Assembly (NCBI RefSeq): GCF_022524345.1
Contig: NZ_JAKWJU010000002.1
Coordinates: 5,818,001 to 5,882,000 of the forward strand
DNA from: Streptomyces marispadix
GTDB taxonomy: Bacteria > Actinomycetota > Actinomycetes > Streptomycetales > Streptomycetaceae
DNA: 64,000 nt
Direction: 5' to 3'
Under the pieces are notes generated by a model that was given only the letters and a program-made list of their open reading frames with translations, did not search any database and was not told the DNA's origin. Shown here piece after piece: positions 1 to 64,000 of this stretch. How positions within the stretch are numbered: position 1 is the stretch's first letter; every line of letters begins with the position of its first letter. The position numbers and the translations under genes were made by a program.

Positions 1-3000
1 GCCAGAACTCGCCCGTCACATCGCCCTCGTACTTGTAGCCGCCGCCGGGCGTCAGCGCCGCCCAGCCGCCGGGGACGCCGATCAGCGTGGCGCGCGGCGC
101 GGGGGCGACCCGGCCCCCGGTCTGCGCCCCGGCGTCCTCTCCGTCCTCTCCGGGCTCTCCGTGCTGCTCCTCGTCACCGGTGAGGGACCACAGCCGTACC
201 GTGCCGTCCTCGCCGCCGCTGGCGAGCTGCGAGCCGTCCGGGCTGAAGGCGAGCGCATGGACCCGCCCCGTGTGGCCCGTCAGACGCGCGGTCAACTCGC
301 CGCTGTCCGCGTCCCACAGGCGGATCGCACGGTCGTCGCCCGCGGTCGCGAGCAGCGGCAGCCGCGGGTGTGCCGCCGCGGTCCACAGCCGTCCGTGATG
401 CCCGCGCAGGACGTGCCGCTGTCTGCCGCCCTCCCAGATCACGGCCGTACCGTCCCAGGACGCGCTCAGCACCGAGGTGCCGCCGCGGCAGAAGGTGACG
501 GCGTACACGCGGTCGGAGTGGCCCTCGAGTTCGGCGATGAGACGTCCTGTGCGCGGCTCCCACAGCCGTACCAGGCTGTCGTCGCAGCCGGTGGCGAGGA
601 CTTCGTCGTCGTCGCGGAAGGCGATGGAGCGCACCCGGCCCCGGTGCAGCTCCAGGGTCGTGACATGTGCCCCGGTGCTGCGCCACCACAGCCGTACGGT
701 GTCGTCGTCGTTGGCGGTGGCGAGCAGTTCGCCGTCGCCGCTGAACGCCTCGGCCCACGTGTGGTCGGTCTCGACGTCGATCTCGCGCAGATACTCGCCG
801 TCGGCGGCGTTCCACAGGTAGACGTCGCCGTCGTTGCTGGCGGTGCCCAGCACCGGGCCCGCCGGGCTGAAGACCGCGGAGACCAACCGGTCGCCGCGGC
901 CCGCCAGTTCGGCGGTGCGGCGGCCCGTGCGCGCGTCCCACATCCGCACTATGCCGTCGTTGCCGCCGGTGGCCATGCGGGTCCCGTCGGCGCTGAAGGC
1001 GAGCGTGTTGACGCGGCGCCCATGGCCGCGCAGGATGCGCCTGCCCTGGCCCGTACCGGCGTCCCAGATCTGTGCGCCGCCGTCGTTGCCCACGGTCAGA
1101 AGCTGCCGGTCCTGGGGGCGGAAGGCGCAGGCCCATGCCGAGCCCCGGTGCTCGACGGGCTGCTGCGGCAGCAGCGACACCCGCGCCCCTGCGGCGCCGT
1201 CGGAGGAGGCCACCCGCCACATCCGTACGGTGCCGTCGCTGTCGCAGGCGGCGAGCAGCCTGCCCTCGTCGCCGAAGAGCACCTGGTAGACGGCGCCGGT
1301 GCAGCGCTCAAGCGACCCGGCGGCACTGCCGGAACGCGGATCCCACAGCCGCACCTGGCCGTCGGTGTCGCCGCTGACGAGCAGACCGCCGCCGGGATGG
1401 AAGTCGAGGGTGTAGACGGGACCGGAGTGACCGGTGAACTCATGCAGCGCGGCGGGCTCTTCGCCGCTGCCGCCGCCGGTGCCCCTGCCCTCGGTGAGGG
1501 CGCCCGTGTCCCAGACGCGTACCATGCCACGGCCGTCCTCGCCGCGGTCGCCGGTGGCCAGCAGGCTGCCGTCCGGGCTGAACCTCGCGCGGTACACCGC
1601 CCCCCGGTGTGCGCGCAGTTCACGCAGGCAGTGCCCGGTGCGGGTGTCCCAGACCCGCAGGCCCGCCCCGGCGTCCCCCGTGACGAGGGTGTGCCCGTCG
1701 GGGCTGAAGACGGCCGTGTAGACGGGCGCGGTGTGTCCCGGCAGGCGGTGCACGGGCGTGCCGTCGGCCACGTCCCAGAGGGTCACCAGCCCCTCGGCGT
1801 CTCCGGTGGCCAGCAGCCGTCCCGAGGCGTCGAGGGAGACCGGCCACACACCGTCCGGGTGGACCTCGATCCGGTGCAGGCAGCGGCCCGACACCGGGTC
1901 CCACAGCCGTACTTCGCCGTCGGCAGCGCCCGTCGCCAGCACGTTCGCCCGGAACTTCACGGCGTAGACGCGGCCTTCGTGCCCGTGCAGCGTACGGGCT
2001 GCCCTGCCGGTGTCCGCGGCGCAGACCAGCACGCCGCCGTCCTCGCTGCCCACGGCGAGTAGTTCGCCCTCGGGGCTGTAGGAGATGGGCTCGGGCAGCC
2101 GGCTGGTACGCATGTCGAAGCCGTAAGGCACCCCGACCGCCGAGGGACGCAGCCCCGCCTCGACCGGCATGCCCGGCGCGACCGAGGCCGTGGCCAGCTC
2201 GGGCGCCGACTGCTGCGGGCCGTCGGTGACGGCGTCGACGAGAGCGGCCCGATTCCACCTGCTGCCCGCCAGACAGGCGCCGCGAAGATCGGTACGTACG
2301 AGCCGGGCGCGGCGCAGATCGGCGCCCGTGAGGTCCGCTTCGGAGAGGTCGGCCTCGTCGAGCCGTGCACCGACGAGGCGGGCGTCGCGAAGCACCGCAC
2401 CGGAGAGATTGGTGCCCAGCAGCCGGGCGTCGGTCAGGTCGGCACCGCTGAGGTCCACACCGGAGAAGTCACGGGCCGAGAGGTCCTCGCCGATGAGGCG
2501 GGCGCCGCGCAGATCGGCGTCGGCGGGCACCCGCAGCCGGTCGGTGATCCGTACGGCGTTGGCGCGTGCGGCCTCGCTCGTGCCGGGCCCGGGGGCGTTG
2601 AGCATGCCCTGCACCCACGCGGTGCAGCGCGCATGGTCGGCGAGGTCGCAGAAGAACTCCACGGCGAGCTGCGTCAGCGGACGAGCGGAGAGCAATGTGC
2701 TGTCGCCGCGGGCGAGTTGGGCCGCCGCCTCGCGTGCGACGAGCCATTCGACGACGGAGCCGTGGATGAACTGGAACAGCCCGTCCTCCGTGCGTACCAG
2801 GAGGCTGCCCGCGCCGACGGCCTGCGCGCTCTCCAGGTTGGACATGGTGCTGCTGCCCGCGAGTCCGCTGAGGGTGTCCGCGACGGTCTCGGTCAGCTCG
2901 TCGAGTCGCAGCGCGCTGCGCCCGCTCTCCCACAGCCGCTGTGCGAGCGCGGTCACGGCGGCCCACAGATGCTCCGTGCTCAGGCCGGGCGCTGCGCCGG

Positions 3001-5881
3001 GCCCGCCCTGGCCCCGGCGCTCTTCGAATGCGAGCCACGCGCTGAAGACGTCCTCGTAGAGACCGGCGGGGCTCAGGGCGCGCCCGGCACCGGCCACCGC
3101 GCGAAGCTGCTCCGGCGCCAGGTCCGCCACGAAGCTCAGCAGGCGCGGATTGGCGCACAGCTCCAGCAGGTCGGGGATGTTGCGCAGCATGCGGAAGCGT
3201 TCGTCCGCGACGGCCTCGTCGCCGTAGCGGTTGACGAGGTAGTTGCGGATCTGCGCCGGTACGAAGCCCTCCAGGGACAGCACGCGCCGCCGCGGCAGCA
3301 TCCCCACGCGTTCGCCCAGCGCCGTGAGGATCTGCGCCTGCGACTTGAAGTGCTGGGTGCGGCTGCTGACGACGATCTTGGCGTTGTCGACGGACGCGTC
3401 GAGGAGGACCTGGAGGTGGTCGGCGGCACGGTCGTAGCTGACGCGGTTGACGAGTTCGTCGAAGCCGTCGAAGAGCAGCACCACCCGGCCCTGCCCGAGC
3501 ATGTAGCGCAGCGCTCGCAGGTCGATGGTGTCGACGCCGTGCCCGGCCAGATGCGCGGCGACGAGCCCTTCGAGGCTGTGCGCACGGTCGAGCGTGTTGA
3601 GGGGGATGAGCAACGGCGTGAGATGGGGGAGCTGTTCGGGGATGCGCCGGGCCAACTCCCGCAGCGCGAAGGTCTTTCCATGGCCGAAGTCGCCGAGCAG
3701 CAGTATGAAGCGGCCGTGGTCCGCGGCGAGCAGGTCGAGCATGTTCTCCACGAGCCCGTCGCGTTCCTCGCCGTCGGGGCGTTCGGCGTCGCGGTAGCGC
3801 CCGGGGAGATAGAGCCCGGGAGGGTAGCGCCCGTCGGCGGCGAGCCTGGCGGTCTGCGCCTCGACGTATGCACGGAGGTCGAGCAGGCCCTGGAACTGAA
3901 GGAAGCTGCGCACCCGGATGCCTCGGCGGCTCGCACGCTCCCTCAACTCCCGTTCCGGCGCGGGGCCTTCGTGGACGATCTCCGCCTCGGAACCGGTGTC
4001 GGTGGCGTGCGCCTGCGCGATGAAGCGTTCGACGTCGTCCTCTGTGGGCGTGCCGGGGTGTACGGCGATGCGCTGCTGCCGTACCACCCCCTCCTCGTGC
4101 CAGGTGGCCATGATCTGCGGCATGTCGCCCGGGTCGCGGCGGGGCACGTCACGCAGCCGTACGCCCTCCCGTCGCGCCCGGCACACCTCGCGTACCCGCT
4201 CCACGAGGGAGTCGGCGGGCTCGTCGAGGGGCCGGTTGTCGCTGTCGTCCTCGGACGCGGCAGCGGCGGGCAGCGGCGCGGCCGTCTCCTCGGGCACGGC
4301 GAAGATCCGCTGAGCGGCGCGCCATTCGAGGGGGAACTCCCTCGGTTCGGCGCCTGCCTCGTCCGTCCAGCGTGTGATGCCGCCCGCGCCGACCCGCAGC
4401 AGCTCGCAGCGGGCCGGTGCCGCCGAGCCGAAGAGCGGCAACTCGCCCGCGGGCGTGCTCAGTTCGCCGTACGACGGCTCGGAGGAGGTGGTGCGCGGGC
4501 CTCCCGTGGGGCCGTGCAGCACGAAGTGCAGACGGCGGGCGGTGAGCCTGGCGAAGGTGTCGGCGTCGCGCAGCGGGCCCGGGCCGCCGGGCGCGTCGCC
4601 CGGCCGTTGCCGCCCCTCGGTGAGGGGATGGCGCAGCACGCCGATGCGCAGCCAGCCCTCGTCCTCGTAGGTGCGCAGCGCCTCGGAGAACCATGTGGCC
4701 TGATCGCGGCCGAGGAAGCCGTACTGGTCGTCGGTGCGGTGGCTGAAGGCGATGGAGGAGTTGAACCCGGCGACGACGGTGTGCAGTTCGGGCACGGGGA
4801 AGAGAGTCCAGGGCTGGTCGCTCTCGAAGACCGTGTCCATCCCGTGGTACAGGCCCCTGAACAGGCGTGTGTAGTGGCGCCACTTGGGCCAGTACGGAGG
4901 CTGCGGCGGCACCTCGTCGGCCTCGCAGGTGTGGAAGTAGCCCAGGCAGGCGGCCTGGCTGACGTCCTGCGTGCCCGGTACGACGACCAACCGCTGTGGA
5001 GGCAGGTCGAGTTGGGAGCGCAGCCCGGTGAGGAAGCTCAGGGCCTGGTCGCATTCGCGTGGACTGCCCGAGGCGGTGAGATCGCCGGAGACGACGAGGA
5101 GATCGGGGGCGGGAGCGCCCGCGTCCTTCAGCTCCACCAGGTCGCTCCACATCTCCCGCAGCAGCGACTCCGGTTCACGGCCCCGGCCGAAGTTGGGGCC
5201 CGCCACGTGCAGTACGGACAGGGCCTCCTGCGGCCCGCTTCCGCCGGGCGCCGCCGGATAGTGCGGAGCCCTGGCGGGACGGCGGCGCCCCGGCCAGCCC
5301 GTACGGCCCAACGGGCGCGGCCCGTCGCCCTGTTGGGCCTCCACCGGCACAGGCACCTCATCATGAGGCGTACGCGGCCCCGGCACACCGGAGAGCGCGG
5401 AGCCGCCCGGGTAGCCGGGACGCAGCCCCGGCCGGGCATGGCCCTCGACGGCCTGGCCGACGCGGGTGAGCAGCATGCTGCGTGCCGTCTCCGTGTCGGT
5501 CACGCCCACCAGGTCGACATAGGTGATCGTGGCGAGCAGCCCCTCGATGGGGATGTCCTCCACGCGCACGGTCAGCAACTTCCGCTCCGGGGCCTCCGGT
5601 TCGGCGCGCAGCGCGGCCTGCCACTCCATGCGCCCGTACGTGGAACGCCCGTAGTGGCTGGAGAGCACGGCGATGACGGCCACGGACTCGCTGACGCCCC
5701 GGTCCATGAAGTCGATGAAGTTCGTGCCCGGCACGAAGTCCCACGCCTGGATCACCGTGCGGTAGCCGGCCTCCTCCAGCGTCCAGGCGATCCACGAGGC
5801 CCACTGCTCGTCCGCGGGGGAGTAGCTGATGAAGAAGTCCAAGTCCCGCGTGTGCGCTGCCAGTTCCCCGTTGTCCGTCAT
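1..5881 (-). CDS. TIR - pseudo-metallophosphoesterase - NACHT - pentapeptide - WD40 protein (3' end outside window)
   Basis: The reading frame is open from ATG at 5881 to the window edge (at least 1960 residues). Order: TIR domain at about 15-150 (FFISYSPADEQW; Glu86 in GRMEW sits where the conserved TIR glutamate is expected), closely resembling TIR domains of streptomycete FxSxx-system proteins; a calcineurin-phosphoesterase fold at about 222-465 with most metal ligands replaced; NACHT NTPase with Walker A GDFGHGKT at 730-737 and Walker B LLFDGFDE near 803-810; helical region; pentapeptide repeats at about 1125-1205 (ADLTDARLLG type); about 15 WD40 repeats from about 1255 to 1910, enough for two propellers; then a tail (GGGYKYEGD) that continues off the window. 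This is the layout of a bacterial NLR-like sensor: repeats sense, NACHT oligomerises, TIR may consume NAD. A defence role is inference. No Shine-Dalgarno is visible; TACGAT lies 7 nt upstream, so a leaderless transcript is possible. Confidence 0.9.
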   Translation of the reverse strand, partial: MTDNGELAAHTRDLDFFISYSPADEQWASWIAWTLEEAGYRTVIQAWDFVPGTNFIDFMDRGVSESVAVIAVLSSHYGRSTYGRMEWQAALRAEPEAPERKLLTVRVEDIPIEGLLATITYVDLVGVTDTETARSMLLTRVGQAVEGHARPGLRPGYPGGSALSGVPGPRTPHDEVPVPVEAQQGDGPRPLGRTGWPGRRRPARAPHYPAAPGGSGPQEALSVLHVAGPNFGRGREPESLLREMWSDLVELKDAGAPAPDLLVVSGDLTASGSPRECDQALSFLTGLRSQLDLPPQRLVVVPGTQDVSQAACLGYFHTCEADEVPPQPPYWPKWRHYTRLFRGLYHGMDTVFESDQPWTLFPVPELHTVVAGFNSSIAFSHRTDDQYGFLGRDQATWFSEALRTYEDEGWLRIGVLRHPLTEGRQRPGDAPGGPGPLRDADTFARLTARRLHFVLHGPTGGPRTTSSEPSYGELSTPAGELPLFGSAAPARCELLRVGAGGITRWTDEAGAEPREFPLEWRAAQRIFAVPEETAAPLPAAAASEDDSDNRPLDEPADSLVERVREVCRARREGVRLRDVPRRDPGDMPQIMATWHEEGVVRQQRIAVHPGTPTEDDVERFIAQAHATDTGSEAEIVHEGPAPERELRERASRRGIRVRSFLQFQGLLDLRAYVEAQTARLAADGRYPPGLYLPGRYRDAERPDGEERDGLVENMLDLLAADHGRFILLLGDFGHGKTFALRELARRIPEQLPHLTPLLIPLNTLDRAHSLEGLVAAHLAGHGVDTIDLRALRYMLGQGRVVLLFDGFDELVNRVSYDRAADHLQVLLDASVDNAKIVVSSRTQHFKSQAQILTALGERVGMLPRRRVLSLEGFVPAQIRNYLVNRYGDEAVADERFRMLRNIPDLLELCANPRLLSFVADLAPEQLRAVAGAGRALSPAGLYEDVFSAWLAFEERRGQGGPGAAPGLSTEHLWAAVTALAQRLWESGRSALRLDELTETVADTLSGLAGSSTMSNLESAQAVGAGSLLVRTEDGLFQFIHGSVVEWLVAREAAAQLARGDSTLLSARPLTQLAVEFFCDLADHARCTAWVQGMLNAPGPGTSEAARANAVRITDRLRVPADADLRGARLIGEDLSARDFSGVDLSGADLTDARLLGTNLSGAVLRDARLVGARLDEADLSEADLTGADLRRARLVRTDLRGACLAGSRWNRAALVDAVTDGPQQSAPELATASVAPGMPVEAGLRPSAVGVPYGFDMRTSRLPEPISYSPEGELLAVGSEDGGVLVCAADTGRAARTLHGHEGRVYAVKFRANVLATGAADGEVRLWDPVSGRCLHRIEVHPDGVWPVSLDASGRLLATGDAEGLVTLWDVADGTPVHRLPGHTAPVYTAVFSPDGHTLVTGDAGAGLRVWDTRTGHCLRELRAHRGAVYRARFSPDGSLLATGDRGEDGRGMVRVWDTGALTEGRGTGGGSGEEPAALHEFTGHSGPVYTLDFHPGGGLLVSGDTDGQVRLWDPRSGSAAGSLERCTGAVYQVLFGDEGRLLAACDSDGTVRMWRVASSDGAAGARVSLLPQQPVEHRGSAWACAFRPQDRQLLTVGNDGGAQIWDAGTGQGRRILRGHGRRVNTLAFSADGTRMATGGNDGIVRMWDARTGRRTAELAGRGDRLVSAVFSPAGPVLGTASNDGDVYLWNAADGEYLREIDVETDHTWAEAFSGDGELLATANDDDTVRLWWRSTGAHVTTLELHRGRVRSIAFRDDDEVLATGCDDSLVRLWEPRTGRLIAELEGHSDRVYAVTFCRGGTSVLSASWDGTAVIWEGGRQRHVLRGHHGRLWTAAAHPRLPLLATAGDDRAIRLWDADSGELTARLTGHTGRVHALAFSPDGSQLASGGEDGTVRLWSLTGDEEQHGEPGEDGEDAGAQTGGRVAPAPRATLIGVPGGWAALTPGGGYKYEGDVTGEFW

Positions 5882-5974
5882 GGGGGCATCGTAGGTTCCG
5901 CGGCACAGGACGGGCATCTCGGGTACGACAGGCAGCGACCTGCCCCTCACATCGTGTGTGCGATTCTGTCGGAC

Positions 5975-7162
5975 GTGCGAATCGTGAAGAGTGTGCATCC
6001 GCTGGACTGGCTGGCCGCCGGGCTGCTCGTCTGCGGGCTCCTGCTGGTGGCCACCGGACTGCTGCCCACGGGTCCCGCCGGGGACGCGATGACCCGCATC
6101 GGGCCGCTGCTCGTCTTCCTCGCCACGGCCATCGTCCTCGCCGAACTCACCGGCAGGGCCCAGGTGTTCGACGCCGTCGCCGCATGGGTCGCGCGCACCG
6201 GCAAGGGCAGCTATCCGCTGCTGTTCGGGCTGTGCGTGCTCTTCGCGTCCGTCACCACGATCACGCTCAACCTCGACACCACGGCCGTGCTGCTCACTCC
6301 CGTGATGCTCGCCCTCTCCACCCGTGTGGGCATCGCGGCCGTGCCGCTTGCCATGACGACCGTGTGGCTGGCGAACACCGCGAGCCTGCTGCTGCCCGTC
6401 TCCAACCTGACCAATCTGCTCGCGGCCGACCGTGTCGCGCTGTCGCCCGTCGAGATGGCGGCCACCATGTGGCTGCCCCAACTCGCCTCGATCCTGGTGA
6501 CGATGGCGTGCCTGTGGGGCTTCTACTGGCGGCGCGGGAGGCGCGGCTCGGAGAGCTACATACCCCCGCAGCCGCTGCGCCCAGCCGACCCCGTGGTCTT
6601 CCGGGTTTGCGCGCTCGCGTGCGTGGGGTTCCTGGTGGCGATCCTCGTCGCCGACATGCCGCTGTGGTGGGCTTCCACGGCTGCGGCGCTCGTCGTCGTC
6701 GGAGTGTTCGCGCTCAGGCGGAGATCGGAGCTGCGGCTGTCGCTCATCCCATGGCGGCTGATGATGCTGGTGCCCGGGATGTTCCTCGTCGTGGAGACGG
6801 TCAACGCCAACGGCCTGCACGACGTGCTCACCGCGGCCGTCGGCTCCGACGGCGGACTGCTCGGCATGCTCCGCTCGGCGGGCGTCGGCGCGGGCCTGTC
6901 CAACGTGCTCAACAACCTCCCCGCCTACCTCGCGGGAGAGGCGGCCGTGCCCGTCGAGAACAAGCACCAGCTGCTCGCGCTGCTCATCGGCACCAACGTC
7001 GGCCCGCTGGTGACCCCTTGGGCGTCACTGGCGACCCTGCTGTGGTTCGAGCGCTGCCGCACGCACGGCACGCGCATCCCGCTGCGGCGCTTCATGGCGA
7101 CGGGCCTCGTGCTCGCCGTGACGGCGACGCTGGCGGCGACCGTCCAACTCGCCCTCGTCTGA
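5975..7162 (+). CDS. ArsB/NhaD/SLC13-type permease
   Basis: An integral membrane protein of about 395 residues with about ten hydrophobic segments. It shows features of the ion-transporter superfamily (SLC13, ArsB, NhaD, CitM): TLNLDTTAVLLTPVMLAL, SNLTNLLA and GTNVGPLVTPWASLATLLWF. These segments occur as two related halves, as expected for the inverted-repeat fold. The substrate (dicarboxylate, arsenite or a cation) cannot be read from sequence; no arsR or arsC lies nearby. GTG at 5975 is chosen because coding bias begins there; GTG at 5954 and 5984 are alternatives and none has a convincing ribosome site. It is divergent from the TIR-NACHT gene across 93 bp. The same frame remains open far upstream, but only as antisense to that gene. 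Confidence 0.8.
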   Translation: MRIVKSVHPLDWLAAGLLVCGLLLVATGLLPTGPAGDAMTRIGPLLVFLATAIVLAELTGRAQVFDAVAAWVARTGKGSYPLLFGLCVLFASVTTITLNLDTTAVLLTPVMLALSTRVGIAAVPLAMTTVWLANTASLLLPVSNLTNLLAADRVALSPVEMAATMWLPQLASILVTMACLWGFYWRRGRRGSESYIPPQPLRPADPVVFRVCALACVGFLVAILVADMPLWWASTAAALVVVGVFALRRRSELRLSLIPWRLMMLVPGMFLVVETVNANGLHDVLTAAVGSDGGLLGMLRSAGVGAGLSNVLNNLPAYLAGEAAVPVENKHQLLALLIGTNVGPLVTPWASLATLLWFERCRTHGTRIPLRRFMATGLVLAVTATLAATVQLALV

Positions 7163-7213
7163 CGGCGTTCGGCCGGGGCGTTCCATGCGAGCCCGGCCCG
7201 CGTGCCCGCCGTC

Positions 7214-8203
7214 TCAGGGCGCCGCCGCGGAGACGAGGTCCACCAGATGCGGAAGCGTCTCCCCGCGTGCCGCGACGAAACTGCGCCCCGAGTCCGGCCC
7301 GTCGAAGCCCACTTGGAACGCGCCGCCCGCCAACGTACGGAATTCCACGCCCGCTTCGGCCGCCAGCAGCGCCCCGGCCGGGAAGTCGATGCCCTCCGCC
7401 CGGTAGCCGACGTACCCGTCGATGGTGCCGCTCGCCAGCATCGTCCAGCCCAACAGCGGTGCCCAGAGCTGGAGTACGCGCCGCGAGTGCAGCTCCAGCG
7501 TGCCGCGCAGCGCCAGCGCACGGGCATCGCCGCGGCTCACCGCATGGCCCTGCGTCCACGCCAGTACGGGCCCCGAGCGCGGAAGCCGCCCGCAGGGGCC
7601 CTCCAGTCGCGCCGAACCGCACCACGTGCCCTGCCCGAGGGCGGCGCGCCACGTACGTCCCGTCACCGGCTCGTGCACCACGCCTACGACGGGCGAGCCG
7701 TCCACGCACAGGGCGATCCCGACCGCGTAGGCGGTGAGCCCTATCGCGACGTTGTTGCTGCCGTCCAGCGGGTCGACCAGCCATGTACGGCTGCCCTGCG
7801 CGTCGAGCAGCCCGGCCTCCTCGGAGACGATGCGCTCGTGCGGGAAGTGCGTGCGCAGCCGGTCGAGTACGACCTTCTCCGCCGCCAGATCCAGATCGGT
7901 GACGACGTCGCCGCCGTCGCCCTTGCTGCGTACGGTGTGCGCCTGCCGGAATCCGGCGCGCAGCAGCGCACCGGCCTCCTCGGCGGCCTCGACGGCCACC
8001 TTCTGCTCGTAGGAGTACGAACCGGCGTCCGGGGCGGCGCCTCCGGGCGTGCCGGTGTGCCCGTCGCCGTCCGCGTCGCCGCGTGTGCCGGGCTGCTCGC
8101 CGGTGCTCGACTCGGCCTGTGCGCCTGCTCGTTCGCCGGACCGCCCGCCGGTGGTCTCGCCCGCCCGTTCCGCCCCGCCCGTCTCACTCCGGTCTTCCTG
8201 CAT
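7214..8203 (-). CDS. Inositol monophosphatase family protein with long hydrophilic N-terminus
   Basis: A 329-residue Mg-dependent phosphatase of the IMPase/FBPase-like fold. Visible motifs are the metal-binding EE pair (IVSEEAG, near residue 129), WLVDPLDGSNN (near 145) and the C-terminal GIDFPAGALLAAEAG, which replaces the usual WDxAAG and is slightly divergent. Residues 1-65 are Gly/Glu/Asp/Thr-rich, probably disordered and not part of the fold. The ATG at 8203 overlaps the 3' end of the cupin-like gene by 20 bp, implying translational coupling in an operon with the two genes upstream. The substrate could be an inositol phosphate, histidinol phosphate, PAP or NADP; sequence alone does not decide. 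A second, different IMPase lies at 19185-20003. Confidence 0.85.
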   Translation of the reverse strand: MQEDRSETGGAERAGETTGGRSGERAGAQAESSTGEQPGTRGDADGDGHTGTPGGAAPDAGSYSYEQKVAVEAAEEAGALLRAGFRQAHTVRSKGDGGDVVTDLDLAAEKVVLDRLRTHFPHERIVSEEAGLLDAQGSRTWLVDPLDGSNNVAIGLTAYAVGIALCVDGSPVVGVVHEPVTGRTWRAALGQGTWCGSARLEGPCGRLPRSGPVLAWTQGHAVSRGDARALALRGTLELHSRRVLQLWAPLLGWTMLASGTIDGYVGYRAEGIDFPAGALLAAEAGVEFRTLAGGAFQVGFDGPDSGRSFVAARGETLPHLVDLVSAAAP

Positions 8204-8864
8204 GGACCCTCCTCAGCGCCGCCCGCACGGTCCTTCGGGTGTCTTCTGCCCCGCAGAGCCGCCGCACAGTGCGGTGACCGCCGCCTTCCAGCGGTCCGAG
8301 GAAGAGATCGGTGCGTCCCGGCAGCGTCCTGCCCAGCACCAGGGTGGCGGCGGGCTCGCCCCGCTTGACGACGGTCGAGTGGAACTCTCCCGCCGCCAGC
8401 GTGTACGTCTCACCGCCGCCGCTGGTCTCCTCGGGACCCGGCTCACTGCGTACGAGACGCCGGGTGGGCCGCAGTTCGTCGGTGCCGTCCGGGGTGCTGT
8501 GCACCTCGAAGACACGGTGGGTGGGGCCGGGCGCGGGCGCGGGTGCCGGATCGGCCACCCGCACCGGCACGTTGGAGACGTGCCCGTAGAGAACGTGGCT
8601 GAGCAGTTCCCAACTGTGGGCGTGCACACCGGACTCCGCGGGCCGCCGCCCGGCCGTCGCCGCCCCGTCGAAGAGATGGACGCACACTCCGCGTCCGCCC
8701 TCCCGCACCACGGGCAGACACAGGAATCCCAGCGGATGCAGCACCGCACGCAACTCCCGCTCGCCGGAGGCGATCTCACCGAGTACGCCGGCGACGGCCT
8801 CGCGCGGCGCGGCCGTCGTGGGCCCTCCGCTGCGCAGTGCGTCTTCGAGCTCGTCGTAGTCCAT
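8184..8864 (-). CDS. Cupin-like protein of unknown function
   Basis: About 226 residues with beta-rich character. A histidine-containing segment (VHAHSWELLSHVLYGH) and a later AGEFHSTVV resemble the two histidine motifs of a cupin barrel, so a metal-binding small-molecule enzyme or sensor is plausible, but no named family is recognised. ATG at 8864 is chosen, with GGAGG 17 nt upstream; an in-frame GTG at 8882 overlaps the stop of the preceding gene and is the alternative. Its 3' end overlaps the IMPase start by 20 bp and its 5' end abuts the two-TM protein gene, so the three appear co-translated. Confidence 0.7.
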   Translation of the reverse strand: MDYDELEDALRSGGPTTAAPREAVAGVLGEIASGERELRAVLHPLGFLCLPVVREGGRGVCVHLFDGAATAGRRPAESGVHAHSWELLSHVLYGHVSNVPVRVADPAPAPAPGPTHRVFEVHSTPDGTDELRPTRRLVRSEPGPEETSGGGETYTLAAGEFHSTVVKRGEPAATLVLGRTLPGRTDLFLGPLEGGGHRTVRRLCGAEDTRRTVRAALRRVHAGRPE

Positions 8865-8878
8865 GGCGGCGGCGGGGG

Positions 8879-9829
8879 TCACCTCCGGTAGGGGTCGTCG
8901 GCGTGGAGCGCCTTGTCAATGATCTCGCCGACGTCCCCGTCGGTGAAGACGGAGGGGAGCGGAAGGCTCAAATGGTCGAAAACCGCCCGTACTTCGTCGA
9001 CGGTCGGCTCGTCGCTCAGCGGCGGCAGCGCATGCAGGTCGAGCCGCTCGGCCTGCTCCCTGCTCTGGTGCAGCTCGGTGACGTAGTAGTCGTAGAGCGG
9101 CTGGTCACGGGCGACGAGCAGGTTGACGCGATTGGGGTCGTCCTGCGTGATGACAAGGCAGGATTCGGACAGGTCGAAGCGGAGAGTCGGCACGCCGGAG
9201 GAGAGGTGGACGCTGATCTCCAGGGTGTCCAGCCGCTGCCTGTACCAGCAGGCGGCCAGCACCGTCGCATACGACTCCTTGCGGGTACGGGTCGTCGTCC
9301 AGGCGTTGGCCGCCTCGGTGTTGCGCTGCCGTGCGAAGGTCTGCCGGAAGCGCGCGTAGTCCGAACAGGTCTTCTCGCTGCCGGGGTTGATGATGTCGAT
9401 CTTGATGCTGAGCGGCGTGCGCTGCCGGGTCGCCGCCTCGACACAGCGCGGCAGCGTCACCGCACGCAGATAGGTGCCCGTACCGCCCTTGAAGTACCAG
9501 CGGTTGGTCTGCTCCCGTGCCTTGCTCAGCGCCTCGCCGACCTCGCTGCCCGACAGGGAGCGCACCATCGCCAGATCCTCAAGGGCGCGGCGGGTGTCCG
9601 CCGACACCTCCTGGATGTCCGAACGGCGGCGCACACGCTCGGTCATGGAACCCACCGCGAGCGCGCCGAGCACCAGCAGCGTCGCCCCCGACGAGACGTC
9701 CTCGCTGACGACCTCTCCGAAGACGTCGAGGAACCCGATCGTCAGGCCGAGCCCTACGGCGATGACGACGTCCAGGTTCCTGATGACCCAGCCGATGCCG
9801 GACTCCAGACGTCCGGGACGCTGTGCCAC
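8879..9829 (-). CDS. Two-TM membrane protein with unknown cytosolic domain
   Basis: 316 residues. Two hydrophobic segments lie near residues 18-36 and 44-60, then about 250 residues of soluble alpha/beta sequence. A conspicuous element is NRWYFKGGTGTYLRAVTLP followed by IKIDIINPGSEKTCSDYARFR, which reads like a nucleotide- or lipid-phosphate-binding loop plus strand, but I cannot assign a family. GTG at 9829 is chosen because GGGGAGGGG lies 7 nt upstream; ATG at 9859 has no ribosome site. It is the first gene of the coupled trio with the cupin-like protein and the IMPase, and lies 121 bp downstream of the SpoIIE phosphatase gene on the same strand. Confidence 0.7.
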   Translation of the reverse strand: MAQRPGRLESGIGWVIRNLDVVIAVGLGLTIGFLDVFGEVVSEDVSSGATLLVLGALAVGSMTERVRRRSDIQEVSADTRRALEDLAMVRSLSGSEVGEALSKAREQTNRWYFKGGTGTYLRAVTLPRCVEAATRQRTPLSIKIDIINPGSEKTCSDYARFRQTFARQRNTEAANAWTTTRTRKESYATVLAACWYRQRLDTLEISVHLSSGVPTLRFDLSESCLVITQDDPNRVNLLVARDQPLYDYYVTELHQSREQAERLDLHALPPLSDEPTVDEVRAVFDHLSLPLPSVFTDGDVGEIIDKALHADDPYRR

Positions 9830-9950
9830 GAAACCACCCCTCCCCGTGATGACCAGCATCGTAGGAGGAGCGGCGGGCGGCCCGCCAGGCGGGTCCGCTC
9901 CGGGGGACGGCCCCGCGCCGCGCCCGGACGGGCCGTCAACCGGCCGCGGC

Positions 9951-11243
9951 TTACGAGGAGTTCTTGAAGTCCAGGCAGAGCGCCGTCGCGTCGTCGCGCG
10001 GATCGTGGCCCTGGTCGGCCAGTACGGAACGGGTGAACGCCTGCACCGCCTCACGAGGGTGCTCGGAGGCGGTCGCCTCCAGCAGGCGGCGCAGACTGCG
10101 GTCCTCCTGCGTCGGCTCCAGCATGCCGTCGGTGAGCAGGAGGAGCCGGTCGCCGGGGCGCAGATCGAGGCTCTGAAGGCGATAACCGGACTCCGGAAGG
10201 ATTCCGAAGGGGATGTCCACGAGCGGGGTGAGCTGTTCCGCTCTGCCGTCGCGCAGCCGCAGCGGAAACTGGTGCCCGGCGTTGACGAAGGCGTTCTCCC
10301 CGGTATCGAAGCCGATCCACATGAGCTGCCCGGTGACCATGGCCTGCGCACCGTGCTCGGCCAGCGCGCCGCGCACCTGCTCGGTCTGTTCGGTCACGGC
10401 GTCGTGCTCCTGCACGGCGTGCTCCACGACGGCCTGGTTGGCCGCCCTGGCCTGGTCGATCAGGCCCTGGCCCGTGCGGCGGGCGTTGCGCAGCGCGGCG
10501 ACCACCACCGTGGCGAGCTGCGCCGCCCGTACGTCGTGGCCCATGGCATCGGTGAGGGACACGGTGATGCCGTTCTCGCCCAGCGCGTAGTCGAACGTGT
10601 CACCGCCGACCTGCGCGGCGGGCTCCAGCGAACCGGCGAGGGTGACCGGGCCCGCCTCGCACGTGTACGACTCCGGCAGCAGCTGATGCTGTATCTCGGA
10701 GGCCAGCGACATCGGAGTGGTGCGCCGCCCCCACTCGTAGAGGTCGGTGAAGCGCCTGTTGACGATCACGACATAGGCGAGGGCGTGTGCGGCCTCGGTC
10801 ATGTGGTCGAGCTGTGCGCGGTCGGGCGGCTCTGGCAGCGTCAGCTCCAGCAGCCCGATGGCGTCACCGCGGTGGGTGACCGGTGCGATGACCTTGGTCA
10901 GCCCGGAGTGCGGCTCCGACTGCTGCGCGGGTCCATGCGACAGGACGCCCATGGCGTCGACCGCTTCGAATTCCAGGGACCCGATCCAGGGCCGCTGCGA
11001 GCGGACCACGTGCCCGTAGACGGTCCCGGCGAGCGCCAGCGGCTTCGGCCCGTCCCCGCTCGCGACGTTGTCCCCGGTCAGCCGGACGACGGCCTTGCCG
11101 CCGAGGTCCGTGATCAGGAAGGACACGTCGACCGCCTGGAACTCCCGCTGGAGTATCCGCGCGAGCACGGCCACCGATCTCACCGGCCGCTCGATCTCCA
11201 CGGCGGACAGCAGCTCGGCCACCCAAGCACGCCGGTCACCCAT
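9951..11243 (-). CDS. PP2C-type SpoIIE-family serine/threonine phosphatase with GAF-like N-terminus
   Basis: 430 residues. The first 170 or so look like a GAF-type sensory domain (FLITDLGGKAVVRL, IGLLELTLP). From about 180 a SpoIIE/PP2C domain follows: ASEIQHQLLP, VGGDTFDYAL, LTDAMGHDVRAAQLA, NAGHQFPLRLRDG, LLLLTDGMLEP and the closing DDATALCLD, carrying the expected metal-binding aspartates. Family members dephosphorylate anti-sigma-factor antagonists in partner-switching pathways. No anti-sigma or STAS gene is adjacent, so its partner is elsewhere. ATG at 11243 begins MGDRRAW. Upstream is a 358-bp divergent intergenic region. Confidence 0.88.
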   Translation of the reverse strand: MGDRRAWVAELLSAVEIERPVRSVAVLARILQREFQAVDVSFLITDLGGKAVVRLTGDNVASGDGPKPLALAGTVYGHVVRSQRPWIGSLEFEAVDAMGVLSHGPAQQSEPHSGLTKVIAPVTHRGDAIGLLELTLPEPPDRAQLDHMTEAAHALAYVVIVNRRFTDLYEWGRRTTPMSLASEIQHQLLPESYTCEAGPVTLAGSLEPAAQVGGDTFDYALGENGITVSLTDAMGHDVRAAQLATVVVAALRNARRTGQGLIDQARAANQAVVEHAVQEHDAVTEQTEQVRGALAEHGAQAMVTGQLMWIGFDTGENAFVNAGHQFPLRLRDGRAEQLTPLVDIPFGILPESGYRLQSLDLRPGDRLLLLTDGMLEPTQEDRSLRRLLEATASEHPREAVQAFTRSVLADQGHDPRDDATALCLDFKNSS

Positions 11244-11601
11244 GTACCGCGCCTTTCGCTCCCGTCGGGCACAAACCCGGACCCGGTCCCGCCCCCGCGG
11301 ACGGCCCGTTGCGGGGGCGGGCCGGTGGACGGTCCTTCCGGTCAGCGTGCTGCCTGTTCACGGGAGCGGCCCGGCGGGCGGCCCCGTACGGGTGAGCGGG
11401 GGTGAGCCGAGAGTGAGCCGGGGGGTGAGCCGGGGGGCGTCCCGATTCCCTGGTCCCCCTGGTCCGCCCCGGTCCTCAGCTTCCCCCGGCCTCCCGGCTT
11501 CCTCGTCCTCCGGCTTTCCGGCTGCGCCGCCCCCCCATCCCCTCAAGCCCAATAGGCTGCGCTTCGTCGCCTGTCTCCCGCGAAGTCACCAGGATCACGC
11601 G
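11244..11601. other. Divergent intergenic region
   Basis: No credible gene on either strand. It separates the SpoIIE phosphatase gene (left) from the PCMT-like gene (right) and must hold both promoters. Around 11390-11445 there is a run of imperfect GTGAGCCGGGG repeats, followed by a C-rich stretch. I see no convincing -35/-10 pair. Confidence 0.5.
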
Positions 11602-12732
11602 ATGCCCGACGTCTCACCGTCCGCGCTCGACAGCGCCATCGCCGCCGTGCCCGCGGAGCGGTTCCTCGGCGTGGACGGCCGTGCCGTACGCCCCTGCACG
11701 CCCCCCGACGTCACCTACCGCCATCTGCACATGCTCGACGTCCCACCGGGAGCGAACGTCCTGGACGTCGGCCTCGGTTCGGGACTCTCCGCAGCGCTGC
11801 TCGCCCGACTGGCCGGTCCCGGCGGGCAGGTGACCGCCGTCGAGATCGATCCGCGGCTGGCCGCGCGTGCCAAGACCCTCTACGGCGAGCACGCCCACCG
11901 GGTGGGTGTCGTCGTGGGCGACGGGCTCCCCGGCCACCCTCCTTGTGCGCCCTACGACCGCATACTCGCGGGCGTCACCCCGCCCGCCGTACCTGACGTC
12001 TGGCTGCGCCAACTCAAGCCGGGCGGCGTGCTGTTGTGCGGTGTACGCATCAGCGGCCTGCCCGGCGGCCATGCCATCGCCCGTATCACCGCCCGTGCCA
12101 CCGGCCCCGGCCCCGGCCCCGGCCCCGGCCCCGGCCCCGGCCCCGGCCCCGGCCCCGGCCCCGGCCCCGGCCCCGGTACCGGCACCGGCACCGGCCCCGA
12201 CGAACGGCACGACCCGTACCAAGTCACCGTCCACCAGGGCGGATACATGCCGATGACCGTCCCTGAAGGGTGGGCGGACGTCGGCGGGGACGCCGTCACA
12301 CGCGCCTCCGACCCCGAACGGCCGCAGTGCTCACTGACCCTCCTCGGCGCCCACGACCCCGCCACCGCCGCCGCACTGTGCGCCGCGCTCACCTCCGCCC
12401 CGCACATCGAGGCCGCTCCCGTGACGGGCGGCGACTGGCACCACTTGAAGAACTGGCTCATGGCCACCGCCCCCGACGGGCTGCTCGAAGCGACCCTCGA
12501 CCAGGGCACGGGCGTCGGCATCGGTCTCACCGGACCGGACGGCGCGCAACACGCCGCGCTGGTCACGGGTTTCGACCTCATCGCCGACGACGCGGACTCG
12601 CCCGCCCTCGAATCGCTCACCGGCCTGATCCGCCGCTGGCGGGCCCTCGGCGCTCTCCGTACGCACGAACTGCCCGCACGGGCGCACCGCGAGGGCGACG
12701 TGTGGCACATACGGTTCGAAGCCGGGGAATGA
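11602..12732 (+). CDS. Protein-L-isoaspartate O-methyltransferase-like SAM methyltransferase with Gly-Pro repeat
   Basis: 376 residues. The N-terminal 170 form a Rossmann SAM-methyltransferase: motif I VLDVGLGSG at residues 53-61, then VTAVEID, and LKPGGVLLCGV. The overall pattern is PCMT-like, but the usual isoaspartyl-binding segment before motif I is replaced by RPCTPPDVTYRHLHM, so the acceptor substrate may differ. Residues 168-199 are a run of GP/GT dipeptides encoded by a hexanucleotide repeat. The following C-terminal domain of about 175 residues (QCSLTLLGAHDP, GDWHHLKNWLMA) is not a family I recognise; similar two-domain methyltransferases modify peptides in some actinobacterial RiPP loci, but no precursor gene is visible here. 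ATG at 11602 has AGGA 7 nt upstream. Confidence 0.8.
   Translation: MPDVSPSALDSAIAAVPAERFLGVDGRAVRPCTPPDVTYRHLHMLDVPPGANVLDVGLGSGLSAALLARLAGPGGQVTAVEIDPRLAARAKTLYGEHAHRVGVVVGDGLPGHPPCAPYDRILAGVTPPAVPDVWLRQLKPGGVLLCGVRISGLPGGHAIARITARATGPGPGPGPGPGPGPGPGPGPGPGPGTGTGTGPDERHDPYQVTVHQGGYMPMTVPEGWADVGGDAVTRASDPERPQCSLTLLGAHDPATAAALCAALTSAPHIEAAPVTGGDWHHLKNWLMATAPDGLLEATLDQGTGVGIGLTGPDGAQHAALVTGFDLIADDADSPALESLTGLIRRWRALGALRTHELPARAHREGDVWHIRFEAGE
12103..12198 (+). repeat. (GGCCCC)n hexanucleotide repeat inside a coding sequence
   Basis: Twelve perfect GGCCCC units (12103-12174) are followed by GGTACC, GGCACC, GGCACC and GGCCCC, all in frame, encoding Gly-Pro then Gly-Thr dipeptides in the PCMT-like protein. 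Unit gain or loss keeps the frame, so the linker length can vary without inactivating the protein. Confidence 0.97.
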
Positions 12733-12925
12733 CAGCGGGGAGTGATACGGGGGCGCCGAGGCCAGCGAACGGAAGAGGCACCAGGCGAACGGAAGAGGCG
12801 CGGGGCGCGAACGGGGCGCCGGCTGCGGACAGTCGCTCCGTCCGGGCACATGGCGCCGCCCGGTCTCCCACCCCAACTCCCTTACGTCAGCGCCTCGTCT
12901 GGTCCCGGTCCCCACCCGGCGGCGT

Positions 12926-13726
12926 TCAGTCCGTGTGCAGCCGCTCCAGCAGCGCGGGCAGCGCCTCGCCGATCGGTTCCCGCACGACCTCGGACGCCAA
13001 CTCGTCATACGGCGTGGGCTCGGCGTTGACGATGACGAGACGCGCGCCGTGCTCCACGGCGATCCCCGCGAGCGACGCCGCGGGCTGCACCTGTAGCGAC
13101 GTACCCACCGCCACGAAGACGTCGCACGCCTTCGCCACGGCGACCGCCCGGCCCAGCACGTCCGGATCGAGGGCCTGTCCGAACATCACCGTCGCCGACT
13201 TCAGGATGCCCCCGCACTCCAGACAGGCCGGATCCTCCTCGCCCGCCTCGACCCGCTCCAGCGCCTCCGCCATCGGGCCCCCGGCCTCGCACCGCGTACA
13301 GACCACGGATCGTGAACTGCCGTGCAGTTCCAGCACCTTGCGGTCGGGCAGGCCCGCGAGCTGGTGGAGTCCGTCGACGTTCTGTGTGATGACGCGCACC
13401 GGCCTGCCGGACCTCTCCAGCTCCGCGACGGCCTCGTGCGCGGCGTTGGGCCGTGCCTTCCAGGTGGGGCTGGTGCGCCGCATCTGCCATGACCTGCGGC
13501 GGATGTCCGGGTCGTTCATGTAGTAGTCGTAGGTGACGAGCTTCTCCGCCTCCGGATCGCTGCGCCAAAGCCCTTGCGGGCCGCGGTAGTCGGGGATGCC
13601 GGAGTCCGTGGAGATCCCGGCACCGCTGAGGATCGCGACGAGCGGGCCACGGGGCGAGGAGGCGCCCGGCGTCTCCGGCGCGGGCTCGGCGGAGGGGCGG
13701 GGCGCGGGCTCGGGGGAGGCGGTCAT
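12926..13726 (-). CDS. Sir2-family NAD-dependent protein deacylase (sirtuin)
   Basis: 266 residues. Signatures in order: GAGISTDSGIPDYRG (NAD binding), TQNVDGLHQLAG, catalytic histidine in ELHGSSR, a zinc finger with CTRC and CLEC cysteine pairs, and GTSLQVQPAASL. A full-size sirtuin that removes acyl groups from protein lysines using NAD. ATG at 13726 starts a Pro/Ala/Ser-rich leader of about 25 residues; a later start is possible. Its 3' end converges with the PCMT-like gene across 193 bp, where no obvious terminator is seen. Confidence 0.92.
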   Translation of the reverse strand: MTASPEPAPRPSAEPAPETPGASSPRGPLVAILSGAGISTDSGIPDYRGPQGLWRSDPEAEKLVTYDYYMNDPDIRRRSWQMRRTSPTWKARPNAAHEAVAELERSGRPVRVITQNVDGLHQLAGLPDRKVLELHGSSRSVVCTRCEAGGPMAEALERVEAGEEDPACLECGGILKSATVMFGQALDPDVLGRAVAVAKACDVFVAVGTSLQVQPAASLAGIAVEHGARLVIVNAEPTPYDELASEVVREPIGEALPALLERLHTD

Positions 13727-14095
13727 GCCCGTCAAGGGTAGTGCGGCACACGCACGGGAAGCACCGGGCCGCCGGGGCGGTCGTCGGCTCCGCGCTGAAG
13801 GCCCCGCAGGGAGGCCGCCGGGTTCGGCGAGCCGATCAAGGCAGCCGTCGAAGCCGCCGGGGGAGAACGGGAGTTGTTGTCCTGGCTCCTCGTGACCGTT
13901 CCGCCGTACGGCGTTCCGCCTCTGTGCGCTCGGCGAACGTCCACGGGCCGACCCCGCGGTCCGGTTTGTCCGCGGGAAATGCTCGCATCGGGACAGGTGT
14001 GCGCCGGAAGCCTTGGAAGGCGGGTGACCCGGTAGTAGCTTTTGCCGGTCCCACCCCCCACGGGCCCTGCGCCCGCGCGAGCGAAGAGGTTCCAC
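13727..14095. other. Divergent intergenic region
   Basis: No gene seen. It separates the sirtuin gene (minus) from the secreted-protein gene (plus). It contains the palindromic CGCCGTACGGCG near 13912 and the promoter candidate at 14013-14041 listed separately. Confidence 0.5.
14013..14041 (+). promoter_or_regulatory. Candidate vegetative promoter of the secreted-protein gene
   Basis: TTGGAA (14013-14018) and TAGCTT (14036-14041) are separated by 17 bp, close to the streptomycete HrdB pattern. Transcription would begin near 14048, giving a 5' leader of about 50 nt before GTG 14096. Confidence 0.4.
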
Positions 14096-15499
14096 GTGAA
14101 GCGTGTTACTAGCCGCGCCTATCTTGCCGCGATCTGCATATCCGGTCTGCTGGTCGCCGGGAGCGTGGTTCCCCACGCCGCGGGCACCACGGCCAAGGAG
14201 GGCACCGAAGCGTCAGCCCCGAACGGTTCGGCGGACGACGGCCGAAGACACGAACTCTCCGTCAGAGCCGGTGATTCCGACTCGGCGAGGATCAACCGCC
14301 CAGCGGACCGCGGCGGCCCCAACACCCTGAAGAAGACCGACGTCACGCTCTCCTCGTACGACGCCGAGGAGGGCCGCGCCGTTCTCAGCCGGAAGGACCG
14401 CGGCGGCGAGGCCGGCGCCATCGACGTCCGCGAGGGCGATGTGATCGCCAGTCCGCCCACGAAGGCCGCTCCCGCGGGCGCGCTCGTCAAGGTCGAGGAC
14501 GTGGGCTCCACCGACGGCGGCAAGGCCGAACTCCGCACCTCCCGCGCCGACCTGACGGAGGTCTTCGGCGGCGCCGAGGCCGACGGGAAGGTGCCCGTGC
14601 CGTCCTCGGAGTGGAAGGTCGACCCGATGGTCGAGGGCCTCGATGTGACCCGGGGCCCGTCGAAGAACTCCCGCGGCGCATCGGACACTTCGGGGAAGGC
14701 CGGACGCGAGGCCGACGTCGGGGACCTGCACTTCGACTTCGGCACCCGGCTGCCCGACTCCGGAGACGACCAGGAACCCGAGCCCCCGGCCGAGGTCGGC
14801 GGCTATCTGGAGATCTCACCGAAGGTCGACTTCTCCTACGACGGGCACGGCTCGGCCGACCCGGCCGAGGCGACCGCGTCCCTCGGAATCGGAGGCGACT
14901 ACAAGGCCGGCTGGCGCGTCAAGGGCGTCGTGGAACCCCGCGCCGCGGACCGCCTTCCCCTCGCCGAGATGACCGCACACCCCGTGATCATGGTCGGTCC
15001 GGTGCCGGTCGTCGTCACCGTGAAGCTGACGCTCGTCCTCAAGACCCGCGCGGACGGCCGCCTCCAGGTGGACGTGGACCAGGACGTGACCGGGTCGGTG
15101 AAGGTCGGCACGCGCTACGCAAAGGACACGGGCTGGGAGTCCGACTCGCACGCCGACGGCTCGGCTCTCCCGGGCGGCAAGGCCGACGTCTCCGGTCAGG
15201 GCGAGCTGCGAACGCTGCTCGGCCCCGAGGCGAACCTGAGCCTGTACGACACGGTGGGCGTGGAGGCGTTCTTCGGCCCCTATCTGCGGGCCACCGCCCA
15301 GTTCGCCGAGCAGGGGCAGGGAGCGCCCGCCGAGGGGAGCGGTTCGTGGAAGCTCTTCGGCGGTCTGACCCTGGAGAGTTCCCTCTTCGCCCAGCTTCCG
15401 TTCGTGGTCATCGGAGACCGTCCGTCGAAGCGGATCAACTTCCCGCCGATCAGCCGCGAATGGTTCATCACGGAGGGCAAGCTCCCGGCCGGCTCCTGA
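14096..15499 (+). CDS. Secreted protein of unknown function
   Basis: 467 residues. GTG at 14096 has GAAGAGG 6 nt upstream. The N-terminus is a clear signal peptide: VKRVTSRAYLAAICISGLL followed by a small-residue stretch with a likely cleavage around residue 30. There is no lipobox, LPXTG or other anchor. The first half is acidic and Lys/Glu/Asp-rich; the second half is strand-rich with repeated hydrophobic valine stretches (HPVIMVGPVPVVVTVKLTLV) and ends ISREWFITEGKLPAGS. The residue pattern suggests an extracellular beta-structured protein, but no enzyme motif is apparent. It is followed by a strong hairpin terminator. Confidence 0.75.
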   Translation: MKRVTSRAYLAAICISGLLVAGSVVPHAAGTTAKEGTEASAPNGSADDGRRHELSVRAGDSDSARINRPADRGGPNTLKKTDVTLSSYDAEEGRAVLSRKDRGGEAGAIDVREGDVIASPPTKAAPAGALVKVEDVGSTDGGKAELRTSRADLTEVFGGAEADGKVPVPSSEWKVDPMVEGLDVTRGPSKNSRGASDTSGKAGREADVGDLHFDFGTRLPDSGDDQEPEPPAEVGGYLEISPKVDFSYDGHGSADPAEATASLGIGGDYKAGWRVKGVVEPRAADRLPLAEMTAHPVIMVGPVPVVVTVKLTLVLKTRADGRLQVDVDQDVTGSVKVGTRYAKDTGWESDSHADGSALPGGKADVSGQGELRTLLGPEANLSLYDTVGVEAFFGPYLRATAQFAEQGQGAPAEGSGSWKLFGGLTLESSLFAQLPFVVIGDRPSKRINFPPISREWFITEGKLPAGS

Positions 15500-15572
15500 C
15501 CTCCGGGAGATCAGCGGAGGTCCCACCCTCGGGCCGCTGCACGCACAGAGGTCCCGAGCCGCGGCGATGAAC

Positions 15573-15612
15573 GCCGGTCCCTCGGGCACGCAGTCGTGCC
15601 CGAGGGACCGGC
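15573..15612 (+). terminator. Strong hairpin terminator
   Basis: A perfect 16-bp inverted repeat (GCCGGTCCCTCGGGCA and its complement, 15573-15588 and 15597-15612) extends to 18 bp across the loop, 74 bp after the secreted-protein stop. No T-run follows, as is usual in this GC range. Confidence 0.85.
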
Positions 15613-15786
15613 AAGCCGCACGTCGCCTGCGGTCCGCCGGGTCTGCCCGCGGCACGCGCGTCGGCCGGTCGCTTCACCGGTAAGTCCCGGCGCAGCGCCG
15701 GATGTTCACGGCCCGCACGGCCGCCGACGGCACGACCCGCCCGACGCTCCGTCCAGAAGGCCCCGCCGGGGACTAGTCACGCGGAA

Positions 15787-15801
15787 TGTATACGACATAC
15801 A
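15787..15801. promoter_or_regulatory. Palindromic operator candidate upstream of the opp remnant
   Basis: TGTAT-ACGAC-ATACA is a perfect 5+5 inverted repeat in a locally A/T-rich spot 42 bp before the TTG start. The GTATAC core resembles GntR-type operators (inference). Confidence 0.4.
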
Positions 15802-15843
15802 GTCGCCCGCGTCCCGGTCGTTCGGCTTCAAAGGTGGGCAGCC

Positions 15844-17061
15844 TTGCGCCTTCGCGTACGAGGTTCCTCGGGTGCCGCGTTCCGTTCTGCGGCGCTGCCC
15901 ACGGCCGTACTCGCGCTGGGCGGGACCGGCTGCGCGTCGCTGACGACGTCGGCGACCGAGGTGGGCGGAGTGCGGATGACCGACGAGCGGCCCATGCGCG
16001 ACGGCGGCTCGCTCACAGTGGCGTTCAAGTCCGATCCCGACAAGCTCGATCCGAGCCTCGGCAGCACTCTCGTGGGGCGCAGCGTCTTGGCAGCGATGTG
16101 CCAGAAGCTCTACGACACCGACGCACGCAACCACATACGGCCCCAACTGGCCGGGAAAATGCCCGAGGTGAGCGACGGCGGCCGCAAGGTGGTCATCGAG
16201 GTCCGCAAGGGCGCCCGCTTCAGCGACGGCACGCCGCTGGACGCGAAGGCCGTCGAGACCTCGCCGCGCCGTCACCGCGATCTGCCCGAGTCGGCACGCG
16301 CCGGCGAACTCGAACCGGTCCAGAGCATCGAGGCCGTCGGCGGCGACAAGGTCGAACCGCGCCTGAAGGAGCCCTACGAGCCGCTGCTGGGCGCGCTCGC
16401 CGACCGCTCCGGGATGGTGATGTCGCCGCGCGCACTGAAGAGGTACGGCAAGGACTTCGCCGCGCAGCCCTCGTGCGTCGGGCCGTTCCGCTTCAAGCAG
16501 CGGGTGGCGGGCGACCGCATCGTGCTGGAGAAGGACCTCGGCGACCGCATCGCCGTGATGTACCTCGGCGAGATCGTCGAAGTCGCCCCGGCCGCCGAGC
16601 TGTTCGCGGTGCCGAAGCACCCGTACACGCAGGCCCTGCTCTCCGCGGTGCCCGTACCCGATCCGCCGGCGCAGCGGGCGCGGCAGCGGATCGTTCTGGA
16701 GGGCGACCTGACCGGGCCCGTCTTCCCCAAGGCCGGGGGAGGGACGCAGACTGTCGACCACTGCCGCTTCCACACACGCTGTCCCCTCGCCTACGACCGC
16801 TGCCGTACGCAGGCACCCGAGCACCGCACGCTGCCGGGCACGGGCCCTGACGGCTCGGACGGCGGGCGCACGGTGGCCTGCCACCTCGTCGAGGACGACG
16901 GGACTGCCCCCCGACGCGGCGGTGCCGCCGTCCGGCGTCCGGCCCGCGGCGACCGCCCCCTAGCCCCGCTCGCAGCGACCACCCGACAGCGACCACCCGA
17001 CAGCCACCACCCGACAGCCACCACCCCGCAGACCCCGGCCCCGCAGACCCCGACCCCGTGA
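15844..17061 (+). pseudogene. Opp operon remnant: oligopeptide-binding protein N-part fused to OppF C-terminus
   Basis: A single 405-codon frame (TTG at 15844, with AAAGGTGG upstream) joins two unrelated pieces. Residues 1-230 match the start of an SBP_bac_5 peptide-binding protein: signal-like leader with a weak lipobox (GGTGC), GGSLTVAFKSDPDKLDPSLG, KGARFSDGTPLDAKAV, SCVGPFRFKQRVAGDRIVLEK. From about 232 it becomes the tail of an OppF-type ATPase: DRIAVMYLGEIVEVAPAAEL, KHPYTQALLSAVPVPDP and the oligo/dipeptide C-terminal cysteine motif HCRFHTRCPLAYDRC. Walker A, signature and Walker B are absent, as are the binding protein's second half, both permeases and OppD. The simplest reading is an in-frame deletion through an oppA-BCD-F operon. 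The last 50 residues are low-complexity repeats. The product cannot work as a transporter part. Confidence 0.85.
16977..17028 (+). repeat. 14-bp tandem repeat at the 3' end of the opp remnant
   Basis: Units of GACCACCCGACAGC (third unit begins CACC) occur about 3.5 times and grade into CAGACCCCGGCCC-like repeats up to 17053, encoding the Thr/Pro/His/Asp-rich tail. Confidence 0.85.
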
Positions 17062-17154
17062 CCCCCGACCCCGTGACCCTGACCCGATTCCCGGCGTCCG
17101 CCCGCCCGACCCCGAGCACCGCCCGAGCCTCCCGAATCAGGAGCCGCACAGCCC

Positions 17155-19002
17155 GTGTTCACGACCCGCCCCACCCTGCAAGGCACCTTCGGCATGGTCT
17201 CCTCCACCCACTGGCTCGCCTCCCAGACGGCGATGGCCGTGCTGGAGGACGGCGGCAACGCCTATGACGCCGCCGTCGCCGCCGGCTTCGTGCTGCACGT
17301 CGTCGAGCCGCACCTCAACGGGCCCGCCGGTGAGGTGCCCGCGCTCGTCGCGCCCGCCGGAGGCCCCGTGAAGGTGCTGTGCGGCCAGGGCGTCGCACCG
17401 CGCGGCGCGAGCATCGGGCACTACACCTCGCTCGGCCTCGAACTGGTCCCCGGAACGGGCCCGTTGGCCGCCGCCGTACCGGGCGCGTTCGACGCGTGGA
17501 TGGTGCTGCTGCGCGACCACGGCACCCGGTCGCTGGAGCGGGTGCTGGGATACGCCATCGGCTACGCCGAGCGCGGCCACCCGGCGGTGGAACGGGTCGG
17601 CGAGACCGTGGGGACCGTACGGGAGCTGTTCGAGACGGAGTGGACCACCTCCGCCGCGCTGTACCTCGCCGGCGGACGCGCACCCGCGCCCGGCGCCCTG
17701 CTGAGGAACCCGGCGCTCGCCGCGACCTGGCGCCGGCTGCTGGAGGAGTGCGCCACCGCCGGTCACGGGCGTGAGCAGCGCATCGAAGCCGCACGCCGCG
17801 TCTGGCGCGAGGGCTTCATAGCCGACGCCCTGCTCGCAGCGTCGGCCAGGCCCACCATGGACACCTCGGGCGAGCGCCACACCGGCACCCTCACCGGCGA
17901 CGACCTCGCCGGCTGGGAGGCCGCATACGAAGACCCCGTCACCTACGACTGGAACGGCTGGACGGTCTGCAAGGCGGGCCCCTGGTCGCAGGGCCCCGCA
18001 CTGCTCCAGCAGCTCGCGCTGCTCCCGGACGAAGTCACCGCCGCCGACGTGCACTTCGGCGACGCCGCCACCGGCTCCCCCCACTCCGACTCGGCCTTCG
18101 TGCACCGCCTCATCGAGGGCACCAAGCTCGCCATGGCCGACCGTGAGGCGTGGTACGGCGACGCCGAGGGCGCCGACGCCGTACCGGTCGAGACGCTGCT
18201 GTCCGCCGCGTACAACGACGAGCGGCGCGCACTCATCGGCGAGGAGGCCTCACGCGAACTGCGGCCCGGCAGCCCGGACGGCCGCGAGCCCCGCATCTCC
18301 GCGCACGCCGCAGCGGTGGCGGCAGGCGAGGGCGGCTTCGACCCCCTCGCCGTCTCCGCGGGCGCGGGCGAGCCGACCGTCGCCCGCGACGGCGCCACCC
18401 GCGGCGACACCTGCCACATCGACGTCGTCGACCGCTGGGGCAACATGATCAGCGCCACGCCCAGCGGCGGCTGGCTCCACTCCAACCCCGTCATACCCGA
18501 ACTCGGCTTCCCCCTCGGCACCCGCCTCCAGATGACCTGGCTGGAGCCCGGCCTGCCCAACTCCCTTACGCCGGGCCGCCGTCCGCGCACGACGCTCACC
18601 CCGTCGCTGGCGCTGCGCGGCGGAGAGCCGGTGCTGGCGTTCGGCACTCCGGGCGGAGACCAGCAGGACCAGTGGCAGCTCCACTTCTTCCTCGCCGCCG
18701 TGCTGCGGCCGCACGTACGGGGAGGGCCCGACCTTCAGGGCGCCGTCGACGCCCCCGACTGGCACACCGACAGCTTCCCCGGCTCCTTCTATCCGCGGGC
18801 CATGCGCCCGGGCAGCGTGACCGTGGAGTCGCGTACGCCCCGTTCGGTGACCGAGGGGCTGCGCCGGCGCGGCCACGACGTGGAGGTGGGCCCTGCCTGG
18901 TCGGAGGGACGCCTGTGCGCCGTCGCACGCGATCCGGAGACCGGGGTCCTCAGCGCCGCCGCCAACCCGCGCGGCATGCAGGGCTACGCCGTGGGCCGGT
19001 GA
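17155..19002 (+). CDS. Gamma-glutamyltransferase family protein
   Basis: 615 residues, full length for the Ntn-hydrolase GGT/acylase family. The N-terminal part has THWLASQTAMAVLEDGGNAYDAAVAAGF. The self-cleavage and nucleophile site is seen as RGDTCHIDVVDRWGNM, with Thr419 as the expected nucleophile; it is followed by PSGGW and, later, FGTPGGDQQDQWQ. Members cleave gamma-glutamyl peptides or acyl groups. Related proteins in actinobacteria are often encoded with Opp peptide transporters, which fits the opp remnant just upstream, so its substrate supply may have been lost (inference). No signal peptide is visible, so it is probably cytoplasmic. GTG at 17155 with AGGAG 11 nt upstream. Confidence 0.88.
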   Translation: MFTTRPTLQGTFGMVSSTHWLASQTAMAVLEDGGNAYDAAVAAGFVLHVVEPHLNGPAGEVPALVAPAGGPVKVLCGQGVAPRGASIGHYTSLGLELVPGTGPLAAAVPGAFDAWMVLLRDHGTRSLERVLGYAIGYAERGHPAVERVGETVGTVRELFETEWTTSAALYLAGGRAPAPGALLRNPALAATWRRLLEECATAGHGREQRIEAARRVWREGFIADALLAASARPTMDTSGERHTGTLTGDDLAGWEAAYEDPVTYDWNGWTVCKAGPWSQGPALLQQLALLPDEVTAADVHFGDAATGSPHSDSAFVHRLIEGTKLAMADREAWYGDAEGADAVPVETLLSAAYNDERRALIGEEASRELRPGSPDGREPRISAHAAAVAAGEGGFDPLAVSAGAGEPTVARDGATRGDTCHIDVVDRWGNMISATPSGGWLHSNPVIPELGFPLGTRLQMTWLEPGLPNSLTPGRRPRTTLTPSLALRGGEPVLAFGTPGGDQQDQWQLHFFLAAVLRPHVRGGPDLQGAVDAPDWHTDSFPGSFYPRAMRPGSVTVESRTPRSVTEGLRRRGHDVEVGPAWSEGRLCAVARDPETGVLSAAANPRGMQGYAVGR

Positions 19003-19050
19003 ACGGCGGCCACGGCCACCGCCCGGCGACCGGCGCCCCGGCCGGAGGCG

Positions 19051-19110
19051 CCCGCGCCGATGCCCGCACCGATGCACGCGCCGATGCCCGCGCCGATGCC
19101 CGCGCCGATG
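19051..19110 (+). repeat. 12-bp tandem repeat between GGT and IMPase genes
   Basis: Five consecutive units of CCCGCGCCGATG with two single-base variants. It lies outside the genes, in the 182-bp gap upstream of ATG 19185. Confidence 0.9.
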
Positions 19111-19184
19111 CCCGAAGGGAGGCCCGGGTGGCCGGCCCGAACCCGCTGGACGCATCCGCCGCCGCCCCGTGCTTTCATGGGCGC

Positions 19185-20003
19185 ATGATCGACGATGAGC
19201 TGGTGACGGCAGTCGAAGGAGCCGTACGCAGGGCCGTCGGCGAGGAGGTGACGCCGCGCTGGCGTCAGCTCGCCGACGACGAAGTGGTGCAGAAGAGCGG
19301 CCCGCACGACCTCGTCACCGTCGCCGATCAGCGCGCGGAGGAGATGCTCACCCGCGAGCTGGCCGCACTGCTGCCCGGCTCCGTCGTCGTCGGCGAGGAG
19401 GCGGTGCACGCCAAGCCCGCCACCTACGAGGCCCTGCACGGCGACGCACCGGTGTGGATCGTCGACCCGATCGACGGCACACGGCAGTTCGTCCGCGGCC
19501 ACGAGGGTTTCTGCACCCTCGTCGCACTCGCCCGCTACGGCGAACTCCTCGCCTCCTGGACCTACGCGCCGGTGCCCGACGAGATGGCCATCGCCAGGCA
19601 CCGCGGCGGCGCGCTCCTCAACGGCGAGGCGCTGCGGGCGGGATCGCCCGAGGAGGGCAAGGTCCTCGAAGTGGCCACCTCCCACCCGGACTTCACCACG
19701 GACGAGCAGAAGCGCTCGCTGCTGGGGCTGCGCACCGAGGGCGTCGCACCGAGGCCGTGCGGCTCGGCCGGGCTGGAGTATCTCGCTGTGGCGCGCGGCC
19801 TGGTGGACGCCGTGGCCTTCAGTTGGGAGGCCGCCTGGGACCACGCCGCGGGGCTGCTCCTCGTCGCGGAGGCAGGCGGCGAGAGCCGCACCGTCGCCGG
19901 CAAGCCGTTCCGTCTCGCAGGCGGCAACGCGCTGCCGTTCACCGCGGCGCGGGACGCCGGAACCGCCCGGCGTATGGTGGGCCTTCTGCGCGCCGGACGT
20001 TGA
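19185..20003 (+). CDS. Inositol monophosphatase family protein (HisN-like)
   Basis: 272 residues, a complete IMPase fold: GEEAVHAK carries the metal-binding acidic pair, then [20 protein letters not shown] and the C-terminal [16 protein letters not shown]. The Arg after DPIDGT and the FVRG sequence resemble actinobacterial histidinol-phosphatase/IMPase-type enzymes, but the substrate is not certain. The start ATG at 19185 fits the point where the family begins ([14 protein letters not shown]). The following FAD oxidoreductase starts 43 bp downstream and may be cotranscribed. Confidence 0.88.
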
Positions 20004-20046
20004 CCAGGTACGGTGCGCGACCTCACAGGCGAGGGGAGAGCCGACA

Positions 20047-21474
20047 GTGCCATCGATCCGTGACGCGGTCGTCGTCGGAGCAGGACCCAACGGGCTGACC
20101 GCGGCGGTCGAACTGGCCCGCCGCGGCTTCTCCGTCGAGCTGTTCGAGGCGAAGGAGACCGTCGGGGGCGGTGCGCGCACCGAGGAGTCGACGCTTCCGG
20201 GCTTCCGTCACGACCCCTGCTCCGCGGTGCACCCCACGGGCGCGATCTCACCCGCGTTCAACAGCATGCCGCTCCAGGAGTACGGACTTCAGTGGCTGCA
20301 TCCCGAACTGTGCATGGCCAACCCCTTCCCTGACGGCACGGCAGCCGTGCTGGCCCGCTCCGTCAGCGAGACCGCGATCTCCCTCGGCGGGCGTGACGCG
20401 AGCACGTACCGGCGCATGGTCGAGCCGTTCCTCGACAGATTCGACGCCCTCGCCGAGGACTTCCTCGGCATGGGCTCCTGGTTCAACGGCCGCTTCCCGC
20501 AAGCCCCGTTGCTGCTGGCCCGCTTCGGCCTGACCGCGTTGCAGCCCTTGAGCCTCCTCAACGTCCGCTTCCGCGACGAGAAGGCCCGCGCCCTGATGGC
20601 CGGAATGGGCGGCCACGTCATCGCGCCGCTGTCCACGCCCGCGATGAGCGGCGCCGCCCTGACGTTCGCGCTCTCCGCCCATGTGGCGGGCTGGCCCGTT
20701 CCGCGCGGCGGCTCCCAGGCCATCTCCGACGCGCTCGCCGCGTATCTACGCGCGGAGGGCGGGCAGATCCACACCGGCACCGAGGTCAAACGCCTCGACG
20801 AACTGCCGCCCGCCCGCGCCTACGTCTTCGACACCTCTCCCCGCGCGCTCGCCCGTATCGCCGGGCTGGGCAACGCCTACGACGCGTTCCGCTACGGACC
20901 GAGCGTCTTCAAGATCGACTACGCGATGGACGGCCCGGTGCCGTGGACGTCGGAGGCGGCACGCCGCGCGGGCACCGTCCACGTCGGCCCTACGGCAGGC
21001 GCGATCAACACCGCACTGAAGGACGCCGTACAGGGGCGGGCACCCGAGCGTCCCTTCCTGATCACCGCCCAGCCGAGCCTCGTCGACGACAGCAGGGCAC
21101 CGGAGGGCAAGCATGTCTTCTGGGCATACGGGCACCTCCCCAACGGCTGGGAGGGCGACGCCACCGAAGCGGTGGAGGCCCAACTGGAGCGCTTCGCCCC
21201 GGGGTTCCGCGACCGGGTGCTGGCCCGTGCGACGGCCGGACCGCCGCAACTGGCCGCGCGCAACGCCAACTACGTAGGGGGCGACTTCTGCGCGGGGGCC
21301 GCCGACGGGCTCCAGTTGATGATCCGTCCGAAGCTCGCGCGTGTGCCGTACGCCACGGCGCACCCCGCCGTCTTCCTGTGCTCCTCCTCGGCTCCTCCCG
21401 GCCCCGGGGTGCACGGAATGTCCGGACATCATGCGGCAAGGGCGGTGTGGCGGCGGCTGCGGCAGCAGCACTGA
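20047..21474 (+). CDS. Phytoene desaturase-like FAD-dependent oxidoreductase
   Basis: 475 residues. The N-terminal dinucleotide-binding motif [20 protein letters not shown] is followed by the FAD-contact segment [15 protein letters not shown]. The C-terminal [19 protein letters not shown] matches the second FAD-binding motif of the CrtI/amine-oxidase superfamily. Members act on carotenoids or other hydrophobic amine or polyene substrates; no carotenoid genes are nearby, so the substrate is open. GTG at 20047 with GGGGAGAG about 8 nt upstream. Confidence 0.88.
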
Positions 21475-21643
21475 GGCCGTACCGCACGCCCGCGCCCCGC
21501 GCGCGACGCTCCCACACGCGCCCTCGGCGGTGTCCATACGGGCTCTGACCTTGCATAGCCCATGGTGGCCGGGCCCTTGTGGCGGATATGGTCGCATCGG
21601 CGCGACTGCCTGTTCGAACGTAAACAGACCCAGGGGCAGAACG

Positions 21644-22780
21644 ATGACGACGACGGGGCGCGTACTGATCGCCGCGGACAAGTTCAAGGGATCGCTGACG
21701 GCCGTCGAGGTCGCAGAACGGATCACAACCGGGATCAGGCGGGCGCGGCCCGACGCGAACCTGGAATCGCTGCCCGTCGCCGACGGCGGCGACGGCACGG
21801 TGGCCGCGGCGGTCGCCGCCGGCTTCGAACGCCATGAGGCCGAGGTCACCGGGCCGTTGGGCGCCCCCGTGACGGCGGCGTTCGCACTCCGCGACGGTAC
21901 GGCCGTGGTGGAGATGGCCGAGGCGTCCGGACTCGAACTGATGCCGCCGGGCGTCTTCGCTCCGCTGACCGCCACGACGCGCGGCACCGGCGAACTGCTC
22001 CTCGCCGCCGTCGAGGCGGGCGCCCGCACCGTCGTACTCGGCGTCGGCGGCTCCGCGACGACCGACGGCGGCACGGGCATGCTCGAAGCGCTCGGCGCCC
22101 GCTTCCTCGACGAGGACGGCGACCCGGTTCCGCACGGCGGCGGCCCGCTCGTGGAGATGGTCTCCGCCGACCTCTCCGGCCTCGACGAACGGCTCAAGGA
22201 CATCGAGGTGATCCTCGCCAGCGACGTCGACAACCCCCTCACCGGCCCGAAGGGCGCCGCCTACGTCTACGGCCCGCAGAAGGGCGCAGGCGACCAGGAC
22301 GTGAAGGTACTCGACGCCGCGCTCAGCCACTTCGTGCAGGTGATGGGCGAATCCGTGGGGCCCCGCGCGGCGGAGACCGCCGAGGCCCCCGGCGCGGGAG
22401 CGGCAGGCGGCATCGGCTACGGCGCGCTCATCGGCCTCAACGCCACCTTCCGCCCCGGCATCGACGTACTGCTCGAAGTGCTGGGCTTCGCCCAGGCGTT
22501 GGCACGCGCCGACCTCGTCGTCACCGGAGAGGGCTCCCTCGACGAGCAGACCCTCCACGGCAAGGCCCCGGCAGGCGTCGCGGCGGCAGCCCGCAAGGCG
22601 GGCAAGCCCGTGGTGGCGGTGTGCGGGCGGCTGGCCCTCGACAACAAGGCCCTCAAGGGCGCCGGCATCGAACGTGCCTACGCCCTCACGGACTTGGAGA
22701 AGGACAAGGACCGCTGCATGGCGCAAGCGGGCCCCCTGCTGGAACAGCTCGCGGAACGCGTGGCGGCGGACCGCCTCTGA
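21644..22780 (+). CDS. Glycerate 2-kinase (GK-I family)
   Basis: 378 residues, normal length for type I glycerate kinases, which phosphorylate D-glycerate with ATP and feed it to lower glycolysis. Signatures: ADKFKGSLTAVEVAERI at the N-terminus, PVADGGDGTVAA, LGVGGSATTDGGTGMLEALG and the C-terminal DLVVTGEGSLDEQTLHGKAP. ATG at 21644 has AGGGG 7 nt upstream. The 169-bp gap before it may hold its own promoter. An imperfect hairpin lies downstream. Confidence 0.93.
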   Translation: MTTTGRVLIAADKFKGSLTAVEVAERITTGIRRARPDANLESLPVADGGDGTVAAAVAAGFERHEAEVTGPLGAPVTAAFALRDGTAVVEMAEASGLELMPPGVFAPLTATTRGTGELLLAAVEAGARTVVLGVGGSATTDGGTGMLEALGARFLDEDGDPVPHGGGPLVEMVSADLSGLDERLKDIEVILASDVDNPLTGPKGAAYVYGPQKGAGDQDVKVLDAALSHFVQVMGESVGPRAAETAEAPGAGAAGGIGYGALIGLNATFRPGIDVLLEVLGFAQALARADLVVTGEGSLDEQTLHGKAPAGVAAAARKAGKPVVAVCGRLALDNKALKGAGIERAYALTDLEKDKDRCMAQAGPLLEQLAERVAADRL

Positions 22781-22857
22781 GGTCTGAGGCGGCGGGTGGC
22801 CACGTCGTCTCATGAGGCCGGCCACGCGTCGGTCAGCCGCCGCGGGCCGCCGGAACG

Positions 22858-22891
22858 CGGTCCGGCACCCGCCGAGGCGGGCGCCGGACCG
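22858..22891. terminator. Bidirectional hairpin terminator
   Basis: CGGTCCGGC-a-CCCGC / GCGGG-c-GCCGGACCG forms a 14-bp stem with one mismatch and a 4-nt loop, between the convergent glycerate kinase and small membrane protein genes. Confidence 0.75.
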
Positions 22892-22980
22892 GCGTGCGGA
22901 GTGCGGGCTGGTTCGTGCTCTGCGCTTGGCCGAGAGACGGGCCTCGGCTGCGGCACCGACGGGGGCCGGTGATCACTTCT

Positions 22981-23166
22981 TCAGGACGCCTCCCCGGAGC
23001 GGTCCTCACGCAGGCCGGGACGGGAACGCCGTTTCCCGCTGCGCCGGAGAGGCTTGTGAGACATGGTCGCGGCCCTGTGCGCCTGCGCGCGGTTGAGCCG
23101 GCGGATGGTGAGCGTGCCCGCGGCGATCATCGTGAGGACGATGCCGACGGTGACGAGGGTGTCCAT
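22981..23166 (-). CDS. Small single-pass membrane protein
   Basis: 61 residues. One transmembrane helix near the N-terminus (TLVTVGIVLTMIAAGTLTI), then a strongly basic tail (RRLNRAQAHR, KPLRRSGKRRSR), giving an N-out/C-in topology by the positive-inside rule. ATG at 23166 is 5 bp after the DUF5994 stop, so the two are probably cotranscribed. Function unknown. Confidence 0.55.
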   Translation of the reverse strand: MDTLVTVGIVLTMIAAGTLTIRRLNRAQAHRAATMSHKPLRRSGKRRSRPGLREDRSGEAS

Positions 23167-23171
23167 CGCAC

Positions 23172-23726
23172 TCACACTCCGCATGTCTTCGATGGGGTTG
23201 CGGTCACCGGAGCGGAGCCGCCGTCGGACTCCCACTTGTCCTCCTGGGTCCGCAGCTCCACCGTGGCGGCCTGAGCCGTGTCGTCGGCTGCGACAAGAGC
23301 GCTCGCGGTGAGGCGGGCCCCGGGGTCGATCGCGGCGGCCATCAGCCGGGCAGCAGTGGCCGAGTTCGTCTCGGGCGGTATCACCAGCAGGTCCCATCGG
23401 CCGATGCGGTAGGAGAGCAGCACGACCTTGTGCGGGTCCTGCTCCACCTTGAACCAGCCGACCTTGACCACATGGCCGGTGACCGGCACCTTGCGCGGGA
23501 TGACCGGCCAGCGAGCGGGGTTCACGGAGATCCGTGTGATGCGTCCCCGGCGGGGGTCCAACGCGTCCGTGAGGGCGGGGAGTTCACGCAGAAGGTCGCG
23601 CGAGTGCGGCCACCAGGCACCGTCGAGAAGACCGGCCGGGGCCCCGTCCGATTTCAGTGCGAGCCGGAGCGATGGCGCGGAATACGATTCGTGGATCAGT
23701 CGAGTGCGGTCTGCGGTCACGTTCAT
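23172..23726 (-). CDS. DUF5994 family protein
   Basis: 184 residues. The pattern LLDGAWWPHSRDLLRELPAL, PARWPVIPRKVPVTGHVVKV and GRWDLLVIPPETNSATAARL is that of DUF5994 proteins, common and often multicopy in streptomycetes, with no known function. ATG at 23726. A small membrane protein gene follows directly. No membrane segment or metal site stands out. Confidence 0.85.
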   Translation of the reverse strand: MNVTADRTRLIHESYSAPSLRLALKSDGAPAGLLDGAWWPHSRDLLRELPALTDALDPRRGRITRISVNPARWPVIPRKVPVTGHVVKVGWFKVEQDPHKVVLLSYRIGRWDLLVIPPETNSATAARLMAAAIDPGARLTASALVAADDTAQAATVELRTQEDKWESDGGSAPVTATPSKTCGV

Positions 23727-24135
23727 GACGCGTACCTGACTCGGGCGGATGAAACGGCCCGGTGTCTTCGATCACCAAGAACGACACCCGTATGGGAAAG
23801 CAGTGCACGGAAAGCCCTTGGTATTGCCAGCGTACTCCGCCGTGAGACTCAACGGGCCTGCCACTGCCCGGCGTTCCGGCGCGCCACCCCGGGCCGGGGG
23901 CATGACCAGCCGGTCGCAGCGGCGCAGCGGCCCGCGCCGGAACGCAGGCGTACCGTATGCGGGTTCGCGGCGGCTACGTCGCACCGGTCGATGTGCACGG
24001 TGCGGTCGTCGTCGAGTGCCGGCGCTGGGGCCCGGGCGGAAACCCGGGCCCCAGCGCTGTTGAGTCGGCGCGCCGTTGTCGAGCCGGCGCCGTCGTCGCC
24101 TCCGCGCCTCGCCGCGCGCCGCGAAGTCCGATTCG
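23727..24135. other. Intergenic region between DUF5994 and pssA
   Basis: About 400 bp with no gene that shows coding bias on either strand. It should contain the promoter of the DUF5994 pair on its left and holds the pssA terminator hairpin at 24022-24057. Confidence 0.5.
24022..24057 (-). terminator. Terminator downstream of pssA
   Basis: A perfect 15-bp stem (GCGCTGGGGCCCGGG) with loop CGGAAA, 78 bp past the pssA stop on the minus strand. Confidence 0.85.
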
Positions 24136-24987
24136 CTATCCCTGCGCGGCAGTCCGCGCCTCGCGGCGGTTGTCGCGGAAGGTGTGCACACGGCGGGCCG
24201 TGGCGAACAGCGGGATGACCGCGCCCAGTACGACCTGGAGCGCACAGCCGGTCTGAAGCAGCAGCTCGCCGCCCGGGGCGTCGAAGGCCCAGGCCGCCAG
24301 CAGCCCCATGCTGGCGACGATCCAGCCGAGCATCGCCACCGCCAGCCGTCCCCGTGGCTTCGGATACTCGACGCGGCTGACCATGAGCCACGCCACACCC
24401 ATGATGGCCAGCAGCGTCGGCACGAACGGCAGCTCCAGCAGCACGATCGACACGACCGTCAGCGCACCGAACGGGCCGGGCATGCCCTGGAACATCCCGT
24501 CACGCATCGGCACGCACGAGAATCTCGCGAGGCGCAGCACCACCGCCAGCAGCACCACGACGGCGGCCACCACCGACACCTGCTGGTTCGCGTCGTTGGC
24601 GACCATGCCCCACGTGGCCACGAAGTAGGCGGGTGCGAGGCCGAAGCTGATGAGGTCGGAGAGGTTGTCCAGCTCCGCGCCCATCGCCGAGCTGCGCAGC
24701 TTGCGCGCCACGAGCCCGTCGAAGAGGTCGAACACGGACGCCAGCAGCATCAGCATCACCGCGGTCGCGGCGCTGTGCCGCGCCATCCCGCCGTCCTCGC
24801 TGCCCGTCAGATGCGGGATGAGGACGCCGGTGGTGGTGAAGTACACCGCCATGAAGCCGCACGTGGCGTTGCCGAGCGTCAGTGTGTCCGCTATCGACAG
24901 CCGCGTGGACAGCGGCATCTCGTCGTCGTCCGCCTCGGCCTCGGCGACCCAGGCGGCGGCCTGTGTATCGGGATCAATCACGGTCAA
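24136..24987 (-). CDS. pssA: CDP-diacylglycerol-serine O-phosphatidyltransferase
   Basis: 283 residues, multi-pass membrane enzyme making phosphatidylserine from CDP-diacylglycerol and serine. The CDP-alcohol phosphotransferase motif is complete: DLFDGLVARKL followed by the spaced GAELDNLSD, giving D-x2-DG-x2-AR-x8-G-x3-D-x3-D. SIADTLTLGNATCGFMAVYF at the N-terminus and several further helices fit the bacterial PssA type II family. It overlaps psd by 14 bp, so the two steps of phosphatidylethanolamine synthesis are co-translated. Confidence 0.95.
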   Translation of the reverse strand: MTVIDPDTQAAAWVAEAEADDDEMPLSTRLSIADTLTLGNATCGFMAVYFTTTGVLIPHLTGSEDGGMARHSAATAVMLMLLASVFDLFDGLVARKLRSSAMGAELDNLSDLISFGLAPAYFVATWGMVANDANQQVSVVAAVVVLLAVVLRLARFSCVPMRDGMFQGMPGPFGALTVVSIVLLELPFVPTLLAIMGVAWLMVSRVEYPKPRGRLAVAMLGWIVASMGLLAAWAFDAPGGELLLQTGCALQVVLGAVIPLFATARRVHTFRDNRREARTAAQG

Positions 24988-25621
24988 GACGAGTCACCCC
25001 CGCGGTCGTGGCCTGCCCGACCTCGACGCCGGCCTCGACGCCCTCGGGGAGGTAGATGTCGACGCGGGACCCGAAGCGGATCAGCCCCACGCGGTCGCCC
25101 TGTTCGACCTTGCAGCCCTGCGGCACGTACGGAACGATCCGGCGCGCCACCGCACCGGCGATCTGGATCATCTCCACATCGCCGATCTCGGTGTCGAAGT
25201 GCCAGATCACGCGCTCGTTGTTCTCGCTCTCCTTGTTGAAGGCCGGCACATAGCCACCGGGGACGTGCTCCACCGAGGCCACGGTGCCCGCGAGCGGGGC
25301 GCGGTTGACGTGCACGTTGAGCGGGCTCATGAAGATCGCGACGCGGGTACGGCCGTCGTGCCACGGCATGATGCTCTGCACCACTCCGTCGGCCGGAGAG
25401 ATGACGCGTCCCTGTGCGATCTCACGCTCCGGGTCGCGGAAGAACCAGAGCATGCCTGCCGCGAGCGCGGTCGCCGGTACGGCGACGGCCGCCGCTCTCT
25501 TCGAGCGGCGTGCGCGGAGGAGTGCGACGGCCGCCGTGGCGACGGTCGGCAGAAGCCACGGCGACGCTCCGCGCGCGATGCGGACTCGTCCGCGGGGTGC
25601 AGAGGATGGGCTGTGGGGCAT
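24974..25621 (-). CDS. psd: Phosphatidylserine decarboxylase (short actinobacterial type)
   Basis: 215 residues, a membrane-associated proenzyme that converts phosphatidylserine to phosphatidylethanolamine. One or two hydrophobic segments lie near the N-terminus (AAAVAVPATALAAGMLWFFR). The catalytic features are PLNVHVNRAP and the self-cleavage Gly-Ser in IRFGSRVDIYLP, where serine becomes the pyruvoyl group. Its 3' end overlaps pssA. ATG at 25621; the 167-bp gap upstream carries two palindromes and separates it from the ethylmalonyl-CoA genes. Confidence 0.94.
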   Translation of the reverse strand: MPHSPSSAPRGRVRIARGASPWLLPTVATAAVALLRARRSKRAAAVAVPATALAAGMLWFFRDPEREIAQGRVISPADGVVQSIMPWHDGRTRVAIFMSPLNVHVNRAPLAGTVASVEHVPGGYVPAFNKESENNERVIWHFDTEIGDVEMIQIAGAVARRIVPYVPQGCKVEQGDRVGLIRFGSRVDIYLPEGVEAGVEVGQATTAGVTRLDRD

Positions 25622-25700
25622 GTATGACCTTCGTAGCGGAGGGAGCCGCGGCTGCTCGGGGGACGGCGGCTTTCCGGGATGTTATCGGTTACGGATGGCA

Positions 25701-25749
25701 ACTGGCCAAGCCAGTACGACAGTCCGTGCCCCTGATCCCGGATCGGGAT
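25701..25749. promoter_or_regulatory. Pair of palindromes upstream of psd
   Basis: ACTGG-CCAAG-CCAGT (25701-25715) and ATCCCG-GAT-CGGGAT (25735-25749) lie between the acyl-CoA dehydrogenase stop and the psd start. They could be operators for psd-pssA or a terminator-like element for the upstream operon. Confidence 0.35.
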
Positions 25750-25788
25750 GGCGTCCCGACCGGCAGGAAAACATCCTGAAAAGGGACA

Positions 25789-27000
25789 TCACCCCTGGAA
25801 GCGGTACTCCTCCAACAGGCGGCGGCCTACGATCATTTTCTGGATCTCGGCGGTTCCTTCACCGATCAAGAGCATCGGCGCCTCCCGGTAGAGGCGCTCG
25901 ATCTCGTACTCCTTCGAGAAACCGTACCCGCCGTGGATGCGAAACGCGTCCTCCACGACCTCCTTGCAGTATTCGGAGGCGAGGTATTTGGCCATGCCGG
26001 CCTCGAGATCGTTGCGCTGACCGGCGTCTTTCTTGCGGGCCGCGCCGACCATCAGCGCATGGGCGGCCTCGACCTTCGTCCCCATTTCGGCCAGCTTGAA
26101 CTGGATCGCCTGGTGCTGAGCGATGGGCTTTCCGAAAGTATGCCGTTGCTGTGCGTAGTCGATGCCCAGCTCGAAGGCACGCTGTGCGACTCCGCAGCCA
26201 CGCGCCGCGACATTGACGCGGCCGACTTCGACGCCGTCCATCATCTGGTAGAAGCCGCGGCCGGTCTCGCCGCCGAGCACCCGGTCCGCGGGAACCCGCA
26301 GGTCCTGCATGACGAGTTCGGTGGTGTCGACGCCCTTGTAGCCCATCTTGTCGATCTTGCCGGGGATGGTCAGCCCGGGGCGCACCTCGCCGAAGCCGGG
26401 CTCCTTCTCCACCAGGAACGTCGTCATCGACTTGTGCGGCGGCGAACCCTCGGGCAGGCCCTCGTCGGTACGGCACAACACCGCGACCAGCGTCGACGAG
26501 CCTCCGTTGGTGAGCCACATCTTCTGCCCGTTGAGCACGAAGTCGCCGTCGGCGCCGTCGCGTACGCCCTTGGAGGAGATGGCCGAAACATCCGAGCCCA
26601 GTCCCGGCTCCGACATGGAGAAGGCGCCGCGCACCTCGCCCGTGGCCATCCTCGGCAGGAAGTGGTCCTTCTGCTCCTGGGTGCCGTGCTGTTTGAGCAT
26701 GTACGCAACGATGAAGTGGGTGTTGATGATGCCCGAGACGCTCATCCAGCCGCGGGCGATCTCCTCCACGCACAGCGCGTACGTGAGCAGCGACTCACCG
26801 AGCCCGCCGTACTCCTCGGGGATCATCAGGCCGAACAGGCCCAGTTCCTTGAGCCCTTCGACTATCTCCGTCGGGTACTCATCGCGGTGCTCCAGCTCCG
26901 TGGCGACCGGGAGGATCTCCTTGTCGACGAAGCCGCGCACTGTGGCGAGGATCTCCTGCTGGATCTCGGTGAGACCTTCGGTCTGTGCGAGCCGTCCCAT
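25789..27000 (-). CDS. Acyl-CoA dehydrogenase, probably methylsuccinyl-CoA dehydrogenase
   Basis: 403 residues, full-length flavin acyl-CoA dehydrogenase: FGLMIPEEYGGLG, AFSMSEPGLGSDVSA, GQKMWLTNGG, and the C-terminal RIHGGYGFSKEYEIERLYRE followed by IGEGTAEIQ, whose Glu is the expected catalytic base. Position at the 3' end of the ccr-meaA-lyase-MaoC run points to the methylsuccinyl-CoA to mesaconyl-CoA step of the ethylmalonyl-CoA pathway (inference from context). It begins 1 bp after the MaoC gene stop. Confidence 0.9.
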   Translation of the reverse strand: MGRLAQTEGLTEIQQEILATVRGFVDKEILPVATELEHRDEYPTEIVEGLKELGLFGLMIPEEYGGLGESLLTYALCVEEIARGWMSVSGIINTHFIVAYMLKQHGTQEQKDHFLPRMATGEVRGAFSMSEPGLGSDVSAISSKGVRDGADGDFVLNGQKMWLTNGGSSTLVAVLCRTDEGLPEGSPPHKSMTTFLVEKEPGFGEVRPGLTIPGKIDKMGYKGVDTTELVMQDLRVPADRVLGGETGRGFYQMMDGVEVGRVNVAARGCGVAQRAFELGIDYAQQRHTFGKPIAQHQAIQFKLAEMGTKVEAAHALMVGAARKKDAGQRNDLEAGMAKYLASEYCKEVVEDAFRIHGGYGFSKEYEIERLYREAPMLLIGEGTAEIQKMIVGRRLLEEYRFQG

Positions 27001-27001
27001 C

Positions 27002-27526
27002 TCACTTTCCTCCCTTGCCGGGGCCCTCGCGCAGTTCGGGGCGGCCCGGCTGCTCTCCTCCCCTTTCCTTCACGTAGGTCTCCGTCGGCACCATCACCTT
27101 GCGCCGGAACACGCACACGAGGGTGCCGTCCTGGTTGTAGCCCTTGGTCTCGACGTGGACGATGCCGCGGTCGCTCTTCGACTTCGACGGGATCTTGTCC
27201 AGGACGGTGGTCTCGCCGTAGATCGTGTCGCCGTGGAAGGTCGGCGCGACGTGCTTGAGCGACTCGATCTCCAGGTTGGCGATGGCCTTCCCCGAGACGT
27301 CCGGGACGGACATGCCCAGCAGCAGCGAGTAGACGTAGTTGCCGACGACGACGTTCTTTCCGAAGTCGGTGGTCTTCTCCGCGTAGTTGCTGTCCATGTG
27401 GAGCGGGTGGTGGTTCATCGTCAGCAGGCAGAACAGGTGGTCGTCGTACTCCGTGACGGTCTTGCCGGGCCAGTGCCGGTAGACGTCCCCGACGGTGAAC
27501 TCCTCGTAGGTGCGGCCGAATTGCAT
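27002..27526 (-). CDS. MaoC-family hydratase, probable mesaconyl-CoA hydratase
   Basis: 174 residues, a single hot-dog domain. The hydratase motif region reads LTMNHHPLHMDSNYAEKT, with an Asp/His pair as in MaoC enzymes, followed by GNYVYSLLLGMSVPDVSG. In the ethylmalonyl-CoA pathway this enzyme hydrates mesaconyl-C1-CoA to beta-methylmalyl-CoA; the assignment rests on gene order. ATG at 27526 begins MQFGRTYEEFTVGDV; it lies 5 bp after the CoA lyase stop, and the next gene starts 1 bp after its own stop, so it is inside a tight operon. Confidence 0.87.
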   Translation of the reverse strand: MQFGRTYEEFTVGDVYRHWPGKTVTEYDDHLFCLLTMNHHPLHMDSNYAEKTTDFGKNVVVGNYVYSLLLGMSVPDVSGKAIANLEIESLKHVAPTFHGDTIYGETTVLDKIPSKSKSDRGIVHVETKGYNQDGTLVCVFRRKVMVPTETYVKERGGEQPGRPELREGPGKGGK

Positions 27527-27531
27527 CTCGC

Positions 27532-28517
27532 TCAGCCCTCCGGTGCTTCGAAGCTCGTCGTGCGGGACATCCCGGCGGCACGGCCCTTGCCCGCGACGAC
27601 CAGGGCCATCTTGCGGCTGGCCTCGTCGATCATCTCGTCGCCGAGCATCGCCGAGCCCTTCTTGCCGCCCTGCTCGGACGTGAAGTACTCGTAGGCGTCG
27701 AGGATCATCTCGGCGTGGTCGTAGTCCTCCTGGGAGGGGGAGAAGATCTCGTTGGACGCCTCGACCTGACCGGGGTGCAGCACCCACTTGCCGTCGTAGC
27801 CGAGCGCGGCGGCACGCTGCGCCACCTCGCGGAAGCCGTCGACGTTCTTGATCATCAGATACGGGCCGTCGATGGCCTGGAGGTCGTGGGTGCGGGCGGC
27901 CATCAGGATCCGCATCAGGATGTAGTGGTACGCGTCCGACGGGTAGCCCGGCGGCTGTTCGCCGACGACGAGGGACTTCATGTTGATCGACGCCATGAAG
28001 TCCGCGGGCCCGAAGACGATCGTCTCCATACGCGGCGACGACGCGGCGATCTCGTCGACGTTCACCAGGCCCTTGGCGTTCTCGATCTGCGCCTCGATGC
28101 CGATGCGGCCCACCTCGAAGCCCATGGTCTTCTCGATCTGCGTGAGCAGCATGTCCAGGGCCTGCACCTGCTGGGCGTCCTGGACCTTCGGCAGCATGAT
28201 GCAGTCGAGGTTCTGCCCGGCGCCCTCGACGACGGTGACGACGTCGCGGTAAGTCCAGTGCGTCGTCCAGTCGTTGACCCGCACGACCCTTGTCTTGCCG
28301 CTCCAGTCGCCCTCGTTGAGGAACTTCACGATGGTGTGCCGGGCGTCCGGCTTGGCCAGCGGCGACACGCGTCCTCCAGGTCGAGGAAGACCTGGTCCGC
28401 GGGGAGGCCCTGCGCCTTCTCCAGGAAGCGCGGGTTGCTGCCGGGCACGGCCAGGCAGGAGCGCCGGGGGCGCAGACGGCGGGATGCCTGGCCGGCGTCC
28501 GGCGACGGGGCTGTCAT
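27532..28517 (-). CDS. HpcH/HpaI-type CoA ester lyase (beta-methylmalyl/malyl-CoA lyase), interrupted by an apparent -1 frameshift
   Basis: Two frames make one protein. From ATG 28517, 50 or so residues read RPRRSCLAVPGSNPRF and QVFLDLEDAC, then the frame goes wrong; from about 28366 another frame continues SPLAKPDARHTIVKFLNEG to the stop at 27532 (DCIMLPKVQDAQQV, IEAQIENAKGLVN, FGPADFMASI). Family members carry LDLEDA and the following segment in one chain, and the total length is one base short of 329 codons, so one base seems missing near GCGTGTCGCCG (28361-28370). The intact enzyme would split beta-methylmalyl-CoA into glyoxylate and propionyl-CoA. A GTG at 28368 could start a product lacking the first strand and the ED metal site, probably inactive. 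Confidence 0.85.
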
Positions 28518-30583
28518 GCGGGGACCTCCAGGGGGTCGAGCTTGTTCGCTGTGCGGATTTCGTTGACGATACGGCCGATGATCTCCGTGATGCCGAAGTC
28601 CTTCGGCGTGAAGACGGCCGCCACTCCTGCCTCGCGCAGGGCGGCGGCGTCGCCCGCGGGGATGATGCCGCCGACGACGACGGGCACGTCCTCGGCGCCG
28701 GCCTTGTGCAGCCGCCGCAGCACGTCCGGTACGAGTTCGGCGTGCGAGCCGGAGAGGATCGACAGGCCCACGCAGTGGACGTCCTCGGCGACGGCGGCCG
28801 AGGCGATCTGCTCGGGCGTGAGCCGGATGCCCTGATAGACCACCTCGAAGCCCGCGTCGCGGGCCCTCACGGCGATCTGCTCGGCACCGTTGCTGTGCCC
28901 GTCCAGGCCGGGCTTGCCAACCAGCAGCCGCAGTTTGCCGACGCCCAGTTCAGCGGCGGTCAGCTCCACGCGGCGGCGCACGTCGGCGAGCGCGGAGCCC
29001 TCCTCGGCGGGCACCGCCACCGGCGCGCTGCTGACCCCCGTAGGCGCACGGAACTCCCCGAACACCTCCCGCAGAGCGCCTGCCCACTCGCCGGTGGTGA
29101 CGCCGGCGCGGGCGCACTCCAGCGTCGCCTCCATCAGGTTGGCGTCCGTGGCGGCGGTGTCCTTCAGGCGCTGGAGGGCGCGCTGCGCGGCCCCTTCGCC
29201 CGAGGCGTCCCGCTCGGCACGCCAGCGCCCGACCGCCTCGGCGACCTGCGCCTCGGTAGCCGGATCGACGCTGTGAATCGCCGTCTCCAGATCGGCCGTG
29301 AGCGGGCTTGGCTCCGTCGCCTCGTAGCAGTTGACGCCGACGATCTTCTCCTCGCCGGACTCGATACGGCCGCGCCGCTCGGCGTGCGAGGAGACCAACT
29401 GCGACTTCAGATAGCCCGATTCGACCGCGGCCATCGCGCCGCCGAGCTTCTCGATGTGCTCCATCTCGGCCAGGGACGCCTCGACGAGTTCGTCCACCTT
29501 GGCCTCGACGACATGCGATCCGGCGAAGATGTCGTCGTACTCCAGCAGGTCGCTCTCCAGCGCCAGGACCTGCTGGATGCGCAGCGACCACTGCTGGTCC
29601 CACGGCCGCGGCAGACCCAGCGCCTCGTTCCAGGCGGGCAGTTGAACGGCGCGGGCACGCGCGTCCTTGGAGAGGGTGACGGCCAGCATCTCCAGCACGA
29701 TCCGCTGGACGTTGTTCTCCGGCTGCGCCTCGGTCAGGCCCAGGGAGTTGACCTGTACGCCGTAGCGGAAGCGGCGCTGCTTGGGATCGGCGATGCCGTA
29801 CCGCTCACGCGTGATCCGGTCCCAGATGCGGGTGAACGCCCGCATCTTGCACATCTCCTCGACGAAGCGGACGCCCGCGTTGACGAAGAAGGAGATGCGC
29901 GCCACCACGTCGCCCATCCGCTCCTGCGGCACCTGCCCGGAGTCCCGTACGGCGTCGAGTACGGCGACCGCCGTGCTCATCGCGTACGCGATCTCCTGGA
30001 CCGGCGTGGCACCGGCCTCCTGGAGGTGGTAGCTACAGATGTTGATCGGGTTCCACTTGGGGATGCGGGCGACCGTGTAGGCGATCATGTCCGTGGTCAG
30101 CCGGAGCGAGGGCCCCGGCGGGAAGACATGCGTGCCCCGCGAGAGGTACTCCTTGACGATGTCGTTCTGCGTCGTCCCCTGGAGCTTGGAGACGTCCGCG
30201 CCGTGCTCCTCGGCGACGACCTGGTAGAGCGCCAGCAGCCACATGGCTGTGGCGTTGATCGTCATCGAGGTGTTCATCTGCTCCAGCGGGATGCCCTCGA
30301 ACAGCCGCCGCATGTCCGCGACATGGGAGACCGGCACCCCGACCCTGCCGACCTCGCCGCGGGCGAGGACGTGGTCGGGGTCGTAGCCGGTCTGCGTCGG
30401 CAGGTCGAAGGCGACCGAGAGCCCCGTCTGGCCCTTGGCGAGGTTGCGCCGGTACAGCTCGTTGGACGCCTCGGCGGTGGAATGGCCCGCGTAGGTGCGC
30501 ATGAGCCAGGGCCTGTCCTTCGCCCTGCGTGCGCCTGCGGGACCCGTAGCGCCCGCGTCAGCGCTCTCCCCTCGGTTCGTCAT
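28514..30583 (-). CDS. meaA: Ethylmalonyl-CoA mutase (MeaA-like, B12-dependent)
   Basis: 689 residues combining the mutase barrel (AFDLPTQTGYDPDHVLARGE, MNTSMTINATAMWLLAL, LQGTTQNDIVKEYLSRG) with a C-terminal cobalamin-binding domain starting near 555; the lower-ligand motif D-x-H-x2-G is seen in KPGLDGHSNGAEQI. The length and the adjoining ccr gene identify the MeaA/Ecm clade rather than methylmalonyl-CoA mutase, which has two subunits. It isomerises (2R)-ethylmalonyl-CoA to methylsuccinyl-CoA. ATG at 30583 is 6 bp after the ccr stop and its 3' end overlaps the lyase start by 4 bp. Confidence 0.93.
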   Translation of the reverse strand: MTNRGESADAGATGPAGARRAKDRPWLMRTYAGHSTAEASNELYRRNLAKGQTGLSVAFDLPTQTGYDPDHVLARGEVGRVGVPVSHVADMRRLFEGIPLEQMNTSMTINATAMWLLALYQVVAEEHGADVSKLQGTTQNDIVKEYLSRGTHVFPPGPSLRLTTDMIAYTVARIPKWNPINICSYHLQEAGATPVQEIAYAMSTAVAVLDAVRDSGQVPQERMGDVVARISFFVNAGVRFVEEMCKMRAFTRIWDRITRERYGIADPKQRRFRYGVQVNSLGLTEAQPENNVQRIVLEMLAVTLSKDARARAVQLPAWNEALGLPRPWDQQWSLRIQQVLALESDLLEYDDIFAGSHVVEAKVDELVEASLAEMEHIEKLGGAMAAVESGYLKSQLVSSHAERRGRIESGEEKIVGVNCYEATEPSPLTADLETAIHSVDPATEAQVAEAVGRWRAERDASGEGAAQRALQRLKDTAATDANLMEATLECARAGVTTGEWAGALREVFGEFRAPTGVSSAPVAVPAEEGSALADVRRRVELTAAELGVGKLRLLVGKPGLDGHSNGAEQIAVRARDAGFEVVYQGIRLTPEQIASAAVAEDVHCVGLSILSGSHAELVPDVLRRLHKAGAEDVPVVVGGIIPAGDAAALREAGVAAVFTPKDFGITEIIGRIVNEIRTANKLDPLEVPA

Positions 30584-30589
30584 CCCGGG

Positions 30590-31957
30590 TCACGCGGCCT
30601 TGCCGCTGCTCCGGCCGCTGTCGGCCTCGCGGAACAGGTTGATGGCGTCCAGGTGCTTGGCCCGCTTGGCCTCGTCGCGCACCCCCAGGCCCTCCTCGGG
30701 GGCCAGCGCGAGGACGCCGACCTTGCCCTGGTGGACGTTGCGGTGCACGTCGTGTGCGGCCTGGCCCGTCTCCTCCAGGTGGTACGTCTTGGAGAGCGTC
30801 GGGTGGATCTTCCCCTTGGAGATGAGGCGGTTGGCCTCCCACGCCTCGCGGTAGTTGGCGAAGTGCGAACCGACGATCCGCTTCAGCGACATCCACAGGT
30901 AGCGGTTGTCGTAGGTGTGCTGGTAGCCGGAGGTGGAGGCGCAGGTGACGATGGTGCCGCCCTTGCGCGTGACGTAGACGCTGGCGCCGAAGGTCTCCCG
31001 CCCGGGGTGCTCGAAGACGATGTCGACGTCCTCGCCGCCGGTCAGTTCGCGGATGCGCTTGCCGAAGCGCTTCCACTCCCTCGGGTCCTGGTTGTGCTCG
31101 TCCTTCCAGAACTTGTAGCCCTCGGCGCTGCGGTCGATGATCGCCTCGGCGCCCATGCGCCGGCAGATGTCCGCCTTCTGTTCGCTGGAGACGACGCAGA
31201 TGGGGTTGGCGCCGCCGGCGAGCGCGAACTGCGTCGCGTAGGAGCCCAGTCCGCCGCTGGCGCCCCAGATGAGGACGTTGTCGCCCTGCTTCATCCCGGC
31301 GCCGTTACGGGAGACGAGCTGCCGGTAGGCGGTGGAGTTGACGAGGCCGGGTGCCGCGGCCTCCTCCCAGCTCAGATGGCCGGGCTTGGGCATGAGCTGG
31401 TTCGACTTGACCAGCGCGATCTCGGCGAGCCCGCCGAAGTTGGTCTCGAAGCCCCAGATGCGCTGCTCCGGGTCGAGCATCGTGTCGTTGTGCCCGTCGG
31501 CCGACTCCAGTTCGACGGAGAGGCAGTGCGCCACGACCTCGTCGCCGGGCTTCCAGGAGTTCACGCCCGCTCCGGTGCGGAGCACGACCCCGGCCAGGTC
31601 GGAGCCGATGACGTGGTACGGCAGGTCGTGGCGCTTGGCCAGCGGCGAGAGCCGCCCGTAGCGCTCCAGGAAGGCGAAGGTGGACACGGGCTCGAAGAGC
31701 GACGTCCACACGGAGTTGTAGTTGACGGAGGAGGCCATGACGGCCACCAGCGCCTCGCCGGGCCCCAGTTCGGGCACGGGCACCTCGTCGACATGGAGGG
31801 ACTTGCGGGGGTCCTTCTCACGGGAGGGTAGGCCGTCGAACATCTCGGCCTCGTCCCGGTGGACGGTCACTGCGCGGTAGGACTCCGGGAGCGGAAGGTT
31901 CGCGAAGTCTTCGGCTGTGGTGTCTGACGCGAGGATCGCGTCGAGGATCTTGTTCAC
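30590..31957 (-). CDS. ccr: Crotonyl-CoA carboxylase/reductase
   Basis: 455 residues, medium-chain dehydrogenase fold with the nucleotide motif IWGASGGLGSYATQFALAGG. The four residues known to hold CO2 in characterised Ccr are at identical numbering here: Asn81, Phe170, Glu171 and His365 (VNYNSVW, WGFETN, GSHFANY). It reductively carboxylates crotonyl-CoA to ethylmalonyl-CoA with NADPH, the committed step of the ethylmalonyl-CoA pathway and a source of polyketide extender units. GTG at 31957 is supported by GGAGG 7 nt upstream (CCGGAGGCATCACC); the frame stays open upstream but lacks family sequence. It is the first gene of the operon. Confidence 0.96.
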   Translation of the reverse strand: MNKILDAILASDTTAEDFANLPLPESYRAVTVHRDEAEMFDGLPSREKDPRKSLHVDEVPVPELGPGEALVAVMASSVNYNSVWTSLFEPVSTFAFLERYGRLSPLAKRHDLPYHVIGSDLAGVVLRTGAGVNSWKPGDEVVAHCLSVELESADGHNDTMLDPEQRIWGFETNFGGLAEIALVKSNQLMPKPGHLSWEEAAAPGLVNSTAYRQLVSRNGAGMKQGDNVLIWGASGGLGSYATQFALAGGANPICVVSSEQKADICRRMGAEAIIDRSAEGYKFWKDEHNQDPREWKRFGKRIRELTGGEDVDIVFEHPGRETFGASVYVTRKGGTIVTCASTSGYQHTYDNRYLWMSLKRIVGSHFANYREAWEANRLISKGKIHPTLSKTYHLEETGQAAHDVHRNVHQGKVGVLALAPEEGLGVRDEAKRAKHLDAINLFREADSGRSSGKAA

Positions 31958-32505
31958 GGTGATGCCTCCGGCGAAGCGCTGTGGAAGGAGACGCTTTGAG
32001 GGTCGTCGGGTGTGAGGCAGAGCCGTCGGTTCGGCGGGGTGATGCTGTTGGCTGCGCTGGTGAGCGCGGGGTGCCTGTGACGCAGGCGTCCGGGCACGGA
32101 CGGGTGTCGTGCCGTTGGGACAGCGCCCGGACGTGGAACAAGGTATGACACCCAGTGCCAGGACACAAGACACTGCGTGCCAAGAATTTCTCTCACTTGT
32201 CGTGAGGTGGCGCACGCATGAGCACCGCCCGGGGTCTCGTCGGCGAGCGGGGCACCCGAAACCGGCCGCCGGTCTCCGTCCCGTGCCGCCGCTACGGGCC
32301 AATCCGCCTGCGCGACAAGGGCGTTGGCGCCCGGCGGCCGTCGCGCTTCCCGGGGTGCGGGCCGCCTTCCGGGCCTGGTTGAGCCGAACAGGCCACGGCC
32401 TAACGCCGGTTTCGCCCTCCGCGGCCCAGGGGACCGTCTCGACCCATCACAGCCCTTTTGACTTCGCGCCTGCGAAGGCGCGCGACCGAAAGCAGAGGGA
32501 GACCC
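31958..32505. other. Divergent intergenic region upstream of ccr
   Basis: About 550 bp with no gene. It contains the candidate ccr promoter at 32140-32168, two near-identical 13-bp direct repeats (GACACCCAGTGCC and GACACTGCGTGCC, starting at 32147 and 32169) and a locally A/T-rich AAGAATTTCTCTCACTTGTCG. It must also carry the promoter of the secreted-protein gene at 32506. Confidence 0.5.
32140..32168 (-). promoter_or_regulatory. Candidate ccr promoter
   Basis: On the minus strand TTGTGT (32168-32163), a 17-bp spacer and TACCTT (32145-32140) fit a vegetative promoter. Transcription would begin near 32133, leaving a leader of about 175 nt. The direct repeats overlap it, as an operator might. 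Confidence 0.4.
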
Positions 32506-33264
32506 ATGGGTCGGACACGCAGACGTCGTACGGTCGTCTCCGCCGCGCTCGCCGCGGTGGCAGCCGTCATCGTCACGGCCGCGCCGCCGGAGGGCGCGGG
32601 CGCCGCGACGCGGACCGCAACCACCCCGCCGGACGAGACCGCCGCCGCGAAGGGCCACGGCGCGAAGGAGCCCCGACCGCCCCGTCTCCCGCGTGACTTC
32701 AGCGGCAAGGGCAAATGGGTCGTACGTGACCTGGGGATCACGGTGCCGTTCCGCTGGCGGGGGAGGAACGGCGACAGCCAGATGATCGCGGGAGGCCCGC
32801 AGTATCCGATCTGGTTCACGAACCTGATCTACCGCGGCGACCTCTACACGCTGACCTACAAGTGGCCCAACCTCAGGGACCACACGTGCTCGAAGATCCC
32901 CGGGCTCGGTCTGAGCGAACTGAACGGATTCCTCAAGCGATCACGGTTCGTGGGGCGGGAGATCCTTCAGCGGAACCCCCGGCGGCATGTGAACCACTGG
33001 AGGGCCGGTGTCGTCCTGCCGAAGCTGCCTCCGGGGAAGTTCCTGCGCCTGCCGCTGGCACTCGGGGACATCTACGTCGACCAGCGCGACCGGGGCAGGT
33101 TCTGGCAGGTCCTGCAATTCGGCGTCCAGAATCTCTACGACCCGGAACTGGACGAGTGGGCGATGATGGACACCTTCGACCGCAAGCCGGGGAAGGTCAC
33201 GCTGCCCCGGGAGTGCGCCGACGCTACGAACGTGGGCACGGCCTCCGGCGGCTCCCGGCGGTGA
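32506..33264 (+). CDS. Secreted protein of unknown function
   Basis: 252 residues. ATG at 32506 follows AGAGGGAG. The N-terminus is a signal peptide with a very basic n-region (MGRTRRRRTVV, no strict Tat motif), hydrophobic core SAALAAVAAVIVTAA and a likely AxA cleavage near residue 33. The mature part is basic and aromatic-rich (VPFRWRGRNGDSQM, YPIWFTNLIYRGDLY, WRAGVVLPKLPPGKFLRLPL) and ends in a Ser/Gly tail. It contains only two obvious cysteines (HTCSK and PRECAD), which could form a disulfide. No family recognised. Confidence 0.72.
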   Translation: MGRTRRRRTVVSAALAAVAAVIVTAAPPEGAGAATRTATTPPDETAAAKGHGAKEPRPPRLPRDFSGKGKWVVRDLGITVPFRWRGRNGDSQMIAGGPQYPIWFTNLIYRGDLYTLTYKWPNLRDHTCSKIPGLGLSELNGFLKRSRFVGREILQRNPRRHVNHWRAGVVLPKLPPGKFLRLPLALGDIYVDQRDRGRFWQVLQFGVQNLYDPELDEWAMMDTFDRKPGKVTLPRECADATNVGTASGGSRR

Positions 33265-33387
33265 GAGTGCGGCCCGGCCCGGCCACGCGGGACCCGGGCC
33301 CCTGTTCCGGGTCCGGTTCCGTTTCCGTAGTCGCCTGCGCGGACCGGGCGCGGACCATCGGACGACCGGACCCGGACCCGGCGTGGG

Positions 33388-34182
33388 TCAGTCCCGCAGC
33401 GCCTGCTCGATCGTGCGCATGATCTCGCCGATGGGAGTGTCCGTGCGCGCCACGGTGACCAGCACCTCGTCCTCCCGCCTGGTCTCCGCGCCGGCGCCGC
33501 CCGGCGTCCCCGTGCCGAGGCCGGGCTCGGGCGACGCCAGCCGGTTCGCGCCGAATCCCGTGCCGAACGTCCTGCGTACGATCGCGAAGGCGTGGTCGAG
33601 CTGTGCCTCCACGTCGCCGACGGCGCCGCTGCGCAGCCAGCGCCGCAGCACGTGGTTGTGCGCCGTGACGACCGCGGAGGCGGCGACCTCCGCGAGGAGC
33701 GGGTCGTCGTCGCCGTCGCGGTGGGCCGCCTCGTCGAAGTGGCCGAGGAGATAGCGCGTGAACAGCCGCTCGTAGCGGGCCACGGAGGCGATCTCCCGTT
33801 CGCGCAGCGCCGGGACCTCGCGGGTCAGCTTGTAGCGTTCGACGCTTCCCTTCGGCGAGGCCGCGTACATCCGCATGACCTCTTTGATGCCGCGGCAGAC
33901 GGTGTCGAGGGGGTTCTCGTGCGGGGGCGCGGCCTCCAGTACGGCCTGTGCCCTGACGAGGGTGTCGTCGTGGTCGGGGAAGATCGCTTCTTCCTTGGCG
34001 CGGAAGTGCCGGAAGAAGGTGCGGCGGGCGACTCCGGCCGTCGCCGCGATCTCGTCGACCGTCGTCGCCTCGTAACCTTTCGTCGCGAAGAGTTCCATGG
34101 CCGCCGCCGCCAACTCGCGGCGCATCCTTAGGCGCTGGGAGGACGCGGCATGCGAACGGGACGGCTTCGCGGTGTCTGACAT
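33388..34182 (-). CDS. TetR-family transcriptional regulator
   Basis: 264 residues. N-terminal helix-turn-helix: LAAAAMELFATKGYEATTVDEIAA then VARRTFFRHFRAKEEAIF, typical TetR. The C-terminal two-thirds is the ligand-binding helical domain, extended by an unusual 40-residue Gly/Thr/Glu-rich segment before the last helix. It sits between the ccr cluster and the 3-hydroxyacyl-CoA dehydrogenase gene, so control of C4 acyl-CoA metabolism is likely (inference). The sequence just before its start has CATG-N12-CATG (34179-34198), a possible self-operator. ATG at 34182. Confidence 0.88.
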   Translation of the reverse strand: MSDTAKPSRSHAASSQRLRMRRELAAAAMELFATKGYEATTVDEIAATAGVARRTFFRHFRAKEEAIFPDHDDTLVRAQAVLEAAPPHENPLDTVCRGIKEVMRMYAASPKGSVERYKLTREVPALREREIASVARYERLFTRYLLGHFDEAAHRDGDDDPLLAEVAASAVVTAHNHVLRRWLRSGAVGDVEAQLDHAFAIVRRTFGTGFGANRLASPEPGLGTGTPGGAGAETRREDEVLVTVARTDTPIGEIMRTIEQALRD

Positions 34183-34214
34183 GCAGGGAACGTTACATGC
34201 CGTGACGGACTCGG

Positions 34215-34253
34215 GGGGCGGGCTGTCGCCTGAGGGCTCAAGCAGCCCGCCCC
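34215..34253 (-). terminator. Terminator of the 3-hydroxyacyl-CoA dehydrogenase gene
   Basis: GGGGCGGGCTG and CAGCCCGCCCC form a perfect 11-bp stem around a 17-nt loop, 28 bp past the stop at 34281 and before the TetR gene. Confidence 0.7.
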
Positions 34254-34280
34254 ACCGGTTGTCCCACTTCACCTCACGCG

Positions 34281-36065
34281 TCACCGACGTGCGTACTCGC
34301 GGAAACCCCGTCCCGTCTTGCGGCCGAGGCAGCCCGCCGCCACCAGGTGCTCCAGCAGCGGCGCGGGCGCCAGCCCCGGGTCGCGGAACTCCCGGTGCAG
34401 CACCTGCTCGATGGCGAGCGAGACGTCCAGGCCGACGACGTCCAGAAGCTCGAAGGGCCCCATCGGATAGCCGCCGCCGAGGCGCATCGCGGCGTCGATG
34501 TCGTCGAGGGAGGCGTAGTGCTGCTCGACCATCTTCACGGCGTTGTTGAGGTACGGGAACAGCAGCGCGTTCACGATGAACCCCGCACGGTCGCCGCAGT
34601 CCACGGGGTGCTTGCGGATGGCGCCGCACACCTCGCGCACCGTGGCGTGCGCCTCGTCGCCGGTGAGGACCGTACGCACGACCTCCACGAGCTTCATCGC
34701 GGGCGCCGGGTTGAAGAAGTGCATGCCGACGACGTCCTGCGGGCGGGACGTGGCACGGGCGCAGGCGACCACCGGGAGGGAACTGGTGGTCGTGGCCAGC
34801 ACCGCGCCCGGCTTGCACACCTCGTCGAGCCTGGCGAACAGCTCCCGCTTGACGGCCAGGTCCTCCGCCACCGCCTCGACCGCCAGGTCGACGCCTACCA
34901 GTGAGTCCAGCGATCCGGCGGGGGTGATGCGGGCGAGCGCCGCGTCCCGGTACTCCTCGCTCAACCGCCCCTTCTTCACGGCCCGTTCGAAGGACTTGGC
35001 GATGCGGGCCTTGGCCTTCTCGGCCTTCTCCTCACTGCGTGCCGCGAGCACCGTGTCGTATCCGGCCTTGGCGAAGACCTCGGCGATGCCGCTCGCCATG
35101 GTGCCGGAGCCGGCGACTCCGACGGCGGAGACGGGACGGCCCCGGCCGCGGGCGGCGTCCCCGTCGGGGGTCTCGGAGTCGGCGACGGTGACGGACGAGC
35201 CGGGGGCGTCGTAGGTGTAGAAGCCCCGCCCGGCCTTCTGCCCGGTGAGGCCGGCGTCGCTGAGCTGGCGCAGGATGGGCGCCGGCGCGTGGAGGCGGTC
35301 GTGGGAGTCGGCGTACATCGCGTCGAGCACGGTACGGGCGGTGTCGATCCCGATGAGGTCGAGCAGCGCCAGCGGCCCCATGGGCAGTCCGCAGCCCAGC
35401 CGCATGGCGTTGTCGATGTCCTCGCGGCTGGCGTAGCGCGACTCGTACATCGCGGCGGCCTGGTTGAGGTAGCCGAACAGCAGCCCGTCGGCGACGAATC
35501 CGGGGCGGTCGCCGACCGCGACGGGTTCCTTGCCCAGTTCCCGCGCCAGGTCGGTCACCGCGGCGACGGCCTCTGGCGAGGTCAGTACGGAGGAGACGAC
35601 CTCGACGAGCTTCATCGCCTGTGCGGGGTGGAAGAAGTGCAGCCCCAGGACGCGTTCGGGACGGTCGGAGTCGGCCGCGAGCCGCGTCACGGACAGCGCG
35701 TTGGTCCCTGTCGCGAGGATGGTGTCCGGCTTGACGACGGTGTCGAGCGCGGCGAACACCTGGCACTTGGTGTCGTAGTCCTCCGGCACCACCTCGATGA
35801 CGAGTTCCGCTTCGGCGGCGGCCTCCAGTTCGGTGAAGGTACGGAAGCGGGCGAGGGCGCTGCGCCGCTCGTCCTCCGTCATGCGCTCGCGCTGTACGGC
35901 GCGGGCGGTGGACGCCTCGAAGGCGGCGGTGGCGTTGCGCGCGGCGGTGTCGCTGATGTCGATGCCGATGACCTCGCGGCCTGCCCGGGCGAGTACGTCG
36001 GCGATGCCGGTGCCCATGGTGCCGAGGCCGACGACGGCGATGGTGTGCAGAGGCGGACGGTCCAT
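34281..36065 (-). CDS. Tandem 3-hydroxyacyl-CoA (3-hydroxybutyryl-CoA) dehydrogenase
   Basis: 594 residues made of two complete dehydrogenase units. Unit 1 starts IAVVGLGTMGTGIADVLARA (NAD motif), with HFFHPAQAMKLVEVV near 147 and GFVADGLLFGYLNQAA. Unit 2 starts near 318 with VGVAGSGTMASGIAEVFAKA and has HFFNPAPAMKLVEVVRTVL and GFIVNALLFPYLNNAVKMVE. The active-site His in HFFHPA/HFFNPA and the following Asn are present in both. It interconverts acetoacetyl-CoA and 3-hydroxybutyryl-CoA, supplying crotonyl-CoA for ccr. ATG at 36065 with AGAGGAG 7 nt upstream. Confidence 0.92.
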   Translation of the reverse strand: MDRPPLHTIAVVGLGTMGTGIADVLARAGREVIGIDISDTAARNATAAFEASTARAVQRERMTEDERRSALARFRTFTELEAAAEAELVIEVVPEDYDTKCQVFAALDTVVKPDTILATGTNALSVTRLAADSDRPERVLGLHFFHPAQAMKLVEVVSSVLTSPEAVAAVTDLARELGKEPVAVGDRPGFVADGLLFGYLNQAAAMYESRYASREDIDNAMRLGCGLPMGPLALLDLIGIDTARTVLDAMYADSHDRLHAPAPILRQLSDAGLTGQKAGRGFYTYDAPGSSVTVADSETPDGDAARGRGRPVSAVGVAGSGTMASGIAEVFAKAGYDTVLAARSEEKAEKAKARIAKSFERAVKKGRLSEEYRDAALARITPAGSLDSLVGVDLAVEAVAEDLAVKRELFARLDEVCKPGAVLATTTSSLPVVACARATSRPQDVVGMHFFNPAPAMKLVEVVRTVLTGDEAHATVREVCGAIRKHPVDCGDRAGFIVNALLFPYLNNAVKMVEQHYASLDDIDAAMRLGGGYPMGPFELLDVVGLDVSLAIEQVLHREFRDPGLAPAPLLEHLVAAGCLGRKTGRGFREYARR

Positions 36066-36519
36066 CACGGGACTCCTCTGATGTGACGACTGACGATGAG
36101 GGTGTGCGCCGCCGCGCAACAGCGGGCGCGGCAGCGGAGGAACCGGCGGTCCGGGACCGCGGAACGGAAGAATCGGACAGAACCGGCGGTCCTGTATCCG
36201 GCGAATCGAAGGTTCGAGATCGAAGGTTCGAAACGGGGAAGTGAGTGAACAGGGCGGCAGAAAGGACCGGCACGGGATCAACCGGCCCTGTCCCAGGGGC
36301 CGTTCCGTACCGAGTGCGGTGCTGTCCGGGCCGTCTCGCGGTGGTGTGCCGCGTCCCGGACCCCCGCCGAACCGACTTCACTCTCGGGCGGCTGCGTCAC
36401 CAGGCCGCCTGAGCGGGGGTTCCGCTCTGACGAGCAACCTTAACTCGTGGGTAACCAATGCGCCAGGGGTATGGCACTTCCAGGGCTGTGGGACGGAGCA
36501 CGTGGGGGAGGGAGCGTAA
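36066..36519. other. Divergent intergenic region with paired palindromic repeats
   Basis: About 450 bp without a gene, between the dehydrogenase (minus) and HEAT protein (plus) genes. It contains the TCGAA/TTCGA repeats at 36205-36231 and two copies of ACCGGCGGTCC (near 36147 and 36182). Confidence 0.5.
36205..36231. promoter_or_regulatory. Duplicated TCGAA-GG-TTCGA element
   Basis: Two identical 13-bp copies of ATCGAAGGTTCGA, one base apart, each an inverted repeat TCGAA-N2-TTCGA. They lie about 140 bp upstream of the dehydrogenase start; a dimeric regulator binding twice on one DNA face is plausible. Confidence 0.5.
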
Positions 36520-37152
36520 GTGGGCGACGCATTCCGATCGTTGATCGATCGCGTACGGGCAGAGGCGGATCCCGTCGAGTACGAACGGCTGGTCGCACTC
36601 GCCAGGGAGGACACTCCCGCGGCGCGCGACGAGCTGGCGTCGGTGCTGGCGGAGAGCCAACGCCCGTTGTGGGCGCGGGAGGTGGCCGCGTTCGCGCTGG
36701 GCAGCGGCGGCGACAGGCGAAGCTTCGAGACGCTGATCTTCATGCTGAACTACCGCGATCCCGTGCGCTGTGCCACCGCCGCCCACGCCCTGGCACGACT
36801 GCGCGACCCCCGTACGGCCCGAGCCGCCGCGGCCCTCGCGACCAACGAACTGCGCACCGGCTACGCGCTGCACGCAGTGCGGCTGCTGACGGCGTTACGT
36901 GCGCCCGAGTCCGTTCCGACCCTGATCTCCGTACTCCAGCGGCTGCTGATGGGACCCGTGCACTACTGGCCGATCGCCGAGGCATGTGTGCAGGGCCTGG
37001 GCGCGCTGGGGGACCGGCGTGCGATCGCGGTGCTCGGTGCGGCTGCCGAGCATCACCGGCTCTCGCCGTCGGCGAAGGCGGCGCTGGCGCGAATACCGGT
37101 GCAGCAGGGTCGGGCGCGCAGAAGGCCGGTGAAGCCGAACCGCTGTCCGTGA
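36520..37152 (+). CDS. HEAT-repeat protein with a TTA leucine codon
   Basis: 210 residues of helical hairpins with the HEAT/PBS-lyase-repeat pattern: PLWAREVAAFALGSGGDRRS, YRDPVRCATAAHALARLRDP, GYALHAVRLLTALRAPES, ACVQGLGALGDRRAIAVLGA. Such proteins are scaffolds; no enzyme motif is present. Codon 126 is TTA (36895), in frame, which in streptomycetes is read by the bldA tRNA and usually delays translation until development. GTG at 36520 with GGGAG 7 nt upstream. Confidence 0.85.
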   Translation: MGDAFRSLIDRVRAEADPVEYERLVALAREDTPAARDELASVLAESQRPLWAREVAAFALGSGGDRRSFETLIFMLNYRDPVRCATAAHALARLRDPRTARAAAALATNELRTGYALHAVRLLTALRAPESVPTLISVLQRLLMGPVHYWPIAEACVQGLGALGDRRAIAVLGAAAEHHRLSPSAKAALARIPVQQGRARRRPVKPNRCP

Positions 37153-37295
37153 ACGGGCCGCCGCACCTCGCACGGGGCGTCACCTCCTGCTGCCGTGACG
37201 CCGCACAAGCCGTGGCCCCATAGCCGTGACCGCCCACAGCTCCGCCCGGCCGAATCCGGACAGAAGATGTCTCATATCGGCGTGAGCATGTCCGT

Positions 37296-37805
37296 ATGAC
37301 TGTGAGCTGGGCGGCCTTCCATGCCGCCGAACCCGAGTTCGCCGACACCGTCCGCGCCCGCTTCGGTGCCTTCAAACACCATGTGCTGGCCACTATCCGC
37401 CCCGACGGCTCGCCCCGGCTGACCGGTCTGGAGGGTGACTTCCGCGGCGACGAGCTGTGGCTGGGCATGATGATCGGCTCCCGCAAGGCGCTCGATCTGC
37501 GCCGGGACCCTCGCTTCTCGATGTACGCCAATCCCGGCACGGGCACCGGCATGCACGGCGGCGACGTCCGTGTGTCGGGGCGGGCGGTCGAGGTGACGGA
37601 TGCGGAGGAGTTCGCGCGCTACGCGGAGGGCGTCTCCGGCGGCGAGGCGCCCGAGCGCTTCCATCTCTTCCGTGCGGAACTGTCCGAGGTCGTACGCATC
37701 ACCATCGAGGACCCGCACATCGTCTTCCAGGTCTGGCACCCGGGCCACGCCCTGCGCACCATCCGCCGCGCCGACGAGGACAGCACGATCCACGAGGACC
37801 TCTAA
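37296..37805 (+). CDS. Pyridoxamine 5'-phosphate oxidase-like FMN-binding split-barrel protein
   Basis: 169 residues. The pattern HHVLATIRPDGSPRLTGLEG, LWLGMMIGSRKALDLRRDP, RFSMYANP and VRVSGRAVEVTDAEEF is that of the split-barrel flavin- or F420-binding superfamily. Members oxidise pyridoxamine phosphate or reduce F420-linked substrates or quinones; which applies is unknown. ATG at 37296 has no clear ribosome site, so the message may be leaderless. It converges with the radical SAM gene 60 bp downstream. Confidence 0.85.
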   Translation: MTVSWAAFHAAEPEFADTVRARFGAFKHHVLATIRPDGSPRLTGLEGDFRGDELWLGMMIGSRKALDLRRDPRFSMYANPGTGTGMHGGDVRVSGRAVEVTDAEEFARYAEGVSGGEAPERFHLFRAELSEVVRITIEDPHIVFQVWHPGHALRTIRRADEDSTIHEDL

Positions 37806-37864
37806 CGCCGGGCAGACGAGGGCGGCGCGGCGGATCCGATCACGCGGCAGGTGCCCGACGGGCC

Positions 37865-38905
37865 CTACAGCAGCGTCAGTTGGGTGCAGTCCGGTGCCGC
37901 CGGCTCCGGTTCCGGTGCCCGGTCGGGGTGCACTTCGACGCGTCGGTGGGTGCCGGGGGAGGTGGGGCCGATGCCGTACTCGGCGGCCAGTTCGTGCACC
38001 TGGCGTGTGATGCGGCGCTGATACCACTTCGGGGCGTAGGCGCCGTCGGCGTACAGGCCCTCGTAGTGCCGTACGAGCTGCGGGTGGTGCTCGGCGAGCC
38101 ACTTCATGTACCACTCGCGGGCTCCCGGCCGCAGATGCAGCGCGAGCGGCGTCACGGAGGTGGCGCCGGCGGCGGCTATCGCCCGCACCGTGGTGCGCAG
38201 CCGCTCCGGTGAGTCGCTGAGGAAGGGGATGACGGGAGCCATCAGCACACCGCAGGGGATGCCCTGGCTGCTGAGGGTCCGCACGACGTCGAGCCGCCGT
38301 TCCGGAGCGGGGGTGCCCGGCTCGACGGTGCGCCACAGCTCCTCGTCGGTGAAGCCGACGGAGACGGAGATGCCGACGTCGGTGACGGCCGCGGCGGAGC
38401 GCAGCAGATCGAGGTCGCGCAGGATCAGCGTGCCCTTGGTGAGGATCGAGAAGGGGTTGGCGTAGTCGCGCAGGGCGGTGAGGATGCCGGGCATCAGCCG
38501 GTAGCGGCCCTCTGCCCGCTGGTAGCAGTCGACATTGGTGCCCATAGCGATGTGCTGCCCGCGCCAGCGGCTCGAACCGAGCTCGCGGCGCAGCAGTTCG
38601 GGGGCGTTGACCTTGACGACGATCTGGGAGTCGAAGCCCGCGCCGGTGTCGAGGTCGAGGTAGCGGTGCGTGCCGCGTGCGAAGCAGTACACACAGGCGT
38701 GTGAGCATCCCCGGTACGGGTTGACCGTCCATTCGAACGGCATCCGGGAGGCTCCCGGCACCCGGTTCACGATCGAGCGCGCCCGTACCTCGTGGAAGGT
38801 GATCCCGGCGAACTCGGGGGTGTTGAACGTGCGTGTCACCACGTCGGTGCCGAAGAGGGCGGGATTCACCGCCGACCCGTCGCCGCTCAGGTTCTCCCAG
38901 CGCAT
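37865..38905 (-). CDS. Radical SAM protein (Rv2578c-like)
   Basis: 346 residues. The [4Fe-4S] cluster motif C-x3-C-x2-C is seen in GCSHACVYCFARGTHRYLD, with ISVSVGFTDEELWR and the PFSILTKGTLILRDL block typical of the spore-photoproduct-lyase-like family that includes mycobacterial Rv2578c. The reaction is unknown. ATG at 38905 has GAGGAGGG 4-5 nt upstream. A perfect LexA-type box lies 42 bp upstream, implying SOS control and a DNA-damage role (inference). Confidence 0.88.
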   Translation of the reverse strand: MRWENLSGDGSAVNPALFGTDVVTRTFNTPEFAGITFHEVRARSIVNRVPGASRMPFEWTVNPYRGCSHACVYCFARGTHRYLDLDTGAGFDSQIVVKVNAPELLRRELGSSRWRGQHIAMGTNVDCYQRAEGRYRLMPGILTALRDYANPFSILTKGTLILRDLDLLRSAAAVTDVGISVSVGFTDEELWRTVEPGTPAPERRLDVVRTLSSQGIPCGVLMAPVIPFLSDSPERLRTTVRAIAAAGATSVTPLALHLRPGAREWYMKWLAEHHPQLVRHYEGLYADGAYAPKWYQRRITRQVHELAAEYGIGPTSPGTHRRVEVHPDRAPEPEPAAPDCTQLTLL

Positions 38906-38946
38906 GGACCCTCCTCGTGCCTCGTGCCGTTCGTACGCAGAGAATA

Positions 38947-38958
38947 GAACATCTGTTC
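38947..38958. promoter_or_regulatory. LexA (SOS) box upstream of the radical SAM gene
   Basis: GAACATCTGTTC is a perfect GAAC-N4-GTTC palindrome, the form recognised by LexA in Gram-positive bacteria and actinobacteria. It lies between the divergent radical SAM and SRPBCC genes, nearer the former. Confidence 0.7.
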
Positions 38959-39059
38959 CCCAGGGCTCTGTCAAGCCGATTTGGGCCCGGGTTCGCGGGG
39001 TGATTGAGTTGGCTGGCGCCTGCGGGCGCGACGGATGCGGCGAGGAGCAGGAGGAGCAG

Positions 39060-39506
39060 ATGGCGCAGGTCGAGGCGACGACCCATCGCGAGATCGCGGC
39101 AGAGCCGGGGGAGGTGCGCCGCGCGCTCGCCGACTACCGCGAGACCAGGCCGAAGCTGCTGCCCGGCCACTTCAGCGAGTACGAGGTGCGCGAGGGCGGC
39201 GAAGGCGCCGGCACCGTCGTGCACTGGAAGCTCCAGGCCACCAGCAAGCGAGTACGCGACTGCCTGATGGACGTCACCGAGCCGTCCGAGGGTGAACTGG
39301 TCGAGAGCGACCGCAACTCCACGATGGTCACGACGTGGACGGTGGCGCCCGGCGGGACGGAGGGCTCCTCCCGCGTCACCATCAGGACCACATGGAAGGG
39401 CGCCGGCGGTATCGGCGGGTTCTTCGAGCGGACCTTCGCACCCAAGGGGCTGGGCCGCATCTACGACGAGATGCTCGCCAAGCTCGCCGCCGAGACGGAG
39501 AAGTAG
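39060..39506 (+). CDS. SRPBCC-family (polyketide cyclase/START-like) protein
   Basis: 148 residues with the helix-grip pattern of SRPBCC proteins: [20 protein letters not shown] at the start, [20 protein letters not shown] in the middle, and a C-terminal helix [20 protein letters not shown]. These bind hydrophobic ligands in a deep cavity; the ligand is unknown. ATG at 39060 follows AGGAGGAGCAG. It is divergent from the radical SAM gene and shares the region holding the LexA box. Confidence 0.85.
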
Positions 39507-39789
39507 CGGGCGCCCCGGGGGCTCCCAGGCGCTGCCGGGGGGCGGTCGCAGGCCGCAGGCCGCTCACCGGATCGAGTGGTTTCAGCGGCGGCACCGGCTA
39601 CGCGCCGCCGCGACCGCCCCCTCTCCGTGCATGGGGAAACCCGCAGTTGAGGGCCCGACACATGCCCGGTGCAACGGAGTTGGGGCCCTCCGGCGCCGAC
39701 TGCCGCGCCGCTTGCCCGACTTGAACGGCCTTGTCGCACAGTGCGAGAAATGCTCCCCGAGAACGGGCGGACGCGACCTGGGGAGTGCG

Positions 39790-41676
39790 ATGAGCGGTAC
39801 GGCTCTGGAGCACCCTGACCCGCGGTCCCCGGCAGCCGTGGAAGTGACCCTGGAGATCCCGGCACCGGGCGACGCGACCCCGGAACCCGGGTCCGGACAC
39901 GCGACCGGGACCGCACCGGAGCACGCCCCTGCGGAACACGCCCCGCCGGAGCGCGCCGCCGCACCCGCCGCCGCGCTCAGCCCGCGCCGCGTACGGCTGG
40001 TCTTCGTAGGCCTGCTGCTCGCACTGCTGCTGGCCGCGCTCGAACAGACCATCGTCGCCACGGCGTTGCCGAAGATCGTCGGTGAACTGCACGGCCTGGA
40101 CCGCATGTCGTGGGCCGTCACCTCCTATCTCCTCGCGGCCACCATCGGCCTGCCCGTCTACGGCAAGCTCGGCGACCTCTTCGGACGCAAGGGGATCTTC
40201 CTCTTCGCGATCGCGGTGTTCGTCGTCGGCTCCGCCCTCGCGGGCCTGTCGCGCACCATGACCGAGCTGATCGCCTACCGGGCGCTCCAGGGCGCAGGCG
40301 CCGGCGGGCTCCTGATCGGCGTGCAGGCGATCATCGCGGACATCGTGCCGCCACGTGCCCGCGGCCGCTACATGGGCCTGATCGGCGCCGCGTTCGGAGT
40401 GGCGTCGGTGGCCGGGCCGCTGCTGGGCGGCTGGTTCACCGACGAACTGTCCTGGCGCTGGTGCTTCTGGATCAACGTCCCGTTCGGTCTGGTCACCCTG
40501 CTCGTCACGGCCTTCGTGCTGAAGTCGCCCCGCCCGCGCGGCCGTCCGAAGCTGGACGTGCTCGGCACGCTGCTGCTCGCCGCGTTCTCCACGTGCCTGG
40601 TGCTGCTGACGAGCTGGGGCGGCACGGAGTACGACTGGGACGACACGACCATCCTCGGGCTCGCCGCGGGCGCCGCACTGAGCGCGGCGGTCCTCCTCGC
40701 CGTCGAACACGCCGCGAGCGAGCCCCTTGTGCCGCTGCGTCTCTTCCGCGACTCCGTCTTCAACGTCACGGCGGTCGTCGGAATGGCCGTCGGCGCCGCG
40801 CTGTTCGGAGCGGCGAGCTATCTGCCGGGCTTCCTTCAGATGGTCGAAGGCGTCACCGCCACCGAGTCGGGCCTGCTGATGCTGCCCATGATGGCCGGGG
40901 TCGTGCTCTCCTCCACCGTCTCCGGGCGCCTGATCTCCCGCACGGGCCGCTACCGGGCGCACCCCGTGCTGGGCTGCGCCGTCTCCGCGGTCGGCATGTG
41001 GCTGCTCTCGCGGCTGGAGACCGGCACTTCACGCGTCGAATACAGCGTCTGGATGGCCGTACTCGGGCTGGGCATCGGGCTGGTGCTGCCGGTGCTGGTC
41101 CTGGCCGTACAGAACTCCGTACCCACGAGGGACCTCGGCGTGGCCACCAGCGCCAACAACTACTTCCGGCAGATCGGCGGCAGCGTGGGCGCCGCAGTCT
41201 TCGGCACCGTCTTCGTACAGCGGCTCAACGACGCGCTCGCCGCGAGGCTGCCGCACGACGCACCGGGCGCTCTGCCCGACCCGTCGTCGCTGACGCCGCA
41301 GACGGTGCACCGCCTGCCCGCACCGCTGCGTGAGATCTATGTGCAGGCGTACGCCGACGCGATGCCGCGCATCTTCCTCTACCTGGTCCCGGTGCTCGTG
41401 GTCGGGCTGCTGTTCGCCTTCTTCCTCAAGGAGAAACCGCTCGTGAACGAGAACGCCCCCGTGCCCGAGGCGCGCATCCCCGGGCGCGCCCCCGCAGCCG
41501 CCGCGGGTGCCGCCGCCGGCGCGGAAGTGCCGTGCACGGCAGGGGAGTTCCCGTGTGCGGAAGCGTGCGCCACCAGGACGGCACGAGCGTGCCGCGCGCC
41601 GCCCTCACCCTCATCGACACCTCCGGCAGGCAGGTCGGCCGGGGCGGCACGGGCGAGGACGGACGGTACGCGCTGA
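39790..41676 (+). CDS. DHA2-family MFS drug transporter (EmrB/QacA type)
   Basis: 628 residues. A 60-residue acidic/Ala/Pro-rich cytoplasmic leader is followed by about 14 transmembrane helices with DHA2 signatures: [17 protein letters not shown] in TM1, motif [11 protein letters not shown], the TM5 motif [20 protein letters not shown], and [14 protein letters not shown] late. It exports toxic compounds by proton antiport. Coding bias in this frame ends near 41530; the last 50 residues ([19 protein letters not shown]) look like out-of-frame reading of the next domain, so the real protein probably continues into the 41532-42299 frame. Confidence 0.9.
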
Positions 41677-42299
41677 GCACGCCCGCCCCCGGGGCCTATG
41701 TACTGATCGCGGCGGCGAGCGGACACCAGCCGCAGGCCGTCAGCGTCAGCGTGGGGGAGCGGCCCGTGGAACTCGACGTGGTGCTCGGAGGCTCCGGGCG
41801 GCTCACGGGCTGTGTCCTCACCCCCGACGGGCAGCCCGTGCGGGAGGCGTCGGTGACCCTCACCGACGTACGGGGCGAGGTCGTGGCCGCCACCCGCAGC
41901 GGCGTGGAGGGAAGTTACGTCCTCGACGAACTGGTCGACGGCGAGTACACGCTCGCCGCGAGCGCCCCCGCCTACCGGCCCGCGGCGCTGCCCGTGGCCG
42001 TGCGCTCGGCACGCGAGACACGGCAGGACATCGAACTCGCGGGCGGCGCGATGCTGCGCGGCACCGTACGGGCGGGTGAGGGCAGGCCCGTCGAGGACGC
42101 CCGCGTGACGCTGCTGGACGCGGGCGGCAACGTCGTCGACACCGCGACGACCCGTGCCGACGGCGTCTTCCGCTTCGTGGACCTGGCCGCCGGTGAGTAC
42201 ACCGTCATCGCCGCCGGATATCCGCCCGTGGCGACCGTGTTGCAGATCGAGGGGGGCGGACGTACCGAGCGCGATCTGCGGCTGGGGCACGAGAACTGA
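41532..42299 (+). CDS. Carboxypeptidase-regulatory-like domain protein, probably the displaced C-terminus of the MFS transporter
   Basis: 255 codons carrying three repeats of the carboxypeptidase-regulatory-like/Cna-B-type beta-sandwich: [60 protein letters not shown]. The GTG at 41532 has no good ribosome site and lies 145 bp inside the transporter frame, a much larger overlap than elsewhere in this DNA. I recall streptomycete DHA2 transporters with this domain fused at the C-terminus, so one base is probably missing between 41530 and 41560. No signal peptide, which argues against an independent secreted protein. Confidence 0.75.
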
Positions 42300-42302
42300 C
42301 GG

Positions 42303-42402
42303 GAACCGACCAGAACCGACTGAACCGACTGAACCGACTGAACCGACTGAACTGACGGAACTGACTGAACTGACGGAACAGACGGAACCGACGGAACTGA
42401 CG
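42303..42402 (+). repeat. 9-bp tandem repeat (minisatellite)
   Basis: Ten consecutive units of GAACYGACK-type sequence (42313-42402), with one more degenerate unit just before (42303-42311). Early units are GAACCGACT, later ones GAACTGACG with mixtures, so the array has diverged in blocks. It begins 4 bp after the stop at 42299. Confidence 0.95.
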
Positions 42403-42595
42403 CCGGGCGGTGGGCTCTTGCTGCGCCGGGGCGCCGGGCCGCCGCTGAGCGTCGGGCGCCCGCGGCTCGCGTGGGGGCGGCCTCCGAACGTGCGCCGCAG
42501 CGTGTCGCGGCAGCCCCGCAGACAACGCGCACGGGCGGTGAAATACCTGGTCAGTGCGCGGTGATGAGGGGTGCCGGTGGTTGAGACCACAGGAG

Positions 42596-42604
42596 TTATC
42601 CACA
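42596..42604 (+). promoter_or_regulatory. Single DnaA-box match
   Basis: TTATCCACA is the classic 9-mer, just downstream of the GTGGT/ACCAC palindrome and 41 bp before the M55 peptidase start. Only one clear copy is present, so it is not an origin. Confidence 0.35.
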
Positions 42605-42644
42605 GGGGTGTCACCGGGTTTGCGTACCGCGTAACGTTCCGGAC

Positions 42645-43478
42645 ATGAAGATCCTCATCAGCGCCGACATGGAAGGCGCCACCGGCGTGACCTGGCCCGC
42701 CGACGTCCTGCCCGGCACCCCCCAGTGGGAGCGGTGCCGCCCGATGTTCACCTCGGACGTCAACGCCGCCGTGACCGGCTTCTTCGAGGGCGGCGCCGAT
42801 GAGGTGCTCATCAACGAAGCGCACTGGACGATGCGCAATCTCCTGCTCGAACAGCTCGACGACCGCGCCCAGATGCTCACCGGCAGACACAAATCCCTGA
42901 GCATGGTCGAGGGCGTGCAGCACGGCGACGTCGACGGCATCGCCTTCGTCGGCTATCACACGGGCGCCGGCACCGAAGGCGTCCTCGCACACACCTACCT
43001 CGCCAACACCGTCACAGGCGTGTGGGTCGACGGCGCACGAGCCAGCGAAGGCCTGCTCAACGCCCTCGTCGTCGAGGAATACGGAGTGCCCGTGGTGCTG
43101 GTGACGGGCGACGACCGCACCGTGGAGGACTCGAAGGGATACGCCCCGGAAGCCTTCGGCGTAGCCGTGAAGGACTACGTCTCGCGCTACGCCGCGGTGT
43201 GCCGCACACCCGGCCGCACCGCCTCGGACATCGAAGACGCCGCCCGCAAGGCCACCGGGCTCGCCGTGCGCTCCAACCCGTCACCCCCTCAGGAACACAC
43301 CGTGGAGCTGGAGTTCGACGCCGAGCACCTGGTGGGAGCGGCGACCGTCGTGCCCGGCGTGGAGCGCACCGGGGAGCGCCGAGTCGCCTACACCTCCCCG
43401 GGCATGTATGAGGGAATCCGCACGTTCAAGGCCGTCACGACCGTCGTATCGGCAGCGGTGGAGGAGCAGTATGGCTGA
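42645..43478 (+). CDS. M55-family D-aminopeptidase (DppA-like)
   Basis: 277 residues. Zinc ligands expected for DppA are all seen: Asp8 and Glu10 in SADMEGATGV, His60 in NEAHW, His105 in VGYHTGAG and Glu135 in ASEGLLNA; His116 in LAHTYLAN matches the catalytic histidine. DppA-type enzymes remove D-amino acids from short D-peptides such as D-Ala-D-Ala from cell-wall turnover. ATG at 42645; its end overlaps the M20 peptidase start by 8 bp, so both are co-translated. Confidence 0.9.
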   Translation: MKILISADMEGATGVTWPADVLPGTPQWERCRPMFTSDVNAAVTGFFEGGADEVLINEAHWTMRNLLLEQLDDRAQMLTGRHKSLSMVEGVQHGDVDGIAFVGYHTGAGTEGVLAHTYLANTVTGVWVDGARASEGLLNALVVEEYGVPVVLVTGDDRTVEDSKGYAPEAFGVAVKDYVSRYAAVCRTPGRTASDIEDAARKATGLAVRSNPSPPQEHTVELEFDAEHLVGAATVVPGVERTGERRVAYTSPGMYEGIRTFKAVTTVVSAAVEEQYG

Positions 43479-44799
43479 GCACATCGACCAGACGGCGCTC
43501 GACGAAGCGGTGACCTTCACTTCCGAGCTGATCCGCATCGACACCACCAATCGCGGAGGAGGCGAAGGCTCGGAGCGCGCCGCCGCCGAGTACGTGGCGG
43601 AGCGTCTGGCCGCAGCCGGCATCGAGCCCCGACTGCTGGAGAAGGCCCCGGGCCGTACGAACGTGGTGGCACGGGTGCCCGGCAGCGATCCCGGCGCGGA
43701 CGCCCTCCTCGTACACGGCCATCTCGACGTGGTGCCCGCCGAGCCCTCCGACTGGAGCGTCCACCCCTTCTCCGGCGAGATCCGCGACGGCGTTGTCTGG
43801 GGCCGGGGCGCTATCGACATGAAGAACGCCGACGCGATGGTGCTGGCCCTCGTACGCGCCTGGTCGCGTGCCGGTGTCCGACCGCGCCGCGACATCGTGC
43901 TGGCGTTCACGGCCGACGAGGAGGACAGCGCCGACTACGGTTCGGGCTTCCTCGCCGACCACCACCCCGAGCTGTTCGAAGGCTGCACGGAAGGCATCAG
44001 CGAATCGGGAGCCTTCACCTTCCACGCCGGGAAGGAACTCCGGCTGTACCCCGTCGCGGCCGGGGAGCGCGGCACGGCCTGGCTGAAGCTCACCGCGAAC
44101 GGCACGGCCGGACACGGCTCCAAAGTCAGCCGCGCCAACGCCGTGAGCAGACTCGCCGCCGCCGTCGCCCGCATCGGCGAGTACGAATGGCCGCAGCGGC
44201 TCACGCCGACGGTGCGCGCCGCGCTGAAGGAGCTGGCCGCCGTGCACGGGCTGCCCGTGCCGGACGTGGACGCACCCGGCTTCGACGCCGACAAGCTCCT
44301 CGCCGAACTCGGCCCGGCGGCGGCCCTCGTGGAGCCCACCGTGCGCAACAGCTCCAACCCGACGATGCTCAGCGCCGGTTACAAGGTCAACGTCATCCCC
44401 GGCAGCGCCACGGCCTTCGTCGACGGGCGCATGCTGCCCGGCGGCGAAGAGGAGTTCCACGACACCCTCGACCGGCTCACGGGACCGCATGTCGACTGGG
44501 AGTTCCACCACCGCGAGGTACCACTGGAGGCCTCGGTGGACTCTCGGGCGTACTCCGTGATGCGTGAAGCCCTGGAGCACTTCGACCCCGACGCCCATGT
44601 GGTGCCGTTCTGCATGTCCGGCGGCACGGACGCCAAACAGTTCTCCCGGCTGGGCATCGCGGGATACGGATTCACCCCGCTGAAACTGCCCGAAGGCTTC
44701 GACTACCAGGCGCTCTTCCACGGCGTCGACGAACGCGTCCCCGTCGACGCCCTGCACTTCGGCACCCGCGTCCTCGACCGCACCCTGCTCGCTCTCTGA
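43471..44799 (+). CDS. M20/M25/M40-family zinc peptidase
   Basis: 442 residues. The di-zinc site is complete: LVHGHLDVVPAE (His, Asp), GRGAIDMKN (bridging Asp), FTADEEDSADYG (catalytic Glu and ligand Glu), SESGAF and the late FHGVDERV (His). A dimerisation-type lid insertion is present in the middle (GTAGHGSKVSRANAV). It acts as a cytoplasmic exo- or dipeptidase/deacylase on small peptides. ATG at 43471 after AGGAGCAGT. Coupled to the M55 gene, it likely finishes the breakdown of the same peptides (inference). Confidence 0.92.
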   Translation: MAEHIDQTALDEAVTFTSELIRIDTTNRGGGEGSERAAAEYVAERLAAAGIEPRLLEKAPGRTNVVARVPGSDPGADALLVHGHLDVVPAEPSDWSVHPFSGEIRDGVVWGRGAIDMKNADAMVLALVRAWSRAGVRPRRDIVLAFTADEEDSADYGSGFLADHHPELFEGCTEGISESGAFTFHAGKELRLYPVAAGERGTAWLKLTANGTAGHGSKVSRANAVSRLAAAVARIGEYEWPQRLTPTVRAALKELAAVHGLPVPDVDAPGFDADKLLAELGPAAALVEPTVRNSSNPTMLSAGYKVNVIPGSATAFVDGRMLPGGEEEFHDTLDRLTGPHVDWEFHHREVPLEASVDSRAYSVMREALEHFDPDAHVVPFCMSGGTDAKQFSRLGIAGYGFTPLKLPEGFDYQALFHGVDERVPVDALHFGTRVLDRTLLAL

Positions 44800-44903
44800 C
44801 CACCGGCTCCCGCGCCACGGACAGGGGCACACCGGCACCACCACCCACCCCTGCCCCGCTCTCCCGCACCCCGGCGAACAACCCCCCACGGAGGCTCACG
44901 CAC

Positions 44904-46928
44904 ATGGCGAAGACCACGGCTCCCTACGGCAGTTGGCCTTCCCCCGTCGACGCCGCACTCGTCGCGTCACACGACGGGAAACCCGAGTACCTCGGCGCCG
45001 TCGGAGACGAGATCTGGTGGACGGAGCCACGCCCCGCCGAAGGCGGACGCCGCGCCCTGATGCGCCTCGCCCCCGGCCGCGCCGAAGCCCAGTCGGTGCT
45101 GCCCGCCCCGTGGAACGTACGCAACCGCGTCATCGAATACGGCGGACTGCCCTGGGCGGGCACCCCGCGCCACGAAGACGGGCCCCTCATCGTCTTCACC
45201 CACTTCGCGGACCAGAGGCTGTACGCCTACGAGCCCGACACGGCGGGGCAGGCCCCACGGCCCCTCACACCCGTCGCGGAAGCCGTCCCCGGAGGACTGC
45301 GCTGGTGCGATCCCGTCATCGTGCCCGACAGGCCCACCGGGCCCGAAGTGTGGTGCGTGCTGGAGGAGTTCACCGGAGAAGGCCCCACCGACCTGCGACG
45401 GGTACTCGCCGCCGTACCCCTGGACGGCTCGGCGGCAGACGACCGCAGCCTCGTACGTGAACTGACCGACGACACAAGCCGATTCGTGACCGGCCCGCGG
45501 CGCTCCCCGGACGGCAGCCGCGTCGCATGGCTCGCCTGGGACCACCCCGCCATGCCCTGGGACGGCACACGAGTCATGACCGCGAGCGTCGACGGCGACG
45601 GCCGCTTCGAGGACGTGCACACCGTGGTGGGCGGGCCGCAGGAGTCCGTCGCCCAGATCGAATGGGCGCCCGACGGGGCGCTGCTGCTCGCGACCGACGA
45701 GAGCGGCTGGTGGAACCTGCGGCGCCTCGATCTCGACGCATCCGCCTCCGGCAGCGGCGCCAGCACCGAACTGTGCCCCAGGGAGGAGGAGTTCGCCGCC
45801 GGACTGTGGCGCATCGGTCAGAAGTGGTTCGCACCCCTCGAAGGCGGACTGATCGCCACACTGCACGGACGGGGCTCCATGAGGCTGGGCGTACTCGACC
45901 CCGAGACCGGCGAACTGGCCGACGCCGCCGGGCCTTGGACCGAGTGGTCCGGCGTGGCCACCGCAGGCAGCCGCGTCTTCGGCGTCGCCGCAGGACCCCA
46001 CAGTTCGCACGAGGTCGTCGAACTCGACACCCGTACCGGACACAGCAGGGTCGTCGCCGCACACCACAAGGACCCCGTCGACCCCGCCTACTATCCGCAG
46101 CCTCAGGAACGCACCTTCACCGGACCCGACGGGCGAGAGATCCACGCCCAGGTCTACCCTCCGCACAACCCCGGATTCCAGGCGCCGGAGGGCGAGTTGC
46201 CGCCCTACGCGGTATGGGTGCACGGCGGCCCGACCAGCAGGGCCCCACTCGTGCTCGACCTGGAGATCGCCTACTTCACCTCACGCGGCATAGGGGTCGT
46301 CGAGGTGAACTACGGCGGCTCCACGGGCTACGGCCGCGCCTACCGCAACCGGCTGCGTGAGCAGTGGGGCGTCGTCGACGTCGAGGACTGCGCCGCCGTC
46401 GCACGGCAGTTGGCGGCGGAAGGCGAGGCCGACGCGCAGCGGCTGGCCGTACGCGGCGGCAGCGCCGGAGGCTGGACAAGCGCCGCCTCCCTCACCTCAC
46501 CGGCCGCCGAAGGTCTCTACGCCTGCGGGACGATCAGCTACCCCATTCTCGACCTGGCCGGCTGGGCCACCGACGAGACCCACGACTTCGAATCGCAGTA
46601 TCTGGAATCCCTCGTCGGCCCGTTGGAGCACCACCCCGAGCGTTACCGCGACCGCTCGCCCCTGCACCGGGCCGACCGGATCACCGTTCCGTTCCTGCTG
46701 CTTCAGGGGCTGGAGGACGTGATCTGCCCACCCGTCCAATGCGAACGCTTCGTGGCTCAAGTCGACGGCAGCGGCGTGCCGTACGCCTACCTCACCTTCG
46801 AGGGCGAGGGGCACGGCTTCCGCCGCGCCGAGACGATCATCCGCGCCGTCGAGTCCGAACTCTCCCTGTATCTACAGACGTTCGGCATCGAACGCGACGA
46901 CGTACCCGTACTGGAGCTGAACCGATGA
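44904..46928 (+). CDS. S9-family prolyl oligopeptidase/acylaminoacyl-peptidase-like enzyme
   Basis: 674 residues. The N-terminal 400 or so form a beta-propeller (RSPDGSRVAWLAWDHPAMPW, IEWAPDGALLLATDESGWWN). The alpha/beta-hydrolase domain follows with the oxyanion segment VWVHGGPTS, the nucleophile in RGGSAGGW (Ser520), Asp605 in GLEDVICPP and His637 in GEGHGFR, a full triad. There is no signal peptide, so it is cytoplasmic and cleaves short peptides. ATG at 44904 with GGAGG about 10 nt upstream; the stop overlaps the S66 gene start (ATGA). Confidence 0.93.
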   Translation: MAKTTAPYGSWPSPVDAALVASHDGKPEYLGAVGDEIWWTEPRPAEGGRRALMRLAPGRAEAQSVLPAPWNVRNRVIEYGGLPWAGTPRHEDGPLIVFTHFADQRLYAYEPDTAGQAPRPLTPVAEAVPGGLRWCDPVIVPDRPTGPEVWCVLEEFTGEGPTDLRRVLAAVPLDGSAADDRSLVRELTDDTSRFVTGPRRSPDGSRVAWLAWDHPAMPWDGTRVMTASVDGDGRFEDVHTVVGGPQESVAQIEWAPDGALLLATDESGWWNLRRLDLDASASGSGASTELCPREEEFAAGLWRIGQKWFAPLEGGLIATLHGRGSMRLGVLDPETGELADAAGPWTEWSGVATAGSRVFGVAAGPHSSHEVVELDTRTGHSRVVAAHHKDPVDPAYYPQPQERTFTGPDGREIHAQVYPPHNPGFQAPEGELPPYAVWVHGGPTSRAPLVLDLEIAYFTSRGIGVVEVNYGGSTGYGRAYRNRLREQWGVVDVEDCAAVARQLAAEGEADAQRLAVRGGSAGGWTSAASLTSPAAEGLYACGTISYPILDLAGWATDETHDFESQYLESLVGPLEHHPERYRDRSPLHRADRITVPFLLLQGLEDVICPPVQCERFVAQVDGSGVPYAYLTFEGEGHGFRRAETIIRAVESELSLYLQTFGIERDDVPVLELNR

Positions 46929-47989
46929 CCAGCGACGCGACCGCCGCCCACGCCAAGGCCGCGCCCTCACGCGCCTCCGATTCCGAGCCTGGGCCCGCCA
47001 CCGCCCCCGCCCCCGCCCCCGCCTCCGCATCCGCGCCCCGCACCGGGACTGGGCCCGCACCCGTCGCGCTGACCAGGCCACGGCGTCTGCGAGCAGGCGA
47101 CCGCGTGGGGCTGGTCGCACCCAGCGGACCCGTACCCCCGGAACGGCTGGAGGCGGGCGTGGCCATCCTCCGTGAATGGGGCCTGGAGCCCGTCGTGGGA
47201 CGGCACGTCCTGGCGCCGCATCCCTCGCTCGCTCACCTCGCGAGCACCGACGAACACCGGGCCCACGACCTGGAGGAAGCCTGGTGCGACCCGTCGCTCG
47301 CAGCCGTCATCTCGGCCCGGGGCGGCTACGGCACCCAGCGGCTGCTGGACCGCCTCGACTGGGACAGGATGCGGGCGGCAGGCCCGAAGGTATTCGTCGG
47401 CTACAGCGACCTCACCGTGCTGCACGAGGCACTCGCACAGCGGCTCGAACTCGCCACCCTGCACGGGCCGATGGCGGCCACCGCCTCCTTCCTTGAGGAC
47501 GAGGCGACCCGGGACCATCTGCGCCGGTCGCTCTTCGAACCCGAGACCGTACTCCGCATCGGACCGGCGGACGGCTCCCGCACCGTCGTCCCCGGCCGAG
47601 CCCGCGGCCTCACCATCGGCGGCAACCTCTCCCTGCTCGCGGCCGAACGCGGCACCCCCTACGCCCGCCCCTCCGCCGCCGGTGCCGTGGTGCTGCTGGA
47701 GGACATAGACCAGCCGCCCTACAGCATCGACCGGCTGCTGACGCAGCTACTGCGCTCCGGCTGGTTCGACGGCGTCGCAGGCATCGCCCTCGGCTCCTGG
47801 ACGGAGTGCGGAGACCCCGCAGAGGTCAGCGTGGTACTGCGTGAGCGGCTCGAACCACTGGGCGTGCCCCTGGTCGAGGGCATGGACTTCGGCCACGGCC
47901 CCTCGACGCCCACCCTTCCGCTCGGCGTCCCGGCCGTACTGGACGCCGACGCGCGCTCACTCACCTACGACGAACCGGGACTGCTGTGA
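46925..47989 (+). CDS. S66-family LD-carboxypeptidase (LdcA-like)
   Basis: 354 residues. After a 45-residue Ala/Pro-rich leader comes the family core: GDRVGLVAPSGPVP, ISARGGYGTQRLLDRLDW, the nucleophile serine in VGYSDLTVLHEA, catalytic Glu in LLEDIDQPPYSIDR and His in DFGHGPSTPTLPLG. LdcA removes the terminal D-Ala from murein tetrapeptides during peptidoglycan recycling. It is coupled at both ends by 4-bp overlaps (with S9 upstream, DinB-like downstream), strengthening the idea of a cell-wall-peptide recycling operon. Confidence 0.92.
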   Translation: MTSDATAAHAKAAPSRASDSEPGPATAPAPAPASASAPRTGTGPAPVALTRPRRLRAGDRVGLVAPSGPVPPERLEAGVAILREWGLEPVVGRHVLAPHPSLAHLASTDEHRAHDLEEAWCDPSLAAVISARGGYGTQRLLDRLDWDRMRAAGPKVFVGYSDLTVLHEALAQRLELATLHGPMAATASFLEDEATRDHLRRSLFEPETVLRIGPADGSRTVVPGRARGLTIGGNLSLLAAERGTPYARPSAAGAVVLLEDIDQPPYSIDRLLTQLLRSGWFDGVAGIALGSWTECGDPAEVSVVLRERLEPLGVPLVEGMDFGHGPSTPTLPLGVPAVLDADARSLTYDEPGLL

Positions 47990-48525
47990 CCGCCATCGAA
48001 GCCTCCATCCCGCCGCTGCCGCCTGGCGAGCCGGACCCGTCCGTCGCCGACCCCCAAGCGCTGCTGCGCGGATACCTGGACTACTACCGCGACACCCTGC
48101 TGCGGAAGATCGACGGCCTGTCCGAGGCGGACCTGCGGGGCAGCCGCGTGCCGTCGGGCTGGTCGCCGCTGGAACTGGTGCGACATCTGACCTATGTCGA
48201 ACGGCGCTGGCTCGCCTGGGGGTTCGAGGCAGAGCGGGTGCCGGACCCTTGGGGCGACAGGGGCGGCGACGACCGATGGCGCGTTCCCGACGGGGTGCCG
48301 ACGGCCGACGTCATCGACGCGTTCCGCGCGCAGTGCGACCGCTCACGGGAGATCGTCCGCGAGGCGCGCCTCGACGCTCACGCACGGCTCGGCGGACGCT
48401 TCCCCACCGAGGACGAGGCGCCGTCGCTGGCGTGGATCCTCTTCCATCTGCTCCAGGAGTACGCACGCCACGTCGGACAGCTCGACGTGGCAAGGGAATT
48501 GGCGGACGGCGCGACGGGAGAGTGA
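47986..48525 (+). CDS. DinB-family (DUF664-like) metal-binding protein
   Basis: 179 residues, four-helix bundle of the DinB/YfiT superfamily. The helix with conserved His is SGWSPLELVRHLTYVERRWL, and the closing helix has the second histidine: LLQEYARHVGQLDVARE. Members often act as thiol-dependent transferases or hydrolases using mycothiol or bacillithiol; the substrate is unknown. GTG at 47986 overlaps the LD-carboxypeptidase stop (GTGA), so it is the last gene of that operon. Confidence 0.88.
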   Translation: MTAIEASIPPLPPGEPDPSVADPQALLRGYLDYYRDTLLRKIDGLSEADLRGSRVPSGWSPLELVRHLTYVERRWLAWGFEAERVPDPWGDRGGDDRWRVPDGVPTADVIDAFRAQCDRSREIVREARLDAHARLGGRFPTEDEAPSLAWILFHLLQEYARHVGQLDVARELADGATGE

Positions 48526-48541
48526 GCGGGAAAAACGGGGC

Positions 48542-48554
48542 GGGGGGGGGGGGG
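48542..48554 (+). repeat. Poly-G tract
   Basis: Thirteen consecutive G bases just after the DinB-like stop, flanked by further G/C-rich repeats (CCCGCCCGC near 48620-48650). Tracts like this are length-variable and error-prone in sequencing. Confidence 0.8.
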
Positions 48555-48752
48555 AGGCCCCCGGCGGTTGGTTTCGACTTCCCTCCGCCTCCGAGTTCGC
48601 CCCGCGCTTCCGAGTTCGCCCCGCCCGCCCCGCCCGCCCCGCCCGCCCCGTAGTCCCTTCGCCGCGGCCCTCCCTCTCCCACGATCCCCCGACCCGCCCA
48701 CCCCGGCTTTGACACTCCGACCCCCCCTCGCCGGAAGCTCCCCGAACTCCGT

Positions 48753-49799
48753 TCAGACTCCCGCGACTTCAGCCACGGTCCGTACCTGATCCGACATCCG
48801 TACGCTGTCCGAAAGGTCGCCGTGACCGTCGAGGTGGTACAGCAGGAAGTCGACGAGGCGTGCGACGGCCCAGGCTCGTAGGCGTGTCACGTCGGCGCCG
48901 GTCGCGTCGGCCACGAGCGCGGTGCGCCGGGTGAGCACCCGCCGCGGATCGGAATGCGCGAACGGGTCGCCGATCTGCTGGATCAGCGGCCAGGGGTCGA
49001 AGGCGGGGTCTCCGTACATCGGCTTGGTGTCTATCGCCAGCCAGGGCTCGCGCTGGGCGGCGAGGAGATTCCCCGGGTTGAAGTCGCCGTGCACGATGGT
49101 CTCCCGGCCCGCGCCGTAAGGGAGTTCGCGCAGCAGGTTCGCGCCGAGCGTGAACAGGCCGGTGTCGACGCCGGTGGGCCAGTCGTAGCGGGCCACGCGA
49201 TCCTCGGCGCGTTGCGCCCAGTCGGCCGTCACAGTCGACAGCCGCTCGACGCAGGGCAATTGCTCGACGGGCGGCAAGTGCCCGCCGGTCGACGGCGGCT
49301 CGACGGACGGCAATCGCTCGACGGTCGACGGCTGCTCGACGGACGGCAGTCGGTGCTCGCCGCCCGTGCCCGCGTCCCACAGCCGCGTCAGCACACCGGC
49401 TCCCAGCAGCAGCCGTTCCTCCGGGGGCAGGCCGCGGGCTTCGCGCAGTTCGGTGCCGGGTTCGCAGCGTTCCAGCAGCAGGGCGTAGTGCTTCGGGTCG
49501 TGCTCGTGGACGAGTACCGAACCGCGGCCCGCCCACAGCTTCAGCACCTCGCCCTCGGGACGTGCCTCCCGGTGCGGCCAGCTCACCTTCAGCACGGCAC
49601 GGGTGCCGTCCGCACGGAGCGCCGGTGCGACCCATGAGCAGCTACCGCCGTGGTACGGGGCGCCGAGCCGCAGATCCCAGCGTTCGAGGAACTCCCCGAC
49701 GAGCGTGGGCAGTCGGTCGAGCCATTCACGCCCGCTGCGGGTGCGACGCATGTCGTTCATCACCGGCAGCGAGGGCGGGAAAAGCGAATCGTCGGTCAC
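48753..49799 (-). CDS. Aminoglycoside phosphotransferase-family kinase (APH(6)/streptomycin 6-kinase-like)
   Basis: 348 residues. Kinase features: GTRAVLKVSWPHREARPEGE (ATP-site lysine and glutamate), then the catalytic loop IVHGDFNPGNLLAA and the metal-binding IDTKPMYGDPAFDPW. The IDTKP and surrounding pattern match APH(6) proteins, but the target may be a metabolite rather than streptomycin. Residues 151-186 are a tandem 12-residue repeat not expected in the family. GTG at 49799 has no ribosome site; ATG at 49757 is an alternative. It converges with the peptidase operon. Confidence 0.82.
   Translation of the reverse strand: MTDDSLFPPSLPVMNDMRRTRSGREWLDRLPTLVGEFLERWDLRLGAPYHGGSCSWVAPALRADGTRAVLKVSWPHREARPEGEVLKLWAGRGSVLVHEHDPKHYALLLERCEPGTELREARGLPPEERLLLGAGVLTRLWDAGTGGEHRLPSVEQPSTVERLPSVEPPSTGGHLPPVEQLPCVERLSTVTADWAQRAEDRVARYDWPTGVDTGLFTLGANLLRELPYGAGRETIVHGDFNPGNLLAAQREPWLAIDTKPMYGDPAFDPWPLIQQIGDPFAHSDPRRVLTRRTALVADATGADVTRLRAWAVARLVDFLLYHLDGHGDLSDSVRMSDQVRTVAEVAGV
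49242..49349 (-). repeat. 36-bp tandem repeat inside the kinase gene
   Basis: Three units encode LPSVEQPSTVER, LPSVEPPSTGGH and LPPVEQLPCVER; a partial fourth starts LSTV. Units are 36 bp and stay in frame. Confidence 0.9.
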
Positions 49800-50108
49800 G
49801 CTACGTTCGTACCACGCGCCTCAGCTCCGGGGCTTCCGGGAATCCGCCGCCGCGGACCCCGGCGCCGAATACCCGCCGCCAGCACTCGCCGCGGACCCCG
49901 GCGCCGAACACCCGCCGCCTGCGCCGCCGCCGTTCGCCGACTCCCTCGGCGGCGTCCACGTCGCCCGCAAGCTCTCGCTGACTCCGGCCCCGCCCCGGCG
50001 TCCAGCCCCCGCCCCCGTGCTCTGTTCAACCCGCCGTACAGCGTGTTCCATGGTCAACGCGGGAGTCCCGGTAAGGCGGCGGCGCCCACGGAGAGGATCG
50101 AGGTAGCC
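49800..50108. other. Divergent intergenic region with a 33-bp repeat
   Basis: No gene seen. It holds two 33-bp copies (49848-49880 and 49887-49919, one base different) separated by AGCACT, built from CGCCGCGG and CCCGGCGCCG blocks. Promoters for the kinase (left) and DUF5107 gene (right) must lie here. Confidence 0.55.
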
Positions 50109-52238
50109 GTGCCGACGACGCTGCGACGCACCACCCTGAGCCTGCCCGTGGCGCCGGTCGGCCCCGAGAATCCGCTGCCCGCGCTGGCTCCCCTCGACGA
50201 GATGCACACCGTCGACGAGGAGGAGAGAGCGGCGCTGCCGCCGGACATGGCGCGTCAGGTCGGCTATGCGCCGCTGCGTTCCGTACTGCCCGTCCGCGTA
50301 CTCGACGGCTATACGCGCCGGCGCACTCCCGCCTCGATCGACGCCCTCGTGCTGGAGAACGACCGGCTGCGCGTGACCGTACTGCCCGGACTCGGCGGCC
50401 GGATCCACTCCCTCCACCACAAGCCCACCGGGCGTGAACTCCTCTACACCAACCCGGTGTTCCAGCCCGCGGACTTCGCCCTGAACGGGGCCTGGTACTC
50501 CGGCGGCATCGAGTGGAACATCGGCGCCACCGGCCACACCACGCTCTCCGTCGCGCCTGTGCACGCGGCCCGCGTACCCGCGCCCGACGGCTGGGGCCCC
50601 CATCCGGCGGCAGCCGGGGGAGAGATGCTGCGGCTGTGGGAGTGGGAGCGGCTGCGCGACACCCCGTTCCAGGTGGACCTGTGGCTCCCGGACGGCTCCG
50701 ACTTCCTCTACGTCGGAGTTCGCATCCGCAACCCCCACGACCGTGCGGTGCCCGTCTACTGGTGGTCGAACATCGCGGTTCCGGAGGACGAGGGCACCCG
50801 CGTCCTCGTACCGGCCGACGAGACCTGGTACTTCGCGTACGAGCGCAGGCTGCGCCGCATACCCGTTCCCGAGTGGGACGGCGTGGACCGCTCGTATGCG
50901 CTGCGCAGCGAGTTCCCGGCGGACTACTTCTACGAGATCCCGCGCGAGGAGCGGAAGTGGATCGCCTCGCTCGACGATCGGGGCACGGGCCTCGTCCAGA
51001 CGTCGACGAGCCTGCTGAGGGGCCGGAAGCTCTTCGTATGGGGCCACGGGCCCGGCGGGCGGCGGTGGCAGGAGTGGCTGACCGAGCCGGGGACGCAGGG
51101 CTATGCGGAGATCCAGGCGGGGCTGGCGCGTACGCAGCTCGAACACGTTCCGCTCGACGCCGGGCGGGAGTTCGCGTGGCTGGAGGCGTACGGGCCGCTG
51201 TCCGCCGACCCGGCCGCCGTGCACGGTGGCGACTGGGCCGCCGCACGTGAACACACCGCCGCACGCCTGGAGGAGGCGCTGCCCGCGGCCGACGTGGACG
51301 CGGCGTTCGCGGCCTGGCGCCCGTATGCGGACACGGAGCCGGACACCGAAGCGGACATCCGAACGGGAGCCGAACCGGGCACGGGGGCGCTGCTCGCGGT
51401 CGGTTCCGGCTGGGGAGCGCTCGAAGTGGCCCGCGCGGGCTATGAGTTGCCCGGTACGCCGTTCCCGGCAGAGACCATGGGGGAGCAGCAGCGGCCCTGG
51501 ATGGAGCTGCTGACGAACGGGCGTCTCCTCTACGACGCTCCGTCCGGCACCTCCGCCGCGTCCAAGCCCGCGTCCGCGTCCGCCCCCTCACCGTCCGCAG
51601 CGGCCCCCGCCTCACCCCGTCCCGAAAGGCCTGCCCCCGCCTGCCCCACCTCCCCACCCGGCCCGTCCCTCGTCTCCGACGCCTGGCGTGACCAGCTCGA
51701 GTGCGCGCCCTCCGGCCCGCTCACCGACTACCACCTCGGTGTCGCCCAGTGGCACGCCGGTGACCGTGCCCAGGCCGTGCGTAGCTGGGAGCGTTCCGTC
51801 TCGGCCGCGCCCACCGCCTGGTCCCTGCGCTGCCTCGGTTTCGCCGACGCCTACGACGCCGCCACCGGTGCGCATCCCGAACGGGCGGCCGACCGCTATC
51901 TCGCCGCCTTGGACCTGGCGTCCGGCGGTGAACTCCCGGCACTGGCCGCGCTCGTGAGGGAGGCCGTGCCCGTTCTGCTGGCGGCGGGCCGCCCGGCGGG
52001 CGCCGCCGAGGCGCTGGACCGGCTGCCGCCCGAGTACCGCGACCGCGGGCGTTTCCAACTCCTGTGCGCACAGGTGCTGTTGGCGCAGGGCGAGCGGGAG
52101 GCGGCGCGGGCGCTGTTCGACGCCGGGTTCGAAGTGGACGATCTGCGCGAGGGCGACGAGGTGCTCGGCGACACCTGGGCGGAGCTGAGCGACGATCCGC
52201 TGCCCGCTCGGTACGACTTCCGGATGCGCCCCGCCTGA
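50109..52238 (+). CDS. DUF5107 domain protein with C-terminal TPR region
   Basis: 709 residues. The N-terminal 400 resemble a galactose-mutarotase-like beta-sandwich (DUF5107): LENDRLRVTVLPGLGGRIHS, GGIEWNIGATGHTTLS, VPVYWWSNIAVPEDEGTRVL, FVWGHGPGGRRWQEWL. After a Ser/Pro/Ala linker near 480-520 a TPR-like helical part follows (DYHLGVAQWHAGDRAQAVRS, RFQLLCAQVLLAQGEREAAR). Such proteins accompany glycoside or sugar catabolic genes; here a DeoR regulator and ABC sugar transporter lie downstream. GTG at 50109 with GAGG 6 nt upstream; the long open frame before it lacks family sequence. Confidence 0.85.
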   Translation: MPTTLRRTTLSLPVAPVGPENPLPALAPLDEMHTVDEEERAALPPDMARQVGYAPLRSVLPVRVLDGYTRRRTPASIDALVLENDRLRVTVLPGLGGRIHSLHHKPTGRELLYTNPVFQPADFALNGAWYSGGIEWNIGATGHTTLSVAPVHAARVPAPDGWGPHPAAAGGEMLRLWEWERLRDTPFQVDLWLPDGSDFLYVGVRIRNPHDRAVPVYWWSNIAVPEDEGTRVLVPADETWYFAYERRLRRIPVPEWDGVDRSYALRSEFPADYFYEIPREERKWIASLDDRGTGLVQTSTSLLRGRKLFVWGHGPGGRRWQEWLTEPGTQGYAEIQAGLARTQLEHVPLDAGREFAWLEAYGPLSADPAAVHGGDWAAAREHTAARLEEALPAADVDAAFAAWRPYADTEPDTEADIRTGAEPGTGALLAVGSGWGALEVARAGYELPGTPFPAETMGEQQRPWMELLTNGRLLYDAPSGTSAASKPASASAPSPSAAAPASPRPERPAPACPTSPPGPSLVSDAWRDQLECAPSGPLTDYHLGVAQWHAGDRAQAVRSWERSVSAAPTAWSLRCLGFADAYDAATGAHPERAADRYLAALDLASGGELPALAALVREAVPVLLAAGRPAGAAEALDRLPPEYRDRGRFQLLCAQVLLAQGEREAARALFDAGFEVDDLREGDEVLGDTWAELSDDPLPARYDFRMRPA

Positions 52239-52493
52239 CGAGCCGGGCCCGTAACGGGCAGCCGCACCCCCCGAAGCAGACACCGCCGACCGAGGTACGT
52301 ACCTTTCTCCCCTGGGCACGGGGCCCACCGGCTTCCGGAAAACGGGCACATACGGTCAGGATCTCGTCGGTACTTGGCCTGGTCCCGTTGTTCGAGGGGC
52401 TGTACAACTCTCCACACGGGCCCGAACGGGCAGTTCCGTGACCGTACGGAGCCGGAGAGCCGTATGGAGAGAAGCAAGGAAGGGGCGCCGCAC

Positions 52494-53255
52494 ATGAGCG
52501 CGGAGGAACGTCAGCGGGAGATCGTCGGGGCGGCCCGGCGAAGCGGATCCGTGGACGTCGCCGAACTCGCCGCCGAGTTGGGCGTGGCCAAGGAGACGGT
52601 CCGCCGCGATCTGCGCGTACTGGAGTCGCACGGTCTGCTGCGCCGCACGCACGGCGGTGCCTACCCGGTGGAGAGCGCGGGCTTCGAGACGACGCTGGCC
52701 TTCCGCACCACCATGCACGTCCCGGAGAAGCGCCGTATCGCCGCGGCCGCGGTCGAGCACCTCGGTGAGGCGGAGACGGTCTTCATCGACGAGGGGTTCA
52801 CACCGCAGCTCATCGCCGAGGGGCTGCCCCGTGACCGTCCGCTGACCGTGGTGACCGCTTCTCTGGCCGCGGCGGGCGCGCTCGCCGCGGCGGAGGAGAT
52901 CAACGTGCTGCTGCTCGGCGGGCGCGTGCGCGGCGGCACGCTGGCCACCGTCGACCACTGGACGACGAAGATGCTCTCCGGCTTCGTCATCGATCTCGCG
53001 TTCATCGGAGCCAACGGCATCTCGCGGGAACACGGCCTGACCACTCCGGACCCGGCCGTCAGCGAGGTGAAGGCGCAGGCTCTGCGTGCGTCGCGGCGGC
53101 GGATCTTCGCGGGCATGCACACGAAGTTCGGAGCGGTCAGCTTCTGCAAGTTCGCGGAGGTGGGCGACTTCCAGACGATCGTCACCTCCACCGGGCTGCC
53201 CGCCTCCGAAGCCCACCGCTATTCGCTGCGCGGACCTCAGGTGATCAGGGCTTGA
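52494..53255 (+). CDS. DeoR/GlpR-family transcriptional regulator
   Basis: 253 residues. N-terminal winged helix: RQREIVGAARRSGSVDVAEL then LGVAKETVRRDLRVLESHGL and the DeoR hallmark LRRTHGGAYPVES. The C-terminal sugar-phosphate sensing domain has AETVFIDEGFTPQLIAEGL, LTVVTASLAAAGALA and VNVLLLGGRVRGGTL-like sequence. It likely represses the downstream polyol transport genes until a sugar phosphate binds. ATG 52494 follows AAGGAAGGGG; ATG 52464 (with GGAG) is an alternative start. Confidence 0.9.
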   Translation: MSAEERQREIVGAARRSGSVDVAELAAELGVAKETVRRDLRVLESHGLLRRTHGGAYPVESAGFETTLAFRTTMHVPEKRRIAAAAVEHLGEAETVFIDEGFTPQLIAEGLPRDRPLTVVTASLAAAGALAAAEEINVLLLGGRVRGGTLATVDHWTTKMLSGFVIDLAFIGANGISREHGLTTPDPAVSEVKAQALRASRRRIFAGMHTKFGAVSFCKFAEVGDFQTIVTSTGLPASEAHRYSLRGPQVIRA

Positions 53256-53367
53256 CGGCCCGTCCACATCCAGGCGCCCGCGAAGTCACCGGCCCGGTCG
53301 CGAGCCGGCCACGCGCTCCCGACACCCGCTTCGCCCCCTTATGACCCATACGTTCAGGAGACCGTTC

Positions 53368-54729
53368 ATGCGCATCCGCAGCCGCCAAAGGACACGCGCA
53401 GTCATAGGCGTCGCCACGGCCAACGTGCTGCTGGCCGCCTGCGCCGGCGCCGGAAGCCTCGCCACCGGCGGCGACACCATCAACGTACTGATGGTGAACA
53501 ACCCGCAGATGGTCGAGTTGCAGAAGCTCACCGCCAAGCACTTCACGAAGAAGACCGGCATCAAGGTCCGCTTCACGACGCTGCCGGAGAACGACGTCCG
53601 CGACAAGATCGGGCAGGACTTCGCCAATCAGGCAGGCCAGTACGACGTGGCCACCATCAGCAACTACGAGGCGCCGATCTACGCCAAGAACGAGTGGCTC
53701 AAGCCCCTCGACGGCTATCTGAAGAAGGACAGGGACTTCGACCAGAAGGACATCCTTCCCCCCATCCGCGAGTCCCTGAAGGGCGAGGACGGCAAGACCT
53801 ACGCCGAGCCGTTCTACGGGGAGTCCTCCTTCCTGATGTACCGCAAGGACATCTTCGAGAAGAAGGGTCTGGAGATGCCGGAGAGGCCGACCTGGCCGCA
53901 GGTCGCGAAGCTCGCGGCGAAGGCCGACGGCGCGGAGAAGGGCATGAGCGGGATCTGCCTGCGCGGGCTGCCCGGATGGGGCGAGGTGATCGCCCCGCTC
54001 ACCACCGTCGTCAACACCTTCGGCGGCACCTGGTTCGACAAGGACTACAAGGCGAAGCTGACCGATCCCGCCTTCGTCAAGGCCACGAAGTTCTATGTCG
54101 ATCTGGTGCGCAAGCACGGCGAGTCGGGCGCCACCCAGTCCGGTTTCGCCGAGTGCCTCAACAACGTGACCCAGGGCAAGTCCGCCATGTGGTACGACGC
54201 GACCTCCGCAGCCGGGTCCCTCGAAGCGGAGAAGTCCCCCGTCAAGGGAAAGATCGGCTACGTTCCCGCCCCGACGGTGAAGACCGACTCCTCCGGCTGG
54301 CTCTACAGCTGGGCGTGGGGCCTCCAGAAGGCCTCCCGCAACCAGGACAAGGCGTGGAAGTTCATCAAGTGGGCCTCCAGCAAGGAGTACGAGCGGCTCG
54401 TCGGCAAGGAGTTCGGCTGGGCCAACGTGCCCGCGGGCAAGCGCAGTTCGACGTATGAGATCCCCGAGTACCGCAAGACCGCGGGAGCCTTCGGCGACAC
54501 CACCCGCAAGGCCATCGCCGAGGCCGACCCGCGTGACCCGGGCGTGCAGAAGCGGCCCACCATCGGCATCCAGTTCGTGGACATCCCCGAGTTCTCCGAC
54601 CTCGGCACCAAGGTCTCCCAGGAACTCAGCGCGGCCATCGCCGGACGCCAGTCCGTCGAGACGGCCCTGAAGAAGTCGCAGCAGCTTGCCGCAGAGATCT
54701 CCGAGGAGTACGAGGGACGAGGGCGATGA
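53368..54729 (+). CDS. ABC transporter sugar/polyol-binding lipoprotein
   Basis: 453 residues. Lipoprotein signal with lipobox LLAAC (Cys25). The mature protein is a family-1 extracellular binding protein (MVELQKLTAKHFTKKTGIKV, YDVATISNYEAPIYAKNEWL, GKSAMWYDATSAAGSLEAEK), close to mannitol/sorbitol-binding types. It hands the substrate to the two permeases encoded next. ATG at 53368 with AGGAG 8 nt upstream. The stop overlaps the permease start (ATGA). No ATPase gene follows, as usual for streptomycete sugar importers that share MsiK. Confidence 0.92.
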   Translation: MRIRSRQRTRAVIGVATANVLLAACAGAGSLATGGDTINVLMVNNPQMVELQKLTAKHFTKKTGIKVRFTTLPENDVRDKIGQDFANQAGQYDVATISNYEAPIYAKNEWLKPLDGYLKKDRDFDQKDILPPIRESLKGEDGKTYAEPFYGESSFLMYRKDIFEKKGLEMPERPTWPQVAKLAAKADGAEKGMSGICLRGLPGWGEVIAPLTTVVNTFGGTWFDKDYKAKLTDPAFVKATKFYVDLVRKHGESGATQSGFAECLNNVTQGKSAMWYDATSAAGSLEAEKSPVKGKIGYVPAPTVKTDSSGWLYSWAWGLQKASRNQDKAWKFIKWASSKEYERLVGKEFGWANVPAGKRSSTYEIPEYRKTAGAFGDTTRKAIAEADPRDPGVQKRPTIGIQFVDIPEFSDLGTKVSQELSAAIAGRQSVETALKKSQQLAAEISEEYEGRGR

Positions 54730-55702
54730 CCGACACGACGACCACCCCGACCGCACCGTCCGGCACGCCCGCCGCGGCGGTGGCGCACACGACACCGCAC
54801 CGCGGGCCGCCGCGCCGCCCGCCGGGCTGCGTGCCTGGGTCACCCGCGCACCGCTGCTGCCCGCGCTGGTCTTCCTGATCATCGTGACCCAGCTTCCGAT
54901 GGTGGCGACGCTGGTGATCTCCGTCTTCGACTGGAACGCGCTCTACCCGGAGGCGCGTTCGTTCGCCGGGCTCGCCAACTACGCGGAGGTGCTGGGCGAT
55001 CCGGAGCTGCGCAAGTCGGTGTTCACCACCATCCTCCTCACCGTCACCGTCGTACTCACCAGCCTGGTGCTGGGCATGCTCCTCGCGCTGCTGCTCGACC
55101 GCCGCTTCAAGGGGCGCGGAGCGGTACGCACGATGCTCATCGCCCCGTTCCTGCTGGTGCCGGTGGCCGCGGCGCTGCTGTGGAAGCACGTGCTCTACAA
55201 CCCCGAGTACGGCCTCTTCAACGGCGTACTGCACTGGATACTCGGCGACGGCGCGACGCAGCCCGACTGGGTCGCGGAGATGCCGCTCGGCGCGGTCGAG
55301 GCGTCGCTGGTGTGGCAGTGGACACCGTTCATGATGCTGATCCTGCTCGCCGGGCTACAGAGCCGCCCCATGGACGCCGTCGAGGCCGCCTGGATCGACG
55401 GGGCGGGCGCCTGGCAGGTGTTCCGCTACATCACGCTGCCGCATCTGCGCCGCTACCTCGAACTCGGCGCCCTGCTCGGCACCGTCTACATCGTGCAGAA
55501 CTTCGACGCCGTCTTCACCATCACCTCCGGCGGCCTCGGCACCGCCAACCTGCCGTACACGATCTACCAGACCTTCTACCAGGGCCACGAGTACGGGCTG
55601 GCCTCCGCCGCAGGCGTGCTGGTCGTGATCGGCTCCATCATCATCGCCACCCTCGCGCTGCGGGTGGTCTCGTCCCTCTTCCGTGAGGAGGCCCGGTCAT
55701 GA
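54726..55702 (+). CDS. ABC sugar transporter permease 1, apparent frameshift near its N-terminus
   Basis: The body (from about 54810) is a clear MalF-type permease in one frame: LRAWVTRAPLLPALVFLIIV (TM1), NWNALYPEARSFAG-type loop, six helices and the ATPase-contact motif VEAAWIDGAGAWQVFRYITL. That frame has no start codon after 54686. The start coupled to the binding-protein stop, ATG 54726, lies in another frame whose peptide (MTDTTTTPTAPSGTPAAAVA) looks like a normal permease leader. One base seems to be missing between about 54740 and 54810. If real, the transporter is broken; if a sequence error, the product is about 325 residues. Confidence 0.85.
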
Positions 55703-56583
55703 GCGCCGCGACGCGAACCGCTCCCGCCGCAACCAAAGCCCCCGACACCGCGCCGAGGAAGGTCCGCCGCAGGAACGCCGGACTGGGCCTGGTCGCCTGG
55801 CTCGTGGGTATCGTCTTCGTACTGCCGGTGCTGTGGATGGCGCTGACGTCGCTGCACTCCGAGGCGGACGCCGCCACCAATCCGCCGTCGCTGGCCGCGC
55901 CGCTGACGCTGGACGGGTACCGGGAGTTCTTCGGCGCCGGCGGAGGCCCCAGCCCCTGGTTCTCGCTGGCCAACTCCATGACGGCGTCCGTCGTTTCGAC
56001 GCTGTTCGTGCTGCTGCTGGCGCTGCCCGCCGCGTACGCGCTGTCGATCCGGCCGGTGAAGAAGTGGACCGACGTGCTGTTCTTCTTCCTCTCGACGAAG
56101 ATGCTGCCGGTCGTCGCGGGCCTGCTGCCGATCTACCTGTTCGCCAAGAGCTCCGGCACGCTGGACAACATCTGGCTGCTCGTCGTCCTGTACACGTCGA
56201 TGAACCTGCCGATCGCCGTGTGGATGATGCAGTCCTTCCTGGCCGAGGTGCCCGCGGCGCTGATCGAGGCCGCGCAGATCGACGGCGCACGGCTGCCGGT
56301 GATCCTCACCCGCGTCGTCGCTCCCATCGCGATGCCCGGCATCGCCGCGACCTCCCTGATCTGCTTCATCTTCAGCTGGAACGAGATGCTCTTCGCCCGG
56401 GTCCTCACCGGCGTCATCGCGCAGACCGCGCCCGTCTTCCTGACGGGATTCATCACCAGCCAGGGCCTGTTCCTTGCGAAGGTGTGCGCGGCGTCGCTCG
56501 TGATCTCCCTGCCGGTGCTCGCGGCGGGGTTCGCCGCCCAGGACAAGCTGGTCCAGGGCCTGTCTCTAGGAGCCGTGAAATGA
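55699..56583 (+). CDS. ABC sugar transporter permease 2
   Basis: 294 residues, MalG-type permease with six helices. A basic leader (PRKVRRRNAGLGLVAWLVGI) enters TM1; the EAA loop reads ALIEAAQIDGARLPVILTRV followed by VAPIAMPGIAATSLICF. It pairs with permease 1 to form the import channel. ATG at 55699 overlaps the permease 1 stop by 4 bp, and its own stop overlaps the dehydrogenase start. Confidence 0.93.
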   Translation: MSAATRTAPAATKAPDTAPRKVRRRNAGLGLVAWLVGIVFVLPVLWMALTSLHSEADAATNPPSLAAPLTLDGYREFFGAGGGPSPWFSLANSMTASVVSTLFVLLLALPAAYALSIRPVKKWTDVLFFFLSTKMLPVVAGLLPIYLFAKSSGTLDNIWLLVVLYTSMNLPIAVWMMQSFLAEVPAALIEAAQIDGARLPVILTRVVAPIAMPGIAATSLICFIFSWNEMLFARVLTGVIAQTAPVFLTGFITSQGLFLAKVCAASLVISLPVLAAGFAAQDKLVQGLSLGAVK

Positions 56584-57569
56584 GGGCAGCTCTCGTCGAG
56601 TCCGTGGGCAAGGTCGGACTCACCACCGTTCCCGATCCGGCGCCCGGGCCCCGCCAGGTCGTCGTCGAGGTGGCGGCGTGCGGGCTGTGCGGCACCGATC
56701 TGCACATCAGGCAGGGCGAGTTCGCACCGTCGCTGCCGCTCGTTCCGGGCCATGAGTTCGCCGGCGAGGTCGTCGGCGTCGGCCGCGAGGTGACGGAACT
56801 CGCCGTCGGCGACCGCGTCGCCGTCGACCCGTCGCTGTACTGCTACGAGTGCCGCTACTGCCGTACGGGCCACAACAACCTCTGCGAGCGGTGGGCGGCG
56901 ATCGGCGTCACCACGGCGGGCGGCGCCGCCGAGTACGCCGTCGCCCCCGTGGCCAACTGCGTCAAGCTGCCCGAGCACGTACGCACCCAGGACGCGGCGC
57001 TCATCGAGCCGCTGTCCTGCGCCGTACGCGGCTACGACGTGCTCGACAGCCGGCTCGGCGCCCACGTGCTGATCTACGGCTCGGGAACCATGGGCCTGAT
57101 GATGCTGGAACTGGCGAAGCGGACCGGCGCCGCCAGCGTCGACGTGCTCGACCTCAATGCCGAACGGCTCGCGACCGCACGGAAGTTGGGCTGCTCGGCC
57201 GCCGCGGCGACGGCCGACGAACTCGACCGGCCCCAGGGCTGGGACCTCGTCGTCGACGCGACCGGCAACGCCAACGCCATCCAGGACGGGCTGGGGCGCG
57301 TCGCCAAGGCCGGGACGTTCCTCCAGTTCGGCGTCTCCGACTACGCCACGACCGCGACCATCGAGCCGTACAAGATCTACAACCAGGAGATCACCATCAC
57401 CGGTTCGATGGCCGTGCTGCACAGCTACGAGCGTGCCGCCGAACTCTTCGCGGGCGGCGTGCTCGACCCGGACGTCTTCATCTCCGACCGGCTGCCGCTG
57501 GACGACTACCCGGAGGCGCTGGACCGCTTCGCGGCGGGCAAGGGGCGGAAGATCGTCGTCGTGCCGTAA
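56580..57569 (+). CDS. Zinc-dependent polyol/alcohol dehydrogenase
   Basis: 329 residues, medium-chain dehydrogenase. Catalytic zinc site CGLCGTDLHI and GHEFAGEVVG, structural zinc cysteines in CYECRYCRTGHNNLC, NAD motif YGSGTMGLMMLELAKRTGA followed by DLNAERLATARKLG. The type matches sorbitol or other polyol dehydrogenases. Co-translated with the transporter (ATGA overlap), so it oxidises the imported polyol to a ketose. A strong hairpin follows. Confidence 0.92.
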   Translation: MRAALVESVGKVGLTTVPDPAPGPRQVVVEVAACGLCGTDLHIRQGEFAPSLPLVPGHEFAGEVVGVGREVTELAVGDRVAVDPSLYCYECRYCRTGHNNLCERWAAIGVTTAGGAAEYAVAPVANCVKLPEHVRTQDAALIEPLSCAVRGYDVLDSRLGAHVLIYGSGTMGLMMLELAKRTGAASVDVLDLNAERLATARKLGCSAAAATADELDRPQGWDLVVDATGNANAIQDGLGRVAKAGTFLQFGVSDYATTATIEPYKIYNQEITITGSMAVLHSYERAAELFAGGVLDPDVFISDRLPLDDYPEALDRFAAGKGRKIVVVP

Positions 57570-57883
57570 CGCGCGCCCGGCACCGGTACTGGCACCGGCG
57601 CCCCCGGCAACTGGCACCCGGCCGTGAACTCGCCTCGTACGGGCGGAAGTTCACGGCCGGACGCGTGTTCGGTCGGTGACGGCGAGGGGCGAGGGGCGAG
57701 GGGCGAGGGGCGTGCGAGCAGCGGCGAGGATCTTCGGTTTCCGTACGGAACCACAGCCCGGGACGTGCTCGTCCTTGACCGGACAAGTGCGTGACGCCCC
57801 GCAGGCGTTGCCGTACCGAAGTGCCGTACCGAAGTCCCGAAGCCTTTCCGCAGGCTCTGACCAAGCCCTGATGGAGCCCCCTT
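57570..57883. other. Intergenic region between polyol operon and FG-GAP gene
   Basis: No gene. It contains the terminator above, four tandem 7-bp GCGAGGG units at 57682-57709, and a duplicated TGCCGTACCGAAG (starting at 57809 and 57822). The promoter of the FG-GAP gene should be near the latter. Confidence 0.5.
57618..57660 (+). terminator. Terminator of the polyol operon
   Basis: CCGGCCGTGAACT and its perfect complement (57618-57630, 57648-57660) enclose a second small stem (CGCC/GGCG), 49 bp after the dehydrogenase stop. Confidence 0.85.
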
Positions 57884-59494
57884 TTGAACCTCGGCGCCCT
57901 CCCACGCGACCGCACCGTCCGCATCGTCTCCGTCGCCGCCGTGACCCTCGTCGTCTCCCTGCTCCTCTATACGGCCTACGCCGTGACGTCCGTCCCGCAC
58001 CGCGCGGCCAAGGAGTGCCGGACCACGGAAGCCCGATCGGACGGGGGACCGAAGTCCGGGCACGGCGAGAAGACCTCCGGGCACGACGACCGTCGGCAGA
58101 GCCGCACTTCGGCGGTGGGCGCACCCGACGGACCCGACGGAATGGCCTCCGCCCAGGCCGACTTCGACGGCGACGGACACACCGACCTGGCTGCCGCCGG
58201 ACCGGGCGGCGACCTGCACGGCAAGCGCCTCGCCGGGCATGTGGCCGTCACCTACGGCTCCCGCGGCGACGAACGTTCCGTGCGCTGCCAGTTGATCACC
58301 CAGGACGACGACGGAGTGCCGGGCGAGATCGAAGAGGAGGCCGCCTTCGGCGCGGAGGCCCACGCCCGCGACTTCGACGGCGACGGCTACACCGACCTCG
58401 CCGTGACCACCGCCGAGGAGGTCGACGGCAGCGCCGTGATCATCCTGTGGGGCTCCGCCGGGGGCCTGCGCGGCGGCACGGCCGTCGACGGCGCTTCCTC
58501 CGGCTCGTATGAAACCCCCCTCGCGGCAGGCGACTTCGACGGCGACGGCCATGCCGACCTGGCCCTGAACCCGGGTTCGGACGACGGTCTGCTCAAGGGT
58601 CCCTTCGACCGGGACGGCGACCCGGCCGCCACCGACGCGATCCCCGCCCCGGAGCTTCCCGACGACCCCACGGGCAGCCTCCGCGTCGCCGACCTGGTCT
58701 CAGGCGACGTCGACGGCGACGGCCGGAGCGACCTGCTGACCTTCCACACAGACGACGACGGTGAGTCGGACTGGTCCGAACTCACCTGGCGCGGCAACTA
58801 CTACAGGGGCGGCAAGGACGGTTTCGGCAAGCCCGACAGCTCACGGGTGCCCGACGGCGAGACCGCCGTCGTCGGCGACGTGAACGAGGACGGACACGGA
58901 GACCTGATCGTCTCCCCGCGCGGCGAGGACGTCGGCAGGGGCGCGGTCGAGGTCGCCTACGGCACGAAGGACGGCCCCGGACGCCGTACGGAGACCATCG
59001 ACGCGGACACCCCGGGCGTGCCCGGCGACGGCGAAGACCTCAACGACAGCGACGTGTTCACCACGCTGGACGCCGGGGACGTCGACGGCGACGGATACGC
59101 CGACGTCGTCGCCGGAGCACCCCGAAGCCGCAAGGGCGACGCGGAGAACAGCGCGGGCACCGTCCTCTTCCTCCGCGGAGGCGACGACGGTCTCACGGGC
59201 GAGGGCGCACGCCTCCTCGACGAGTCGGATGTGAAGGCGAAGCCCGAGAGGCAGGACCGGTTCGGCGAAGGGGTACGCCTCACCGATGTCGACGGCGACC
59301 GCAAGGCCGACCTGGCGGTGGGCGCCCCCTGGGAGGGCAGCGCCCCGGCCGGCGGCCGTTTCAAGGGCGCGGCCTGGCTGGTGCCCGGCGGCGGCGACGG
59401 CCCTGACACGGGCGCCGCCGCCCTCTTCGGCCCCGCCGACTTCGGACTGTCGGACGAGGACTCACCCACGTTCGGGGAGTCCTACGCGAAGTAG
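57884..59494 (+). CDS. Membrane-anchored FG-GAP/VCBS beta-propeller protein
   Basis: 536 residues. TTG at 57884 with TGGAG 7 nt upstream. Signal anchor: IVSVAAVTLVVSLLLYTAYA near residue 15-34. Seven calcium-loop motifs follow, evenly spaced: DFDGDGHTD, DFDGDGYTD, DFDGDGHAD, DVDGDGRSD, DVNEDGHGD, DVDGDGYAD, DVDGDRKAD, which is what a seven-bladed integrin-alpha-like propeller needs. It is probably displayed outside the cell and stabilised by calcium; the ligand is unknown. Confidence 0.88.
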   Translation: MNLGALPRDRTVRIVSVAAVTLVVSLLLYTAYAVTSVPHRAAKECRTTEARSDGGPKSGHGEKTSGHDDRRQSRTSAVGAPDGPDGMASAQADFDGDGHTDLAAAGPGGDLHGKRLAGHVAVTYGSRGDERSVRCQLITQDDDGVPGEIEEEAAFGAEAHARDFDGDGYTDLAVTTAEEVDGSAVIILWGSAGGLRGGTAVDGASSGSYETPLAAGDFDGDGHADLALNPGSDDGLLKGPFDRDGDPAATDAIPAPELPDDPTGSLRVADLVSGDVDGDGRSDLLTFHTDDDGESDWSELTWRGNYYRGGKDGFGKPDSSRVPDGETAVVGDVNEDGHGDLIVSPRGEDVGRGAVEVAYGTKDGPGRRTETIDADTPGVPGDGEDLNDSDVFTTLDAGDVDGDGYADVVAGAPRSRKGDAENSAGTVLFLRGGDDGLTGEGARLLDESDVKAKPERQDRFGEGVRLTDVDGDRKADLAVGAPWEGSAPAGGRFKGAAWLVPGGGDGPDTGAAALFGPADFGLSDEDSPTFGESYAK

Positions 59495-59595
59495 CCGCCC
59501 ACGCAAGGGAGTCGGCCAAGGCAGTCGGCCAAGGCTGGGCCGGACCCCACCGGGAGCCCGGCGAGGGTCCGGGTGGGCGGGGCCCGGTGCAAGGA

Positions 59596-59621
59596 CCCGG
59601 GGTGCCCGCGGGCGCCCCGGG
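59596..59621. terminator. Bidirectional hairpin between convergent genes
   Basis: CCCGGGGTGC and GCGCCCCGGG pair over 10 bp (one T-G wobble) with a 6-nt loop, between the FG-GAP stop (59494) and the VOC gene stop (59626). Confidence 0.65.
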
Positions 59622-59625
59622 GGCT

Positions 59626-59982
59626 CTAGCTGCCCGACTCCTGCCGGTCGACGTACTCGAAGACGCTGCCGTCAGGGTGGCGGGCGATGACGCTGCGCCC
59701 GATCGGGGTCTCCTTGGGGCCCGCGACGATCTGGGCGCCGACCGCCTCCAGATCGGCGACCGCCTCGGCCACGTCCTTCACCGCGAGCGTCGCCGCGATC
59801 TTGCGCAGGATCTCCAGATGCTCCGAGGGGCCGCTCATCAAGAAGAAGGGCCCCACGGCCGCGACCGCGACCGGCCCTTGCGTGAATCGCACCGCCTCGG
59901 TGCTCGCCAGCCTCTCGTACGCCGGAACCGCGGCATCCAGATCGTCGACGCAGACGCGCAGTGAAGTCCCCAGAATGTCCAT
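59626..59982 (-). CDS. VOC (glyoxalase/bleomycin-resistance fold) protein
   Basis: 118 residues, one VOC module pair: SLRVCVDDLDAAVPAYERLA at the start, VGPFFLMSGPSEHLEILRKI in the middle and the C-terminal GRSVIARHPDGSVFEYVDRQ. Only some of the expected metal ligands are present (Glu in FEYVD). Members are metal-dependent lyases, dioxygenases or drug-binding proteins; function unknown. It starts 33 bp after the methyltransferase stop and is likely cotranscribed. Confidence 0.85.
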   Translation of the reverse strand: MDILGTSLRVCVDDLDAAVPAYERLASTEAVRFTQGPVAVAAVGPFFLMSGPSEHLEILRKIAATLAVKDVAEAVADLEAVGAQIVAGPKETPIGRSVIARHPDGSVFEYVDRQESGS

Positions 59983-60015
59983 GCGCAGCAGCCTAGTTGG
60001 GCGTCTCGGCGCACG

Positions 60016-60891
60016 TCAGGCCCGGCACAGGATCTCCCCGTGAGGCACCGCGAACCAGCCGTCGGCGTCCGCGCCCCACTCCCGCCACGCCTCCGCCGCC
60101 TCGCGCAGATGCTCCCTCGTGGCGTGCCCGCCCTCCACGGCGGACGTCGCGAAGGAGGACGCGAGGGTGCGTTCCGCCCATGACTCGCTCCACCACGCAC
60201 GGTCCTCGGCGGTGGCGAAGCACCACACCGACGACGAGGCGGTCACCTCCCGCAGCCCCGACTGCCTTGCCCAGGCGTGCAGTCGGCGACCGGCGTCTGG
60301 CTCGCCGCCGTTGGCGCGCGCCACCCGCCGGTACAGCTCCTGCCAGTGAGCGAGCCCTTCGACCAGCGGGAACCAGAACATCGCGCCGTAGTCGGCGTCC
60401 CGTGCCGCGACGATGCCGCCCGGAGCGCACACCCGCCGCATCTCCTGCAGCGCCCGCACCGGATCGCCCACGTGTTGCAGCACCTGATGCGCGTGCACCA
60501 CGTCGAAGGTGTCGTCGGGGTGGCCGAGCGCATGTACGTCGCCCGTCTCGAACTCGACGTTCTCCAGACCGCGCCGGGCGGCCGTCTCCCGCGCCCGCTC
60601 CAGCACGCCAGGCGCGTGGTCGACGACGGTGACGGAACCCTGCGGCACGAGCGCCGCCAGGTCCGCGGTGATGGTGCCCGGACCGCAGCCGATGTCCAGC
60701 ACCCTTGCGTCGGGCTTCAGTTGCTCCAGGAGATAACCGGCCGAGTTGGCCGCCGTGCGCCACGTGTGCGAGCGGAGCACCGCCTCGTGGTGGCCGTGCG
60801 TATAGATGGCGGTCTCCGCACCGGTCTCCGCCCCGGCCCCATCGGTCTCTTCGGCCCCTTCGGTCTCTTCGGTCTCTTCACGCTCCGCCAT
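60016..60891 (-). CDS. Class I SAM-dependent methyltransferase
   Basis: 291 residues. After an acidic leader of about 28 residues (EETEETEGAEETDGAG), motif I is VLDIGCGPGTITADLAALVP near 64-83, then VTVVDHAPGVLERARE, the acidic-loop VEFETGDVHALGHPDDTFDV and the post-motif VLQHVGDPVRALQEMRRV. It resembles UbiE/arsenite-type small-molecule methyltransferases; the substrate is unknown. ATG at 60891 has no ribosome site. The VOC gene follows. Confidence 0.88.
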   Translation of the reverse strand: MAEREETEETEGAEETDGAGAETGAETAIYTHGHHEAVLRSHTWRTAANSAGYLLEQLKPDARVLDIGCGPGTITADLAALVPQGSVTVVDHAPGVLERARETAARRGLENVEFETGDVHALGHPDDTFDVVHAHQVLQHVGDPVRALQEMRRVCAPGGIVAARDADYGAMFWFPLVEGLAHWQELYRRVARANGGEPDAGRRLHAWARQSGLREVTASSSVWCFATAEDRAWWSESWAERTLASSFATSAVEGGHATREHLREAAEAWREWGADADGWFAVPHGEILCRA

Positions 60892-61048
60892 GGCCGCAGG
60901 CTATGCCGCGCCGCCTCCGGGGACGACCGCGGACCGCCATACGGACACCGGCTGCCGGGCGGACACCGGCTGTGGGAACGGCGGCCCGGCACGTGGGCAC
61001 CGGCGCCCCCGCATGCCGACACCGGCGTCCCAGCGGCAGCGCCCGCCC

Positions 61049-62806
61049 TCATACGTCGAGCGGCCGGTACACCGTCAGCGCCTCGTGCTGCTTGTCGAGC
61101 AGCAACCTCCCCGGCGCCCTTGCCACTTCGCCGTCGTAGGTGAGGTGGGTGCCCGGCGGGATGTCGCTGATCATCAGCCGCCGCAGCCGCGCCGTGCTGT
61201 GCAGCGGCGAGCGGTCCACCGCGCTGGTGAGGGCCGCTATGAACAACCGCGTACGCGCCCATCGGCCCGCCTTGACGATGCGTACGTCGAGCATCCCGTC
61301 GGCGAGGTCGTGGCGCCGTACGGGGGCCATGCCCACGCGGTAGGCGCAGTTGCCCGCGAAGAGCAGCCACAGCGCACGCTCCTTGCCGCCGAGTCCGGCC
61401 TCCACCGGCCCGCTCGTACGCAGCACACGCAGCGCCGCCAGCACACCCGCGGGCCATGGGCCGATGCGATGGGCCCAGCGCTCGCGGATGCGCACCAGTT
61501 CCGGATACGCGCCGAGGCTGAAGGTGTTGAGGAAGTAGCCCGGCTCCTGCTCCTGCCCCCGCTCAGGAAGCCTCCCGCCTGGCTCCGGCTGCGGTGTGAA
61601 CCGGCCGAGGTCCACGGCGACCGCCTGTCCCGTCTGCACGGCACGGCAGGTGTCCGCGAACTCCTCGATGCCGAGGTCGAAGGCGAAGTGGTTGTGCGTG
61701 CCGCCCGGCAGCACCGCCAGCGGCACGCCCGCCCGTACGGCGCGGGCCGCGGCGGCGTTGACGGTGCCGTCGCCGCCGCAGACGCCGAGCGCACCGCCCA
61801 ACTCCGCGGCGCGCTGGGCGGCTTCGGTGAGCGCGCCGGGCAGCCCCCCGGACTTCGGGTCGCACGTGACGATCTCCGCCTTGGGCAGCATGTTCCGTAC
61901 GACGCTCAGCGCCGCGGGCTCCTCGGCGGCCTGGGCGGCTCCGGCGGCCTCGGCGGCCTCGGCGGGCTTCACGAGGTCGGCGCGCACCGCACCCGTACCG
62001 GGGCCGAAGTCGTCCATCCGCGATCCCGACGAGGAGTTGGCGACCAGCACCAGCCCCGAACCCTCCGGCATCGCGGGTGCGTCCGCCAACGGACGCCCTG
62101 GCGAAGGCAGTTGGGAACGCGTCGGGGCCACGCCCCGTACCGCGAACGCGGACCCCACGCCCAGGGCCGCCCCCACGAGCACGTCGCTGGGGTAGTGGAC
62201 GCCCGTATAGACACGTGAGAAGGCCACCGCCGCCGCGATCGGGGCGACGGCCGCGCCCCAGCGCGGCGACTCCAGAGCCACACCCGTGACGAACGCGGCG
62301 GCCGACGCCGCGTGCCCCGAGGGGAAGGACGTGGTCACCGGCTGGCGGTTCAACTGCCGTATCAGCGGCACCGCGTCGAGCAGCGGACGATCCCGCCGCA
62401 CCGAGCGCTTGCCCAGGGTGTTGACCGTGGCCGAGGCGACCGCCAGCGAGGCGAGCCCCCGCGCGGCGCATCTGCGGGCCCGCGGGGTGTTCGACAGCGC
62501 GATGGCGCCCGCCACCGCGAACCACAGCCGCCCCTGGTTGGCGCTGCGGCTCAGTCCAGGCAGCACCCGCTCGGGGCCGGGCCAGTCACGCCGCGCCACG
62601 ATCTCGAAGACCCGCCGGTCGGCCGCCGACCACGCCCGCGACGCGGGCCAGTCACGCCACGACCTGGTGCCGGACGGAGGCGAAGAGGCCGTCGCCGCCC
62701 GCGTACGGCCGTGAGCTGACGCGCCCTTGAGGTCGCGGAGGCCCTGAGGACGTGAACGGCTGAGACTGCGCAGACCGCGCCCCACTCGGTCGGTGAAGGT
62801 CGACAT
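61049..62806 (-). CDS. PAP2 phosphatase - diacylglycerol kinase fusion protein
   Basis: 585 residues. The N-terminal half is a membrane PAP2 phosphatase with all three motifs: KRSVRRDRP (from residue 133), FPSGHAASAAAFV and SRVYTGVHYPSD. The C-terminal half is a DAG-kinase catalytic domain: GVCGGDGTVNAAAARAV near 345 and LAVLPGGTHNHFAFDLG, ending TYDGEVARAPGRLLL. The kinase makes phosphatidic-acid-type lipids and the phosphatase removes phosphate from lipids, so one chain holds opposing or sequential activities. ATG at 62806 is in the basic leader. Confidence 0.92.
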   Translation of the reverse strand: MSTFTDRVGRGLRSLSRSRPQGLRDLKGASAHGRTRAATASSPPSGTRSWRDWPASRAWSAADRRVFEIVARRDWPGPERVLPGLSRSANQGRLWFAVAGAIALSNTPRARRCAARGLASLAVASATVNTLGKRSVRRDRPLLDAVPLIRQLNRQPVTTSFPSGHAASAAAFVTGVALESPRWGAAVAPIAAAVAFSRVYTGVHYPSDVLVGAALGVGSAFAVRGVAPTRSQLPSPGRPLADAPAMPEGSGLVLVANSSSGSRMDDFGPGTGAVRADLVKPAEAAEAAGAAQAAEEPAALSVVRNMLPKAEIVTCDPKSGGLPGALTEAAQRAAELGGALGVCGGDGTVNAAAARAVRAGVPLAVLPGGTHNHFAFDLGIEEFADTCRAVQTGQAVAVDLGRFTPQPEPGGRLPERGQEQEPGYFLNTFSLGAYPELVRIRERWAHRIGPWPAGVLAALRVLRTSGPVEAGLGGKERALWLLFAGNCAYRVGMAPVRRHDLADGMLDVRIVKAGRWARTRLFIAALTSAVDRSPLHSTARLRRLMISDIPPGTHLTYDGEVARAPGRLLLDKQHEALTVYRPLDV

Positions 62807-63023
62807 GAGGCTTCGCTTGCTCGCCCGCGATGTCCGTAAACCTCGGCCGCCCGCGCCCCGCCGCCGCTCCCGTAGCCGCCGGTCGCACGCTCGCCACCCC
62901 CGCATCCGGATTCACAGGGATCTCATCGAGGCCGGTGCACATACGCGCGGAAGCGGGCTCCGCCGCCTCGGAGGCCGGGCGGGACCCGCTTCCCTGGGAC
63001 GGACGGAACGCAACCGTCCAGGT

Positions 63024-63053
63024 GGCGCCGGGCTCGCCCCTGAGCCCGGCGCC
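63024..63053 (-). terminator. Terminator after the DUF2795 gene
   Basis: A perfect 12-bp stem (GGCGCCGGGCTC / GAGCCCGGCGCC) with loop GCCCCT, directly past the stop at 63060 on the minus strand. Confidence 0.8.
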
Positions 63054-63059
63054 CGATGC

Positions 63060-63470
63060 TCACGCCTGCGGCTTGCGCCCCAGCGCGGCCATCACCTCCT
63101 GCACGTTCCCGTATGTGTCGCCGCCCTTGGGCAGCTCCCGCACGGTCTCCACCAGGGAGTCCGGCGCGTACTGGTCCATCAGCGTCCGCTTGAGGCCCTC
63201 CCGGTCGGCGGGGAAGGCAGCCCGCCCCAGATGGCGCGCCAAATCGGAGCGCAGGGCCTCGGCTTCCGCCTCATCCGGGTCCGCCGCGCCCGGCACCGGG
63301 ACGGGCCGGTCGGTGACCTCCGGGTCGTCGTCGGCGCCGGGCTCCGGGTCGTCCCACTCCTCGGCCCGTGTGGAGTGCCCGGACCGGATACGGCCCTGCA
63401 TCTCCCGCTTGGCCTCGTCGTCCCTGTGGACGTTCAACCGGTCACTGCCACGTTGCATGTTGTCCGCCAC
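63060..63470 (-). CDS. DUF2795 domain protein
   Basis: 136 residues. A charged N-terminus (MQRGSDRLNVHRDDEAKREM) and an acidic middle lead to the DUF2795 module: LARHLGRAAFPADREGLKRT, then SLVETVRELPKGGDTYGNVQ. DUF2795 is a small helical domain of unknown role found in actinobacteria. GTG at 63470 is chosen for GGAGG 8 nt upstream; ATG 63458 and GTG 63479 are alternatives. It overlaps the 3' end of the next gene upstream by 29 bp. Confidence 0.82.
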   Translation of the reverse strand: MADNMQRGSDRLNVHRDDEAKREMQGRIRSGHSTRAEEWDDPEPGADDDPEVTDRPVPVPGAADPDEAEAEALRSDLARHLGRAAFPADREGLKRTLMDQYAPDSLVETVRELPKGGDTYGNVQEVMAALGRKPQA

Positions 63471-64000
63471 CGGCTCCACCTCCTTCGGGTGCTCCTTCGT
63501 ACGGCCAGCGCAGCAGCGCGCCCAGCCCGCCGTCGGGCAGGTCCCGCGGCACGCCCTCCGGCACGTCGGAGTCCCTCACGCACAGCACGTCGGCGCCCGT
63601 CGCCGCCGCGGAACGCAGCAGCGCGTCGTCGGCACGCGCCGGCGAGGGCTCCGTGGCGCCCAGATACTGCGGCTCGCTGCGCCGGGCCGCCAACTGGCCG
63701 GGCTCGTCGCCCACCCACACGTCCCGGTGCAGGTCCGGCCCCTCGGGACGTACGAGCAGCACGGCGATGCGATGCTCACGTGCGGCCTCCACCAGCGCGG
63801 GCACGCCCTCGACGGCGTCGATACGGCCGTCCTCGCTCGGCGCCCGTCCCGCCTGGAAGCGCTCCAGCGCGGTGGCGACCCGCTGCCGCGCATAGTCGGC
63901 CCGCGCCCGCGCGATCTCCTCGGCGAGCAGCCTCCGGCCGCCCGCGGTGTTCGCGGCGGGGCCCTCGGGACCGCTGTCGGCACGTACGCCGTGTTCCGCC
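63442..64000 (-). CDS. C-terminal part of a probable Vms1/Ankzf1-like (baeRF-type) protein, 5' end outside window
   Basis: The last 186 codons are visible. GGRRLLAEEIARARADYARQ and VATALERFQAG are followed by an alpha/beta domain of the eRF1-domain-3 type: AREHRIAVLLVRPEGPDLHR, VWVGDEPGQLAARRSEPQYL, ARADDALLRSAAATGADVLC and a GLGALLRWPY ending. This is the layout of bacterial-archaeal eRF1-like proteins, which release peptides from stalled ribosomes; the catalytic part is off the window, so the call is by resemblance. The stop lies inside the DUF2795 gene start region. Confidence 0.6.
   Translation of the reverse strand, partial: AEHGVRADSGPEGPAANTAGGRRLLAEEIARARADYARQRVATALERFQAGRAPSEDGRIDAVEGVPALVEAAREHRIAVLLVRPEGPDLHRDVWVGDEPGQLAARRSEPQYLGATEPSPARADDALLRSAAATGADVLCVRDSDVPEGVPRDLPDGGLGALLRWPYEGAPEGGGAGGGQHATWQ

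Follow-up and report, generated by a model that had tools for sequence, protein, structure and literature searches.

At the left end of a 64,000-nucleotide stretch of Streptomyces marispadix DNA (the window; G000:C2:5818001-5882000, within a 6.7 Mb genome) lies an NLR-like gene whose domain plan resembles that of plant and animal immune receptors. We investigated what such a receptor may do in a bacterium, how its series of domains may have arisen, and whether it stands alone. The part of the answer that is new here is that the receptor travels together with four linked genes that had gone unnoticed.

The receptor gene and its domains

The preliminary description reported a single open frame of at least 1960 codons, and the frame is indeed intact: in contiguous genome DNA (L008) it runs on the minus strand from an ATG at 5881 to a stop that ends 89 bases left of base 1 (1..5881 within the window), giving 1989 codons including the part outside. 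This uninterrupted frame rules out a disrupted gene for the window receptor. All five parts named earlier (TIR, phosphoesterase fold, NACHT, pentapeptide and WD40) are present, and a sixth that had not been listed, NA-iREase3, lies between the phosphoesterase fold and NACHT. The non-catalytic domain proposed between the TIR and the NTPase is therefore in fact two, a decayed phosphoesterase and an inactive REase fold, and the layout from the N terminus reads TIR, pseudo-phosphoesterase, NA-iREase3, NACHT, pentapeptide repeats, WD40 and tail.

All of these domains are encoded on the minus strand. The TIR domain (5480..5836, residues 16-134; Pfam TIR_2, E = 9e-34) carries a candidate catalytic residue, Glu86 (5624-5626), which we take to be the catalytic glutamate of TIR NADases; a glutamate stands there in 75/75 rows having the region in an 81-row alignment of the query and 80 related loci (six rows are without the region). 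It is followed by a metallophosphoesterase fold without the full metal-binding set (4322..5218, residues about 222-520) and by NA-iREase3 (3875..4213, residues 557-669; PF22739, E = 3e-36, 125 bits against a cut-off of 27), which Pfam describes as a "NACHT-associated inactive restriction endonuclease". The NACHT NTPase (3230..3712, residues 724-884, E = 3e-10) has the motifs GDFGHGKT and LLFDGFDE, so the Walker A and B motifs are intact as first described. They are also conserved: the Walker A lysine is present in 81/81 rows (GDFG[HR]GKT in 76, GNFG or GEFG in 5), and all 81 have an identical Walker B. Downstream are pentapeptide repeats (2228..2521, residues about 1121-1218, NCBIfam matches), a WD40 beta-propeller region (182..2086, residues about 1266-1900, 14 matched stretches) and a conserved C-terminal tail (1..94, residues about 1930-1989, extending outside the window), for which Pfam gave no family match except where the final WD40 repeat ends (E = 0.18). 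NACHT, with both Walker motifs intact, thus lies between an N-terminal effector and C-terminal repeats as in NLR-like/STAND proteins, and the Pfam domains and conserved motifs bear out the proposed NLR-type layout with a candidate catalytic TIR.

Mean identity to the query among the Streptosporangiales rows was 71% for TIR, NACHT and pentapeptide repeats alike, 56% for WD40, 51% for the phosphoesterase and 46% for NA-iREase3. The presumed sensor is not hypervariable: mean identity was 71-73% for its pentapeptide region and 56-67% for WD40, compared with 71-77% for NACHT. Tandem Repeats Finder detected no recent WD40 repeat copies in the corresponding DNA (L008 11900-14700).

The receptor family and its four linked genes

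A protein search with residues 200-1130 returned at least 788 homologous clusters at E ≤ 1e-10 (7982 candidates scored), which rules out a lone exotic protein and, together with the domain E-values, excludes chance. The best 120 of the 788 clusters are 1735-2023 aa long and share 61-92% identity, and those with a name belong to Streptomyces, Kitasatospora and Embleya; other named relatives are from Actinomadura, Streptosporangium, Microbispora and kin. The preliminary description knew of no described system with exactly this order; the layout is that of a conserved family, and Pfam already models its NACHT-associated module. In Streptomyces the receptor is patchy (at least 10 of 151 genomes), and phosphoesterase-iREase relatives occur in at least 32 of 393 genomes of the class and at least 34 of 121 genomes of the family to which genome G164 belongs; these counts are lower bounds because only some of the first-look candidates were scored. 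Among the wider relatives are records named from Solirubrobacteraceae and from Thermoanaerobaculia metagenome bins. Plasmid carriage was rejected, the single match in a plasmid collection being an 11.85 Mb Nonomuraea replicon. In one single-contig genome (G004), a receptor relative falls into two frames near residue 693 (L123, about 2964-8866), and the cassette genes still adjoin it. The source genome has seven NACHT matches altogether, three of them (L001, L002 and L005; G000:C2:3845915-3852531) in separate frames on one strand within 7 kb.

Next to the receptor gene and divergent from it is a CitMHS/ArsB-type (SLC13-like) anion transporter (5954..7162, plus strand, GTG start assumed; CitMHS E = 3e-30, ArsB E = 3e-25). 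Three minus-strand genes follow, overlapping by 4 and 20 bases in the window in an operon-like manner. An inositol-monophosphatase-family phosphatase (7214..8203; Inositol_P E = 2e-39) has the motif DPLDGSNN, and DPxDG is found in 72/73 loci. The next protein (8184..8882), without a Pfam, NCBIfam or PDB match, is presumably cupin-like, a label we gave it from its HxH...H motif, the metal-binding set of cupins; the three His are invariant in 22/22 rows. The last is a membrane protein with a PLD-like fold (8879..9859), whose model has N-terminal helices of low confidence and then a domain mostly above pLDDT 85 that resembles phosphatidylserine synthase and SauUSI (best E = 4e-4; TM-scores of 0.31-0.36 by query length among the first 16 matches). 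The phospholipase D motif is HxKxxxxD, and this HKD motif was found neither in the window's protein nor in any of 71 aligned segments from the loci. Searches of the PDB with the partner sequences gave nothing useful. As a set, the partner families look metabolic or transport-related rather than effector-like.

Out of 220 encoding places detected in a scan of named genomes we retained 80, assigned by record titles and known taxonomy to Streptomycetaceae (52) and Streptosporangiales (28). A simple gene caller applied to these 80 loci revealed the four genes upstream of the receptor, and we then used tblastn with the window's own partners; 73 loci have enough flank, the others being lost to contig edges (L025, L031, L043, L051, L063, L089 and L091). 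The transporter is present in 73/73 loci, the phosphatase in 73/73 (a fragment in L070), the cupin-like gene in 72/73 (missing in L070) and the PLD-like gene in 71/73 (missing in L069 and L070), and gene order is identical in 71/71 loci having all five; the gap between phosphatase and transporter exceeds 1 kb, up to 6.1 kb, in 9/73. That close relatives keep the same four neighbours suggests a multi-gene module rather than a lone protein. Two further neighbours were considered: a SpoIIE-type gene (9951-11222) was rejected as an extra partner (1/80 loci), and a Sir2-like gene about 3 kb from the cassette (12926-13726) recurs in 3/80 loci, near kin only, and is probably a coincidence.

We fetched 18 stretches surrounding other, in part more distant, relatives. 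The usual five-gene order is found in L148 and L149. L147 also carries the five genes, its phosphatase and transporter lying about 12 kb apart, and in L141 and L143, from the family of the Frankia genome G354, all five are present but reordered, the transporter (31-33% identical) following the receptor. L139 has the cupin-like gene and transporter only, L146 and L142 (which starts at a contig end) the transporter only, and no partner was found in 10 of the 18 (L136-L138, L140, L144, L145 and L150-L153), several of which end near contig edges. Among the 393 genomes of the class, 18 had both a receptor relative and a PLD-like gene, 14 a receptor relative only and 4 a PLD-like gene only; the two genes are megabases apart in G354 and on different contigs in G371. 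The five genes are strongly linked in Streptomycetaceae and Streptosporangiales but only weakly outside these groups.

Partners also occur apart from the receptor. Among the 151 Streptomyces genomes, the PLD-like protein was found in the 10 receptor genomes and G047, and the cupin-like protein in the same 10, G047 and G002; in G047 and G002 the cupin-like gene overlaps a membrane-protein gene, which in G047 is the PLD-like relative. The transporter was found in 20 of the 151 genomes, the 10 with the receptor and 10 others (65-80% identical in the latter), which gave no receptor, PLD-like or cupin-like match genome-wide and no other cassette part within the 3.1-19 kb fetched. Because partners occur separately in receptor-less Streptomyces genomes, the parts of the cassette can be recruited, and the transporter is tied to the receptor less exclusively than the PLD-like and cupin-like genes are. 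In other Streptomyces, a membrane protein with an overlapping cupin-like gene occurs without a receptor in L121 (9313-10921) and L122 (9094-10751), the L122 membrane protein having no tblastn match to the PLD-like partner; two sirtuin-like stretches near the two-gene unit of L121 (14571-16960) are probably a coincidence. In the two transporter stretches that were annotated, the transporter adjoins a glutamate-synthase-like pair (L158 8818-10008, L160 8869-10116).

The outer surroundings differ between the two groups. In Streptosporangiales a coaE-like gene lies downstream in 25/28 loci and a uvrB-like gene upstream in 24/28 (both names being our reading of the sequences), and most of these loci occupy one housekeeping site; in Streptomycetaceae no outer gene family recurs in more than 14/52 loci. 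No clear defence island was seen when nine neighbour proteins (the four partners and five others) were compared with PADLOC-DB of 2023. The sole match, of a methyltransferase-like gene (11602-12732) to mad2 (E = 2e-20 over 116 residues), is taken as a putative shared methyltransferase fold. The product of this gene contains an in-frame Gly-Pro repeat run.

The phosphoesterase fold and the history of the effector

The phosphoesterase region had no Pfam match, either among the best 25 of 65 families for the whole protein or for the N-terminal 560 residues. NCBIfam DS9_1 (NF053862), an anti-phage phosphoesterase, aligned with residues 258-465 (E = 2e-12, 46.5 bits against a cut-off of 420). In an AlphaFold model of residues 205-690 (mean pLDDT 77), the predicted fold matched the PDB calcineurin-like phosphoesterases Lmo2642, Rv0805 and GpdQ with a Foldseek probability of 1.00, and the restriction enzyme MspJI at rank 46 (E = 2e-3). 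These matches support a predicted metallophosphoesterase fold at residues ~222-520.

The metal ligands of metallophosphoesterases follow the consensus DxH, GD, GNH, H and GHxH. Against this consensus, the receptor's motif set is incomplete for an active enzyme. In the 81-row alignment, the motif I Asp, the motif I His and the motif III Asn-His were found in 0/78 gap-free rows, and both motif V His in 1/78 by the first scoring. We then took the query, the 80 loci and proteins P0001-P0120 as the window's group (196 gap-free rows, 180 distinct); the motif I Asp, the motif III Asn-His and the final His of HGHxH each occur in 0/196. The motif II Asp (180/196) and motif IV His (196/196) persist, as they might in an enzyme with an unusual metal site, but the complete absence of the other three makes continued catalysis very improbable.

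The ligands are kept elsewhere in the family. A Frankia relative (L150, named Frankia sp. QA3), in which no TIR was detected, retains the ligand motifs, with Gln for the motif I His. A search with its protein gave 340 proteins at E ≤ 1e-20, and among the best 120 listed, 67 have a trypsin-like domain by BLAST assignment. We collected 339 proteins and aligned 338; the tree omits F_L147 as too short. The motif I Asp is present in 67/67 trypsin-fused gap-free rows, in 28/28 wider rows with no N-terminal domain detected and the fold starting within 120 residues (some of them partial records), in 16/27 wider TIR-fused rows and in 2/3 rows with an unassigned longer N terminus, the third being F_L149, which has a TIR. 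By a two-site rule, the phosphoesterase is intact in 13/224 TIR-fused, 66/67 trypsin-fused and 30/37 other proteins. The decayed rows include 1/67 trypsin-fused and 7/37 without a detected N-terminal domain; six of these seven either come from the window's list or begin at, or close to, the end of a contig or record (N_L025, P0005, N_L043, N_L063, P0108 and F_L142), and the seventh is F_L149, whose TIR was overlooked by the position filter. In the trypsin-fused relatives, Gln or Arg replaces the motif I His and the other ligands are mostly intact; since no gap-free row has the motif I His, even the "intact" members have a variant metal site.

By these counts ligand loss goes with the TIR, as a pattern rather than a test because the rows are related and the tree is midpoint-rooted. 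On this tree, parsimony puts the losses of the phosphoesterase set at four and its regains at three; since such regains are implausible, the count of losses is uncertain. With its ligands lost in the window's group and kept in trypsin-fused relatives, the phosphoesterase looks like an old effector that decayed, and one reading of the alignment is that the TIR took over its role. Replacement of the effector may then be traced through a series of NLR proteins with an intact phosphoesterase alone, with trypsin and with TIR, to a decayed one with TIR.

A proposed function and its alternatives

We think it somewhat probable that the receptor is the centre of a five-gene module of conflict type (immunity or programmed cell death) built around a single-protein NLR. 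To judge from its sequence, the module is most likely of the NLR type and NAD-depleting, serving defence or cell death. The activities, trigger and partner roles that we infer would be as follows. The C-terminal WD40 propellers and pentapeptide helix would keep the receptor off until a trigger is sensed, whereupon NACHT would exchange nucleotide and oligomerise. Oligomerisation would cluster the TIR domains, which could then degrade NAD+ via Glu86, and the hypha would be killed or arrested. The ancestral phosphoesterase would have been the effector before key metal ligands were lost in the window's group, and its fold and the inactive REase fold would now probably separate TIR from NACHT as a spacer or act there as a regulatory arm. 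The four linked genes may belong to the same pathway, either watched by the receptor or handling a small molecule.

Arguing for such a module are the invariant TIR glutamate, Walker A lysine and Walker B; the linkage of the partners (73, 73, 72 and 71 of 73 loci) in constant order, with all five together even in L141 and L143; and the near confinement of the PLD-like and cupin-like genes to receptor genomes among the 151 Streptomyces. According to PMC12169576, bacterial NACHT proteins defend against phages, which also speaks for it, and the decayed effector within the module is favoured by the Foldseek-supported fold and the ligand loss in the window's group. Against the module count the lack of a clear defence island together with the housekeeping site of most Streptosporangiales loci, a sensor part that is not fast-evolving, partner families that look metabolic, the looser link in distant relatives (393 genomes; G354 and G371), a transporter in 10 receptor-less Streptomyces genomes, and phosphatase-transporter gaps of more than 1 kb in 9/73 loci and about 12 kb in L147. 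If it holds, a one-gene curiosity becomes a testable five-gene system in which two proteins have no match in the families searched.

The main rival is a developmental role: in actinomycetes that grow as filaments and sporulate, the receptor would regulate development or programmed cell death in response to an internal state rather than to phage. Its slowly evolving sensor and the stable uvrB-like/coaE-like site in most of the 28 Streptosporangiales loci agree with this, as do the named relatives (Streptomyces, Kitasatospora, Embleya, Actinomadura, Streptosporangium, Microbispora and kin), all of which we take to be filamentous actinomycetes. So does the statement in PMC7159879 that related NTP-driven conflict systems are preponderant in multicellular prokaryotes. 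However, the receptor was found in only 10/151 Streptomyces genomes, with 34/121 in the family of G164, and so is not needed for the life cycle; the records named from Solirubrobacteraceae and Thermoanaerobaculia bins also weigh against a developmental role, which we regard as unlikely while ranking it foremost among the alternatives. A second possibility, also unlikely, concerns what the receptor senses: it might guard its own metabolic "bait" or signal-making unit, formed by the four partners, so that interference by phage or stress would free a TIR NADase that had replaced the phosphoesterase within the chain. The partner set, looking metabolic or transport-related rather than effector-like, suggests this guarding, and what PMC12169576 states of bNACHT25, namely a requirement for the host's DnaJ chaperone and possible guarding of a host process, makes it plausible for a slowly evolving sensor. 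Such guarding, if real, would be a bacterial counterpart to the guard model of plant immunity, here with the guarded component encoded by the adjoining genes.

Still more doubtful is a stand-alone receptor whose neighbours are linked merely through block inheritance of the locus. The 10 of 18 diverged stretches without a partner (several ending near contig edges) point that way, as do the PLD-like and cupin-like pair in L121, the cupin-like gene with another membrane protein in L122, the transporter alone in 10 genomes and the PLD-like gene without a receptor relative in 4/393. Yet the linkage is kept between Streptomycetaceae and Streptosporangiales despite different outer flanks, it outlasts reordering in L141 and L143, and in the window three of the partner genes overlap as in an operon.

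Several known proteins resemble the receptor in part. The anti-phage bNACHT proteins are likewise single large proteins with a central NACHT between sensor and effector and intact Walker motifs, whereas the receptor has a TIR and two non-catalytic domains upstream, pentapeptide and WD40 repeats downstream, and four linked genes; phage defence is reported for bNACHT, while the receptor is known from its sequence. Proteins of the order trypsin-like, phosphoesterase, NA-iREase3, NACHT, pentapeptide and WD40, mostly named from actinomycetes, are homologous to it from phosphoesterase to NACHT, but have a trypsin-like peptidase in place of the TIR at the N terminus and mostly intact phosphoesterase ligands where the receptor's are lost. 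DS9_1 likewise has a phosphoesterase region alignable with the receptor's, in which key ligands are missing. In the available parts of PMC8195603 and PMC7159879, STAND NTPase conflict proteins share a constant NTPase with exchangeable TIR or calcineurin effectors, there as alternatives and here both in series, and in that of PMC10907252 a DGR-diversified protein combines phosphodiesterase and NACHT domains in one chain. These parts of the three papers describe neither TIR and calcineurin in series nor this cassette. The literature searched, with incomplete coverage and hence no proof of novelty, contained no anti-phage test of the receptor family and no description of the five-gene cassette. 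NCBIfam EruA gives the receptor only a weak score (E = 3e-5; 22.5 bits, with a cut-off of 1000).
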